Below, one piece after another: positions 1 through 48,742 of a DNA stretch of 48,742 nucleotides (position 1 is its first letter; the number at the start of each line of letters is the position of its first letter). Source of the stretch: Frankiaceae bacterium (GTDB lineage: Bacteria; Actinomycetota; Actinomycetes; JADGOV01); NCBI GenBank assembly GCA_017882785.1, contig JADGOV010000009.1, forward strand, positions 1 to 48,742. Reading direction: 5' to 3'. A program made the translations under genes and the position numbers. A model generated the notes under the pieces. That model searched no databases and had not been told where the DNA came from. It saw only the letters and a program-made list of their open reading frames with translations.

Positions 1-1658
1 ACCGCCACGGCACCCTCACCCACCGCGCCGGCAACCCGCTTCACCGATCCGCGGCGCACGTCCCCGGCCGCGAACACCCCCGGCATACTCGTCTCCAGCA
101 GCATCGGCGGACGCTCCAGAGTCCAGGCACCGTCAGTCACCAGCTCCTGACCGGTGACGAGGAAGCCCCATTCGTCGCGGACGAGCGCATCAGCGAGCCA
201 GTCTGTGCGCGGCGTGGAGCCGATCAGCACGAACAGCACGCCTTCGACGGTCTCCTCCTCACCCGTGTCCAGGTCGCGCAGCACGAACGACTCGACGAAG
301 TCGGTACCACCGCCGTCGACCACCTGCGCGCGGTACCGGACGCTGGCCTTCGGCAGCGACTCGATCTCCCGGATGAGGTAGTCCGACATGCTGGCCGCGA
401 GTGAACGCCCACGGACTACCACGGTGACGTGGTCGGCGTACTTGGCCAGGTGGACCGCCGCCTGGCCGGCCGAGTTCCCGCCGCCGACGACATAGACCTG
501 CCTACCGGCCATCGCCGGTGCCTCGCTGACCGCCGCGCCGTAGAAGATGCCGCGGCCCTGTAGGGCCTCCAAGCTGGGTACGTCCAAGGTCCGGTAGGTG
601 GCCCCGGTCGCGATGATGATGCTGCGGGACCGTACCCGGGTGCCGTCGGAGAGCGACACGATCCGGTGCTGACCGTCGCTGCGCAGGCTGCCCGCCTCCC
701 GCATGAAGGAGAAGGTGGCGCCGAAGGACCATGCCTGCTGATAGGCGGTCAAGGCGAGGCGGCTTCCACTGATGCCCATCGGGAAGCCGAGGTAGTTGCG
801 GATGTAGGAGCTGGTACCGGCCTGACCGCCGACCGCTTCCCGCTCGACGACCAGCGTCTTGAGCCCCTCCGAGGCGGCGTACACGGCGCAGCCCAGCCCG
901 GCTGGCCCGGCCCCCACGACGATGACGTCGAAGACCTCGTCCTCGCTCGGGCCCGACATCAGCCCGAACGCGTCGACGATCTCCATATTCGTCGGGTTGA
1001 CCAGCACGGGTCGTTCGGTCTGGAAGCGCAGCACCAGGACAGGCAGTTCGGCATTGGCCACATCCAGGTCGCGGAGCATCGCCTCGCCCGCCGGCGTGTC
1101 GGCGTCGTAGAAACCGATGGGGATACGCTGCCGGTCGAACATGTCCCGCAGCTCCTGGGACCGTGGTGACCAGCGGGCCCCGATCACCCGGACCGCCTCG
1201 AAGCCGGCCCCGCCCCGACTTGCCCACTCCTCCAGGCACTCGGTGACCGACCGGTGGAACTCCTCGCCCCGGTCGCCGTCGGTCCGGGTCACCCACCGGT
1301 CGATGCGGCCCAGCGTGACCGCCTCGAAGATCGGTGTTGCCGTGGACCAGTCCCCCCAACGCACCACCGCCACCCGCAGCGCTGTCGGCTGCCTCGGGCC
1401 GACCTCGGCCAGCACGTCGAGGCCGTCCGGGTCCTTGCCGCCGAAGCCGGCGAGCAGCACGGCGACCCCACCGTGCTCGCGCAGGGTGGCCATCGCCTGG
1501 CCGGCATCCTCGACGCCCTCGCAGACCACGACCTCGTAGTCGTCGCCGTAGCGCCGACGCAGCTGCTCCCCCGTCCCGGCCCGCACATCGGCATCGCGAC
1601 TGATCAGGACGATGCCCGGCCGCGCGGTCGTCGAAGTCTCGCCATCCTCGGCACTCAC
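1..1658 (-). CDS. Receiver-like/thioredoxin-reductase-like flavoprotein fusion (3' end outside window)
   Basis: The reading frame starts at GTG 1658 behind a purine-rich ribosome site and runs off the left edge, so the C-terminus is missing. Residues about 15-135 look like a degenerate response-regulator receiver. A glutaredoxin-like segment follows at about 160-230, then a pyridine-nucleotide-disulfide oxidoreductase with the FAD motif VVGAGPAG and the NAD(P) motif VVGGGNSAG. The architecture matches proteins annotated as fused response regulator/thioredoxin-disulfide reductase. The usual CxxC of the reductase is replaced by GAAV (near 535-550), and the glutaredoxin-like active site reads WSPRS (near 1155-1175), so no redox cysteine pair is visible. 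The start overlaps the stop of the upstream membrane protein as GTGA, implying coupled translation. The flavin fold is clear; the substrate is unknown. Confidence 0.85.
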   Translation of the reverse strand, partial: MSAEDGETSTTARPGIVLISRDADVRAGTGEQLRRRYGDDYEVVVCEGVEDAGQAMATLREHGGVAVLLAGFGGKDPDGLDVLAEVGPRQPTALRVAVVRWGDWSTATPIFEAVTLGRIDRWVTRTDGDRGEEFHRSVTECLEEWASRGGAGFEAVRVIGARWSPRSQELRDMFDRQRIPIGFYDADTPAGEAMLRDLDVANAELPVLVLRFQTERPVLVNPTNMEIVDAFGLMSGPSEDEVFDVIVVGAGPAGLGCAVYAASEGLKTLVVEREAVGGQAGTSSYIRNYLGFPMGISGSRLALTAYQQAWSFGATFSFMREAGSLRSDGQHRIVSLSDGTRVRSRSIIIATGATYRTLDVPSLEALQGRGIFYGAAVSEAPAMAGRQVYVVGGGNSAGQAAVHLAKYADHVTVVVRGRSLAASMSDYLIREIESLPKASVRYRAQVVDGGGTDFVESFVLRDLDTGEEETVEGVLFVLIGSTPRTDWLADALVRDEWGFLVTGQELVTDGAWTLERPPMLLETSMPGVFAAGDVRRGSVKRVAGAVGEGAVA

Positions 1659-2515
1659 GGTGCCCTCCCCCCTTGTGCGATGCGCCAGCCGTACGCTCCG
1701 GTCGCGGTGATCAGGACCAGCATCCCGGTGTAGACCCACGCGGCGGGTCGGTCCCAGTGGACCTGGCCGGTGTACCGGGCGAGCGCTATCAGCTCGAGGA
1801 TGCCGAAGACGGTGTAGGCGATCGCGGCGAGCTCCAGCCGTCCGAGGTCCCGCTCCCACAGGCTGAGTCCGGCGGCAAGCGCGAACGCCAACAGCCAGGA
1901 TGCCACCGCGCGCGCGGTCAGCGGCGTCAGTCGCCAGGGCCACCAATGGTTCGCCTGCTTCGGGAACACGTAGAGCGCTACGCCGGCGACGAGGAGCACG
2001 GCGCCCTGAGCAGCCAGGATCGGGCGGAGCGGGACAGGCAGGGGCAGCCGTTTCGGTGGGTCCTCCCCCGGCTCCCGTTCCTGCTGGATGATCACGGCAA
2101 GCATCGACGCCGGGATGACGACGTAGACCGCCATCCAGAACCAGGCCGCGAAACGGGCGATCCCACCGCCAGCGGTGAAGTGGAAGCGGTCCAGGTGCAG
2201 CAGGGTGGCCAGCAAAGTCAAGACCGTGAAGACAAAGATCGTCGCGATGGGGACCCGCGCCACCGCCCAGTACCGGGTCCGCAGGGAGAGCACGACCAGC
2301 GTCGTGCCAGCGCCGTATCCGGCCCCCATGAAGGCAGCTGTGAGGGGCGGGGCGATGGTCCACGCGAAGTAGCGGTCGGTCCGGCCGCTCAATCCGAATA
2401 GGCTGGCCACGGCCAACAACGTCAAGGCACTGAAGGCGACAAGCAGGACCCGCAGGGATCGGTAGACCAGACGGCGGTCGGTTGCGATGTCGTGCGGCAT
2501 CGGAGCTCGGCTCAC
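1655..2515 (-). CDS. Polytopic membrane protein, unknown function
   Basis: This 286-residue protein has about seven or eight hydrophobic segments separated by short loops, for example LLVAFSALTLLAVASLFGL near the N-terminus and AAQGAVLLVAGVALYVF in the middle. I recognise no catalytic or transport motif. A charged cytoplasmic-type loop, EREPGEDPPKR, splits the protein into two halves. GTG 2515 is used as start; ATG 2500, five codons later, is an equally good alternative. Its stop overlaps the start of the downstream flavoprotein by four bases, so the two are probably one operon and may act together at the membrane. That functional link is inferred from position only. Confidence 0.75.
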   Translation of the reverse strand: MSRAPMPHDIATDRRLVYRSLRVLLVAFSALTLLAVASLFGLSGRTDRYFAWTIAPPLTAAFMGAGYGAGTTLVVLSLRTRYWAVARVPIATIFVFTVLTLLATLLHLDRFHFTAGGGIARFAAWFWMAVYVVIPASMLAVIIQQEREPGEDPPKRLPLPVPLRPILAAQGAVLLVAGVALYVFPKQANHWWPWRLTPLTARAVASWLLAFALAAGLSLWERDLGRLELAAIAYTVFGILELIALARYTGQVHWDRPAAWVYTGMLVLITATGAYGWRIAQGGRAP

Positions 2516-2593
2516 CTAGACGGGACCAGATCGAACCGGGACATTGAACACTATTCGTCCGAGGCTGTCATCTCCGTGGAGGTCTCCGTGACG

Positions 2594-2629
2594 TTGAGGT
2601 CATGGGTGAGGTCATGAGTGAGGTCACCA
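2594..2629 (+). repeat. Three 12-bp tandem units spanning the STAND start codon
   Basis: Units 2594-2605, 2606-2617 and 2618-2629 share the core GTGAGGTCA. The first two each contain an ATG (2602 and 2614) preceded by GAGG. Because the unit is four codons long, both starts are in frame and copy number would change only the extreme N-terminus. Confidence 0.7.
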
Positions 2630-5232
2630 GCAGGGACCGCGCCATCCGCCCGTCCATTGCGACTCCGGACCAGCGGGTCCGGGTCTTCGTCTCCTCCACC
2701 CTGGAGGAGCTGGCCGAGGAGCGGGCAGCCGCCAAGGCGGCTATCACCGCATTGCGGCTCACTCCCGTGCTGTTCGAGCTCGGTGCCCGGCCACACCCGC
2801 CGCGGTCGCTGTACCGGGCCTACCTGGAGCAGAGCGATGTCTTCATCGGCATCTACGGCGAGAAGTACGGATGGATCGCGCCCGGCGAGGCGGTGTCCGG
2901 TCTGGAGGATGAGTACCTGCTCTCCGGTGATCGGCCGAAACTGATCTACGTCAAGACCCCCGCCCCCGGCCGTGAGCCTCGGCTGGAGGAGATGATCCTG
3001 CGCGTCTGGGCGGACGACCGGGCCTCGACGAGGCCCTACCGGACGGCGACAGAACTCGAGGCGACCATCGCCGATGACGTGGCGGTGCTGCTCACCGAGC
3101 GATTCACCGCCGCGCGGCAAGCCGGCGGCGAGCCCCCGCAGACGGGGCTGCGGGCGCCCAGGTTGCCCGTACCGCCGACCCCGTTGGTCGGCCGCAGTGC
3201 CGACATCGCCGCGCTCTGCTCGTTGTTGCACCAACCCGACATCCGCCTGGCCACGGTGGTGGGCCCCGGTGGCATCGGCAAGACCCGGTTGGTCCTGGAG
3301 GTGGCCAGCACGCTGCACGCGGAGTTCGACGGGGTCTGGTTCCTCGACCTCGCCCCGGTCGCGAACCCGCTGCTCGTCCCGGCAGCCCTGGCCGCCGAGC
3401 TCGGCATCATCGGCGAGGGGAGCCGGCCGGTGCTCGACGTCATCGCGGAGCGGCTGACCGGCTGCCGGTCGTTGCTGGTGCTCGACAACTTCGAGCAGGT
3501 ACTGTCCGCAGCCGACGACGTGGCGCACCTGCTGGCCGAATCACCCGGCCTCCGGGTGCTCGTCACCAGCCGCAGCCTGCTCCAGGTGCGCGGCGAGCGG
3601 GCATTCCCGCTGACCCCGCTGGACACCCCGCCGGCCGAGGCCCGGCTCGTCGAGGCGGCCGCGTCGCCGGCCGTCCAGCTCTTCCTGGCCCGCGCCCAGG
3701 ACGTGCGGCCGGACTTCGCCCTGACAGCCGAGAACGCGCCGGCAGTGGCCGCAGTGGTCCGTCGACTCGACGGCATCCCGCTGGCCATCGAACTGGCCGC
3801 CGCCCGGGTGCAGCTGCTGACCCCGGCCATGCTGCTGCGGCGGCTGGACCGCCGGCTGGACCTGCAGGCCAGCGACCGGGATATCCCCGAACGGCAACGC
3901 ACCTTGCGGGCGACGGTGGACTGGAGCCACAGCCTGCTCGGTCCCGCCGAACGCGCGCTGTTCGCCCAACTGGGGGTCTTCGCCGGCGGCTGGACGATCG
4001 AGGCCGCCGAAGCGGTCGGCGCCGGTGGGGGGGACATGGATGTCATGGAGACGCTGTCCGCCCTGGTCGGACACAGTTTGGTGACAGTCGACCAGCGCCC
4101 CGAGGCCGAGCCGCGGTTGCGGATGTTGGAGACCATCCGTGACTACGCTCGCGAACGGCTCGTGGAGCGCGGCGAGTACGACAAGACCATGCGCCGCCTG
4201 GCGGAGTATCTGCGCGACTTCAGCCCGCGGGCGGCGGCCGGCCTGGCCGGTGTCGAGAGCCGGCTGTGGATCGAACGGGTCGACGCGGAGTTGGACAACC
4301 TGCGCGCCGCCCTGGCATGGGCGGTGGGCTCGGACGAAGCGGAGTTGGCCATCCGCATCGCGGCCCCGCTGTCGCGCTACTGGTGGAGCCGCTCCCTGCT
4401 GGCGCCGATGCTGGACCTCGCCGAACAGACCGCCGACCTGCCCTCCGTCGACCGGCTGGCGCCGGATGCCGTGGCCCTGCTGCTGTGGTGCCGGGGCGTC
4501 ATCCGCATCGCACTGGGCCGGGTCGCCGAGGCCCAACCGTTCCTCCAGCGGCTCGTGGGGGAAGCGAGAGCACTTCAGGACGACTGGCTGCTCGCGCACG
4601 GACTGACCGGTCTGGCGTTGACGCTTCCCTATGAGACGGCGGCCGCCGACATGCGGGGGATGCTGCATGAAGCGCTCGACATCTTCCGTCGGCTCGGCGA
4701 CGAGTGGGGTGTGGCCTTCGTCCTGAGTCCGCTCGGGCAGGTCGCGGTCCGCGACGGGGACCCGGCCGCCGCCTCGGACCTGCACCGCCAGGCGCTGACA
4801 ATCGCCGACCGCATCGACGATGACCAACTCCGCGGGCAGGCGCTGACCCTGCTGGCGCTCGACGCCATGCTGGGCGCCGACGTGGCCGGTGCCCGTCGCT
4901 GGCTCGTGGACGCGGCCGCCCTGCACCGTCGCCTGCAGGACCGGGAAGGTCTGGCGTACTGCCTTGACGCGTTCGCGGCCGTCGCGCTGGCCACCGGCGC
5001 GCCAGTCGCCGCCGCCCGGCTGGTTGGAGCGGCGACCGGGATCCGGACCGCGATCGGGGCGGCGGTGTGGCCGCTCATGGCGCCCCTCACCGACGCGCTC
5101 TACGACGGCGTACGGGCCGCCGTGGGCGCCGACGCGGATCGCCGCGAGCGCGCGGCCGGTGCCGCCTTGCGCCCATCCGACGCCCTGGACTACGCGATGG
5201 CGTCCACCGCGGACCCCCCACCGGGCAGGTGA
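2602..5232 (+). CDS. DUF4062 - NB-ARC/STAND NTPase with TPR-like C-terminus
   Basis: The protein has 876 residues. The N-terminal part (about 25-170) is a DUF4062 domain, beginning RVFVSSTLEELAEER and containing SDVFIGIYGEKYGW. Next is an AfsR/LuxR-type NB-ARC ATPase with Walker A GPGGIGKTR near residue 222, Walker B LLVLDNFEQV near 290, a sensor-like LVTSRS, and the conserved GIPLAIELAAARVQLL. The remaining roughly 400 residues are alpha-helical repeats of TPR type. STAND proteins are signal-activated switches; DUF4062 proteins of this kind are often annotated as regulators, and related architectures occur in bacterial immunity. No DNA-binding domain is evident. The gene stands alone between divergent and convergent neighbours. 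Start is ATG 2602 or 2614. Confidence 0.88.
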   Translation: MGEVMSEVTSRDRAIRPSIATPDQRVRVFVSSTLEELAEERAAAKAAITALRLTPVLFELGARPHPPRSLYRAYLEQSDVFIGIYGEKYGWIAPGEAVSGLEDEYLLSGDRPKLIYVKTPAPGREPRLEEMILRVWADDRASTRPYRTATELEATIADDVAVLLTERFTAARQAGGEPPQTGLRAPRLPVPPTPLVGRSADIAALCSLLHQPDIRLATVVGPGGIGKTRLVLEVASTLHAEFDGVWFLDLAPVANPLLVPAALAAELGIIGEGSRPVLDVIAERLTGCRSLLVLDNFEQVLSAADDVAHLLAESPGLRVLVTSRSLLQVRGERAFPLTPLDTPPAEARLVEAAASPAVQLFLARAQDVRPDFALTAENAPAVAAVVRRLDGIPLAIELAAARVQLLTPAMLLRRLDRRLDLQASDRDIPERQRTLRATVDWSHSLLGPAERALFAQLGVFAGGWTIEAAEAVGAGGGDMDVMETLSALVGHSLVTVDQRPEAEPRLRMLETIRDYARERLVERGEYDKTMRRLAEYLRDFSPRAAAGLAGVESRLWIERVDAELDNLRAALAWAVGSDEAELAIRIAAPLSRYWWSRSLLAPMLDLAEQTADLPSVDRLAPDAVALLLWCRGVIRIALGRVAEAQPFLQRLVGEARALQDDWLLAHGLTGLALTLPYETAAADMRGMLHEALDIFRRLGDEWGVAFVLSPLGQVAVRDGDPAAASDLHRQALTIADRIDDDQLRGQALTLLALDAMLGADVAGARRWLVDAAALHRRLQDREGLAYCLDAFAAVALATGAPVAAARLVGAATGIRTAIGAAVWPLMAPLTDALYDGVRAAVGADADRRERAAGAALRPSDALDYAMASTADPPPGR

Positions 5233-5238
5233 GGGGCC

Positions 5239-5266
5239 GCGCGACAAGACTGCGGCTAGGTCGCGC
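5239..5266. terminator. Possible bidirectional terminator hairpin
   Basis: GCGCGAC at 5239-5245 pairs with GTCGCGC at 5260-5266 around a 14-nt loop, between the convergent STAND gene and sugar transporter. It has no T-tract, which is common in GC-rich actinobacteria. It overlaps the end of the transporter frame. Confidence 0.35.
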
Positions 5267-6734
5267 TGGCGCCCGCGCTTGCCTCGTTCCGGTCGACCCA
5301 CATCTGCTGGATCTCGGTCAGCGACTTGCCCTTGGTCTCCGGCAGGAAGAACCACACGAAGAGGAAGGCGACCACACACATCCCGGCGAACAGCCAGAAC
5401 GTACCGGCCTCGCCGAGGGTGTCGGTGAGGGTCAGGAAGAATTGCGTCACGACCCAGGCCGCTCCCCAGTTCGCGGCGGTGGCGACCGCGACGGCCCGAC
5501 CGCGGACGGTGCTGGGGAAGATCTCGTTGATCACCGTCCAGACCACCGGGCCGAGTGAGAACGCGAAGCTCGCGATGAAGATCACCATGGCGACGAGCAT
5601 GATGACGCCGGCATCATTCGGGGCGTTGGACGTCGCATCGCTGTGGATCGTCACGTCGCCGAGGCGGCGGAAGCAGAAGCCGATCGTCAGCAGCGACAGC
5701 CCCATGCCGACCAGGCCGGCGAGCAGGAGAGGTCGCCGACCCAGGCGGTCGACGAAAGCGACAGCGACGAAGGTGAACAGGACGTTGACCGCGCCGATCG
5801 ACCAGGTCGAGGCGGAGGTCTGAGCCTGCGCAGTCGTGAACCCGGCCGCAGCGAAGATCTTGTCCCCGTAGTAGATGACGGCGTTGATCCCGGTGAACTG
5901 TTGGAGGACGGCAAGCACGATCCCCAAGGTCAGCGGGGCGCGCCAGGTGGGGGAGAAGACCTCGCCCCAGGACGTCTGCCGGCTGCCGAGGCTGGCCTCG
6001 ATGTCCTTCATGTCGGCCGCGACGTCCTCACCCGGCCGCACGTCGCGGAGCGCCTTGGCGGCGCGGTCCCGCTGCCCGACCTTGAGGTACCAGACCGCGG
6101 AGTCCGGCAGCGGCAGCATGGCGATCACCAGCAGGATCGCGGGGACAACCGACAGGCCGAGCATCAGCCGCCACCAGTCGCCCGCGGCCAGCAACTGGTC
6201 CACGAGGTAGGCGGCGAAGATGCCGATCGTAATCGCCAGCTGGTAGACCGACACGAAGGTGCCCCGGAGCCGGGTGGGGGCCATCTCCGCGGCGTACAGC
6301 GGCGCGGCCACCGAGGCCACCCCCACCCCGAAGCCCACCAGCAGGCGCCCGATGATGAGGATCCCCGTGCCGGGGGCGAATGCCTCGACCGCCGCGCCCA
6401 AGGCGAACAGCACCGCGGCCCAGACGATCGTGCGGCGCCGACCGAGCCGGTCCGCCACGCCCCCCGCGATCAGGGCCCCTACCAGGGCTCCCAGCGTCAC
6501 CCAGCTGGTGATGATCTCGATGACCAGGGTGCCGGGGCGGAAGTCACGCTGGATCCCGTTCAGTGCGCCGCTGATCACCCCCTGGTCGTAGCCGAAGAGC
6601 AGGCCGGAGAGCACCACGACCGCGGCGACGCCGGCGAGCCACTTGTTGATCCGGGGTGCGCCTGCCGACCCCGCAGCCGGCGGCCCGCTGTGCGCCGCGG
6701 TCGGGGTCGTCGCGGGCGGCGAGAGATTTCTCAC
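5256..6734 (-). CDS. MFS sugar porter family transporter
   Basis: This 492-residue protein has 12 predicted membrane helices and the signature motifs of the sugar porter branch of the major facilitator superfamily: LFGYDQGVISGA in helix 1, GGVADRLGRRR between helices 2 and 3, QQFTGINAVIYYGDKIF in helix 7, DRLGRRPLLL after helix 8, and the C-terminal PETKGKSLTEI. It should sit in the cytoplasmic membrane and import a sugar or polyol, probably by proton symport; the substrate cannot be read from sequence. GTG 6734 is chosen because it overlaps the stop of the upstream YihY gene as GTGA and leaves a normal length. The frame stays open far upstream but there only shadows the YihY gene. Confidence 0.93.
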   Translation of the reverse strand: MRNLSPPATTPTAAHSGPPAAGSAGAPRINKWLAGVAAVVVLSGLLFGYDQGVISGALNGIQRDFRPGTLVIEIITSWVTLGALVGALIAGGVADRLGRRRTIVWAAVLFALGAAVEAFAPGTGILIIGRLLVGFGVGVASVAAPLYAAEMAPTRLRGTFVSVYQLAITIGIFAAYLVDQLLAAGDWWRLMLGLSVVPAILLVIAMLPLPDSAVWYLKVGQRDRAAKALRDVRPGEDVAADMKDIEASLGSRQTSWGEVFSPTWRAPLTLGIVLAVLQQFTGINAVIYYGDKIFAAAGFTTAQAQTSASTWSIGAVNVLFTFVAVAFVDRLGRRPLLLAGLVGMGLSLLTIGFCFRRLGDVTIHSDATSNAPNDAGVIMLVAMVIFIASFAFSLGPVVWTVINEIFPSTVRGRAVAVATAANWGAAWVVTQFFLTLTDTLGEAGTFWLFAGMCVVAFLFVWFFLPETKGKSLTEIQQMWVDRNEASAGASAT

Positions 6735-7717
6735 TCGCGCAACGTCGGCACCCAACGCCGTGCACCTGAGGCCATCCGTGCGAGCTTGCCACGCTCGCGG
6801 GCCGCGGCTGTTGTCGGTGAGGGCCACAGTCTGTCGATCTCGGCGTTGACTTCGGCGCCGAGCAGGACAGCGAGCGCGGTGACGTAGAGAAACAGCAGGA
6901 CGGCGATGGTGGCGGACAGCGAGGAGTACGCCGAGGACGCCCGCACGACCAACCCGACATACCAGCGCAGCCCGATGCTGCCCACCAGCCAGCAGATCAT
7001 GGCGAGGATCGAGCCGGGCAGCGCTCGCCACCAGTTGGTCCGCACCGGCACGGCCAGGTGGTAGAGGGTGGCCAGCAGCGCGAGGCAGCCGCACACCACT
7101 GTCGGCCAGTACAGGATGGTGGTCAGGCTCCTCGTCGACGCCCTGGCCGCCGCCGGAGACAGTCGCACGATCAGCGTCGGCCCGAGCACGAGCGCCGGCA
7201 GGATGACGATGCCGACGACCACCGCGCCCAGGTAGAGCCCCAATGCGAGCAGCCGGCTGCGGATGGCCGAGCGGTAGTCCCGCAGGTCGTAGGCGATGGT
7301 GATGGTGTTGACGTAGGTGCTCATCGCGGTGGAGCCGGACCAGAGCGAGAGCACGAACCCGATCGAGACAACGTCGAGCCGCCCGGCTTCCAGTACCCCG
7401 GACACGGCCGGTGCGACCACGTTGGACACGGCGTTGGGCGCCAGCACCCGGCGGGCCCCGGCGAGGATCACCCTCTGCACGTCGGTCACGGTGTCCGGCC
7501 CGAGCAGGCCGCCGAGGAAGCCGATGGAGCCCATCACCGCCAGCAGCAGCGGCGGCAGGCTCAGCAGCGCCCAGAACGCCGCCTCGGCGGAGAGGCCGAG
7601 CACGCGGTCCGCCCAGAACTCGCGGGCAGTGCCGACGACGAGCAGTCGCAATCCGAACACCGACAGCGGTCGGCAACCAGGCGGTGCGGGTTCCCGCGTA
7701 CTGGTCACCCCGCCCAT
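6731..7717 (-). CDS. YihY/BrkB family inner-membrane protein
   Basis: The protein is about 328 residues with six hydrophobic segments and the pattern of the YihY/virulence factor BrkB family (formerly called RNase BN): an N-terminal AAFWALLSLPPLLLA helix, a central WSGSTAMSTYVNTITIAYD segment, and the C-terminal FLYVTALAVLLGAEVNAEID. Its molecular role is not established; the old ribonuclease name is not supported for this family. The start is uncertain: ATG 7717 is used, GTG 7756 and GTG 7708 are alternatives, and none has a strong ribosome site. It is the first gene of a two-gene unit with the sugar porter and diverges from glgX. Confidence 0.85.
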   Translation of the reverse strand: MGGVTSTREPAPPGCRPLSVFGLRLLVVGTAREFWADRVLGLSAEAAFWALLSLPPLLLAVMGSIGFLGGLLGPDTVTDVQRVILAGARRVLAPNAVSNVVAPAVSGVLEAGRLDVVSIGFVLSLWSGSTAMSTYVNTITIAYDLRDYRSAIRSRLLALGLYLGAVVVGIVILPALVLGPTLIVRLSPAAARASTRSLTTILYWPTVVCGCLALLATLYHLAVPVRTNWWRALPGSILAMICWLVGSIGLRWYVGLVVRASSAYSSLSATIAVLLFLYVTALAVLLGAEVNAEIDRLWPSPTTAAARERGKLARMASGARRWVPTLRE

Positions 7718-7794
7718 TCTGACCGAAGTCGCTTCGGCCGGGGCCCGCGACGCCACCCAGCGCCCACCGTCCCAGGGCTGCCGGCGCGGCGTCC

Positions 7795-7800
7795 TAGAGT
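7795..7800 (+). promoter_or_regulatory. -10 hexamer TAGAGT, leaderless glgX promoter
   Basis: TAGAGT lies 6 nt before ATG 7807, the spacing expected when transcription begins at the start codon. No ribosome site of normal strength lies in between. Confidence 0.55.
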
Positions 7801-7806
7801 TTGGCC

Positions 7807-9909
7807 ATGGAGACCTGGCCCGGCACTGCCTACCCGCTGGGCGCCACCTACGACGGCATCGGGACGAACTTCGCCCTGTTCTCCGAAGTCGCCGAGCGTG
7901 TCGAACTCTGCCTGTTCGACACCGACGGCGCGGAGACGCGGATCACCCTGCCCGAGGTGGACGCCTTCGTCTGGCACGGCTTCCTACCCGGCGTCACCCC
8001 GGGCCAGCGCTACGGCTTCCGGGTGCACGGGCCGTACGATCCGTCGCGCGGGCACCGCTGCAACCCCGCGAAACTGCTCCTCGACCCTTACGCCAAGGCG
8101 ATCGACGGACAGATCGACGGGGACGAGTCCCTGTTCTCCTATCACTTCGCCCACCCCGACGACCGCAGCGACCTGGACTCGGCGGCGCACACCATGAAGT
8201 CCGTGGTGATCAACCCTTTCTTCGACTGGCGGGGCGACCGGCACCCCCGCCGGCCCTACAACGAGACACTGATCTACGAAGCACACGTCCGCGGACTCAC
8301 CATGCAGCACCCCGAGATCCCGAAGGAGATGCGCGGCACCTACTCCGGGCTGGCGCATCCGGTGATGATCGACCACTACCACCGGCTGGGCATCACCGCA
8401 GTCGAGTTGATGCCCGTGCACCAGTTCGTGCAGGATCCGCACCTGGTCGACAAGGGCCTCCGCAACTACTGGGGATACAACACGATCGGCTTCCTCGCCC
8501 CGCACAACGCCTACGCCGCGAGCAGCGACGGGCAGCAGGTGCAGGAGTTCCAGGCGATGGTCCGCGAACTCCACCGCGCGGGCATCGAGGTCATCCTCGA
8601 CGTGGTCTACAACCACACCGCGGAAGGCGACCACAAGGGTCCGACGCTGTGCTTCAGGGGCATCGACAACGCCGCGTACTACCGCACAATGCCCGATGAC
8701 GCTCAGTACTACATGGACTACACCGGCACCGGCAACACCTTCAACGTCCGCCATCCCCACGTGCTGCAACTCATCATGGACTCACTGCGGTACTGGGTGT
8801 TGGAGATGCACGTCGACGGCTTCCGCTTCGACCTGGCCGCGACCCTGGCCCGGGAGTTGCACGACGTCGACCGGCTGGCCACGTTCTTCGACCTCGTCCA
8901 GCAGGACCCGGTGGTCTCCCAGGTGAAGCTCATCGCGGAGCCCTGGGACGTCGGCGAGGGCGGCTATCAGGTCGGCAACTTCCCGCCGCTGTGGACGGAG
9001 TGGAACGGCAAGTACCGCGACACCGTGCGGGACTTCTGGCGAGGCGAGCCTGGGGCGCTGGCGGAGTTCGCCTACCGGATCACCGGCTCCAGTGACCTGT
9101 ACGAGTTCAGCGGCCGCCGACCGTTCGCGTCGGTGAACTTCATCACCGCGCACGACGGGTTCACCCTGCACGACCTGGTGTCCTACAACGTCAAGCACAA
9201 CGAGGCGAACGGCGAGGACAACAAAGACGGCGAGAACCACAACCGCTCGTGGAACTGCGGCGTCGAGGGCCCCACCGACCACCTGGAGATCGTGGCACTA
9301 CGCGAGCAGCAGAAACGGAACATGCTCACCACGATGCTCATCTCGCAGGGCGTACCGATGCTGGTGTACGGCGATGAACTCGGCCGTTCCCAGCGCGGGA
9401 ACAACAACGCCTACTGCCAGGACAACGCGGTGAGCTGGGTCGACTGGTCGCAGGCACGCGAGGACTGGACGCTGATCGAGTTCACCACCCAGGTGACGAG
9501 GCTCCGCCGCGACCATGCCGTGTTCCGCCGCCGCCGGTTCTTCCAGGGCCAGCCCGTCAAACGCAGTGCGCTGGATGACATCGCCTGGTTCACCCCGGCC
9601 GGAGAGGAGATGTCCAACCAGGACTGGGACACCGCGTACGTGCGCAGCGTGATCATGTTCCTCAACGGGCAGGGCATCCCGGACCACGACGCCCGCGGTC
9701 AGCGGGTCACCGACGATTCCTTCCTCGTCTTCTTCAACGGCCACCACGAGACGATCGGCTTCCGCCTCCCCGATTCCTCCTATGGGGAGTCCTGGGAGGT
9801 CTGCGTCGACACAGCCGCCCCGATGGCCGCGGACGAACGCTATGCCAAGGCGCGCGGTGAGATGCAGGTGGACGCGCGGTCGATCATCATCCTGCGCAAG
9901 GCGTTCTGA
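7807..9909 (+). CDS. glgX: Glycogen debranching enzyme GlgX/TreX
   Basis: This 700-residue GH13 enzyme hydrolyses alpha-1,6 branches in glycogen or maltodextrin. An N-terminal CBM48-like domain (GTNFALFSEVAERVELCLFD) precedes the TIM barrel. The catalytic residues are visible: nucleophile Asp342 in DGFRFDLA, acid/base Glu378 in IAEPWDVG and transition-state Asp450 in ITAHDGF. The isoamylase-type NYWGYNTIGFLAPH and VVYNHTAEG motifs are present. ATG 7807 is preferred to the in-frame TTG 7801 because it fits the leaderless layout and the usual family N-terminus. It is the first gene of a trehalose operon and ends one base before treY, so it probably supplies linear maltodextrins to TreY and TreZ. 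Confidence 0.96.
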   Translation: METWPGTAYPLGATYDGIGTNFALFSEVAERVELCLFDTDGAETRITLPEVDAFVWHGFLPGVTPGQRYGFRVHGPYDPSRGHRCNPAKLLLDPYAKAIDGQIDGDESLFSYHFAHPDDRSDLDSAAHTMKSVVINPFFDWRGDRHPRRPYNETLIYEAHVRGLTMQHPEIPKEMRGTYSGLAHPVMIDHYHRLGITAVELMPVHQFVQDPHLVDKGLRNYWGYNTIGFLAPHNAYAASSDGQQVQEFQAMVRELHRAGIEVILDVVYNHTAEGDHKGPTLCFRGIDNAAYYRTMPDDAQYYMDYTGTGNTFNVRHPHVLQLIMDSLRYWVLEMHVDGFRFDLAATLARELHDVDRLATFFDLVQQDPVVSQVKLIAEPWDVGEGGYQVGNFPPLWTEWNGKYRDTVRDFWRGEPGALAEFAYRITGSSDLYEFSGRRPFASVNFITAHDGFTLHDLVSYNVKHNEANGEDNKDGENHNRSWNCGVEGPTDHLEIVALREQQKRNMLTTMLISQGVPMLVYGDELGRSQRGNNNAYCQDNAVSWVDWSQAREDWTLIEFTTQVTRLRRDHAVFRRRRFFQGQPVKRSALDDIAWFTPAGEEMSNQDWDTAYVRSVIMFLNGQGIPDHDARGQRVTDDSFLVFFNGHHETIGFRLPDSSYGESWEVCVDTAAPMAADERYAKARGEMQVDARSIIILRKAF

Positions 9910-9910
9910 G

Positions 9911-12250
9911 GTGAGCTCACCCGGCGCCACCTATCGCGTGCAGTTGCGTCGGGATTTCGACTTCCGGGACGCCGCTCGACTGGCGCCGTACCTTCGCGAA
10001 TTGGGCATCACGCACCTCTACTGCTCGCCGGTGCTGCAGGCGGTCCCCGGCTCTGCCCACGGCTACGACGTGACGGATCACTCGAGGCTCTCGACCGACC
10101 TCGGTGGCGATGCAGGTTGGGCGGAGCTGGTTGCGGCAACGAGGGCGAACGGCCTCGGGCTCGTGGTCGACGTGGTGCCCAACCACATGGCGACCGACCC
10201 CCGCAACGCCGCGTGGATGACCCTGCTGGCCACCGGTCGCGACGGTCCCGCAGCCGCCTGGTTCGACATCGACTGGGACGCCGGCCAGGGCAGGGTACTG
10301 CTCCCGGTGCTCGGTGAGCCCCTCCTGGACGCTCCGGTGGAGCGCGACGGCGACTGGGTGCGCTACTACGACCACAGCTATCCGGTGTCAACGCACTACC
10401 GACTGTGCTGGTGGCGGTTGGGCACGGAGGAGCTGAACTACCGCCGGTTCTTCGACGTCACGTCGCTGATCGCCGTCCGGGTCGAGGACCCCGACGTCTT
10501 CACCGCCACCCACCGCCGCCTGCTGCGGCTCTTCCGCGACGGCGAGGTCGACGGACTGCGGATCGACCATCCGGACGGGCTGGCCGACCCGGCGGGTTAC
10601 CTGCGACAACTGGGCGCGGCAGCGACGGCCGCAGGCGGCGCAGGCCCCTCACACGGCACCGGCGGCACGGCCTGGATCGTGGTCGAGAAGATCCTCGAGC
10701 CGGATGAGGCGTTGCCGCGGGACTGGGCCTGCGCGGGCACGGTCGGCTACGACGCGCTGCGCCGCGTCGGCGGCATCCTGCTCGACCCGGACGGACAGGC
10801 CGGGCTGGACGCGCTCTATGCCGACCTGACCGGGCAGCCGACGTGCTTTGCGGACGTGGTCGACGCCGCGAAGGACGACGTGGTGGCATGGGTACTCCCG
10901 GCGGAGGTGACCCGACTGGCTCGGGTCGCGGCCCGGGCGGCGGACGAGCGCTGCCGTGACCTGTCCGAACGTGGCCTCCGGGAGGGATTGTGCGCCCTGC
11001 TCACCTGCTTCGACGTCTACCGGGCCTACGTCCGCCCCGGCGAGCCCGTGCCGCGGGAGTCGGCGGTCCGGCTCGACGAGGCCATGTCGCGGGCCGTGCC
11101 CCGGCTCCCCCACCGCGAGGCGGAGATCCGTTTCCTCCGCGAACTGGCGGTCGACCATGAGGAGTTCTCGGTCAGGTTCCAGCAGACCTGTGGCCCGGTC
11201 ATGGCCAAGGGCGTGGAGGACACCGCCTTCTACCGCTGGTTCCGGCTGTCCTCCCTCAACGAAGTGGGCGGCAGTCCCGGCCACTTCGGTGTCAGCGTGG
11301 CCGAGTTCCACCGGGACAACGCCCTGACCCAGCGCGACTGGCCGGTGTCGATGACCACGTTGAGCACCCACGACACCAAACGCTCGGAGGACATGCGGGC
11401 CCGGTTGGCGGTGCTGTCCGAATGTCCGGCGGCCTGGGCGGACGCCGTCCGGCGTTGGCGGTCCCGGCACAGTTTCCTCGATCCCAACCTGGAGTACCTG
11501 TGCTGGCAGACGCTCGTCGGCGCCTGGCCCCTGGACGAGCTGCGGATGATGCACTACCTGGAGAAAGCCTCCCGGGAGGCGAAGACGCATACCAGCTGGA
11601 CCGATCCGGACCCGGTGTATGAGAATGCCCGCGACGATTTCGTCCGGGCCATCTTCGCGGATCGCCTGCTGCTCGCTGATGTCGGGGAATGGGTGGGCTC
11701 ACAGTTGGCCGAGCCGGCGCGCTGCAACGTGCTGGGTCAGAAGCTGCTGCAGCTGGCCATGCCCGGTGTTCCGGATGTGTACCAGGGCACGGAGTTCGAG
11801 ACGCTGGCACTTGTCGATCCGGACAACCGGCGGCCGGTGGATTTCGCCCGCCGAGCCGCCGCCTTGCGGGCACTGGACGGCCCGCCTGCCGCTGCGCCGA
11901 CGGCGCGCAGACTGGACGAGGAGAAGCTGCTGGTGGTGAGTCGCTGCCTGCGGGTCCGCAGTCGGCTGCCGGCCGCGTTCCGCGGCCCCTATCAGCCGTT
12001 GCGGGCGAGCGGTCCCGGGGCCGAGCACCTGGTGGGCTTCACCCGGGGCGCCGAGCCCGGGCCGCTGGTGGCCGCCCTGGCCACCCGGCTGCCGGTGGGT
12101 CTGGCTCGTGGAGGTGGGTGGGGGGCGACCACTGTCGCGCTTGCGGCCGGGCGCTGGCGGGACGAGCTGAGCGGGATGACGTACCAGGCGCGGTCGGAAG
12201 TCACCGAAGTCTTCACCCGGCTGCCGGTCGCGCTGCTGGTACGCGAGTGA
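9911..12250 (+). CDS. treY: Maltooligosyl trehalose synthase TreY
   Basis: This 779-residue GH13 enzyme converts the reducing-end alpha-1,4 linkage of maltooligosaccharides to alpha,alpha-1,1. Family hallmarks are the N-terminal TYRVQLRRDFDF, the region LGITHLYCSPVLQAVPGSAHGYDV, Asp219 in GLRIDHPDGL, Glu259 in VVEKIL and Asp488 in STHDTKRSEDMRARL. It starts at GTG 9911, one base after the glgX stop, so translation is probably coupled; the purines around the glgX stop may serve as ribosome site. Length and domain order are normal for TreY. It acts in the cytoplasm between GlgX and TreZ. Confidence 0.96.
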   Translation: MSSPGATYRVQLRRDFDFRDAARLAPYLRELGITHLYCSPVLQAVPGSAHGYDVTDHSRLSTDLGGDAGWAELVAATRANGLGLVVDVVPNHMATDPRNAAWMTLLATGRDGPAAAWFDIDWDAGQGRVLLPVLGEPLLDAPVERDGDWVRYYDHSYPVSTHYRLCWWRLGTEELNYRRFFDVTSLIAVRVEDPDVFTATHRRLLRLFRDGEVDGLRIDHPDGLADPAGYLRQLGAAATAAGGAGPSHGTGGTAWIVVEKILEPDEALPRDWACAGTVGYDALRRVGGILLDPDGQAGLDALYADLTGQPTCFADVVDAAKDDVVAWVLPAEVTRLARVAARAADERCRDLSERGLREGLCALLTCFDVYRAYVRPGEPVPRESAVRLDEAMSRAVPRLPHREAEIRFLRELAVDHEEFSVRFQQTCGPVMAKGVEDTAFYRWFRLSSLNEVGGSPGHFGVSVAEFHRDNALTQRDWPVSMTTLSTHDTKRSEDMRARLAVLSECPAAWADAVRRWRSRHSFLDPNLEYLCWQTLVGAWPLDELRMMHYLEKASREAKTHTSWTDPDPVYENARDDFVRAIFADRLLLADVGEWVGSQLAEPARCNVLGQKLLQLAMPGVPDVYQGTEFETLALVDPDNRRPVDFARRAAALRALDGPPAAAPTARRLDEEKLLVVSRCLRVRSRLPAAFRGPYQPLRASGPGAEHLVGFTRGAEPGPLVAALATRLPVGLARGGGWGATTVALAAGRWRDELSGMTYQARSEVTEVFTRLPVALLVRE

Positions 12251-12296
12251 GCCACCGGCGTTTGCCGGCGCCGCCCGACTGGGCAGGCCTGCAACC

Positions 12297-14018
<1,722 letters not shown>

Positions 14019-14042
<24 letters not shown>

Positions 14043-14080
14043 GTCAGTTCGGTTGAGTCAGTTCGGTTGAGTCAGTTCGG
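14019..14080. repeat. 14-bp tandem array at the end of treZ
   Basis: The unit gttcggttgagtca occurs four times without mismatch (14019-14032, 14033-14046, 14047-14060, 14061-14074), followed by a partial gttcgg. Each unit contains TGA. Since 14 is not a multiple of three, successive copies (14026, 14040, 14054, 14068) put a stop in all three forward frames. The treZ stop is the second of these. Confidence 0.95.
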
Positions 14081-14134
14081 CAGGGTTGAGCACCACGAAT
14101 TCCCCCACTGAACCCACTAACCCCCGCTGGGGGC

Positions 14135-14140
14135 TAGATT
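14135..14140 (+). promoter_or_regulatory. -10 hexamer TAGATT upstream of lysX
   Basis: TAGATT lies 8 nt before ATG 14149, close to leaderless spacing, and supports that ATG over the upstream TTG 14086. Confidence 0.4.
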
Positions 14141-14148
14141 GCGAGCGC

Positions 14149-17100
14149 ATGGGCGATGATCCCGGAGCCGGCGGCCCGGTTGGCAAGGCTGCACCAGATT
14201 CCGCACCAGATTCCGCACCGGATCCCGCACCAGCGCCGGAGGGCCCGTCGGGGGACAACGAACACCACGACGAGCAACGTGAGCACCGCCTGGCAAAGAT
14301 CGAAGCCATGCGGGAGCACGGTCGGAATCCGTACCCCTTCCGCTACGCACCTGACCACTCACTGACCGAAATCCGCAGTCAGCACGCCGATCTCCCGCCT
14401 GGCCAGGAGACCGCCGACCGGGTCTGCGTAGCCGGCCGCGTCACGCTGATCCGCCGGCAGGGCGGACTGACCTTCGCCACCATCCGGGACCGCACCGACT
14501 CGATCCAGCTCTTCGTCGACAGCTCCGTCGTCGGCCCGGAGGTGCACGCGGACTTCGACGAACTTGACCGGGGTGACTGGGTCGGCGTCGAGGGCACGGT
14601 GATGACCACCCGGCGCGGTGAGCTCTCGATCAGGGTGGCCGCATTCGAACTGCTCGGCAAGGCGTTGCGCCCGCCGGCGGACAAGGTCAAGGGCCTCGGC
14701 GACGTCGAGACCCGCTACCGGCAGCGGTACGTGGACCTCATCGCCAACGAGCGGACCAGGCGGATTTTCGACATCCGCCGCAAGGCCATCGCCGGTGTGC
14801 GCGGCTACCTGGAGAGCCAGGGCTTCTGGGAAGTCGAGGGGCCCATGCTGCAGACGATCCAGGGCGGTGCGTCAGCGCGTCCGTTCATCACGCATCACAA
14901 TGCGCTGGATCTCGACCTGTACCTGCGGATCGCGCTCGAGTTGCACCTGAAGCGTCTCATCGTGGGCGGCATGGAGCGGGTCTTCGAGCTTGGCCGGGTG
15001 TTCCGCAACGAGGGCATCGACACTCGGCACAATCCCGAGTTCACCATGCTCGAGGCCTACCAGGCGTTCGCGGACTACCACGACATCATGGACCTGACTG
15101 AGGGAATCATCCTCGCCGCGGCAAAGGCGGCGCTCGGGGACAATCTCACGGTGCAGGTAGGCGGACAGCCGCTGGACCTCACCCCGCCCTACCCGCGGAT
15201 CACGATGGCCCAGCTCATCAAGGACGGGGCCGGGGTGGAGATGCACCCCGGGATGCCGCTGGCTGCAGCTCGCCGCGTCCTGGACGACCACGGCGTGCCC
15301 TGGGAGCAGGACTGGGGCGCCGGGAAGATGATGAAGGCGATCTACGACGAGAAGGTGCAGCACGACGTTCGCGGCCCGGTGATCTGCATGGACTACCCCA
15401 AGGAGGTCTCGCCGCTCGCCCGTACGCATCGGGACGACCCCGACTACGTGGAGCGCTTCGAGCTCATCGTGGCCGGCTTCGAACTCTGCAATGCCTACAG
15501 CGAGCAGAACAACCCGGCCGAGCAACTCGCCGCGTTCGAGGAGGAGGCGCGGGCCAAGCAGGGTGGCGACCCGGAGGCCGGCGACATCGACTACGACTAC
15601 GTCCGGGCTCTGGAGTACGGCATGCCGTGCACCGGCGGTCTGGGAATCGGCATCGACCGCCTCCTCATGCTGCTCTCCGGCGCGGAATCGATCCGGGAGG
15701 TCATCCTCTTCCCGACGCTGCGGCCCGAGTTCAGCCTGCCGCCCGAGCTGACCCCGACCCCGAGGGGGCCGGTCCAGGGATCCAGCCGCGACGGTGCAGG
15801 CCAGCCGGCCCAACCGACCCAGCCGGGTCAGCTCGGTGCCGAGGGCCGGACGGCCACAGTGACCGCCTTGTCCAGCGTTCCCTCGGCGAGCGCCGGGACG
15901 CCCCGGCCGACGTCGCCGGGACGTCGAACCGCGCGGACGATCGCCAACCTGACGGGGCTCGGGGGTGTGCTCATGCTGCTGACCCTGCTGCCCTTCGTAC
16001 ACACCGTCTATCCCCCGTTCCGCGATCCGATCTCGCCGCTGTGGTTCCGGGTGACCGGCCATGTCGTGACCACCGTGATCGGCGTCGGCCTACTGTTCCT
16101 GGCCAGCCAGTTGGCCAAGCGCAAACACACCGCCTGGCAGATCGCCTTCGGGCTGTTCGTGCTGGGCACGGTGACGAACGTCATCAAAGGCCCGCACCTC
16201 GTCGCGGTGCTGTACTGCGCGGGCATGGTCGCCGCGTTGGTGGTGAAGCGGGAGTATTTCCAGGCGCCGCCCGACCCGCCCTCGCTGTTCCGCCTCGTGC
16301 GTCTGGTGCCGGCCTACATCGCCGCGGTCCTGCTGTTCGGCTTCGTCAGTTTGTGGACCGAACGCCACCACGTCGATCCGCCACTGACGTTCTGGGGCCA
16401 GCTGACCACGATAGGCAAGGGCCTCGTCGGCGTCTCGGGGGACTACACCTACAGTCGACCCTTCTTCGACTCCTTCTTCCCGGCCGGGTTGCTGACCCTG
16501 GGCATTCTGGGCCTCGTCGGATTCGGCGTCCTGCTGTTCCGCCCGCTGAGAAGCCGCCGACCACACACCGACAACGACTGGCGCCGCGCCGAGGAGCTGG
16601 TGCACGACTACGGCTGGGACACCCTGGCCTACTTCGCGCTGCGCGATGACAAGAGCTTCTTCTTCGCCACCGACGGTGGGGCGATGGTCGCCTACACCTA
16701 TGTGGGCGGGTACGCCCTGGTCTCGGGTGACCCGATCGGGGCGCCGGAGTCGGTGCCGATCGTGCTCGATGAGTTCCTGGAGTTCTGCGAGGCCAGGGCA
16801 TGGAAGACGGCATTCCTGGCGACTCGGGAGGCCGACATGCCGCTGTACGAGGCGCGCGGCTACCACTCGTTCTACCTGGGAGACGAGGCCATCATCGACT
16901 GTCGCTCGTTCACCCTCGAAGGGCACGACATGAAAGGCGTGCGCACCGCCGTACGCCGAGTCGGCAAGCGGTACCGCTTCTCCCTCGTTCGGGAGTCCAA
17001 CGCCTCGCCGTCCCTTGTCACCCAGCTCAACGCCATCAGCGCGAAATGGCGGGGCAAGGCGCCCGAACGCGGCTTCACCATGTCGCTGAGCCAGGACGTG

Positions 17101-17637
17101 CGAGGCAGTGGGGCGAACGAGGAGTTCCTGCTCTGCGTCGCGCTCGACGAGCACAACGTTCCCGGCGGTTTCCTGCGGTTGGTGCCGGTCTACGGGGCCA
17201 GCTTCGGCTACACCCTCGACCTCATGCGGCACGACCCGGACGCCCCGAACGGGATGACGGACTTCCTCATCGCCTCGACGGCGATGGCCCTGAAGGATCG
17301 GCGTGTCGAGCGGTTGTCGATGAACTTCGCGGTGTGGGGCCGGTTGTTCCAGCCCGACGTCGCGTACACACCGACGCAGAAGGTGGCGAAGCGCGTCGTG
17401 CAGCTGATCAACCCGTTCTTCCAGATCGAGTCGCTGCACGACTTCAACGCGAAGTTCGCACCGCAGTGGCTGCCGAGAGTGCTAGTTTACCGGGAGCCCG
17501 CCGACCTGCCCAAGGTGGGGCTGCTGTACGCAGGGGCCGAAGGGTTCCTGGCCATCCCCGGGATCGGCGAACTGTTCGTGCCGAAGGCGGTAGGAGGCGA
17601 GCTATCACCGTCGACTCCGCAGCGCCAGGCGGCCTGA
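14149..17637 (+). CDS. lysX: Lysyl-tRNA synthetase - MprF fusion, LysX type with reversed domain order
   Basis: This protein of about 1162 residues joins two enzymes. Residues about 45-535 are a class II lysyl-tRNA synthetase: anticodon-binding OB fold (VAGRVTLIRRQGGLTFATIRD), motif 2 RVFRNEGIDTRHNPEFTM and motif 3 GLGIGIDRLLML. After a Pro/Gly/Thr-rich linker, residues about 594-800 carry about six membrane helices, and about 815-1125 form the DUF2156 lysyltransferase domain of MprF (GDPIGAPE, NFAVWGRLF, HDFNAKFAPQWLPR). The expected product is lysyl-phosphatidylglycerol, which lowers surface charge and protects against cationic peptides. Mycobacterial LysX has the membrane part first; here the synthetase is first. 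ATG 14149 is used; TTG 14086 would add 21 residues. A repetitive Ala/Pro/Asp stretch lies near the N-terminus. Confidence 0.93.
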   Translation: MGDDPGAGGPVGKAAPDSAPDSAPDPAPAPEGPSGDNEHHDEQREHRLAKIEAMREHGRNPYPFRYAPDHSLTEIRSQHADLPPGQETADRVCVAGRVTLIRRQGGLTFATIRDRTDSIQLFVDSSVVGPEVHADFDELDRGDWVGVEGTVMTTRRGELSIRVAAFELLGKALRPPADKVKGLGDVETRYRQRYVDLIANERTRRIFDIRRKAIAGVRGYLESQGFWEVEGPMLQTIQGGASARPFITHHNALDLDLYLRIALELHLKRLIVGGMERVFELGRVFRNEGIDTRHNPEFTMLEAYQAFADYHDIMDLTEGIILAAAKAALGDNLTVQVGGQPLDLTPPYPRITMAQLIKDGAGVEMHPGMPLAAARRVLDDHGVPWEQDWGAGKMMKAIYDEKVQHDVRGPVICMDYPKEVSPLARTHRDDPDYVERFELIVAGFELCNAYSEQNNPAEQLAAFEEEARAKQGGDPEAGDIDYDYVRALEYGMPCTGGLGIGIDRLLMLLSGAESIREVILFPTLRPEFSLPPELTPTPRGPVQGSSRDGAGQPAQPTQPGQLGAEGRTATVTALSSVPSASAGTPRPTSPGRRTARTIANLTGLGGVLMLLTLLPFVHTVYPPFRDPISPLWFRVTGHVVTTVIGVGLLFLASQLAKRKHTAWQIAFGLFVLGTVTNVIKGPHLVAVLYCAGMVAALVVKREYFQAPPDPPSLFRLVRLVPAYIAAVLLFGFVSLWTERHHVDPPLTFWGQLTTIGKGLVGVSGDYTYSRPFFDSFFPAGLLTLGILGLVGFGVLLFRPLRSRRPHTDNDWRRAEELVHDYGWDTLAYFALRDDKSFFFATDGGAMVAYTYVGGYALVSGDPIGAPESVPIVLDEFLEFCEARAWKTAFLATREADMPLYEARGYHSFYLGDEAIIDCRSFTLEGHDMKGVRTAVRRVGKRYRFSLVRESNASPSLVTQLNAISAKWRGKAPERGFTMSLSQDVRGSGANEEFLLCVALDEHNVPGGFLRLVPVYGASFGYTLDLMRHDPDAPNGMTDFLIASTAMALKDRRVERLSMNFAVWGRLFQPDVAYTPTQKVAKRVVQLINPFFQIESLHDFNAKFAPQWLPRVLVYREPADLPKVGLLYAGAEGFLAIPGIGELFVPKAVGGELSPSTPQRQAA
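14193..14240 (+). repeat. 12-bp in-frame repeats in the lysX 5' end
   Basis: The unit accagattccgc occurs at 14193-14204 and 14205-14216, with diverged copies at 14217-14228 and 14229-14240. It encodes the low-complexity Ala-Pro-Asp-Ser segment ahead of the synthetase domain and keeps the frame. Confidence 0.8.
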
Positions 17638-17669
17638 CCGGATCGGGGCGCTCTCCCATCCGACCGGGT

Positions 17670-18110
17670 GTGCGGGCCGTCGTCTACGCCGCGCTCGCCG
17701 CGCTCGTCCTGCTGACGGGCCTCGCATTGATCCTGACGTTCTCCAACGGGCGAGCGTCGTTCGGCGGCGGCTCATTCGCCGAGATCGAGCATTCCATCCG
17801 GGCCGGTGGCCTGCGGATCTGTTCGACTGTCGACCGGCCGGACGGGCAGGCCAACCAGGCCGTCGCCAGCCGGCAGTACGACGTTGCGGTCGACTGCGGC
17901 TCCGGGGACACCGCCCGGGTGGTGGCCGACGAATTCGGCAGCCAGGCCGCCCGGGACGCAGCGGTGCGTAACGCCGAGGTGCAGGTGCGCCCCGCGGCCA
18001 ACGGCGTGTCGTTCACTCACGGCCGCTTCTCGCTGTTCGTCTTCGGGCCGAGCGACGACGCCGTGCAGGACCGTCTCGGCAGTATCTTCCGCCGGACGGG
18101 TGCCGAATGA
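17670..18110 (+). CDS. Small membrane-anchored protein, unknown
   Basis: About 146 residues: one N-terminal membrane helix (VVYAALAALVLLTGLALILTF) followed by a soluble domain of about 115 residues, probably outside the membrane, with two cysteines (RICSTVDRP and VAVDCGSGD) that could form a disulfide. I recognise no family. GTG 17670 is the first ordinary start in frame, but an AGGAGG at 17592-17597 lies 6 nt before an in-frame ATC (17604), so the protein may begin 22 residues earlier. Its stop overlaps the next start as ATGA, tying it to the APC permease; it follows lysX closely and may share its transcript. Confidence 0.75.
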   Translation: MRAVVYAALAALVLLTGLALILTFSNGRASFGGGSFAEIEHSIRAGGLRICSTVDRPDGQANQAVASRQYDVAVDCGSGDTARVVADEFGSQAARDAAVRNAEVQVRPAANGVSFTHGRFSLFVFGPSDDAVQDRLGSIFRRTGAE

Positions 18111-19561
18111 GCCCCACGAAGTGGAGCCGGGGTCACGCCCGGCTCGGCGTCGGCGCCCTTGCGATGATCAACGTCGCGGCGATCGTGAGCGCCCGCAACC
18201 TGCCGGTCATGGCCGTCTACGGCTGGTCGATGCTCGCCCTGTTCGGGATCGCCATCCTGGTCTTCCTCATTCCACTCTCGATGGCCGCGGCCGAACTCGG
18301 GACGACCTGGCCCAAAGACGGTGGCATCTACGCCTGGGTCAAGGAGGCCTTCGGTGGTCGAGCCGGCTTTCTCGCGGTCTGGTGCGACTATTCGGAGAAC
18401 GTGGCCTGGTTCCCGACCGTGCTGTCGTTCATGGCCGCCAGTCTGGCCTACGTGTTCACTCCGGCGCTGGCCACGAACAAGCTGTTCCTGCTCACGGTGA
18501 TGCTGGGCTTCTTCTGGGGCACGACACTGCTCAACCTGCCCGGAGTCAAGACCTCCAGTGCGGTCGGCTCGATCGGCACGATCGCTGGCTCGATCCTGCC
18601 TGCCGTCCTCGTCGTCGTCCTCGGCGCGGCATTCCTGCTGCAGGGCAACCCGTCGCAGATCCCGTTCTCCGCCGCCGCGCTGGTCCCCGACATCCAGGTC
18701 AACAACTTGGCCTTCCTCGGCGGCATCATCCTGCTCTTCACCGGCATGGAGATGGCCGGGTTCCACGCGCGGGAGACCCCCCATCCCGGCCGGGACATTC
18801 CGCGCGCCATCGCCCTGGCCGTGGTGATCATCGTCACCTTCTCCGTGCTGGGTTCGTTGTTCCTCGCCTTCGTGTTGCCGACGAAGGAGATCAGCCTGGT
18901 TTCCGGCACGATGGAGTTGTTCGCCAGCGTGCTCGACAAGCTGCACATCGGCTGGTTGCTCAAGCCGCTGGCCCTGGTCGTCGCGGTCGGCGGCATCGCG
19001 CACCTCACGCCGTGGATCCTCGGCCCGGCCAAGGGAGTGGGCGAGGTCGCGCGGCAAGGCTATGCGCCGGCGCGGCTGGGCCGTACGAACGCCCACAACG
19101 TGCCGGTCGCCCTGCTCATCATCCAGGGCATCGGCGGGTCCATCTTCTCGCTGCTGTTCCTGTTGGTGCCCAGCGTGAGCACGTCGTACTGGATGCTGTC
19201 CGCGGTCACCGCCCAGATCATTGTCATCATGTATGGGCTGATGTTCGCCGCGGTGATCCGCTTGCGCTACTCCCAGCCGGACACGCCGCGGCCCTACCGG
19301 ATCCCCGGCGGCACAGTCGGTGTGTGGGTCGTCGCCGGCGTCGGACTCATCGGATGCGCGGTGTCGTTCTATCTCGGCTTCATCCCGCCCAGCCAGCTCA
19401 AGACGGGCAACACCGTCACCTACGTCAGCCTGCTGGCACTCGCGGTCGTCGTGTTGTCACTGCCGCCGTTCGTCTTTGCCGTGCTGGCCAAGCCGGTGTG
19501 GCGGCGGCCGGGGGCGGCTGGGCGGGTCGCGCCCGGCGGACCGGGGTACGAGCCGGGGTGA
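18107..19561 (+). CDS. APC superfamily amino acid permease
   Basis: This 484-residue integral membrane protein has about 12 helices. The helix-1 region reads LGVGALAMINVAAIVSARNL and is followed by ELGTTWPKDGGIYAWVKEAFGG, typical of the glutamate/GABA antiporter-like branch of the amino acid/polyamine/organocation superfamily. The loop ETPHPGRDIPRAI matches the conserved helix-6/7 region. The substrate is not determinable; an amino acid is most likely. It starts at ATG 18107, overlapping the previous stop by four bases, and ends 6 bases from the convergent DMT gene with no evident terminator between them. Confidence 0.92.
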   Translation: MSPTKWSRGHARLGVGALAMINVAAIVSARNLPVMAVYGWSMLALFGIAILVFLIPLSMAAAELGTTWPKDGGIYAWVKEAFGGRAGFLAVWCDYSENVAWFPTVLSFMAASLAYVFTPALATNKLFLLTVMLGFFWGTTLLNLPGVKTSSAVGSIGTIAGSILPAVLVVVLGAAFLLQGNPSQIPFSAAALVPDIQVNNLAFLGGIILLFTGMEMAGFHARETPHPGRDIPRAIALAVVIIVTFSVLGSLFLAFVLPTKEISLVSGTMELFASVLDKLHIGWLLKPLALVVAVGGIAHLTPWILGPAKGVGEVARQGYAPARLGRTNAHNVPVALLIIQGIGGSIFSLLFLLVPSVSTSYWMLSAVTAQIIVIMYGLMFAAVIRLRYSQPDTPRPYRIPGGTVGVWVVAGVGLIGCAVSFYLGFIPPSQLKTGNTVTYVSLLALAVVVLSLPPFVFAVLAKPVWRRPGAAGRVAPGGPGYEPG

Positions 19562-19567
19562 GCCGGT

Positions 19568-20434
19568 TCAGCTCCTGACAGCCACTGGTTGAATCCGCCC
19601 CGCGGCCCGCGACAGGGCGTACGTCCCGGCCACCATGCCCGCCACGGCAATCGCGATCAGCACCCACTCCGGACCATTCGCCCGGATCCGCTCGTGCATC
19701 AGCGTGAGACCAAGCGTAACGGCCACGATCGGTTCTAAGACGGTCACCGCCGGCAGCGAGGCCTCCAAGGCCCCGGCCTGGAAGGCGGCCTGCTGCAACA
19801 GCGTGCCGACGCTGGCAGCGATGATCAAGACGTACGTCTCCCAGTTCGTGATCACTTGCAGCAGGCCGGCACCGAGAAGGCTGATCACCGACTTGGTAAG
19901 CGCCGCGGTCACGCCATAGAGGACACCGGTGGCGACCGCGAGCAGCACGGCTCGGCCCACGCCACTGACCACCCGCGCGCCCAGGACGCAGCCGATGACC
20001 ACCGGCAGGATCACCGCGGCGGCCACGAGCCACCTCGGCACCGCCGCCCGGTCCACACCGGCCGTGGGATTGCCGGCCAGCACGAAGATGGCCAGCGCGA
20101 CCGTGAGGACGACCGCCCAGGTCCAGTCGCTGGTGGCCAACTGCCGTCCGGCGAAGGCCGCACCGAGCGGCAACGCGAAGAGCAACGCAGTCACCAGGAG
20201 CGGCTGGACGAGCAGCAGCGACCCGAGTCCGAGGGCGACCGCCTGCAGTCCGTAGCCACCGAAGTCGCCGACGAAGCCGGCCCACCACAGCGGCCGGTGA
20301 ATGAGGTTACGGAACAGCCCGAGCCCCTTAGCGCTCTCATCGGAAATGTCGCCGGCGGCCCGCTGCTGGGCCACGGACGCAACGGCATAGAGAAACGCCG
20401 CGACTAACGCGACGAGTACGGCGGCGATGGTCAT
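19568..20434 (-). CDS. DMT superfamily transporter (NIPA/EamA-like)
   Basis: This 288-residue protein has about nine or ten helices with the two-fold internal layout of drug/metabolite transporters. The N-terminus (AFLYAVASVAQQRAA) and the segment LLVQPLLVTALLFALPLGAAF resemble the NIPA-like DMT proteins common in actinobacteria, some of which are annotated as possible magnesium transporters. The second repeat contains ASLPAVTVLEPIVAVTLG, the usual EamA helix pair. The substrate is unknown. Start ATG 20434 diverges from the esterase gene across a 20-bp promoter zone; the sequence ACTCTAGG just upstream is the complement of the esterase -10 element. Confidence 0.88.
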   Translation of the reverse strand: MTIAAVLVALVAAFLYAVASVAQQRAAGDISDESAKGLGLFRNLIHRPLWWAGFVGDFGGYGLQAVALGLGSLLLVQPLLVTALLFALPLGAAFAGRQLATSDWTWAVVLTVALAIFVLAGNPTAGVDRAAVPRWLVAAAVILPVVIGCVLGARVVSGVGRAVLLAVATGVLYGVTAALTKSVISLLGAGLLQVITNWETYVLIIAASVGTLLQQAAFQAGALEASLPAVTVLEPIVAVTLGLTLMHERIRANGPEWVLIAIAVAGMVAGTYALSRAAGRIQPVAVRS

Positions 20435-20441
20435 AATGTCC

Positions 20442-20447
20442 TAGAGT
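20442..20447 (+). promoter_or_regulatory. -10 hexamer TAGAGT upstream of the esterase
   Basis: The same CCTAGAGT sequence seen before glgX lies here, 7 nt before an in-frame ATC at 20455. Transcription would be expected to start at or next to that codon. Confidence 0.5.
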
Positions 20448-20526
20448 CTGCAGCATCGAGATCCTGCTTGACATTGACATCACCGATTGGTGGCCGACCC
20501 GGGTCGTCCTCATCGGCCTCACTCTC

Positions 20527-21549
20527 TTGTGCCTCGTCGCCATCGTCGTCTGGGCTCGCCGGCTCGTGACCCGCCTTGCGTTGGGCGTTATTGCCGTAAT
20601 CTTAATCTTGCTGAGCGTAGGCGCCGGAATCAACGCACATTTCGACTATTTCCCCACGTTGGCCGACGCGCTCGGTCGCAATGGCGCCGAGGGGTCGCTG
20701 CACACGCTGCGAACAGCGGGACCTCGCTCGACCTCGCTCGTCGTCACAGTCACCATCCCGGGGCGGCGCTCGCACTTCTCGGCCCGGCAGGCGCTGGTCT
20801 ACGCGCCTCCGGCGTACTTCAACCGGCCACGCCCGCAGCTGCCCGTGATCATCATGCTGCACGGCACCCCGGGAACGCCGGACAACTGGGTCGTGGCCGG
20901 TGATGCCCAGAGCACTGCTGATGCCTTTGCCCGCGCCAACGGCGGCGTCGCCCCGGTGCTCGTCATGCCGGACGTCAACGGCAGCTACACGGCTGACACG
21001 GAATGCGTGAACTCCCAGGCGGGCAACGCCGAGAGCTACTTGACGAGAGATGTACCGGCGTTTATCGACGCGCAACTCTACGTGGCACCGGCGGGGAAGA
21101 AGTGGGCGATCGCCGGCTTCTCCGAGGGCGGCATGTGCTCGGTGCTCCTGGCGCTGCGCCACGACAAGCTCTTCACGACGTTCGGCGACTACGGCGGTCT
21201 GGAGGGTCCCAGGGCGACGGAGAACAACAACCTGGGGGATACCGTCCGCCATTTCTTCGGCGGCTCGCAGTCCGACTTCGACGCCCACCGGCCACGCGTC
21301 CTGCTGGGCCGGCACCGCTACCTGGACATGGGTGGCTGGTTCGAGGTGGGCACCGCCGACGCCGGGCCTTACCAGGCTGCGCAGTTGCTGGTCCCGCTGG
21401 CCCAGCGGGCCGGCATCGAGACCTGTGTCACCTATGTCCCGGGAGGCGAGCACACATTCCAGGTCTGGAGCGCCGCTTTTCGGGACTCCCTGCCGTGGAT
21501 CGCCGGCCGACTGGGGCTGACCCCGCGCGTCGGCTGCTCCGGACCGTGA
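20527..21549 (+). CDS. Membrane-anchored alpha/beta hydrolase, esterase D/antigen 85-like
   Basis: At least 340 residues. One or two N-terminal helices (LALGVIAVILILLSVGAG) anchor a PF00756-type esterase domain with HGTPGTPDNW (oxyanion loop), nucleophile GFSEGG and a C-terminal His in PGGEHTFQVW. Proteins of this type are related to mycolyltransferases; the substrate here is unknown and no mycolate genes are in view. TTG 20527 is the only conventional start, but it cuts the first membrane helix. The frame is open from 20437 and reads plausibly from ATC 20455 (IEILLDIDITDWWPTR), 7 nt after a -10 hexamer. The real N-terminus is therefore probably longer. The downstream membrane protein follows after 13 bases. 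Confidence 0.88.
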   Translation: MCLVAIVVWARRLVTRLALGVIAVILILLSVGAGINAHFDYFPTLADALGRNGAEGSLHTLRTAGPRSTSLVVTVTIPGRRSHFSARQALVYAPPAYFNRPRPQLPVIIMLHGTPGTPDNWVVAGDAQSTADAFARANGGVAPVLVMPDVNGSYTADTECVNSQAGNAESYLTRDVPAFIDAQLYVAPAGKKWAIAGFSEGGMCSVLLALRHDKLFTTFGDYGGLEGPRATENNNLGDTVRHFFGGSQSDFDAHRPRVLLGRHRYLDMGGWFEVGTADAGPYQAAQLLVPLAQRAGIETCVTYVPGGEHTFQVWSAAFRDSLPWIAGRLGLTPRVGCSGP

Positions 21550-21562
21550 CCCCGGAGACTTC

Positions 21563-22318
21563 ATGATCGGCTGGATGTTCGACCACTACCACGACCAGAT
21601 CCGTACGCCAGGCAAAGAACCTGTCGTCCTGTTCCTGCTCGGCATGGTGTCCGCCTTCGGCTTCATCCGGCTCAGTACCCGAATGATTCGGGCCCGCGTG
21701 TCATGGTGGCCGGGCAACATCGAGCCCGGCGGTCTGCACCTGCACCACGAGATCTTCGGCATCGTCCTCATGCTGGTCAGCGGCGGGCTGAGTTTCGCGG
21801 TCCGGACGGTGTTCCCGTGGCGGGAGTTGCTGGCCCTGCTGTTCGGCATCGGGGCGGGACTGGTGCTCGACGAGTTCGCCCTGCTGCTCTACCTGCGCGA
21901 CGTGTACTGGAACGAGGAAGGGCGGACGTCCCTGGACGCCGTCCTCATCTCCGTGGTCGCCACCGTGATGGTCCTTGTCAGTGCGGTCCCGTTCGGGTTC
22001 AACGACATCAGTGACGGCGAGACGCGGGCGCGCTGGGTGGCGGTGGGCATCGTGACACTCAACCTGTCACTCACCGTTGTCACCGCGCTCAAGGGCAAGC
22101 TGTGGACCGCCCTGGTGAGTGTCGCGGTACCCCCAGTCGGCATCATCGGCTGCGTGCGGCTGGCCGCGCCGAGCAGCCCGTGGGCCCGCTGGCACTACCA
22201 CGACAAGCCGCAGCGGCAGGCGACGGCGCAACAGCGACACGAGCGCATCCAGCGACTGCGGAACGCGGCGCTGGATACCATCGGCGGGAAGCCGATCCAC
22301 GCCCGTCATCGCACATAG
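21563..22318 (+). CDS. Conserved actinobacterial integral membrane protein
   Basis: This 251-residue protein has about six hydrophobic helices and a striking histidine cluster, GGLHLHHEIFG, near residue 55, which could bind a metal, followed by ELLALLFGIGAGLVLDEFALLLYLRDVYW. The positively charged tail is probably cytoplasmic. Start ATG 21563 follows GGAGAC at a normal distance, 13 bases after the esterase, so the two form an operon. I cannot assign a function. Its last 13 bases overlap the end of the convergent hydrolase gene. Confidence 0.82.
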   Translation: MIGWMFDHYHDQIRTPGKEPVVLFLLGMVSAFGFIRLSTRMIRARVSWWPGNIEPGGLHLHHEIFGIVLMLVSGGLSFAVRTVFPWRELLALLFGIGAGLVLDEFALLLYLRDVYWNEEGRTSLDAVLISVVATVMVLVSAVPFGFNDISDGETRARWVAVGIVTLNLSLTVVTALKGKLWTALVSVAVPPVGIIGCVRLAAPSSPWARWHYHDKPQRQATAQQRHERIQRLRNAALDTIGGKPIHARHRT

Positions 22319-23514
22319 GGTCGGCGCACGTAGGGCCGGAGGAAGCTGGCGACCCGGCGCTCGTACCTCGTGGGATCCACGTTCCAGCCCTGGGTGTGCC
22401 CGGCCCGTGGCACCGCCACGAACGTCACCCCTGCCGACTCGGCCGCCAGATGGCGCGCCGGTTGGATCGGCACCGTGGTGTCCTGCTCGCCGTGAAAGAG
22501 CAGCGTCGGAACGCGCAGCCGGGACGGGGTGTCGTCGAGGTCGAAGTCGCCCCACCGGATGCCGATCCGTTCGTGCACCACCTCCTCGGCGGTCCAGGTG
22601 AGCGGCAGCGGGAGACCCCGTTTGGCGCCCTGCAGGGCCAACGTCGCCCGCCAGTCCAGAACCGGCGCGTCGAGGACGACGGCCGGCACGCGGCTGGCCA
22701 GCGGGGAACGCTGCAGGAAGGCCGTGACCAGCGCCCCACCCATCGACCAGCCGTAGAGCACGACCTGCCGCGCGCCGTGGAGGAGGGCGTAGGCCACCGC
22801 CGCCTCCACGTCGCGCCACTCCCGGTCACCCAGGTGGTACAGCTGGTCCCGTTCCGCCGGCGCACCGACGTCGTTGCGGTAGCTGATCGCCAGTACCGGC
22901 AGACCGAGGCGATGCAGCGTCGGCAGGATGCGCAGCTGATCCAGGCGGTTGCTGCCGCGGCCGTGCACGGCGACCACCCAGGTGTACGCGGTCCCGGGGA
23001 CGTACCAGGCGGGCATCGCTCCCAGCGGCGAGGCGAACCGGACGTCGGTGTAGCGAAGGCCGCGTGCATGCTGCGGATCGCTGAGCCAGACCGCGGTCTC
23101 CAACCTGGTGGCCGTACCGGGCGGTGGCGGGCTGCCCTGTAGTCGCCGGGTGACCGTACTGGCCGTGGTGGCGATCACCCCGGTCACGACCGCCCACCCC
23201 CCGCGCCAGGAGAGGCCGTACACGCCTGGCCGCTCTGTGTCGCGGTTGCGGGGCAGCGTCACGGTGCTGGCGGCGCCTCTGGTACGGGTGGCGGCTGTGT
23301 GGGTGGCGGCTGTGACCTTGAGGCCGTAGCCGGCGGGCCGGTGGCTGACCTGCAGCAGCTGGTTGGAGTAGTACAGCCCGAAGGCGGCGAGCGACCCGGC
23401 GGCAAGCAGTGCCAGACAGAGCAGCAGAATCAGCCACCCCCGAAGGGAGCGGAAGCGCCGGCGGCGCCCGCGCACGGCCCCGTCCGGCACCGTTTGATCT
23501 GCGGTCGTACTCAC
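22306..23514 (-). CDS. Membrane-anchored alpha/beta hydrolase (BAAT/dienelactone hydrolase-like)
   Basis: The 402-residue protein has an Arg-rich N-terminus, one membrane helix (GWLILLLCLALLAAGSLAAF) and an exported-type hydrolase domain with VVAVHGRGSNRLDQL, nucleophile YGWSMGG, acid LLFHGEQDTTVP and a C-terminal His in RAGHTQGW. The substrate is unknown. The start GTG 23514 overlaps the ligC stop as GTGA, so it is translated with the ligase despite no obvious functional link. The C-terminus ends RPYVRRPYVR, a duplication of 15 bp next to the convergent overlap with the neighbouring membrane protein gene. Confidence 0.88.
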   Translation of the reverse strand: MSTTADQTVPDGAVRGRRRRFRSLRGWLILLLCLALLAAGSLAAFGLYYSNQLLQVSHRPAGYGLKVTAATHTAATRTRGAASTVTLPRNRDTERPGVYGLSWRGGWAVVTGVIATTASTVTRRLQGSPPPPGTATRLETAVWLSDPQHARGLRYTDVRFASPLGAMPAWYVPGTAYTWVVAVHGRGSNRLDQLRILPTLHRLGLPVLAISYRNDVGAPAERDQLYHLGDREWRDVEAAVAYALLHGARQVVLYGWSMGGALVTAFLQRSPLASRVPAVVLDAPVLDWRATLALQGAKRGLPLPLTWTAEEVVHERIGIRWGDFDLDDTPSRLRVPTLLFHGEQDTTVPIQPARHLAAESAGVTFVAVPRAGHTQGWNVDPTRYERRVASFLRPYVRRPYVR

Positions 23515-24584
23515 GCCTGCGGGCCACCGGCCAACACCTCGGCGAGGTCGAACCGGACGGGCTGTTCGAGTTGGCTGTAGGTGCAGGACCGGGGGTCGCG
23601 GTCGCCACGCCAGCGGCGGAACTGGGCGGTGTGCCGGAAGCGGGTGCCTTCCATGTGGTCGTAGGCAACTTCAACGACGAGTTCCGGGCGGAGCGGAAGC
23701 CAGGACAGGTCCTTCTTCGGATTCCATCGGGACTGGGCGCCGGGCAGTCTGCCTGCCGCATGCGCCTCGGCCTCCGCCCACGCTTCCCAGGGGTGCCCGG
23801 CGAGCGCCTCGGTACGGTAGGGCGCGAGCTCCGCCACAAGCTCGGCCCGCCGCTTCATCGGGAACGAGGCGGACACACCGACGTGCTGCAGGGAGCCGCC
23901 GTCGTCGTAGAGACCGAGCAGCAGGGAGCCGACGATCGGCCCGCTCTTGTGCCAGCGGAAACCGGCCACGACGCAGTCCGCCGTACGCTCATGCTTGATC
24001 TTGAACATGCTGCGCTTGTCGGGCGTGTACGGCAGGCCGACCGGTTTGGCCACCACCCCGTCCAGGCCCGCGCCCTCGAAGACGTCGAGCCAGCGCCGAC
24101 CAAGGTCGACGTCAGCAGTCGCCGGGGTAAGGAAGACGGGGGCGCCGGCATCACGCAGGGCCGACTCGAGCAGGCGACGTCGCTCGCCGAAGGGGGTGTG
24201 CATGAGCGAGTCGTCGCCGAGGGCGAGCAGGTCGAAGGCGACGAAGGAGGCCGGCGTTTCGCTGGCCAGTAGGGTCACCCGCGAGGTGGCCGGGTGGATG
24301 CGCTGCTGGAGTGCCTGGAAATCCAGTCTGGAACCGCGGGCGATGACGATCTCGCCGTCGAGGACGCAGCGCTTCGGCAGGTTCGCCGTGACGGCCTCGA
24401 CGACCTCCGGGAAGTAGCGCGTCATCGGTCGCTCGTTGCGGCTGCCCAACTCGACCTCGTCACCGTCGCGAAAGACGATCGTCCGGAAGCCGTCCCACTT
24501 AGGCTCGACGTGACCGACGTCGGGGATCTGGGAGACAGCCTTGGCCAGCATCGGCGCAACGGGCGGCATGACGGGCAGCTTCAC
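23511..24584 (-). CDS. ligC: ATP-dependent DNA ligase, LigC type
   Basis: This 357-residue ligase has the adenylation lysine Lys29 in EPKWDGFR, motif III-like FVAFDLLAL, motif IV DGVVAKPVG and motif V MFKIKHERTADCVV, followed by an OB fold. It lacks polymerase and nuclease modules, as in actinobacterial LigC, which seals nicks in excision or end repair. GTG 24584 gives the expected N-terminus KLPVMPPVAPMLAK and lies 7 nt after a TAGCCT hexamer. The frame continues open upstream to 24731 but there runs through intergenic repeats. A LigD-type polymerase lies 3.6 kb upstream on the same strand; no Ku gene is in the window. Confidence 0.93.
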   Translation of the reverse strand: MKLPVMPPVAPMLAKAVSQIPDVGHVEPKWDGFRTIVFRDGDEVELGSRNERPMTRYFPEVVEAVTANLPKRCVLDGEIVIARGSRLDFQALQQRIHPATSRVTLLASETPASFVAFDLLALGDDSLMHTPFGERRRLLESALRDAGAPVFLTPATADVDLGRRWLDVFEGAGLDGVVAKPVGLPYTPDKRSMFKIKHERTADCVVAGFRWHKSGPIVGSLLLGLYDDGGSLQHVGVSASFPMKRRAELVAELAPYRTEALAGHPWEAWAEAEAHAAGRLPGAQSRWNPKKDLSWLPLRPELVVEVAYDHMEGTRFRHTAQFRRWRGDRDPRSCTYSQLEQPVRFDLAEVLAGGPQA

Positions 24585-24591
24585 CGGCGTA

Positions 24592-24597
24592 AGGCTA
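24592..24597 (-). promoter_or_regulatory. -10 hexamer TAGCCT, leaderless ligC promoter
   Basis: On the minus strand TAGCCT lies 7 nt before GTG 24584. This supports the short start of ligC and places the repeats at 24663-24815 upstream of the promoter. Confidence 0.5.
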
Positions 24598-24662
24598 TCC
24601 GCAACGGTCGATCTCCCCGCCCACCTCGGCAGCAGTGGTGACTGCCCGGAAGCACCCGGCCG

Positions 24663-24726
24663 GCGTAGTCGCGCCGGGCGGCGGCGGGGGGTGCTGGGCG
24701 CGCTGCGGGGGTGCGTAGTCGCGCCG
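24663..24726. repeat. 14-bp direct repeat pair
   Basis: gcgtagtcgcgccg occurs identically at 24663-24676 and 24713-24726, 50 bases apart, with a G-rich stretch between them. The second copy runs into the inverted repeat at 24722. Confidence 0.85.
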
Positions 24727-24815
24727 ATCATGCTCGATCGGACGTCGGTGGAGCCGGTGCAACGTACTTTCGAGCATGATCGGCGAGGCCAACGTACGTT
24801 TCAGCATGATCGGCG
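24722..24815. repeat. Inverted and direct repeat cluster with a GATCATGCT core
   Basis: CGCCGATCATGCTCGA (24722-24737) is the exact reverse complement of 24770-24785, a 16-bp stem with a 32-nt loop. A 26-bp block at 24760-24785 is repeated at 24790-24815 with three mismatches. The unit joins a CAACGTAC box to an AGCATGATCGGCG box. No transposase or integrase is nearby. It looks like an interspersed intergenic element or a multi-site operator between ligC and the GGDEF-EAL gene. Confidence 0.8.
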
Positions 24816-24847
24816 GACCCACCGGAAGCGCAAGGCGAAGCCCGGCG

Positions 24848-27226
24848 TCAACGAGCGGCGCGGTACCGGTGGCGCTGGGGCTGGGGCTGGGGTATCGCCC
24901 GCAGTGCCGCCAGCCCGCCGACGTCGAAGCGTTGCCGGACGAGGTCGATCGCCGCTGTCAACGGAACCGCCGCCGAGAAGTACCAGCCCTGCCCGGAGTC
25001 GCAGCCCAAGGAGTGCATGAATGCTGCGGCGGCCGCGTTCTCGATGCCCTCGGCGATGAGCCGGATGTCCAGCGCGTGGGCCATCGCGGCGACGCCTTCC
25101 ACCAGCGTGGCCGCCCGGATATCCTCCGGCAGGCGCTGGACAAACGACTTGTCGATCTTGAGGCTGTCCACGGTCAGGCGATGCAGGTAGGAGATAGAGG
25201 AGTAGCCGACCCCGAAGTCGTCGACCGAGAGGCATACGCCGGATTCCCGGACCGCCTCGAGGGTCGCCGCCGTTGCCCCGTCCTCACCGAGGAGGGTGCT
25301 CTCGGTGAGTTCCAGGACCAGCTGGACTGCCTCGTGGGCTTGCGCCATCTCGGCGACCAGGGGCGGGAAGGACTGTTGGGCGAGCTGGACGGCGGAGACG
25401 TTGACCGCCATCGACAGCGGTCGGTCCGCAGCGGCGACAAGCGCCCCCGCCTCGGCTACCGCCCGGCGCAGGATGCGCTCCCCGAGTTCTGAAATGAGCC
25501 CGATCTGCTCGGCCAGCGGGATGAAGACGTCAGCCGGGATGGTGCCGAGCTGGGGATGGTGCCAGCGCGCCAGGGCCTCGAAGCCGGTGACCGTCCCGGT
25601 GGCCAGTTGAACGATGGGCTGATAGTGCACCTCAATCGCGTTGCGTTTGAGAGCCAGCCGCAGTTCTTCCTCCAGTTCCATCCGCTGCTTATTGGCTGTC
25701 CGCAGCGCGGGCTCGAACGCTTCTACCCGGTCCCCGCTCAGCGTCTTGGCCCGGTACAGCGCGAGGTCGGCGTTGCGCAGCAGGTCGGCCGCGTCGGTGG
25801 CGTCGCGGCCGAATGCCACCCCGATCGAGGCGCTGATACCGACGTCGGAGCCGTCCACGACAAAGGTTGAGGCCATCGCGCCCAGGACGCGGCCGGCCAC
25901 CTCGAAGGCCTCCTCGTCGCCGCGGATCTCCTCGAGCAGGACGAAGAACTCATCGCCGCCGAGTCGAGCCAGCGTGTCGGTATCCCGGGTACAGGAGCGC
26001 AACCGCTCGGCCACCGCCATCAGCAGTTCGTCCCCGGCCGGGTGACCCAACCGGTCGTTGACCGCCTTGAAGCCGTCGAGGTCGAGGTAGAGCACACAGA
26101 TCGTGCGCCCGCCGCGGGCGGCGAGTACCAGCGCGTGGGAGAGCCGGTCCACGAGCAGCGTACGGTTCGCCAGCCCGGTCAGCGGGTCGTGCTGGGCCAG
26201 GAAGGCCATCTCGTCAACGAGCCTGCGCCGTTCCAGGGAGTCGGTGGCCACTGCCATGAGCGCGTCCAACGCCCGCTGGTCATCCGCGTCGAAGTACTGG
26301 CCGCTGGAACCTAGCCTTCGGGCGATCAGGTAACGGTCCGACCGACCGTCGACGGCGAGCTTCGCGCCGATCTCGCGGCCGAAGGGCGGCGTGTGTCGCC
26401 AGCAGGCGGTGGTGCGCCGCAGCACCCGCTCGGCGTGCCGGGCGACGGCCGCATCCAACTCGGCACTCTCCGGCAAGTGGTTGACCATCGAGGCGGCGTC
26501 GAAGAGTGCGATCAGCCGGTGCTCGTGCAATCGGGCCCGACTGACCGCGCGGGCGGCGATGACGATGCTGCCCACCGGAACGAGCAGCAGGGCCAGCGCC
26601 GCGCCTGGCAGCCGCTGGTACATCAGTGCGGCCAGGTAGCCCAACGTGTCGATGCCGACGAAGCAGGCCAGTGGGAGCCATACCCTGCGCATGGGGATGA
26701 CGTCGCGCAGGGGGCCGTGCCCCTCGGTGGCCAGGCTCAGCCCGGTGAGGACGATGTCGAGCAGGAAGTACACGGCGCAGGCGCCGCTGACCTTCAGCAA
26801 CTCGCCCCACACCGAGGACCCGATGGGCTTCGCCTCGGTCAGCAACCTGACCAGGATCGGCCCGAGCAGGTTGGTGAGACCGATGTTGAAGGCCCGAGCG
26901 CCAAAGCTCTTGCGCTGGAAGGCGTGCGCAACGGTCGTGCCTATCGCCCACAGCGCACAGGCCTGCAGACTCGAGGTGGTCAGTGTCAGGTAAACGAGGA
27001 CGCAGGACTCGAAGCCGATGACCGAGTCGCCGCCGCGCTTGGAGACGATCAGCGGAAACTGCGCCAGGACGATCACGATCAACGGCGCGAGCGCGAGCCA
27101 GGGGGAGCCGGCCGGCGGCGCCGCAACCCATCGGATGACGTTGATCGCACCGATCGTCGATCCGACGGCAACGATGGCCGCGTCCAGCACGGCGGCGCGA
27201 CTCGGCGGCACCAGCCGTGCCGTCAT
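24848..27226 (-). CDS. Membrane GGDEF-EAL cyclic-di-GMP signalling protein
   Basis: About 792 residues: six to eight membrane helices (about 10-235), a GAF-like linker (about 255-345), a GGDEF domain with intact GGDEF near residue 422 and the inhibitory-site motif RDTD five residues before it, and an EAL domain with EALARW near 550, NVSAVQL, ELTES, DDFGVGYSS, KIDKSFV and EGIEN. Both diguanylate cyclase and phosphodiesterase sites look intact, so it could make or degrade c-di-GMP. ATG 27226 is chosen, behind GGGGGCG; ATG 27307 would add 27 residues without helices. The membrane region resembles that of the GAF protein at 38855-40453. Confidence 0.93.
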   Translation of the reverse strand: MTARLVPPSRAAVLDAAIVAVGSTIGAINVIRWVAAPPAGSPWLALAPLIVIVLAQFPLIVSKRGGDSVIGFESCVLVYLTLTTSSLQACALWAIGTTVAHAFQRKSFGARAFNIGLTNLLGPILVRLLTEAKPIGSSVWGELLKVSGACAVYFLLDIVLTGLSLATEGHGPLRDVIPMRRVWLPLACFVGIDTLGYLAALMYQRLPGAALALLLVPVGSIVIAARAVSRARLHEHRLIALFDAASMVNHLPESAELDAAVARHAERVLRRTTACWRHTPPFGREIGAKLAVDGRSDRYLIARRLGSSGQYFDADDQRALDALMAVATDSLERRRLVDEMAFLAQHDPLTGLANRTLLVDRLSHALVLAARGGRTICVLYLDLDGFKAVNDRLGHPAGDELLMAVAERLRSCTRDTDTLARLGGDEFFVLLEEIRGDEEAFEVAGRVLGAMASTFVVDGSDVGISASIGVAFGRDATDAADLLRNADLALYRAKTLSGDRVEAFEPALRTANKQRMELEEELRLALKRNAIEVHYQPIVQLATGTVTGFEALARWHHPQLGTIPADVFIPLAEQIGLISELGERILRRAVAEAGALVAAADRPLSMAVNVSAVQLAQQSFPPLVAEMAQAHEAVQLVLELTESTLLGEDGATAATLEAVRESGVCLSVDDFGVGYSSISYLHRLTVDSLKIDKSFVQRLPEDIRAATLVEGVAAMAHALDIRLIAEGIENAAAAAFMHSLGCDSGQGWYFSAAVPLTAAIDLVRQRFDVGGLAALRAIPQPQPQRHRYRAAR

Positions 27227-27386
27227 ACCAGCGCCCCCGTGCTCGTCCAGCCGGCCGCCATCGCCGGCGGGGGCAGGGACGCAGACAAGCCGGACACGGT
27301 TCGGCATCGGCAGCCGCGTGCCGGTGCTGAAGCCTTCGGGAGTGTCCCGGGGCGGCGGCCGCGGTCACCGCCCGGCAGGCAGTCTG

Positions 27387-28133
27387 CTAGTCGCGCCGCG
27401 CCGCCAGCTCCGCCGCGTCCATCGCCGCCGCCTCCTCCGGTGAGGGTGCGGTGCCACCCAAGGAACGGGGCAACCAAAACGTATCAGCCGGACCGTCCGG
27501 CACATCAGGGTAGCCCCGCTGCACGATGTCGAGCAGGCCGGCCATCCGATTCCGCAACTCGGCGGTGACCTTCTCGGCGTTCTCCCCTCGATGGGGCGTC
27601 AGCGCCTCGCCGACCGCAATCGATATCGTCCGGCCACGGTGCAGATCCCGTCGGTGCCCCTTCGTGAACATCCGCTGGCCACCCCAGGTCACCATGGGTA
27701 CCAACGGCACCTCCGCGCGGATCGCCATGCGAGCCGCCCCGGTCTTGAAGTCCTTGAGCAGGAAGGACCGGCTGATCGTCGCTTCCGGGAACAGTCCGAT
27801 GATCTCCCCATCGCGCAGGGCCTCCAAGCCACGGCGGTAGGAAGCCGAGCCAGCGCTGCGATCCACCGGGATGTGCTTCATGCCGCGCATCAGCGGCCCC
27901 GAGACCGGATGGGTGAACGTGGCGTCCTTGGCCATGAACCGGACGAACCGGCCGGCTGGTTGCGCGGCCAGCCCGGCGAAGATGAAGTCCAGATAACTGA
28001 CGTGGTTGCTCGCCAACACGGCGCCGCCGGTCCTCGGGACGTGCTCGGTGCCGTCGAGGAGGAAGCGCAGTCCGAAGGCCCGAAAGCAACTCTTGGCCAG
28101 CAGAATAACGGGTGGATAGACAAGTTCCGGCAC
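27387..28133 (-). CDS. PlsC-like 1-acylglycerol-3-phosphate O-acyltransferase
   Basis: This 248-residue protein has the PlsC/LPLAT motifs in order: block I NHVSYLDF (HX4D), block II with GMKHIPVDR, block III FPEAT and block IV VPLVPMVTWGG. It should transfer an acyl group from acyl-CoA or acyl-ACP to lysophosphatidate or a related acceptor at the membrane. The C-terminal 50 residues are Ala/Glu-rich. GTG 28133 lies 6 nt after TAGGGT, fitting leaderless transcription. It lies between the polymerase and GGDEF-EAL genes on the same strand, but the gaps suggest separate units. Confidence 0.9.
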   Translation of the reverse strand: MPELVYPPVILLAKSCFRAFGLRFLLDGTEHVPRTGGAVLASNHVSYLDFIFAGLAAQPAGRFVRFMAKDATFTHPVSGPLMRGMKHIPVDRSAGSASYRRGLEALRDGEIIGLFPEATISRSFLLKDFKTGAARMAIRAEVPLVPMVTWGGQRMFTKGHRRDLHRGRTISIAVGEALTPHRGENAEKVTAELRNRMAGLLDIVQRGYPDVPDGPADTFWLPRSLGGTAPSPEEAAAMDAAELAARRD

Positions 28134-28139
28134 ACCTTG

Positions 28140-28145
28140 ACCCTA
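28140..28145 (-). promoter_or_regulatory. -10 hexamer TAGGGT, leaderless acyltransferase promoter
   Basis: On the minus strand TAGGGT lies 6 nt before GTG 28133. Confidence 0.5.
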
Positions 28146-28204
28146 GGACACCCCCGATGCCGGTGGATCGGCTGCCAGGCCGGCCATCGCGCACGCGGGC
28201 CCCG

Positions 28205-29233
28205 TCAGTCCGGGCGGGGATCGGCCGCCCGTTTCGCCCGGCTGGGCTGCACGCGCTTCGGTTCGCCGGCCATCTTCGGAAAGTTCGGCGGATACGGCGC
28301 CTCGCCAAGGTCCCGATCCCGCTCGTCGCGGGCCACCCAGGCCAGCAACGGCTCCAGGCTGAAGGCCCGCCCGTCGATGCCGGCGTGGAGGTCCCCGCGC
28401 TCGGCGTAGCGCGCGGGCATCGTTGCCATCGTGAAATCCTCGGTGTCCGCCTCCGGCACTTCCGACCAGCTCAGTGGCGCGGAGACGGTGGCATCCGGCC
28501 GGGCGCGCACGGAGTACGCCGATGCGATCGTACGGTCCCGGGCGTTCTGGTTGTAGTCGATGAAGACCTTCGCCCCGCGCTCCTCCTTCCACCAGGCCGT
28601 TGTCGTGTCCGCCGGACGGCGACGCTCCAACTCCCGGGCGAACGCCAGCGCGCAACGGCGGACGACGGGGAAGGTCCACAGCGGCTCGATCCGGACGTAG
28701 ACATGCAGCCCACGGTTGCCGGAAGTCTTGGGGTACCCGGTGTAGCCCAACTCCCCCAAGATCTCGGCAACTGTGAGGGCAACCCGGCGAGCATCGGCGT
28801 AGGTCGTGCCGGGTTGGGGGTCGAGGTCGATTCGCAACTCGTCGGGCGACTCGGTGTCGGTCCGCCGCGACGGCCAGGGGTGAAAGTCGATGGTGCCGAG
28901 GTTCGCCGCCCAGGCGACGTGAGCGACGTCCACCGGGCACAGCTCGTCGGCATGTCGGCCGGAGGGAAAGGTCACCCGCGCCGTCTCGATCCACGGCGGT
29001 CGGGACGCCGGCACCCGCTTCTGGTAGATCGCCTCGCCCTGCGCGCCCTCCGGGTGCCGCTTGAGCTGGGTGGGGCGGTTGTAGAGCGCGCGGACGACGC
29101 CGTCTGCGACGGAGAGGTAGTAGGTAACCAGGTCCAGCTTGGTCTCCCCGCGGGTGGAGAAGAAGACCTTCTCCGGGTTCGTCACCTTGACCACGTGTGG
29201 ACCGGCTTCGACCTCCACGTACGGCGACGGCAT
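28205..29233 (-). CDS. LigD-type DNA polymerase/primase domain protein (stand-alone)
   Basis: This 342-residue protein is an archaeo-eukaryotic primase-type polymerase as found in LigD: N-terminal VKVTNPEKVFF, IDFHPWPSR, catalytic acids in LRIDLDPQPG, SGNRGLHVYVRI and the late FIDYNQNARDRTIASAYSVR. It carries no ligase or phosphoesterase domain. Such separate polymerases fill gaps in non-homologous end joining or short-patch excision repair, and one interacts with LigC in mycobacteria. Here LigC lies 3.6 kb downstream on the same strand. ATG 29233 lies 6 nt after TAGCGT. The tail is Lys/Arg-rich. Confidence 0.93.
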   Translation of the reverse strand: MPSPYVEVEAGPHVVKVTNPEKVFFSTRGETKLDLVTYYLSVADGVVRALYNRPTQLKRHPEGAQGEAIYQKRVPASRPPWIETARVTFPSGRHADELCPVDVAHVAWAANLGTIDFHPWPSRRTDTESPDELRIDLDPQPGTTYADARRVALTVAEILGELGYTGYPKTSGNRGLHVYVRIEPLWTFPVVRRCALAFARELERRRPADTTTAWWKEERGAKVFIDYNQNARDRTIASAYSVRARPDATVSAPLSWSEVPEADTEDFTMATMPARYAERGDLHAGIDGRAFSLEPLLAWVARDERDRDLGEAPYPPNFPKMAGEPKRVQPSRAKRAADPRPD

Positions 29234-29239
29234 GCGGCG

Positions 29240-29245
29240 ACGCTA
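29240..29245 (-). promoter_or_regulatory. -10 hexamer TAGCGT, leaderless polymerase promoter
   Basis: On the minus strand TAGCGT lies 6 nt before ATG 29233, in the short divergent gap with msrB. Confidence 0.5.
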
Positions 29246-29281
29246 CCCGGCCATCCGGTGAAACTGACGCACACTGGAGCG

Positions 29282-29698
29282 ATGGACCGCATCGAGAAGA
29301 CAGACGAGCAGTGGCGCGCCGAGCTGACTCCCGAGCAGTACGAGGTGCTGCGCCGCGCCGGCACCGAGCGCGCCTTCACCGGCGCCTACACCGACCTCGA
29401 GGACTCTGGTGTCTACCGCTGCGCCGGGTGCGAGTCGCCGCTGTTTCGCTCGGACACCAAGTTCCACTCCGGCAGCGGGTGGCCGAGCTTCTCTGACGCC
29501 ATCTCCCCAGACGTCGTGACCCTGAAGAAGGACCGCTCCTTTCTCATGGTGCGCACCGAGGTCACCTGCGCACGGTGCGGCGGTCACCTGGGCCACCTCT
29601 TCGACGACGGGCCGCGGGAAACGACGGGGCTGCGGTACTGCATGAACTCGGCAGCGCTGGACTTCGACCCCGTCGAGGACCCCGTCGAGCCCACCTGA
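29282..29698 (+). CDS. msrB: Peptide-methionine (R)-S-oxide reductase MsrB
   Basis: A 138-residue cytoplasmic repair enzyme that reduces methionine-R-sulfoxide in proteins. Two zinc-binding pairs are visible, CAGC and CARC, together with the substrate-binding GSGWPSF, GGHLGHLF and catalytic Cys120 in RYCMNSAAL. Length and motif order are typical of a single-domain MsrB. Start ATG 29282 has GGAG 4 nt upstream. It is transcribed alone, divergent from the polymerase gene, and its stop lies 4 bases from the end of convergent hemQ. Confidence 0.97.
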   Translation: MDRIEKTDEQWRAELTPEQYEVLRRAGTERAFTGAYTDLEDSGVYRCAGCESPLFRSDTKFHSGSGWPSFSDAISPDVVTLKKDRSFLMVRTEVTCARCGGHLGHLFDDGPRETTGLRYCMNSAALDFDPVEDPVEPT

Positions 29699-29702
29699 GC
29701 CG

Positions 29703-30428
29703 CTAGACCGGGATGACCAGCTCCGACAGCGGCTTTCGGGCCCCGAAGAAGAACGGCAGCTCCTCACGGGTATGCCGACGGGCCTGGGCAGCGCGCAGGG
29801 CCCGCATCAGGTCGACGATCCGGTGCGGCTCCGCGGCCTCGAACGCGAGCAGCCATTCGTAGTCGTTGAGCCCGAAGCAGGCGACGGTGTTGGCCCCGAC
29901 GTCGGTAAAGTCGGCGGCCATGCTGCCGTGTTCGCGAAGCATCTCCCCCCGCTCGCGGCCGGGCAACAGGTACCACTCCAGCGAACGGACGAAGGGGTAG
30001 ACGCAGAGGTAGCGTTGCGGCTCCCGGCCGGCGACGAACGCCGGCACGTGGTCGGGGTTGAACTCTGCCGGCCGGTGCACGCCGACGACCGACCACACCG
30101 GCTCCAACTCGCGGGCAGCCTCGGTGGCCCGGAAGCGGCCGTAGGTCTCCTGCAGGTCATCCGCCGACTGCGAGATCCACCACATCAGCAGGTCGGCGTC
30201 GGCGCGGTAGCCGGACACGTCGTAGGTGCCTCGGGTGGTCACGCCCTTGCCGGCGGCCGCCTCGAGGACGGCTTGCACCTCCTCGTCCCCACCGAGGAGC
30301 GGGCCGGCGAAGACGGCGTACATCGTGTAGACGGCCGTGGAGTGGGCGCCCTCAGGCTGCGGGGCAGCCGACGGGGACGCCGCAGTCGCTCTGGATATGC
30401 CGGTTGAAGTGGATGCCATACGGCCCAT
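29703..30428 (-). CDS. hemQ: Coproheme decarboxylase HemQ (ChdC)
   Basis: This 241-residue member of the chlorite-dismutase family decarboxylates coproheme to heme b, the last step of the coproporphyrin-dependent route. Signature segments are YTMYAVFAG, RGTYDVSGYRADADLLMWW, the catalytic-Tyr region YPFVRSLEWYLLP, the proximal-His region ARRHTREELPFFFG, and CFGLNDYEWLLAFE. The first 30 residues are low complexity, so the start (ATG 30428 or 30419) is uncertain. It is the third gene of hemE-hemY-hemQ; a 19-bp duplication separates it from hemY. It is convergent with msrB. Confidence 0.95.
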   Translation of the reverse strand: MGRMASTSTGISRATAASPSAAPQPEGAHSTAVYTMYAVFAGPLLGGDEEVQAVLEAAAGKGVTTRGTYDVSGYRADADLLMWWISQSADDLQETYGRFRATEAARELEPVWSVVGVHRPAEFNPDHVPAFVAGREPQRYLCVYPFVRSLEWYLLPGRERGEMLREHGSMAADFTDVGANTVACFGLNDYEWLLAFEAAEPHRIVDLMRALRAAQARRHTREELPFFFGARKPLSELVIPV

Positions 30429-30461
30429 TGTCTACGCGGACTCGGCTTGTCTACGCGGACT
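30428..30461. repeat. 19-bp period duplication between hemY and hemQ
   Basis: TTGTCTACGCGGACT occurs at 30428-30442 and 30447-30461. Read on the minus strand, each copy carries the hemY stop region ending GCGTAGACAA. The copy next to hemQ abuts its start ATG. Without the duplication the hemY stop and hemQ start would be only 3 nt apart. Confidence 0.9.
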
Positions 30462-31851
30462 GGGCCGCCGACAGCGCCGCGGCCACCTGCTGACCGGCCC
30501 GCTCCCCCGACGCGATACACGCCGGGATGCCGATCCCGTCGTAGGCCGCCCCGGCCACAGCCAGCCGTGGCTGGAGTGCGGCAGCGGCCCGGATGCGAGC
30601 CACCCGGTCGAGGTGACCGACCGCGTACTGCGGCAGCCCACCACCCCAACGGGTGACCCGCGTGGCGACCGGCCAGCCCCGCTGTCCGGTCAGGCTGGCT
30701 ACCTCCTCGGCGGCAGCGCGCGCAAGCTCCGGGTCATCGCGCTGCAGGTCTGCGGTCTCGCCGTGCCGCCCGATGGAGCAGCGCAGGATGTGCAGTCCCG
30801 AGTCGGCCGCCAGGTGTGGCCACTTGGCGCTGGCGAAGGTCACCGCCTTGACCAGCCGACCCTCCACGGCCGGGACGAGCAGCCCGCTCCCGGCCACCGG
30901 TGCCGCACTCGGGTAGGCCAGGGTGACCACGGCCACGCTGGCGTAGTCCACGGCCGCGAGTTCCGCCGCGGCCCGCGGCACGTCGGGCGCGAGGAGCCGC
31001 GCGGCGGGGGCGGCCGGCACGGCCAGCACGACGCCGTCGACGAGAACCACCTCCGGTGCGGCTGCCGAGCCGACGACCAGCCGCCACCCGCTCGGGGTGC
31101 GGCGCAACTCGCGGACGACGGCATTCGTGCGGACCTCCGCGGAGCTGGCTTCGGCCACAGCGGCGACCAGCCGGGCGAGCCCGCCGGCCACGGTCTGGAA
31201 GACCGGCCCGTTCTGCGGCGGCCGGTGCGCGGCCCTGGCGGCGCGCAGCAGGGACCGGTCCCGGCGGACGGCCCGCATCAGGTCGGGCACGGCCACCGCC
31301 ATCGACAGGTCCGCCGCCCGCCCCGCGTAGACCCCGCCCAGCAGCGGATCGACAAGCCGATCGACGATCTCGGGGCCCAACCGGGCAGCGACGTAGCGCC
31401 CCACCGCGACATCGGTACCCAGCTGGGTCCGCGGCAGCAGCAGGTCGGCCAGAGCCCGGGCCCGCCCCCGGGGACTCACCACACCGTCGAGGGTACGCAC
31501 GTCGGTGGGCACGCCGAGGACGGTGCGCGGGGGCAATGGCCGCAGCCGACCGCGGCTCCACACCCAGGCAGCCAAGGTGGCCGGGCCGACCAAGTCGGAG
31601 CCGAGACCCACGTCCCTGGCGAGCGTCAGCGCCTCCGGTCGTCGGACGAGGAAGGCCTCGGCGCCCTCCTCGACCGGCAGCCCGGCGAAGTCGGAGGTGT
31701 GGAGCTTCCCACCCAGTTCCGAGGAGGCCTCCAAGACGGTGAGGTGGGTCCCCGCCGGGGCCGCCCGAGACACAGCGAGCGCAGCCGTCAGTCCCGCGAT
31801 GCCACCGCCGATCACCGCGACCCGCTGGCCGGGAGCAGGCACGGCGGTCAC
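30451..31851 (-). CDS. hemY: Coproporphyrinogen III oxidase / protoporphyrinogen oxidase family (HemY/CgoX)
   Basis: A 466-residue FAD enzyme with the N-terminal dinucleotide motif VAVIGGGIAGLTAA, the ELGGKL loop, GAEAFLVRRPEAL and the C-terminal FAD segment LAVAGAAYDGIGIPACIASGERAG. In actinobacteria this oxidase converts coproporphyrinogen III to coproporphyrin III ahead of ferrochelatase and HemQ. Its pairing with hemQ here supports that route rather than the protoporphyrin route. Ferrochelatase is not in the window. GTG 31851 lies 7 nt after TACGCT, suggesting its own leaderless promoter inside the heme cluster. Confidence 0.94.
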   Translation of the reverse strand: MTAVPAPGQRVAVIGGGIAGLTAALAVSRAAPAGTHLTVLEASSELGGKLHTSDFAGLPVEEGAEAFLVRRPEALTLARDVGLGSDLVGPATLAAWVWSRGRLRPLPPRTVLGVPTDVRTLDGVVSPRGRARALADLLLPRTQLGTDVAVGRYVAARLGPEIVDRLVDPLLGGVYAGRAADLSMAVAVPDLMRAVRRDRSLLRAARAAHRPPQNGPVFQTVAGGLARLVAAVAEASSAEVRTNAVVRELRRTPSGWRLVVGSAAAPEVVLVDGVVLAVPAAPAARLLAPDVPRAAAELAAVDYASVAVVTLAYPSAAPVAGSGLLVPAVEGRLVKAVTFASAKWPHLAADSGLHILRCSIGRHGETADLQRDDPELARAAAEEVASLTGQRGWPVATRVTRWGGGLPQYAVGHLDRVARIRAAAALQPRLAVAGAAYDGIGIPACIASGERAGQQVAAALSAAQSA

Positions 31852-31858
31852 GTCCTCG

Positions 31859-31864
31859 AGCGTA
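31859..31864 (-). promoter_or_regulatory. -10 hexamer TACGCT, leaderless hemY promoter
   Basis: On the minus strand TACGCT lies 7 nt before GTG 31851, in the 47-bp gap after hemE. Confidence 0.5.
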
Positions 31865-31898
31865 GAAGACTCCTGACCCGCGGATCGGCGCGCGGCGG

Positions 31899-32930
31899 TC
31901 AGTGGGGCGCAGTCTCGGAGTGCACCAACTCCACGATGCGCCGGAGCACGTCAGGGTCGGTCTCCGGGAGCACGCCGTGCCCCAGGTTGAAGATGTGCCC
32001 TTCGGCCCCGCGGCCGCGCCGGACCGTGTCCCGCACGCGGTCGGCCAGCACTGGCCAAGGCGCGAAACACAGCGCGGGATCGAGATTGCCCTGCACCGCG
32101 CGACCCGGACCGACGCGACGTGCGGCCTCGTCCAACGGGACTCGCCAGTCCACCCCCACCACGTCCGCCCCGGCCTGCCCCATCAGGGTCAGCAACTCCC
32201 CGGTCCCCACGCCGAAGTGGATCTTCGGGACACCGGAGACGCTGGCCAGCAGCGCGGCGCTGTGCGGCTCGACGCTCTGCAGGTAGTCGGCCGCGGACAG
32301 CGCACCGGCCCAGGAGTCGAAGACCTGCACGGCGCTGACGCCGGCATCGATCTGCACCTGTAGATAGCCGGCGGCGATGACGGCCAGCCGGCCGAGGAGG
32401 GCGTGCCAGGTGGCCGGGTCGCCGTACATCAGCGCCTTGGTGTGCTCGTGAGTGCGGCTCGGCCCGCCCTCGATGAGATAGCTGGCCAGGGTGAAGGGGG
32501 CACCGGCGAAGCCGATCAGTGGCACCGGGCCCAACTCGACGGTCAACGCCCGGACAGCCTCGCTGACGTACGGCACGTCGGACGGGCTCAGCGCCGGCAG
32601 GCGGTCCAGGTCAGCGGCCCGCCGGAACGGCTCGGCGATCACTGGGCCGATGCCTGGGGTGATCTCCACATCGACGCCGACGGCCTGCAGCGGCACCACG
32701 ATGTCACTGAAGAGGATGGCAGCGTCGACGCCGTAGCGACGGACCGGCTGCAGGGTGATCTCCATGATGAGCTCGGGTTGCCGGCAGGCCTCGAGCATGG
32801 TGTTGCCCTGCCGGACGCGTCGGTATTCGGGCAGCGCGCGGCCGGCCTGGCGCATGAACCAAACAGGCGGGTACGGAGTCGCCTCCCGTCGGCAGGCGCG
32901 CAGAAAGACACTGTCGCGAAGATCGGCCAC
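31899..32930 (-). CDS. hemE: Uroporphyrinogen decarboxylase HemE
   Basis: This 343-residue cytosolic enzyme decarboxylates uroporphyrinogen III to coproporphyrinogen III. The family signatures are clear: [16 protein letters not shown] near the N-terminus, the catalytic Asp in [43 protein letters not shown] and [13 protein letters not shown] 32930 lies 6 nt after TAGGGT. It heads the hemE-hemY-hemQ cluster and diverges from a small zinc-ribbon gene, an arrangement I recall as common in actinobacteria. Confidence 0.97.
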
Positions 32931-32936
32931 GGCCTT

Positions 32937-32942
32937 ACCCTA
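32937..32942 (-). promoter_or_regulatory. -10 hexamer TAGGGT, leaderless hemE promoter
   Basis: On the minus strand TAGGGT lies 6 nt before GTG 32930. Confidence 0.5.
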
Positions 32943-33017
32943 GGTCGGAACCCAAGATTCAGACGACACGCGGCCAGCCTCCCGAAAACTGTCGCTGCCC
33001 TCTGCCACGGTGAAGGC

Positions 33018-33194
33018 ATGCTGACGGTGAGGTACTGCTCGGACTGCGGGGACGAGCGACCCTTCGAGCGGCCGCCATGCCCGGACGGTCACGGGTCGGA
33101 CTGCCCGGAATGGATGTGCACCGACTGCGGGCTTGCCATCGTGGTCGGCGACGTGATGCCCCGAGTGGCGATCCCCCAGTCCCACGCCGCCTGA
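33018..33194 (+). CDS. Small zinc-ribbon protein, unknown function
   Basis: A 58-residue protein starting at ATG 33018 with GAAGG just upstream. It contains YCSDCGDERPFERPPC and WMCTDCGLAIVVGDV, two CxxC pairs plus an extra pair (PPC, SDC), so one or two structural zinc ions are likely. No catalytic residues are evident. It is divergent from hemE. Similar tiny proteins occur next to hemE in other actinobacteria as far as I recall, but no function is known to me. The low content of hydrophobic residues argues for a soluble adaptor or nucleic-acid-binding protein. Confidence 0.75.
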   Translation: MLTVRYCSDCGDERPFERPPCPDGHGSDCPEWMCTDCGLAIVVGDVMPRVAIPQSHAA

Positions 33195-33195
33195 C

Positions 33196-33210
33196 AGCGT
33201 CTCGGACGCT
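33196..33210. terminator. Short hairpin between convergent genes
   Basis: AGCGTC-TCG-GACGCT forms a 6-bp stem followed by TT, in the 20-bp gap between the zinc-ribbon gene and the convergent EamA gene. It is weak but suitably placed. Confidence 0.35.
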
Positions 33211-33214
33211 TGAC

Positions 33215-34060
33215 TCAGCCGGTCCCGCCGCTGGCGATCAACAGGATGCCACCGAGCACGACGGCGATACCCACACTCTGCACGGGACGCAGCCGTTCCC
33301 CGTGCACCTCCCGGGCGAGCACGACGGTCACGGCCGGGTAGAGGGAGCTGAGCACGGCGACGACACTCAGTGCGCCGGTCTGGGTGGCCAAAGAGTAGGT
33401 CGCATTGGCACCTGCGTCGCCCACCCCGATCGCCGCCAGCACCGGAAGGTCGGCCCGGCCGATTCCGGTCGTCGTCCGGGTCAGGACGACCGCGACGGCG
33501 AGCAGCAGCACGGTTTCGGCTCGCATCGTGACCAGTGTCATGGCAATGCTGTACTCGGCACCGAGCGCGAGGAAGACGATCACCGCACCGAATCCGCCGG
33601 CGGCGACGAGCGCCAGCAGCAGCGGACGCACCGCGGCCCGATCCCGCCGGCCGCCCGCTTCCGGTCCGCTGGCCAGCACCACGCCGCAGACAGCCGCCAC
33701 CATGCCGCCTAGCTGCACTCCACTTGGCGTGTCGCCCCGCGCCAGACCGACCAACACGGGCACCGCGACCCCGGTGGCGGCGATCGGGGCGACGACGCCC
33801 ATGGTCCCGGTGGCCAGCGCGAAGTAGAAGGCGGCGAGCGCGACCAGTCCGACCGCCCCGCCGGCCAAGGCCCACGGCAGGTAACCCAGGGGGGCCCGCC
33901 ACGCCCCGAGGACCACGGCGAAAGGCACGAGCAGGAGCAGGACCAGGGCCTCCGAGGCGCCGATCACCGCCCAGGCGGAGAGCCGGCGACTCGCCGTACC
34001 GCCGAGGAAGTCGCTCGTGCCCCAGAGCGCACTCGAGGCCAACGCCAGCAGAAATGTCAC
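33215..34060 (-). CDS. EamA/DMT family transporter
   Basis: About 281 residues with ten hydrophobic helices in two homologous halves, each ending in the EamA pattern (GVVAPIAATGVAVPVLVGLARG and GALSVVAVLSSLYPAVTVVLAREV). It should be an exporter or importer of small metabolites; the substrate is unknown. GTG 34060 is preferred because it overlaps the stop of an 11-residue upstream ORF as GTGA; GTG 34078, six codons earlier, is the alternative. Either way helix 1, VTFLLALASSALWGTSDF, is intact. It is divergent from the DUF4397 gene. Confidence 0.88.
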   Translation of the reverse strand: MTFLLALASSALWGTSDFLGGTASRRLSAWAVIGASEALVLLLLVPFAVVLGAWRAPLGYLPWALAGGAVGLVALAAFYFALATGTMGVVAPIAATGVAVPVLVGLARGDTPSGVQLGGMVAAVCGVVLASGPEAGGRRDRAAVRPLLLALVAAGGFGAVIVFLALGAEYSIAMTLVTMRAETVLLLAVAVVLTRTTTGIGRADLPVLAAIGVGDAGANATYSLATQTGALSVVAVLSSLYPAVTVVLAREVHGERLRPVQSVGIAVVLGGILLIASGGTG

Positions 34061-34092
34061 CGCCGAGGGCCGTAGCACCAGCCGCGAGTCAC
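34057..34092 (-). CDS. Putative leaderless leader peptide (11 residues) upstream of EamA
   Basis: GTG 34092 lies 6 nt after a TACAGT hexamer and opens an ORF reading (M)TRGWCYGPRR, whose TGA overlaps the GTG of the EamA gene. The arrangement predicts leaderless translation of the peptide and coupled initiation of the transporter. Sequence evidence is positional only; short ORFs arise easily by chance in GC-rich DNA. Confidence 0.35.
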   Translation of the reverse strand: MTRGWCYGPRR

Positions 34093-34098
34093 GCCGGC

Positions 34099-34104
34099 AC
34101 TGTA
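34099..34104 (-). promoter_or_regulatory. -10 hexamer TACAGT upstream of EamA
   Basis: On the minus strand TACAGT lies 6 nt before GTG 34092, the start of the short leader ORF. Confidence 0.4.
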
Positions 34105-34167
34105 CGGGAGCCGCTTGGACAGGGCTCGGTGCTCAGATGCAAAGTGATGCAAGTGTTGTGCAACCTT

Positions 34168-34181
34168 TGTGGTGCACCACA
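34168..34181. promoter_or_regulatory. 14-bp perfect palindrome, candidate operator
   Basis: TGTGGTGCACCACA is self-complementary over all 14 bases. It lies 56 nt before the DUF4397 start and about 64 nt upstream of the EamA -10 hexamer, in a relatively AT-rich divergent promoter region. Just upstream GATGCAA occurs twice. A dimeric regulator could bind here and control one or both genes. Confidence 0.45.
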
Positions 34182-34236
34182 CGAAGTATCGGGTGTAGGC
34201 GGCAGCGGGCCGCCGAACCGGAACAAGGAGATTACT

Positions 34237-35082
34237 GTGCGCCGACGTGTACTGACCCTGACCGCCGCGCTGGGGATAGCCGGTGTCGCCGCCGTTGGTG
34301 CCGGTGCCGGCGCCGCCTCGGCCGCCCCCGATGCGATGGTGCGGGTGGCTCACTTCTCACCCGATGCGCCGAACGTCGATGTCTACGTCAATGGCACGAA
34401 GACCTTGTCCGACGTGGCGTACCCGACCGTCTCGACCTACCTGAAGCTGCCCGCCGGCCAGTACCGCTTCCAGGTGCGGCCCGCCGGCGCCGCCGCCAGT
34501 TCGAAGGCGGTCATCGACGCGAGCAGCAGGCTGTCCAGCGGCAGCGCGGTGACGGTGGCCGCTGTCGGCGCCCTGGCCACCATCCAGGGCAAGATCTACT
34601 CTGATGACCTGTCAGCGCCGCCGGCCGGCAAGGGGAAGATACGAGTGATCCACGCGGCCCCCTCTGTACCGGCGGTGGACGTCGGTGTGGCCAACGGGCC
34701 GACGCTGTTCCGTGGGGCGACCTTTCCGAGCGCTACCGACTACAGCGCCGTCGCGGCCGGCTCCTACCCGCTGCAGGTCCGGGCGGCCGGCACGCGGAAC
34801 ACACTGCTCAGCGCCACTCAGGCAGTAAGGGCCGGCAGCATCTACACCATCGCCGCGATCGGTGGCTTCGGTAAGCCGGTGCGACTGCTGCCGGTGGTGG
34901 ACGCCGCTGGCATGAGTTCCATGCCCGCCGGTGGCGTGGCCACCGGGGCGGGCGGCACGGCACCGGGTTCTTCGGGTAGTGCCGGAGCCGGCGCGCTCGC
35001 GCTGGGAGCAGGCGCGCTGCTGGCGGTGGGGTCCGGCGTGGTCGTCCGGCGGCGCCGGTCCGGGTCCGCGGCCGGCGGCTGA
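34237..35082 (+). CDS. Secreted DUF4397 protein with sorting-signal-like C-terminus
   Basis: A 281-residue exported protein starting at GTG 34237, 6 nt after AAGGAG. An N-terminal signal peptide (RRRVLTLTAALGIAGVAAVG...ASAA) precedes two DUF4397 beta domains: VRVAHFSPDAPNVDVYVNG at about 30 and IRVIHAAPSVPAVDVGVANG at about 140. The tail has MPAGGVATGAGG, a hydrophobic small-residue helix and RRRR, the layout of a cell-wall sorting signal, though without LPxTG. The next gene, 7 bases on, is a class F sortase, so this is probably its substrate. Biological role at the surface is unknown. Confidence 0.9.
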   Translation: MRRRVLTLTAALGIAGVAAVGAGAGAASAAPDAMVRVAHFSPDAPNVDVYVNGTKTLSDVAYPTVSTYLKLPAGQYRFQVRPAGAAASSKAVIDASSRLSSGSAVTVAAVGALATIQGKIYSDDLSAPPAGKGKIRVIHAAPSVPAVDVGVANGPTLFRGATFPSATDYSAVAAGSYPLQVRAAGTRNTLLSATQAVRAGSIYTIAAIGGFGKPVRLLPVVDAAGMSSMPAGGVATGAGGTAPGSSGSAGAGALALGAGALLAVGSGVVVRRRRSGSAAGG

Positions 35083-35089
35083 GCCAGAG

Positions 35090-35749
35090 ATGCCGCGCAG
35101 GAAGGTTCGTTCCGGTGGCCGGGTCCTCCCGGCTGCCGGAACGGCCTGTGCGCTGGCGGTCATGCTGACCGCGTGCGCCGCCGGTGTCGGGGACCGGTCG
35201 GCGCCCCCGGCCCCCACCGGCTCACCGGCAGCCAGCCCGGCGCCCGCATTGCGGGCCCTGCCACCGGCTTCGGGCACGGTAACCGCCAGGTCGATCCCGG
35301 CGGCGGCCGAGCCGGTCTCCCTGACCATCCCGGCCGTCGGCATCACCAGCCGGTTGGCGCGGCTGCACCTCACGCCGGGCGGCGCGCTGTCCGTGCCCGC
35401 CGCCTTCGACCAGGCCGGTTGGTACAGCGGCGGTCCTCGTCCCGGCGACATCGGGCCCGCAGTGCTGGCCGGCCACGTCGACAGCACGACGGGTCCGGCC
35501 GTGTTCTACCGCCTTCGGGACCTCAAGCCCGGGGACAGCGTTCGCATCCGACGGGGCGACGGCACCGTGGCCGCCTTCGCCATCACCGAGCTTCGCCAGT
35601 ACCCCAAGAACGCGTTTCCTACCGACGCGGTGTACGGACCGGTGCCAGCCCCCGAACTGCGGCTGATCACGTGTACGGGCGTCTTCGACCGGGACCGCTC
35701 GAGCTACCGGTCCAACCTGGTGGTCTTTGCGACGCTGAAGCGGCCCTGA
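35090..35749 (+). CDS. Class F sortase, predicted lipoprotein
   Basis: A 219-residue protein with a signal peptide ending in lipobox LTAC, a Pro/Ala/Ser-rich linker and a sortase fold. The catalytic set is visible: His129 in AGHVDS, Cys195 in LITCTG and an Arg in YRSNLVV near 207. SIPAVGITSRLARLHL-type strands and FDQAGWYSGGPRPGDIG match class F sortases of actinobacteria. It should act outside the membrane as a transpeptidase or protein-anchoring enzyme. It is paired with the DUF4397 gene (7-base gap), its likely substrate. Confidence 0.93.
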   Translation: MPRRKVRSGGRVLPAAGTACALAVMLTACAAGVGDRSAPPAPTGSPAASPAPALRALPPASGTVTARSIPAAAEPVSLTIPAVGITSRLARLHLTPGGALSVPAAFDQAGWYSGGPRPGDIGPAVLAGHVDSTTGPAVFYRLRDLKPGDSVRIRRGDGTVAAFAITELRQYPKNAFPTDAVYGPVPAPELRLITCTGVFDRDRSSYRSNLVVFATLKRP

Positions 35750-35818
35750 GCTAGCCGCCACTGTGAGCCACGTGGGCGACACGCCCCGAGGTGTCCTGCT
35801 GGCACCCGGTTCCGGTCG

Positions 35819-35824
35819 TACGCT
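35819..35824 (+). promoter_or_regulatory. -10 hexamer TACGCT, leaderless DUF3000 promoter
   Basis: TACGCT lies 6 nt before ATG 35831, with no ribosome site between. Confidence 0.5.
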
Positions 35825-35830
35825 CAGGTC

Positions 35831-36451
35831 ATGGTCGCCCGCGAGGCTGTCGAGCTCCCTGCCGAGTTTCGGTACGCACTGGGCACCTTGCGTGACGCCA
35901 CCGTTCGAGACGAGGTGGCGCTGAGCGAGGCGCCGGCGCCGCAGCGGCTGGCGCCGCACACGGTGGCCTTCCTCGGCGACGTCGTCGTCGGTGGGGAGGA
36001 GCTGGCCACCGGCCGGCTGGTCGTGCTGCACGATCCGGACGGTCAGGAAGCCTGGGCCGGCCGTACCCGATGCGTGGCGTACGTCCGGGCCGGCATGGAG
36101 GTCGAGATCGCCGGCGACCCGCTGCTGCCGGCTGTCGGCTGGAGTTGGCTGGTGGAGGCCCTGGAGGGGCGGGCTGCGCCCTACCTCGCCGCGGGCGGGA
36201 CCGTGACCAGGGCCGCTTCGGAGCGCTTCGGCACTCTGGCCGGCGGCGTGGACGCCGGCGAGTTCGAGGTACGGGCCTCCTGGACGCCGGTCCCGGCCGA
36301 CGGATTCCTCGACTTGGCGCCCCACCTGGCGGCGTGGGCCGACTTGCTGTGCACGGCGGCCGGACTGCCGCCGGATCCGAGCATCTGGTCGGGCTCGGGT
36401 GACGGCACACTGGTGCATTTTCCGCAGATCCCCCGCCATGCCGGTACCTGA
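35831..36451 (+). CDS. DUF3000 family protein
   Basis: A 206-residue soluble protein matching the actinobacterial DUF3000 family, with ELPAEFRYALGTLRDA near the N-terminus, the middle VGWSWLVEALEG and the C-terminal EVRASWTPV...HLAAWADLLCTAAGLPP. No catalytic motif is known to me and the function is uncharacterised. In many actinobacteria this gene directly precedes an HRDC/ribonuclease D gene. Here that gene (rnd) is found 6.5 kb further on, after an apparent insertion of signalling and secreted-protein genes. ATG 35831 fits a leaderless promoter. Confidence 0.88.
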   Translation: MVAREAVELPAEFRYALGTLRDATVRDEVALSEAPAPQRLAPHTVAFLGDVVVGGEELATGRLVVLHDPDGQEAWAGRTRCVAYVRAGMEVEIAGDPLLPAVGWSWLVEALEGRAAPYLAAGGTVTRAASERFGTLAGGVDAGEFEVRASWTPVPADGFLDLAPHLAAWADLLCTAAGLPPDPSIWSGSGDGTLVHFPQIPRHAGT

Positions 36452-36596
36452 CGGGAACGGGCCGGAGAAAGTTTCGCGCCACCGCCACGATCGACGTCCG
36501 GCAGCCTCCCCAGCGGTTTAAGCTGCGCTCGCCCGCGGCGCCGATGCCCCGGCAGCGTCGGGCCCCTCGATGTGATCGTTTACGTGCGGAGGCAGC

Positions 36597-37760
36597 TTGT
36601 CAACGTCCCGGCGATTCCGACAGCGCGGCGCCGGTGGGCTGCTCGTTGCACTCCTGCTCGCTGCGTGCAGCCAGTCCCAGGAGCGCAATGCCGCCGCGCC
36701 AACGCCGCCCGGGTCGACCTCCCCGTCGGTGTCGGCCGGTGTCGACGCCACCCGCGCGCACGTGGCGGCCCAACGCCGGCTGCCGCCGACGGCCCCGGGG
36801 CAGAAGCCGCCCCAGTTCATCGTCGTGTCCTTCGATGGCGCCGGGAATCCCAACCTCTGGAAGCACTGGTTGCAGGTGTCCCACGACACCGGGGCGCACT
36901 TCACCTTCTTCCTCTCCGGGGTGTACCTGCTGACCGAGGCCACCCGCAAGCACTACCTCCCACCGCGACATGCACCAGGATCGAGCGACATCGGCTTCGC
37001 GATCACGGAGGGCGGACCGGACCCCGTTGCCGCCATCGGGCACCTCATCGACAATCTCAATACGGCCTACCTCTCAGGGCACGAGATCGGCAGCCACTTC
37101 AACGGGCACTTCTGCTCACTGTCCCGGGGGGTCGGCAGCTGGAATCGGGCTGACTGGACGCAGGAGATCCACCAGTTCGACCAGCTGATGGACAACGTGA
37201 ACGCGAACAACGGCCTGTCGTCCCCGCACCCGGTGTTCACCTCGAAGGCAGTGCTGGGCGCCCGCACCCCCTGCCTGGCCGGCAAGCCTTCTGCGCTCTA
37301 CCCGGCGGAGGTCGCCGCGGGATGGCGCTACGACGCCTCCACGAACGCACCTGAGGGGGTGTGGCCCTTCCGCAAGGGTGGGCTGTGGCAGATGCCGCTG
37401 GCCTCGGCCCGCGTCGCCGGCACCTCCCGGCACACGCTCAGCTCGGACTACAACATGTACACCTTCCAGACCTCGGCGAAGAGGGGGCCGGCGTCGCGCT
37501 TCCCCGCCCTGCGCAGCCAGGCGCTGGCCACCTGGCAGGGCCTCTACGACCGGTCCTACCGCGGCGACCGCTCGCCGGTCATCATCGGTAACCACTTCGA
37601 GACGTGGAACGGCGGCGCGTACACCGACTCGCTGACCGACTTCCTCGAGGCCAACTGCCGCAAGCCCGACACGTACTGCGTCTCGAATGAGGAACTGTTG
37701 CACTGGCTGCAAGCCGAGCCGCCGGCCACGCTGGCCGCACTCAGCAAGCCGCGCAGCTAG
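36597..37760 (+). CDS. NodB-like polysaccharide deacetylase-family lipoprotein
   Basis: A 387-residue exported protein. TTG 36597 is the start, with GGAGG 4 nt upstream. The signal peptide ends in lipobox LLLAAC (Cys about residue 22). The mature part looks like a polysaccharide deacetylase: VVSFDGAGN (metal Asp region), THFxF-like GAHFTFFLSGVYLL, GHEIGSHFNGH (HxxxH type) and IGNHFETWNGG. The strand FDGA replaces the usual TFDDG, so activity is uncertain. It should sit on the outer face of the membrane and act on cell-wall or extracellular glycan. It is convergent with the histidine kinase gene and has no operon partner. Confidence 0.85.
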   Translation: MSTSRRFRQRGAGGLLVALLLAACSQSQERNAAAPTPPGSTSPSVSAGVDATRAHVAAQRRLPPTAPGQKPPQFIVVSFDGAGNPNLWKHWLQVSHDTGAHFTFFLSGVYLLTEATRKHYLPPRHAPGSSDIGFAITEGGPDPVAAIGHLIDNLNTAYLSGHEIGSHFNGHFCSLSRGVGSWNRADWTQEIHQFDQLMDNVNANNGLSSPHPVFTSKAVLGARTPCLAGKPSALYPAEVAAGWRYDASTNAPEGVWPFRKGGLWQMPLASARVAGTSRHTLSSDYNMYTFQTSAKRGPASRFPALRSQALATWQGLYDRSYRGDRSPVIIGNHFETWNGGAYTDSLTDFLEANCRKPDTYCVSNEELLHWLQAEPPATLAALSKPRS

Positions 37761-37779
37761 CGGTTCCGCTGCTCCCCCG

Positions 37780-38847
37780 TCAGGCAGCCCGGAACGGGAG
37801 CAGCGGGATGCTCGTGCTCATCGGGAGCCGCAGTCGCAGCGTGGTGCCATCCCCCGGCCACGAGGTCACCTCGATCGACCCGCCGGCCAGGCGCGCACGC
37901 TCGTGGAGCAGACCGAGGCCGACGTGGCGCCCCTGTTCGGGCGCGACGGTGTCCGGGTCGAAGCCGGGACCACGGTCACGGACAGCCGCCACCAACTCCC
38001 GGTCGCTGAAATCCAGCGAAGCCTCGGCCTCGAACTCGTCCGCGTGCTTGACGACGTTGAGCAGCGCCTCCTGGAAGAAGCGGTACGCCGTGACCGCGGT
38101 GGCCAGCGGCAACGGCCGCGGCTGGGCCGGCCAATCCAGGTGTACGTCCAGCGCGTACCGCTGGTTCATGTCGTCGCACAGGGTGGCGACGGCGAGCGCC
38201 AGGTCGCCATCACGCAGCGCCGGGGGCCGGGTCCTGGCCATCACGCCGCGCACCTGCTCCTCGGCCTCGGAGACCAGCTCCGCCGCCCGACGCACCTCAT
38301 CCGGCTCGCGCAGGTCCATGGCCAGCATCGACCGGGCCATCATCAGCGTCTGGGCCACCGTGTCGTGCAACTCGGCCGCGAGTTGGCCCCGAGCGCCCTC
38401 CTCGGCGGCCACCAGCCCCGAGAGCAGTTCGAACATGCCGGCGCTCGCGGCCTGCGCGGTCCGCCGGTGACGTTCGGCAATCTCATCGGCCACCCGCACC
38501 CGCCGGTACATCGCGTGCAGCGTCCCACTCAACTCCCGCAGCTCACGGAAGGGCGCATCCGGCACTGGACCGCCCGGAGCCGATTCCGACAGGCGCATGA
38601 GGGCGTCGTGCTCCATGCTGCGCAACTGCCTGGCGGCGTAGCTGCCAGCAAGTCCGGCGACGACCGCGCAGCCGAGGGCGACAGCGGCGCCGCTGGCCAG
38701 CAGCACCACACTTCGCCCGTCCAGTCGGCCCAGATAGGCCAGACCGCTGCCGACCACCACCACCACCAGCAAGCCGGTCGCCAGCGCGCCCCCACCGGCC
38801 CAGACCGCGAGCGGCAGGGACCCCGTCAGGCGACCTCGGGCGGTCAT
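37780..38847 (-). CDS. NarL/LiaS-type sensor histidine kinase
   Basis: A 355-residue kinase with two N-terminal membrane helices (LLVVVVVGSGLAYLG and VLLASGAAVALGCAVVAGL), a HAMP-like linker, a HisKA_3 dimerisation domain with phospho-acceptor His161 in AAELHDTVAQTL, and an HATPase_c domain with an N-box FFQEALLNVVKHAD, G1 RDRGPGFDPD and G2 GLGLLHERARLAGG. It lacks a large extracytoplasmic sensor, so the upstream membrane-GAF protein or the subtilase may supply the input. It starts 7 nt after that protein's stop, behind GAGG. The NarL-type regulator at 42237 is the likely partner. Confidence 0.93.
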   Translation of the reverse strand: MTARGRLTGSLPLAVWAGGGALATGLLVVVVVGSGLAYLGRLDGRSVVLLASGAAVALGCAVVAGLAGSYAARQLRSMEHDALMRLSESAPGGPVPDAPFRELRELSGTLHAMYRRVRVADEIAERHRRTAQAASAGMFELLSGLVAAEEGARGQLAAELHDTVAQTLMMARSMLAMDLREPDEVRRAAELVSEAEEQVRGVMARTRPPALRDGDLALAVATLCDDMNQRYALDVHLDWPAQPRPLPLATAVTAYRFFQEALLNVVKHADEFEAEASLDFSDRELVAAVRDRGPGFDPDTVAPEQGRHVGLGLLHERARLAGGSIEVTSWPGDGTTLRLRLPMSTSIPLLPFRAA

Positions 38848-38854
38848 GGAAACC

Positions 38855-40453
38855 TCAGCCGGTGCCTGGCCAGGATGTTCTCACCGCGTCGGCGGGATCG
38901 GCGTCGATGCGGGGACCGCTGCGGGGTAGGCCGGCGGTGTCGGCCGGCGGGGTGGCCGTCAGCGGTGCCGGCAGCACCCCGCTGGTGGTCCACGCCGAGG
39001 CAGCCGACGGCGGCTCCTCGTCCGCCGGGACGTCAAGCTCCGTCGACTCCTCGCGACCAGCGGTCGCCAGCTCCGCATCGGCGGACAGTGCGACGGCGCC
39101 GAGCAGCGAGGCGACCGCCCGCTCGACCACGTGGAGTTCGCCCACGATGTCGTCGAGATCCCGCGGCGCGTCCAAGGCGGTAGCCAGCCGGACGAGGCGA
39201 CCGGCCGACTCCTGCAGCAGACCCAGTGCAGGCACGGTGTGCGCCCCAAGGTCACCCAGGGCCCTCGCCGCTTCACCCACCGCTCGGGCGTGCCCCACAG
39301 CCGCGTCTCGCTGGACAGTCAGCCACGCCGCGGCCAGCCACGACTCCCCCTGTCCAACCAGGACACGGGCCAGGCTCACTTCGCGCCGACCGAAAGGGGC
39401 CGCCCCGACGGCACGCCTGGCCACGCAGACGGCCAGCGGCTGGTCCCGGTCTCCCAGCACGGCGGAGCAGAACGGACGGCCATCCTCGATACCCGTGCGT
39501 ACGCCGGATCCCAACGCAGCCATCACCCACGGTCGGTCGAAGGCTGCCGGGTCGGCGCGCCGACCGGACACTCCCGTCTCGTCACCGGAGTAGCGGATCG
39601 GACCGTCGGCGCCGAGCAGCACCATCTCCACGTCGGCGCCGCCGAACAACCGCGCCGCTGCGGTCAGCACCACCTCGGCCGAGACGTCGACGGAGTGCGT
39701 CCCCACACTCTGCTGGCCGCGGGCGAGCTCAGCGAACAGTCGCGCCTCGGCGCTGCGCGCGGACTGCTCCTCGTAGGAGATCCACAGCAGAACGAGTGGT
39801 ATCACCAGGCCCAGCAGACCCATCGGGGCGTGCAGCGCCAACCAGGCAGCCAGCAAGCCGATGCTCGACGTGCCAGCCTCCTGCAGGGTGGCCATCGAGA
39901 AGCTGTCCCACAGCACCGAACCCAGCGGCTGGTCGGTCATGATCGACATCGGTAGGGCAACGAGGGCGGTGTTCACCAGCCAGAAGACCGCCAGTCCGGC
40001 TGTCGCGGCGGCGATGTTGCCGCCGAGTGCCTGCGCGGTCGCGCTGCCGGCCAGGGTGCTGGCGGCGAACAGGGTCACGTTGAAGACCAGTTTGAGTCCG
40101 GGCTGGCGGCGGACCCGTTGTGCAACCAGGACGCCGACCGCCACGGCGACCACCGTCCAACTGCCGGTGGCGAAGACGTACGCGGCCCCGATGACACCCT
40201 CGGTCAGGGAGAACGTCCACATCTGTCGGCGGAAGGCGACGTGCACGACGGCCAACTCGGTGCCGGCGACCCCGGCGGCGAGCAGCAGCGGAGCCCACCA
40301 CGCGGGAGCTCCCCACCCGAGCAGCACGCCACCGACGACACAGACCACCACTGTGATCGCGGTCAGCACCGCCACCTCGCGGGCCGCGCGACGGGCCCGG
40401 GACGCGCCCGTGGCTGCCGGTGAACTCCCGGCCGCGGCTGCCGGCGCGCTCAT
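38855..40453 (-). CDS. Membrane-GAF sensory protein without recognised output domain
   Basis: This 532-residue protein has about eight membrane helices (residues 30-225), then a GAF-like domain (about 250-385) and a helical segment (about 385-450) rich in Ala/Leu that resembles a degenerate dimerisation helix pair, ending in a Pro/Ser-rich tail. The membrane part resembles the N-terminus of the GGDEF-EAL protein at 24848-27226. No kinase, GGDEF or DNA-binding output is present. It overlaps the subtilase stop as ATGA and is followed after 7 nt by a histidine kinase, suggesting a sensory accessory subunit. That role is inferred. Confidence 0.8.
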   Translation of the reverse strand: MSAPAAAAGSSPAATGASRARRAAREVAVLTAITVVVCVVGGVLLGWGAPAWWAPLLLAAGVAGTELAVVHVAFRRQMWTFSLTEGVIGAAYVFATGSWTVVAVAVGVLVAQRVRRQPGLKLVFNVTLFAASTLAGSATAQALGGNIAAATAGLAVFWLVNTALVALPMSIMTDQPLGSVLWDSFSMATLQEAGTSSIGLLAAWLALHAPMGLLGLVIPLVLLWISYEEQSARSAEARLFAELARGQQSVGTHSVDVSAEVVLTAAARLFGGADVEMVLLGADGPIRYSGDETGVSGRRADPAAFDRPWVMAALGSGVRTGIEDGRPFCSAVLGDRDQPLAVCVARRAVGAAPFGRREVSLARVLVGQGESWLAAAWLTVQRDAAVGHARAVGEAARALGDLGAHTVPALGLLQESAGRLVRLATALDAPRDLDDIVGELHVVERAVASLLGAVALSADAELATAGREESTELDVPADEEPPSAASAWTTSGVLPAPLTATPPADTAGLPRSGPRIDADPADAVRTSWPGTG

Positions 40454-41961
40454 CGGCCGGTCACCCCGTCATCCCAGGGTTCGGCCGACCACGACTTGGC
40501 CGACCACGACTTGGCCGACCAGGGTTTGCTCGACCCGCTCGTCGCGGTCCAGACGTCGGTGCTCCAGGCCGCGTTCAGTGCCTGCACCCAGCCCGGAGCG
40601 TCCCATCCGTCGGCCCACCACGCCTGCCGGTCCAGCGTCCCGACGTCGACGTCGGGGACGTCGGCACTGCCGGGGACGGCGAGCATGCCCGCTCCGGCGC
40701 GGCTGTCCGCCATCGGTGCGGCTGCCCCCCGCATCGCCGCGCTCACTGCTGCCGGGCTGGCCCCCGGGTGGGCTCCCAGGTACATCGCGACCACACCGGC
40801 GGTGACGGCCGTCGCCTGGCTGGTCCCCGAGCCGCGCCACAGCCCGCTCGGCAGCTGCGCGGTCGGGTAGCTGCGAGCGATCTCCGAATCAGCCGGGAGC
40901 AGGCTCTGCAGGTGCACGCCGGCGGCGACCAGATCCGGCTTCTGGACGCCGTGCACCATGCCGGCGCCGCTGAACGGCGCGACACTCGGGGCCTCGTCAG
41001 TGGTGTCGGCCGCGCCGACGGTCAGCGCCTGCGGCTCGAAACCGGGGTCAGCGACCTCGCCGGCGGTGTTGCCGGCGGCAACCACGACGGAGACTCCGGC
41101 GTGCCGAAGGTGGCGAACCGCCATGGTCAGCGGGTCTGCGCCGTAGGCCCCACCTGGGCGATCCGCGGCCAGAGACAGCGAAACGACGTCGATGGGCCGG
41201 TGGCTGGCCACCCAATCCAGCCCGGCCAGGACTGCCGAGAGGCTGGTGACCCCACCGTCGTCGGCAACCTTCACCGACACCACGCGGGCGCCGGGTGCAA
41301 CGCCGAGCCCGCGATCGGCGCCGGTGTCCACACCGGGCACCGCGCCACCGGCGAGCAGGTCGGCCATGAAGGTTCCGTGACCGAAGCCGTCGGAGAAGAC
41401 ACCCTCGGTGTCGACCTCGTGTCCAGTGGAAAGGCCTCCAGCGGCGAGCCCGGAGGTGTCGACGCCGTCCACCAGCCGCCCGGAGGCGCGGTTGAGCGCG
41501 GGAGTGTCAGCGATCCCCGTGTCCACCACGGCCACTGTCACCTCCCGGCCAGCCTCCGGTCGCCCGGCCTGTGCGCCGAGCCGTTGCCAGGGGAAGACCC
41601 CGGTCCCGCTGCTGTCCACGGACGCTGTGCTGGTCCGAACCGGAGCGTCGGTCCGCAGGCCGGCGACGCGGGCATCCCGGCGCAGGGTGCGCAGGGTCGC
41701 CGGCGCAGCACGGACCACCTCGGCGCCGATGCCGCCGAGGTGGGCCAGAACCGCCACGCCGGGCCCGGCGACCGGGGCGTTGCCGGTCAGGGCCAACACG
41801 GCCGTCACCGGCGCGCCCCGGGCGGATGTCGGTACGTGCGGCGGGCGGGCTGTACCGGCGGCCGTGGAGCCACCGGCCAGACATCCGGTCAGGACAGCGA
41901 TCAGGACAGCGAGGACGACCGCCGGTGGGCCCGTGGTGACCTGAGGAGACCTCCGCCTCAC
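40450..41961 (-). CDS. Secreted subtilisin-like serine protease (S8), predicted lipoprotein
   Basis: About 503 residues. The N-terminal signal peptide ends in a lipobox-like LTGC. A possible I9-type propeptide (about 50-110) precedes the S8 domain with Asp147 in VAVVDTGI, His195 in GFGHGTFMA, Asn298 in VVAAGNTAG and Ser381 in GSGTSQATAV. The tail carries Trp-Ser-Ala-Lys-Ser repeats like those seen on other actinobacterial subtilases. GTG 41961 is preferred over ATG 41967, which abuts the purine-rich ribosome site. It is first in an operon with a membrane-GAF protein (ATGA overlap) and a histidine kinase. It may process an extracellular signal for them; this is inference. Confidence 0.92.
   Translation of the reverse strand: MRRRSPQVTTGPPAVVLAVLIAVLTGCLAGGSTAAGTARPPHVPTSARGAPVTAVLALTGNAPVAGPGVAVLAHLGGIGAEVVRAAPATLRTLRRDARVAGLRTDAPVRTSTASVDSSGTGVFPWQRLGAQAGRPEAGREVTVAVVDTGIADTPALNRASGRLVDGVDTSGLAAGGLSTGHEVDTEGVFSDGFGHGTFMADLLAGGAVPGVDTGADRGLGVAPGARVVSVKVADDGGVTSLSAVLAGLDWVASHRPIDVVSLSLAADRPGGAYGADPLTMAVRHLRHAGVSVVVAAGNTAGEVADPGFEPQALTVGAADTTDEAPSVAPFSGAGMVHGVQKPDLVAAGVHLQSLLPADSEIARSYPTAQLPSGLWRGSGTSQATAVTAGVVAMYLGAHPGASPAAVSAAMRGAAAPMADSRAGAGMLAVPGSADVPDVDVGTLDRQAWWADGWDAPGWVQALNAAWSTDVWTATSGSSKPWSAKSWSAKSWSAEPWDDGVTGR
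40481..40525 (-). repeat. 15-bp repeats encoding the subtilase C-terminal Trp-Ser tail
   Basis: Three units of 15 bp (40481-40495, 40496-40510, 40511-40525), based on ttggccgaccacgac, encode WSAKS-type pentapeptides on the minus strand. The unit keeps frame, so copy number can vary without disrupting the gene. Confidence 0.9.
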
Positions 41962-41997
41962 CTGCATCCCTTCCGCCGCCGGCGGGCCCGGCGTCCG

Positions 41998-42016
41998 CCT
42001 GGGTTGTCGTCCCAGG
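41998..42016. promoter_or_regulatory. Inverted repeat in the divergent subtilase/regulator promoter
   Basis: CCTGGG-TTGTCGT-CCCAGG lies about 35 nt before the subtilase start and 220 nt before the response-regulator start. It could be the regulator's binding site or a small leader hairpin. The rest of the 270-bp gap holds an AT-richer patch near 42028-42062 and nothing else recognised. Confidence 0.3.
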
Positions 42017-42236
42017 ACGGGCAGAACTGATGCGTTTGACTGATTACGTCGATCTTTTCACCCGCGCGCGCGGTCGTGGAGATCGTCACGGGGGTCGACC
42101 TGGCCGGCCCCGGCCGGCGCACGACCTTCCGGCGAACTACAGGAGCGGCCGGACTGATCCGATGCAGGGTCTGCGTCGCCGGAATCGGCGCGCCGGTCCG
42201 CGCCCGCGCGGTCCGCCCGACACCCCGGAGGACGAC

Positions 42237-42917
42237 GTGACCGTTCACCTCGAGCGTGCGGGTGCCTCCGGGGCCGGTTCTGGCTCCGGCTTCACCGCGA
42301 TGGTCGTCGACGACCATCCCCTGGTGCGCGAGTCCATGGTGGCCCGACTCACCACCATGGGCGCCCGGGAGGTGGTCGAAGCAGCCAGTATCGCCGAGGC
42401 GCGCGCCCGCGCCAGGGCGAGCGGCCCGCGGGATCTGTGCGTGCTCGACATCGGTCTGCCCGACGGCTCAGGCTTGGCGTTGTTGGGCGAGCTCCGCAGT
42501 GCCGGCTGGCCCCGGCTGGTGGTGCTCTCGGCGGCGGATGACCCGCACTCGGTCCGCTCCGCCTTCATCGCCGGCGCCCAGGGCTACCTGCTCAAGTCGG
42601 CCAGCCCCTTGGTGGTGGCGGATGGCATGCGGCGGGTGTTGGACGGCGGGGTGTACGCCGACCCGATGGTCGCGTCGTTGCTGGCGACCGGGTTGCGCGA
42701 GTCCCAGACACCGGATGGTACGAGCGAACTGTCCAACCGGGAGATCGACGTCCTGCGGTTGGTCGCCGACGGGCGATCGAACAAGGAGGTCGGTGAAATC
42801 CTCGGGCTCTCCGCGCTCACGGTGAAGAGTCATCTGGCCCGGATCTCGCGCAAGCTGGGCACCGGCGACCGGGCCGAAATGGTGGCCCTGGTCATGCGCT
42901 CCGGAGTGATCCGGTAA
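42237..42917 (+). CDS. NarL/LuxR-family response regulator
   Basis: A 226-residue protein starting at GTG 42237, 6 nt after GGAGG. The receiver domain (about 20-140) has the acidic pair in MVVDDHPLVRESM, phospho-acceptor Asp71 in CVLDIGLPDG, the Ser/Thr switch in VVLSAADD and the Lys in YLLKSAS. The C-terminal LuxR helix-turn-helix reads LSNREIDVLRLVADGRSNKEVGEILGLSALTVKSHLARI. It is divergent from the subtilase/membrane-GAF/kinase operon, so it most likely pairs with the histidine kinase there and regulates the shared promoter region. Confidence 0.94.
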   Translation: MTVHLERAGASGAGSGSGFTAMVVDDHPLVRESMVARLTTMGAREVVEAASIAEARARARASGPRDLCVLDIGLPDGSGLALLGELRSAGWPRLVVLSAADDPHSVRSAFIAGAQGYLLKSASPLVVADGMRRVLDGGVYADPMVASLLATGLRESQTPDGTSELSNREIDVLRLVADGRSNKEVGEILGLSALTVKSHLARISRKLGTGDRAEMVALVMRSGVIR

Positions 42918-42972
42918 CCAGCGACGGGTGAGCCAGCAGGCGAGGGAGCCACGACCGGAGGGCGCTTCGACG

Positions 42973-42978
42973 TACCGT
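42973..42978 (+). promoter_or_regulatory. -10 hexamer TACCGT, leaderless rnd promoter
   Basis: TACCGT lies 6 nt before GTG 42985, which decides that start over GTG 42928. Confidence 0.5.
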
Positions 42979-42984
42979 GAGCCC

Positions 42985-44298
42985 GTGCCTCTCCTCCCCA
43001 CCGCCGCGGCCGAGGAGAAGATCGACGGAGTCCCCGTAGCGCTGCGGGCGCCGCGGGACGGTGTCCCACCGGTAGTGGCCGACGCAGCCGGGTTGCGCGG
43101 TGTCATCGCTGCCTTCCAGGACGGCACCGGGCCCGTGGCGGTCGACGCCGAGCGAGCGTCCGGCTACCGGTACGGGCAGCGCGCCTACCTCATTCAGCTC
43201 CGTCGGGCCGGAGCCGGGTCCGCGTTGATCGACCCCATCGCCTGCCCCGACCTTTCCGGCCTGCAGGCGGTGATCGGAAACCTGGAATGGGTCGTGCACG
43301 CCGCCAGCCAGGATCTGCCCTGCCTGGCTGAGGTCGGCCTGGTCCCAGCGCTCCTGTTCGACACCGAGTTGGCCGGACGGCTGGCTGGTCATCCCCGAGT
43401 CGGACTCGGCGCGATGGTGGAGTCGGTGCTCGGCCTGAGCCTGGAGAAGGGCTACTCCGCGGCGGACTGGTCCCGGCGCCCGCTGCCCGAGCCGCTGCTG
43501 CGCTACGCCGCGCTCGACGTCGAGCTGCTGATCGAACTGCGGGACCGCCTCGAAGCGGAGCTGGCGGAGCAGGGGAAGCTGGCCTGGGCCCACCAGGAGT
43601 TCGCCGCCATCCTGCAGGCGTCTCCCGTGGTGCGTGCGGAGCGGTGGCGACGAACGTCGGGCATCCACCGGGTACGCACCCGTCGCCAGCTCGCGGCTGT
43701 ACGGGCGCTGTGGGAGACCCGGGACACGGTGGCCCGCAGCCGGGACATCGCGCCCGGTCGGATCCTGCCGGACGCGGCCATCATCGCAGCGGTGCTGACC
43801 AAGCCCAGGACCATCGCCGAGCTGACGAGCCTGCGCGTCTTCGCCGGCCGCGCCACCCGGCGCAACGCCGAGCGCTGGTGGGCGGCCCTTCGGAGGGCGG
43901 AGACGCTGCCCGAGGACGACCTCCCCGGGCCGGCGCCTGCCGGGGACGGCCCACCCCCCGCGCATCGGTGGAGCGAACGGGATCCAGCGGCCGCGCGCCG
44001 GCTGAGCGCAGCCCGGGCGGCGGTGGGCACGATCGCCGAGTCGCTGCGGCTGCCGGTGGAGAACCTGCTGTCGCCGGACCTTGTCCGCCGGCTGGCCTGG
44101 CAGCCGCCAGCGGCGATCACCGAGGGCGCCATTGCCGACCAGTTGCGTTCCCGGGGCGCCCGCCCGTGGCAGGTTCAGCTGACCGCCTCCCCGTTGGCCG
44201 CCGCGCTGGCCGCCTCCGTGACCGCCACCTCGACCACCGCCACCGACTCGAGCGCGGCGCCCGAGGACGCAGGACCCGGCACCGGGTCGCCGAGGTGA
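42985..44298 (+). CDS. rnd: Ribonuclease D-like HRDC-domain exonuclease
   Basis: About 437 residues. The N-terminal DnaQ-type 3'-5' exonuclease domain has Exo I VAVDAERASGYRYGQRAYL, Exo II VVHAASQDLPCL and Exo III YAALDVELLIEL. An HRDC domain follows near residue 225 (LAAVRALWETRDTVARSRDIAPGRILPDAAI). In Exo I the usual DTE is DAE, common in actinobacterial homologues, so metal binding is likely kept. It should trim 3' ends of structured RNA. GTG 42985 fits a leaderless promoter; GTG 42928 would add 19 residues. Its stop overlaps the next start as GTGA. Confidence 0.92.
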   Translation: MPLLPTAAAEEKIDGVPVALRAPRDGVPPVVADAAGLRGVIAAFQDGTGPVAVDAERASGYRYGQRAYLIQLRRAGAGSALIDPIACPDLSGLQAVIGNLEWVVHAASQDLPCLAEVGLVPALLFDTELAGRLAGHPRVGLGAMVESVLGLSLEKGYSAADWSRRPLPEPLLRYAALDVELLIELRDRLEAELAEQGKLAWAHQEFAAILQASPVVRAERWRRTSGIHRVRTRRQLAAVRALWETRDTVARSRDIAPGRILPDAAIIAAVLTKPRTIAELTSLRVFAGRATRRNAERWWAALRRAETLPEDDLPGPAPAGDGPPPAHRWSERDPAAARRLSAARAAVGTIAESLRLPVENLLSPDLVRRLAWQPPAAITEGAIADQLRSRGARPWQVQLTASPLAAALAASVTATSTTATDSSAAPEDAGPGTGSPR

Positions 44299-44849
44299 AG
44301 CCGGGTCCCGACCGCGAGACCCCACCCCCCGGGTCCCATCGGCGTATCGAGAGCGAGCACCTCGTGCTGGCGCCGATCCCGCGAGCGGACGCGTTGGCCC
44401 TGCTGGCCGGCAGGGAGGTGCCGACGTTGGTCGCCGGATGCGGTTGGCCCACGGCGGACACCCTGGGCGGCCTGGCGTTGGAAGTCACCCAGGCGGTGGC
44501 GGGCCATGAGACGGATGACACGGCGAACCACACCGGGTGGTTCGTCGTCCTGCGCTCCTCCGGGGCGGTGATCGGCGACTGCGGGTGGCTCGGAGGACCG
44601 AATGCGGACGGTACCGCGGAGATCGGCTACGGACTCGCCGCGCCCTACCGGGGCCGGGGGTACGGCACGGAGGCTGTCGGCGCCCTCGTCTCCTGGTGTC
44701 GCCGACAGCCCGGGGTTCGGCGGCTCGCCGCCGACGTCCTGCCAGCCAACGCCGCCTCCAGGCGGCTGCTCACGTCGCTCAGTTTTCAGCAGGCCGAGCC
44801 GAACGGTGACCACGTCCGCTACGTCCTGCCGACCGCGTACGGGACCTAA
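44295..44849 (+). CDS. GNAT family N-acetyltransferase (RimJ/RimL-like)
   Basis: This 184-residue protein has the GNAT fold: SEHLVLAPIPRADALAL at the start, the strand VIGDCGWLGGPNADGTAEIGYGLA, the acetyl-CoA loop PYRGRGYGTEAVGALVSW and the late LPANAASRRLLTSLSFQ, typical of the Acetyltransf_3 group. It would transfer an acetyl group to an amine on a protein or small molecule. It starts at GTG 44295, overlapping the rnd stop by four bases, so the two are co-translated. The substrate is unknown. Confidence 0.9.
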   Translation: MKPGPDRETPPPGSHRRIESEHLVLAPIPRADALALLAGREVPTLVAGCGWPTADTLGGLALEVTQAVAGHETDDTANHTGWFVVLRSSGAVIGDCGWLGGPNADGTAEIGYGLAAPYRGRGYGTEAVGALVSWCRRQPGVRRLAADVLPANAASRRLLTSLSFQQAEPNGDHVRYVLPTAYGT

Positions 44850-44943
44850 GCCCTCAAACCGCTGCGGCATCTGTCGCCGGCTGTCGGGTGATGGCAGGAT
44901 ATGAGCTAGACCAGGCTGCCCGCTGGCCGGATCCGCGGGCCAG

Positions 44944-44949
44944 TAGCCT
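44944..44949 (+). promoter_or_regulatory. -10 hexamer TAGCCT, fadA promoter
   Basis: TAGCCT lies 32 nt before GTG 44982, which has its own AAGGAG at 44971-44976. This is a leadered promoter, unlike most others in the window. Confidence 0.4.
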
Positions 44950-44981
44950 GAGCCCACAACGCTCTTCTGGAAGGAGCCCGC

Positions 44982-46214
44982 GTGTCCACTACCGCGCCAC
45001 CCCGCACCGCCCGCACTCTTCGCGACGTCGTTTTCGTCGATGGCGTCCGTACCCCCTTTGGCAAGGCAGGCAAGAAGGGAATCTTCGCCGAGACACGCGC
45101 GGACGACCTGGTGATCAAAGTCGTACGCGACCTGCTGCGCCGCAACCCGCAACTACCCCCGGAGCGCATTGACGAATGCGCTATTGCCGCGACGACCCAG
45201 ACCGGTGACCAGGGCCTGACCATCGGCCGCACCGTCGCCCTGCTCTCCGGCCTGCCCAACACCGTGCCTGGCTTCGCGCTGGACCGGATGTGCGCCGGCG
45301 CGATGACCGCGGTGACGACCACCGGCAGCGGCATCGGCGCCGGCATGTACGACGTCGTCATCGCCGGCGGCGTGGAGCACATGGGGCACCACCCGATGGG
45401 TGCCGGCGTCGACCCCAACCCGCGCTTCGTCTCCGAGAAGGTGGTCGACACCTCGGCGCTGAACATGGGCATGACCGCGGAGAACCTGCACGACAGGTAC
45501 CCGGAGATCACCAAGGAGCGCACTGACGCCTACGGCGCGGCAAGCCAGCGCAAGTATGCCGAGGCTCTCGCAAGTGGCCGGATCAGCCCCTGGTTGGTCC
45601 CCATCGCCACCCGCGGCAGCGAGCAGGGCTGGGGCTTGGCCGTGGCCGACGAACCGCCGCGTCCGGGCACGACGATGGATGACCTGGCGGCCCTCAAGAC
45701 CCCCTTCCGGGCACACGGGCGGGTGACCGCGGGCAACGCGGCCGGCCTCAACGACGGCGCCACCGGGTGCATCCTGGCCGCCGAGGAAGTCGCCACCGAG
45801 TTGGGCCTGCCGGTCCGGATGCGCCTCGTCGGCTTCGGCTTCGCAGGCGTCGAGCCCGAGGTGATGGGTTACGGCCCCGTGCCGAGCACCGAGAAGGCGC
45901 TGGAGCGCACCGGGCTGTCGATCGACGACATCGGGCTGTTCGAGCTCAACGAGGCCTTCGCCGTGCAGGTGCTGGCCTTCCTCGACCACTTCGGCATCAA
46001 GGACGACGACCCCCGGGTCAACCCCTACGGCGGCGCGATCGCCATCGGTCACCCGCTGGCGTCCTCCGGTGTCCGCCTGATGATTCAGCTCGCGCAGGAG
46101 TTCGAGGAGCACCCGGAGGTGCGCTACGGGCTCACCGCCATGTGCATTGGGATCGGCATGGGTGGCACCGTGATCTGGGAGAACCCGCACTGGAACGGAG
46201 AGCAGACCAAGTGA
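44982..46214 (+). CDS. fadA: Acetyl-CoA C-acyltransferase (thiolase) FadA
   Basis: A 410-residue thiolase completing each beta-oxidation turn by CoA-dependent cleavage of 3-ketoacyl-CoA. The nucleophile is Cys104 in LDRMCAGA; NEAF, the His of GHPLASSG near 357 and the second Cys, 388, in CIGIGMGG are all present. GTG 44982 follows a strong AAGGAG. Its stop overlaps the fadB start as GTGA, so the two subunits of the trifunctional complex are translated together. Confidence 0.96.
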   Translation: MSTTAPPRTARTLRDVVFVDGVRTPFGKAGKKGIFAETRADDLVIKVVRDLLRRNPQLPPERIDECAIAATTQTGDQGLTIGRTVALLSGLPNTVPGFALDRMCAGAMTAVTTTGSGIGAGMYDVVIAGGVEHMGHHPMGAGVDPNPRFVSEKVVDTSALNMGMTAENLHDRYPEITKERTDAYGAASQRKYAEALASGRISPWLVPIATRGSEQGWGLAVADEPPRPGTTMDDLAALKTPFRAHGRVTAGNAAGLNDGATGCILAAEEVATELGLPVRMRLVGFGFAGVEPEVMGYGPVPSTEKALERTGLSIDDIGLFELNEAFAVQVLAFLDHFGIKDDDPRVNPYGGAIAIGHPLASSGVRLMIQLAQEFEEHPEVRYGLTAMCIGIGMGGTVIWENPHWNGEQTK

Positions 46215-48298
46215 CCGCCACTGTTAGTTTCGCCAACGAGGTCGTGACGAAGGCCCTGCTGCGGCAGATCAGCCTCGCGACCGGCGAGAAGATCGCTCTG
46301 ATCACGCTGGACAACGGCTTCGACCACACCAAGCCGAGTTCCTTCGGCCCCGGTGGACTGGCGTCGCTGGCAGCCGCGATCGACGAGGCGGCAGCCAGCG
46401 ATGCGGATGCCATCGCGGTCACCGGCAAGCCGTTCGTCTTCGTCGTAGGTGCCGACCTGACCGGCATCCCGTCAATCACCGAGTGGGACGCGGGGTACGC
46501 CATCGGCAAGATGGGCCACGACGCCTTCCGTCGCCTCGGGGAAGTCGACAAGCCCACCTTCGCTTTCGTCAACGGCGCGGCGATGGGCGGCGGCGTGGAG
46601 GTCGCGGCGCACTGCCGCTACCGGACGCTGTCCCTCGGCGCGGCACCGATCGCGCTGCCGGAGTGCTTCCTCGGTCTCGTGCCGGGGTGGGGCGGCACCT
46701 TCCTGCTGCCCAATCTGATCGGGGCGGAGAACGCCCTCAAGCTCATCGTGGAGAACCCGGCCAACCAGAACAGGATGATCAACGGGGGGGTCGCCGCCAA
46801 GCTCGGCCTCGCCGACGTCGTCTTCGCCCCGGCCAACTTCCTCGAGGATTCCCTGGCCTGGGCCGGCAAGGTCCTCCGCGGCGAGATCAAGGTCGAGCGC
46901 CCGGAGCCGGACCGCGGCGAGGCGTGGGACGCTGCGGTGGCCAAGACACGCAAGATGGTCGCCGCCAAGTTCCACGGCGCCGCACCGTCCTTTGTGCGGG
47001 CGCTGGACCTCGTCGCCGCCGCGAAGACGGCGACCCGCGACGAGGGTTTCGCCGCCGAGGACAAGGCACTAGCAGACCTGATCATGAGCAAGGAGCTCCG
47101 GGCAGGCCTGTACTCCTTCAACCTCGCCCAACGCCGGGCCAAGCGCCCGGTCGGCGCGCCGGACAAGAGCCTGGCCAAGCCGGTGACCAAGGTGGGCATC
47201 GTTGGGGCCGGCCTGATGGCCAGCCAGCTCGCACTGCTGTTCATCCGCCGACTGCAGGTGCCGGTCGTCATGACCGACATCGACCAGCCCAGGGTGGACA
47301 AGGGCGTCGGCTACGTGCACTCCGAGATCGACGGGCTGCTGGCCAAGAAGCGGATCAACAACGACAAGGCCAACCAGCTCAAGGCCTTGGTCAGCGGCTC
47401 GCTGACGAAGAAGGCGTTCGCGGATGCCGACTTCGTCATCGAAGCCGTCTTCGAGGATATGAAGGTCAAGCAGCAGGTGCTCGCCGAGGTTGAGGCCGAG
47501 GTCCCACCGGGGGCCGTGCTGGCCACCAACACCTCCTCGTTGTCGGTGTCGGAGATGGCCAGCGGACTCCAGCACCCGGAGCGGGTGATCGGCTTCCACT
47601 TCTTCAACCCGGTCGCCGTCATGCCACTCCTCGAGGTGATCAAGGCCGAGCGGACCGACGACGCCTCGCTGGCCACCGGGTTCACCGTCGGCAAGGCCCT
47701 CGGGAAGTCCTGCGTGCTCTCGGCAGACCGGCCGGCGTTCATCGTCAACCGGTTGCTCGTGCGGTTCATGAGCGAGATCTGGCGTTCGATCGACGAGGGC
47801 ACGCCGGCCGAGGTCGCCGACAGCGCCTTCGACCCGCTCGGACTGCCCATGTCCCCGCTGATGCTGCTCGGGCTCGTCGGCCCGGCGATTGCGCTGCACA
47901 CCTCGGAAACCCTCTATGAGGCGTTCCCGGACAGGTTCTACGTCTCCCCGAACCTCAAGCGGCTCGTGGAGGCCGGCAAGCCTGCCGTCTACACCTTCGC
48001 GAGTGGCAAGCCGCAGATCGACCCGGAGGTGGCCGCGCTGTTCCAGCAGGGGAACACCGTGCTCACCGCCGACGAGACCCGCCAGCGCGCGCTGGAAGGC
48101 ATGGCACAGGAGATCCGGCTGATGCTGGATGAGGGTGTCGTGGCCGAGGTCATGGACATCGACCTGTCGATGATCATGGGTGCCGGGTGGCCGTTCCACA
48201 TCGGCGGCATCACCCCGTACCTGGACAACACCGGCGTGTCGGAGAAGGTGACCGGCGCCCGCTTCCTGCCCAGGGGTGTCGCCAGCGTTCCGGCCTAG
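46211..48298 (+). CDS. fadB: 3-hydroxyacyl-CoA dehydrogenase / enoyl-CoA hydratase FadB
   Basis: A 695-residue bifunctional enzyme. The N-terminal crotonase domain has FVVGADLTG, NGAAMGGGVEVAAH and LPECFLGLVPGWGGT, with both catalytic glutamates. The NAD-binding Rossmann domain begins near residue 327 with VGIVGAGLMASQLA, followed by EAVFEDMKVKQQV, NTSSLSVSEMA and the catalytic-His region HFFNPVAVMPLLEVI; two C-terminal 3HCDH domains follow. It hydrates enoyl-CoA and oxidises 3-hydroxyacyl-CoA for FadA. GTG 46211 overlaps the fadA stop. A strong hairpin closes the operon. Confidence 0.96.
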   Translation: MTATVSFANEVVTKALLRQISLATGEKIALITLDNGFDHTKPSSFGPGGLASLAAAIDEAAASDADAIAVTGKPFVFVVGADLTGIPSITEWDAGYAIGKMGHDAFRRLGEVDKPTFAFVNGAAMGGGVEVAAHCRYRTLSLGAAPIALPECFLGLVPGWGGTFLLPNLIGAENALKLIVENPANQNRMINGGVAAKLGLADVVFAPANFLEDSLAWAGKVLRGEIKVERPEPDRGEAWDAAVAKTRKMVAAKFHGAAPSFVRALDLVAAAKTATRDEGFAAEDKALADLIMSKELRAGLYSFNLAQRRAKRPVGAPDKSLAKPVTKVGIVGAGLMASQLALLFIRRLQVPVVMTDIDQPRVDKGVGYVHSEIDGLLAKKRINNDKANQLKALVSGSLTKKAFADADFVIEAVFEDMKVKQQVLAEVEAEVPPGAVLATNTSSLSVSEMASGLQHPERVIGFHFFNPVAVMPLLEVIKAERTDDASLATGFTVGKALGKSCVLSADRPAFIVNRLLVRFMSEIWRSIDEGTPAEVADSAFDPLGLPMSPLMLLGLVGPAIALHTSETLYEAFPDRFYVSPNLKRLVEAGKPAVYTFASGKPQIDPEVAALFQQGNTVLTADETRQRALEGMAQEIRLMLDEGVVAEVMDIDLSMIMGAGWPFHIGGITPYLDNTGVSEKVTGARFLPRGVASVPA

Positions 48299-48326
48299 CC
48301 GGGCCTAGCCGACTGCCGTAGCTGAC

Positions 48327-48360
48327 AGCCCGGTGGTTCCCGATCAGGGATCACCGGGCT
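48327..48360. terminator. Strong bidirectional terminator after fadB
   Basis: AGCCCGGTG (48327-48335) pairs with CACCGGGCT (48352-48360), and the stem continues inward with GU pairs to TCC/GGG. TTT follows on the plus strand. It also overlaps the last codons of the convergent kinase gene. Confidence 0.75.
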
Positions 48361-48742
48361 TTCCGCTGTCCACCGGCATATTCGACGGCATATCCGCCGG
48401 TCTGGAGGAGGCCGGGTCCAGGCGCACCGTGAAGGCCGCGCCGCCGCCGGGCGCGCTCTGCACGGTCAGGTCCCCACCGGCGGCCCGGGCAAGTTCCCGC
48501 GCGATCGCCAGCCCGAGACCGCTTCCGCCCGATGCGCGGGTGCGGGCGTCGTCCAACCGGGTGAACCGGGCGAAGATCCGCTCGCGGTCCCCCGCCGGTA
48601 TGCCGGCCCCGTCATCGGCCACGGTCACCCGCCCCGGCGCCACCGTGATCTCCACTCGGCTCCGCGCGTGCCGCTGGGCATTCTCGAGAAGGTTACGGAG
48701 GATACGGCGCAGTGCCTCCGGATCGGCGACCGCGCCGCCGCC
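48344..48742 (-). CDS. Sensor histidine kinase, C-terminal part (5' end outside window)
   Basis: The frame is open to the right edge of the window. The visible 132 residues are an HATPase_c domain of the HisKA class: N-box LRRILRNLLENAQRHA, G1 VADDGAGIP, F-box IFARFTRLDDARTR and G2 GGSGLGLAIARELARAAGG. The last 20 residues are a low-complexity tail. The dimerisation and sensor domains, and any response regulator, lie beyond the window. It is convergent with fadB, and its stop lies inside the shared terminator hairpin. Confidence 0.93.
   Translation of the reverse strand, partial: GGGAVADPEALRRILRNLLENAQRHARSRVEITVAPGRVTVADDGAGIPAGDRERIFARFTRLDDARTRASGGSGLGLAIARELARAAGGDLTVQSAPGGGAAFTVRLDPASSRPADMPSNMPVDSGKPGDP

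Follow-up and report, generated by a model that had tools for sequence, protein, structure and literature searches.

A subtilase with a tryptophan-pentad tail beside a membrane-GAF protein and a NarL-type two-component system: a candidate protease-coupled split sensor in Actinomycetota

Gene layout and protein features of the locus

The window, that is, the whole stretch of 48,742 nucleotides of Frankiaceae bacterium DNA that we analyzed (contig JADGOV010000009.1), holds a compact minus-strand operon encoding a subtilase, a membrane-GAF protein, and a NarL-type kinase, with a NarL-type regulator encoded divergently. The stop codon of the subtilase and the start codon of the membrane-GAF protein overlap as ATGA, and 7 nt separate the membrane-GAF stop from the kinase start. 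The layout given in a preliminary description of this DNA was thus confirmed from the sequence. The features are as follows.

40450 to 41967, minus strand: secreted S8 subtilase, 505 aa (Pfam Peptidase_S8)
40474 to 40566, minus strand: Trp-pentad tail of the subtilase, Trp at a period of 5, with unit identity apparently under selection
38855 to 40453, minus strand: membrane-GAF protein, 532 aa (no Pfam or NCBIfam match)
39749 to 40381, minus strand: MASE9-like membrane domain (profile A1; Pfam MASE9 sub-threshold in relatives)
40079 to 40093, minus strand: K121 to N125 motif (KxxFN) within the membrane domain, from the alignment
39404 to 39691, minus strand: GAF domain (AlphaFold, Foldseek, and hhalign)
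38972 to 39388, minus strand: helical hairpin (ERAVASLLGA) and C-terminal motif WTT[TS]G, conserved in alignments
37780 to 38847, minus strand: NarL/LiaS-type sensor kinase, 355 aa (Pfam HATPase_c and HisKA_3; hydropathy)
42237 to 42917, plus strand: NarL-type response regulator, 226 aa (Pfam Response_reg and GerE; the ORF reaches 42030)
41968 to 42236, no strand: divergent promoter region, with an upstream motif in orthologs that is degenerate here

For the regulator, GTG at 42237 is a more likely start than ATG at 42030, since it comes with a GGAGGA ribosome site and agrees with the orthologs. Upstream of the regulator, the orthologs carry GGAGCAA-N14-GGGCTACAG, of which the window holds a degenerate copy. 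An inverted-repeat operator in the divergent promoter was considered and rejected, as dyads shared between loci were no commoner than in shuffled sequence. Annotated neighbors between 34.9 and 46.2 kb are a sortase, a DUF3000 protein, a deacetylase-like protein, RNase D, and a thiolase.

The subtilase matches Pfam Peptidase_S8 with an E-value of 2e-32 and consists of a signal peptide, a pro-region, a catalytic domain, and the Trp-pentad tail. Across 19 diverse family members, the catalytic Asp, His, and Ser and the oxyanion Asn are invariant (D28, H76, S262, and N179 of the aligned domain). Judged from these residues, the family looks catalytically intact, made up of working proteases and not of pseudoenzymes. 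Its best NCBIfam match is the type VII secretion mycosin model TIGR03921, yet the score of 78.3 bits lies far below the cut-off of 278.75. A lipobox-like LTGC in the window protein suggested a lipoprotein, a reading we discarded because the Cys is not conserved in relatives. The AlphaFold model of the subtilase with its tail had a pLDDT of 35, too low for use.

The tail had been overlooked in the preliminary description. In 78 of 79 family members, the protein finishes in a tandem pentapeptide array in which Trp recurs every five residues, and the lone exception ends at a contig end. Gly or Ala occupies the third position of the pentad in 80% of 982 units. Units are often near-constant inside one array and different between proteins, for instance WRGSS, WNGLR, WTGAS, WSASS, or WYGTS. 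The window tail, WSTDV-WTATS-GSSKP-WSAKS-WSAKS-WSAEP-W, is short, degenerate, and less regular. Upon comparison of adjacent units, we found 825 synonymous and 399 non-synonymous single-base codon changes, where a synonymous share of 0.31 is expected without selection and where third-position GC bias inflates the observed share. The window array itself gives a ratio of 2:2, and single arrays elsewhere reach 22:0 or 34:1. Even with the GC bias, arrays of the latter kind are difficult to account for without selection.

The membrane-GAF protein comprises the MASE9-like membrane domain, the GAF domain, the helical hairpin, and the tail motif. It has no family match in Pfam or NCBIfam, and its GAF domain is missed by Pfam. 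Two lines of evidence bear out the earlier assignment of a GAF domain. The best Foldseek match of the AlphaFold model is the GAF domain 3ci6 (E 6e-4, probability 1.00), the model having been built from three sequences with a pLDDT of about 65-86 in the GAF part. In addition, hhalign of the window GAF against the GAFs of related proteins gave an E-value of 4e-5. The model places six to eight helices in the membrane, a low-confidence part in which the number is not fixed. Pfam MASE9 (PF20972) scores up to 18.0 bits in relatives, against a cut-off of 24.3, and gives no match for the window protein itself; a search for PDB relatives of the membrane domain found none. We also asked whether the C-terminal hairpin is a degenerate DHp domain, which an hhalign E-value of 0.087 across 29 columns did not support.

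The kinase and regulator have the make-up of a NarL-type two-component system, namely HisKA_3 and HATPase in the former and REC and GerE in the latter. HATPase_c, Response_reg (REC), and GerE all score over their Pfam cut-offs, and HisKA_3 falls just below its own (23.6 against 24.0 bits). By hydropathy, the kinase crosses the membrane twice, with about 7 residues in the loop between the two helices, in agreement with the earlier statement that it has almost no extracytoplasmic part. The sole PDB match of the kinase, and thus its nearest solved relative, is VraS (4gt8), and VraR is one of four PDB matches of the regulator. Against the LiaS equivalog NF052531 the kinase scores 44 bits, well short of the cut-off of 450.

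Pairing of the subtilase with a MASE9-like receptor across Actinomycetota

The subtilase family occurs throughout Actinomycetota, paired with the MASE9-like membrane domain; about 90% of subtilase loci that are not cut by a contig end lie directly upstream of a MASE9-like receptor. Within the class, profile A1 recovers the membrane domain in 61 of 118 genomes. In these 118 genomes, a membrane-domain gene lies directly downstream, on the same strand, of 61 of 84 family subtilases. As for the remaining 23, about 14 hit a contig end and two proved adjacent on inspection, one of these divergently. In the rest of the phylum, the pair was present in all 20 inspected loci, which were picked regardless of neighbors; three have two subtilases in a row. 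Recurrence of the pair with other outputs is absent from the preliminary description, and the window's own genome has a second subtilase-receptor pair, in which the receptor is of the GGDEF-EAL kind (G000:C85, locus L098).

Receptors with other outputs were found by searching with the membrane domain alone. The 85 paired membrane-domain proteins carry GGDEF-EAL (39), GGDEF alone (2), HisKA-HATPase (21), or SpoIIE (3), or are of the split type seen in the window (17); the other 3 have no recognized output and are truncated or broken. Kinase-type receptors of the family have the architecture PAS-HisKA-HATPase. The output motifs are largely intact, with exact GGDEF in 36 of 41 proteins, ExL in 38 of 39, and HELRTP in 21 of 21, which suggests that signaling points inward. 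Numerous GGDEF-EAL receptors with the MASE9-like domain stand without an adjacent subtilase.

Conservation of the locus and loss of the subtilase

Within the limits set by contig ends, the order DUF3000, kinase, membrane-GAF protein, subtilase, and then, divergently, regulator and RNase D is shared by the window and about 20 genomes from a range of families, two of which are Frankiaceae and Frankiales MAGs. Synteny that includes the subtilase is found at 19 loci. Regulator orthologs are 71-84% identical and occur once per genome. Among 297 genomes of the class, 23 have the regulator and 26 the kinase; 22 have both, so that 22 of 23 regulator genomes have the kinase ortholog, with conserved synteny. 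Moreover, the kinase is present in all 25 of these genomes that have the membrane-GAF protein. This conserved order and co-occurrence, which goes beyond chance and bears out the expectation that the four genes would be found together elsewhere, indicates that the unit in the window is real and vertically kept. One genome, G249, has the regulator without a neighboring kinase or membrane-GAF protein, which suggests that the regulator can do with a different input or with no input at all.

Four orthologous loci lack the subtilase, namely those of two species of one genus and of G189 and G021. They retain the regulator, the membrane-GAF protein, and, where the contig reaches, the kinase. This implies that the subtilase is an accessory and not essential to the circuit, and that there is no obligatory four-gene unit. 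In a tree of regulator and RNase D, the two-species loss is securely nested among subtilase-bearing genomes (100/99), and G189 and G021 sit near the unresolved base; these positions point to at least two independent events in two lineages. The link to a protease that had been proposed for the locus is therefore upheld on genetic grounds, by the phylum-wide pairing of subtilase and membrane domain, and qualified by these four loci, where it is not obligatory.

The subtilase-less orthologs also differ in the membrane domain. N125 is replaced in 4 of 4 of them, and it is kept in 17 of 17 subtilase-bearing orthologs, 48 of 48 paired relatives, and 6 of 6 others (71/71). This joint loss of the Asn and the protease suggests that the input side of the circuit decays in one piece. 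We considered KxxFN as a specific docking motif for the subtilase and rejected it, because 19 of 20 receptors that lack a neighboring subtilase still have the Asn; the motif is thus a general hallmark of the membrane domain, not specific to the pair.

Proposed mechanism, alternatives, and known systems

The membrane domain stays constant while the outputs vary and their enzymes are intact, and the simplest reading of this is an inward-pointing input module made of protease and membrane domain. The membrane-GAF protein ends in a conserved hairpin and WTT[TS]G tail and would need a partner, for which the adjacent sensorless kinase is the obvious candidate; most likely, the output enzyme of the window system has been split off as this separate kinase. 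The split sensor proposed earlier gains support from the restriction of the membrane-GAF protein to kinase-bearing genomes and from relatives in which the same membrane domain is fused to kinases or c-di-GMP enzymes. We give about an even chance to the view that the four genes form one outside-in signaling unit with a split sensor. The exported subtilase, possibly kept at the envelope by its Trp-pentad tail, would act together with the membrane domain of its co-translated partner, the membrane-GAF protein, and its proteolysis would create, remove, or report the stimulus which that domain reads. The protease might also be the signal itself, or might simply be retained there through its tail. 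The membrane-GAF protein, having no enzyme of its own, would then control the sensorless NarL-type kinase through its GAF domain, hairpin, and C-terminal tail, as LiaF controls LiaS, and the kinase would phosphorylate the divergently encoded regulator. Gene order, domains, catalytic residues, the near-perfect co-occurrence of kinase, membrane-GAF protein, and regulator, and the recurrent subtilase-receptor pairing are observed directly; how the proteins touch, what the tail does, which way the signal runs, what it is, and which genes the regulator controls are inferred.

Signaling could also run from the inside out, as in LapD/LapG, the cytoplasmic state of the receptor serving to hold or release a protease that then trims surface proteins, and the kinase and regulator either answering to the same receptor or setting its level. 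LapD/LapG is a proven receptor-protease pair with exactly such logic (PMC3032545, PMC4359373). The receptor and protease of the window are co-translated, and the Trp tail could be a docking part. Against this, the outputs of the paired receptors have intact GGDEF, EAL, and kinase motifs, unlike the non-enzymatic LapD, and from pair to pair they change where the membrane domain does not, a pattern that an input module would show; the protease, moreover, is a serine subtilase and not LapG-like. Because the outputs look catalytic, we regard this reverse direction as possible but unlikely. An ordinary kinase-regulator pair with a LiaF-like membrane protein, in which the subtilase is a co-transcribed exoenzyme that feeds the cell or turns over its wall without taking part in signaling, is an explanation in keeping with the retention of the other genes at the four subtilase-less loci and with the resemblance of kinase and regulator to VraS/LiaS and VraR/DevR. 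However, the same subtilase family adjoins the same membrane domain phylum-wide, whichever of the four output types is attached. An exoenzyme present by accident would not follow a single sensor domain in this manner, and the absence of the subtilase coincides with loss of the conserved Asn; we find this explanation distinctly unlikely.

The Trp-pentad array might instead be a multi-copy peptide precursor, with the subtilase cutting its own tail or a neighbor's into pentapeptides that the membrane domain senses, a self-encoded signal of density or diffusion. Secreted subtilases do process signal peptides in Bacillus, and units near-identical within an array, different between proteins, and rich in synonymous changes are what such a precursor would show. 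The conservation would be no different, however, if the Trp residues formed a ladder binding the membrane or some regular polymer; the window array is short and mixed, the GC bias inflates the synonymous share, and any processing site is hypothetical. A precursor role is accordingly very doubtful in our estimation. The same holds for its extension to the phylum, which is a long shot, that proteolysis frees strain-specific tail pentapeptides, the MASE9-like domain encoded immediately downstream reads them, and the receptors thereby stimulate themselves, with a kinase, a c-di-GMP enzyme, a SpoIIE phosphatase, or the split kinase of the window as the output, depending on lineage.

If the pairing is functional, an input module coupled to a protease is common in Actinomycetota and serves two-component, c-di-GMP, and SpoIIE signaling alike. 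The MASE9-like domain, for which we found no known stimulus, would also gain a candidate one: what a dedicated subtilase does, what it cuts, or the tail it bears. Natural experiments are at hand in circuits with and without the protease and in one pair with different outputs, and through them the question can be tested directly.

Each part belongs to a known family. What seems undescribed is the way subtilase and receptor are paired, the tail of Trp pentads, and the exchange of outputs; we found no description of them in open-access full text, although an earlier one may exist. The previous remark that no described system of this composition was known calls for qualification: the same open-access text gave no match, but functional parallels do exist in LiaFSR/VraTSR and LapD/LapG.

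In lanthipeptide clusters of the NisP-NisRK type, a subtilase adjoins a two-component system and matures the inducing peptide. The window differs in its membrane-GAF partner and Trp tail, and no lanthipeptide precursor or lanthionine enzymes are among the annotated neighbors from 34.9 to 46.2 kb. LapD serves as a receptor for c-di-GMP and is not an active enzyme. Like LapD/LapG, the window combines a membrane receptor with a cognate extracytoplasmic protease. Unlike in that inside-out system, the protease is a serine subtilase with an invariant triad, the receptor is without GGDEF or EAL domains, and the motifs of its relatives are intact.

Among NarL-type systems of Streptomyces coelicolor, GarS of GarR/GarS spans the membrane with two helices, its 9-aa outer loop having been judged 'unlikely to be a sensor domain' (PMC11043171), and SCO5785 of SCO5784/SCO5785 affects secreted proteins and antibiotic timing (PMC3276577). 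By description, both resemble the pair in the window, and the available portions of these accounts mention no adjacent receptor or protease. In LiaF-LiaS-LiaR, a membrane protein controls a kinase that itself carries no large sensor (PMC3543457, PMC7191749). The window shares with LiaFSR/VraTSR a two-helix HisKA_3 kinase with a tiny outer loop, a NarL-type regulator, and a separate membrane protein beside them; it departs from them in that this partner is MASE9-like with a GAF domain and not of the LiaF family, a subtilase is added, and the regulator is divergent. As proposed, the system would belong with protease-coupled transmembrane signaling, a known kind.

Element upstream of the regulator gene

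A conserved element, GGAGCAA-N14-GGGCTACAG, was observed 5′ of the regulator gene at six loci (L068, L069, L072, L073, L037, and L038). When we searched 12 genomes for this pattern, we found 6 matches, one in each of six genomes, all of which sit upstream of the regulator gene and nowhere else. The element is retained at orthologous loci that have no subtilase, and the window carries a degenerate copy:

41968-42236, degenerate GGAGCAA-N14-GGGCTACAG element upstream of the regulator

At locus L076 (genome G249), the regulator ortholog adjoins RNase D, with DUF3000 close by. Kinase, membrane-GAF, and subtilase genes are absent from this locus, and its regulator is an orphan form.

Terminal motifs of the membrane-GAF protein and the subtilase

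38972-38992, WTT[TS]G motif at the end of the membrane-GAF protein
41840-41967, lipobox-like LTGC in the subtilase signal peptide

In membrane-GAF proteins, a variable linker is followed by a conserved terminal WTT[TS]G motif, which is still discernible as WTSTG in the most diverged ortholog (L062). The kinase may make contact with the protein at this motif. The lipobox-like LTGC is unique to the window subtilase, as relatives have no Cys at that position.

Subtilase-receptor pairs, their counting and outputs

Draft assemblies frequently break right after the subtilase (L113-L115, L117, L121, L123, L124, and others), probably at the array of tandem pentapeptides with Trp at every fifth residue. 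Since draft contigs often end just past this gene, its pairing with the receptor is under-counted in draft genomes. Two tandem Trp-tailed subtilases precede one receptor gene at L156, L163, and L167. The window's own genome encodes a second pair (L098, G000:C85) with a PAS-GGDEF-EAL output; the window itself encodes another GGDEF-EAL protein:

24848-27307 (-), 819-aa GGDEF-EAL protein lacking the MASE9-like membrane domain

At L052, L054, and L055, the output of the pair is a SpoIIE-type phosphatase that carries a HATPase domain. This output would tie the subtilase-receptor pair to partner-switching regulation.
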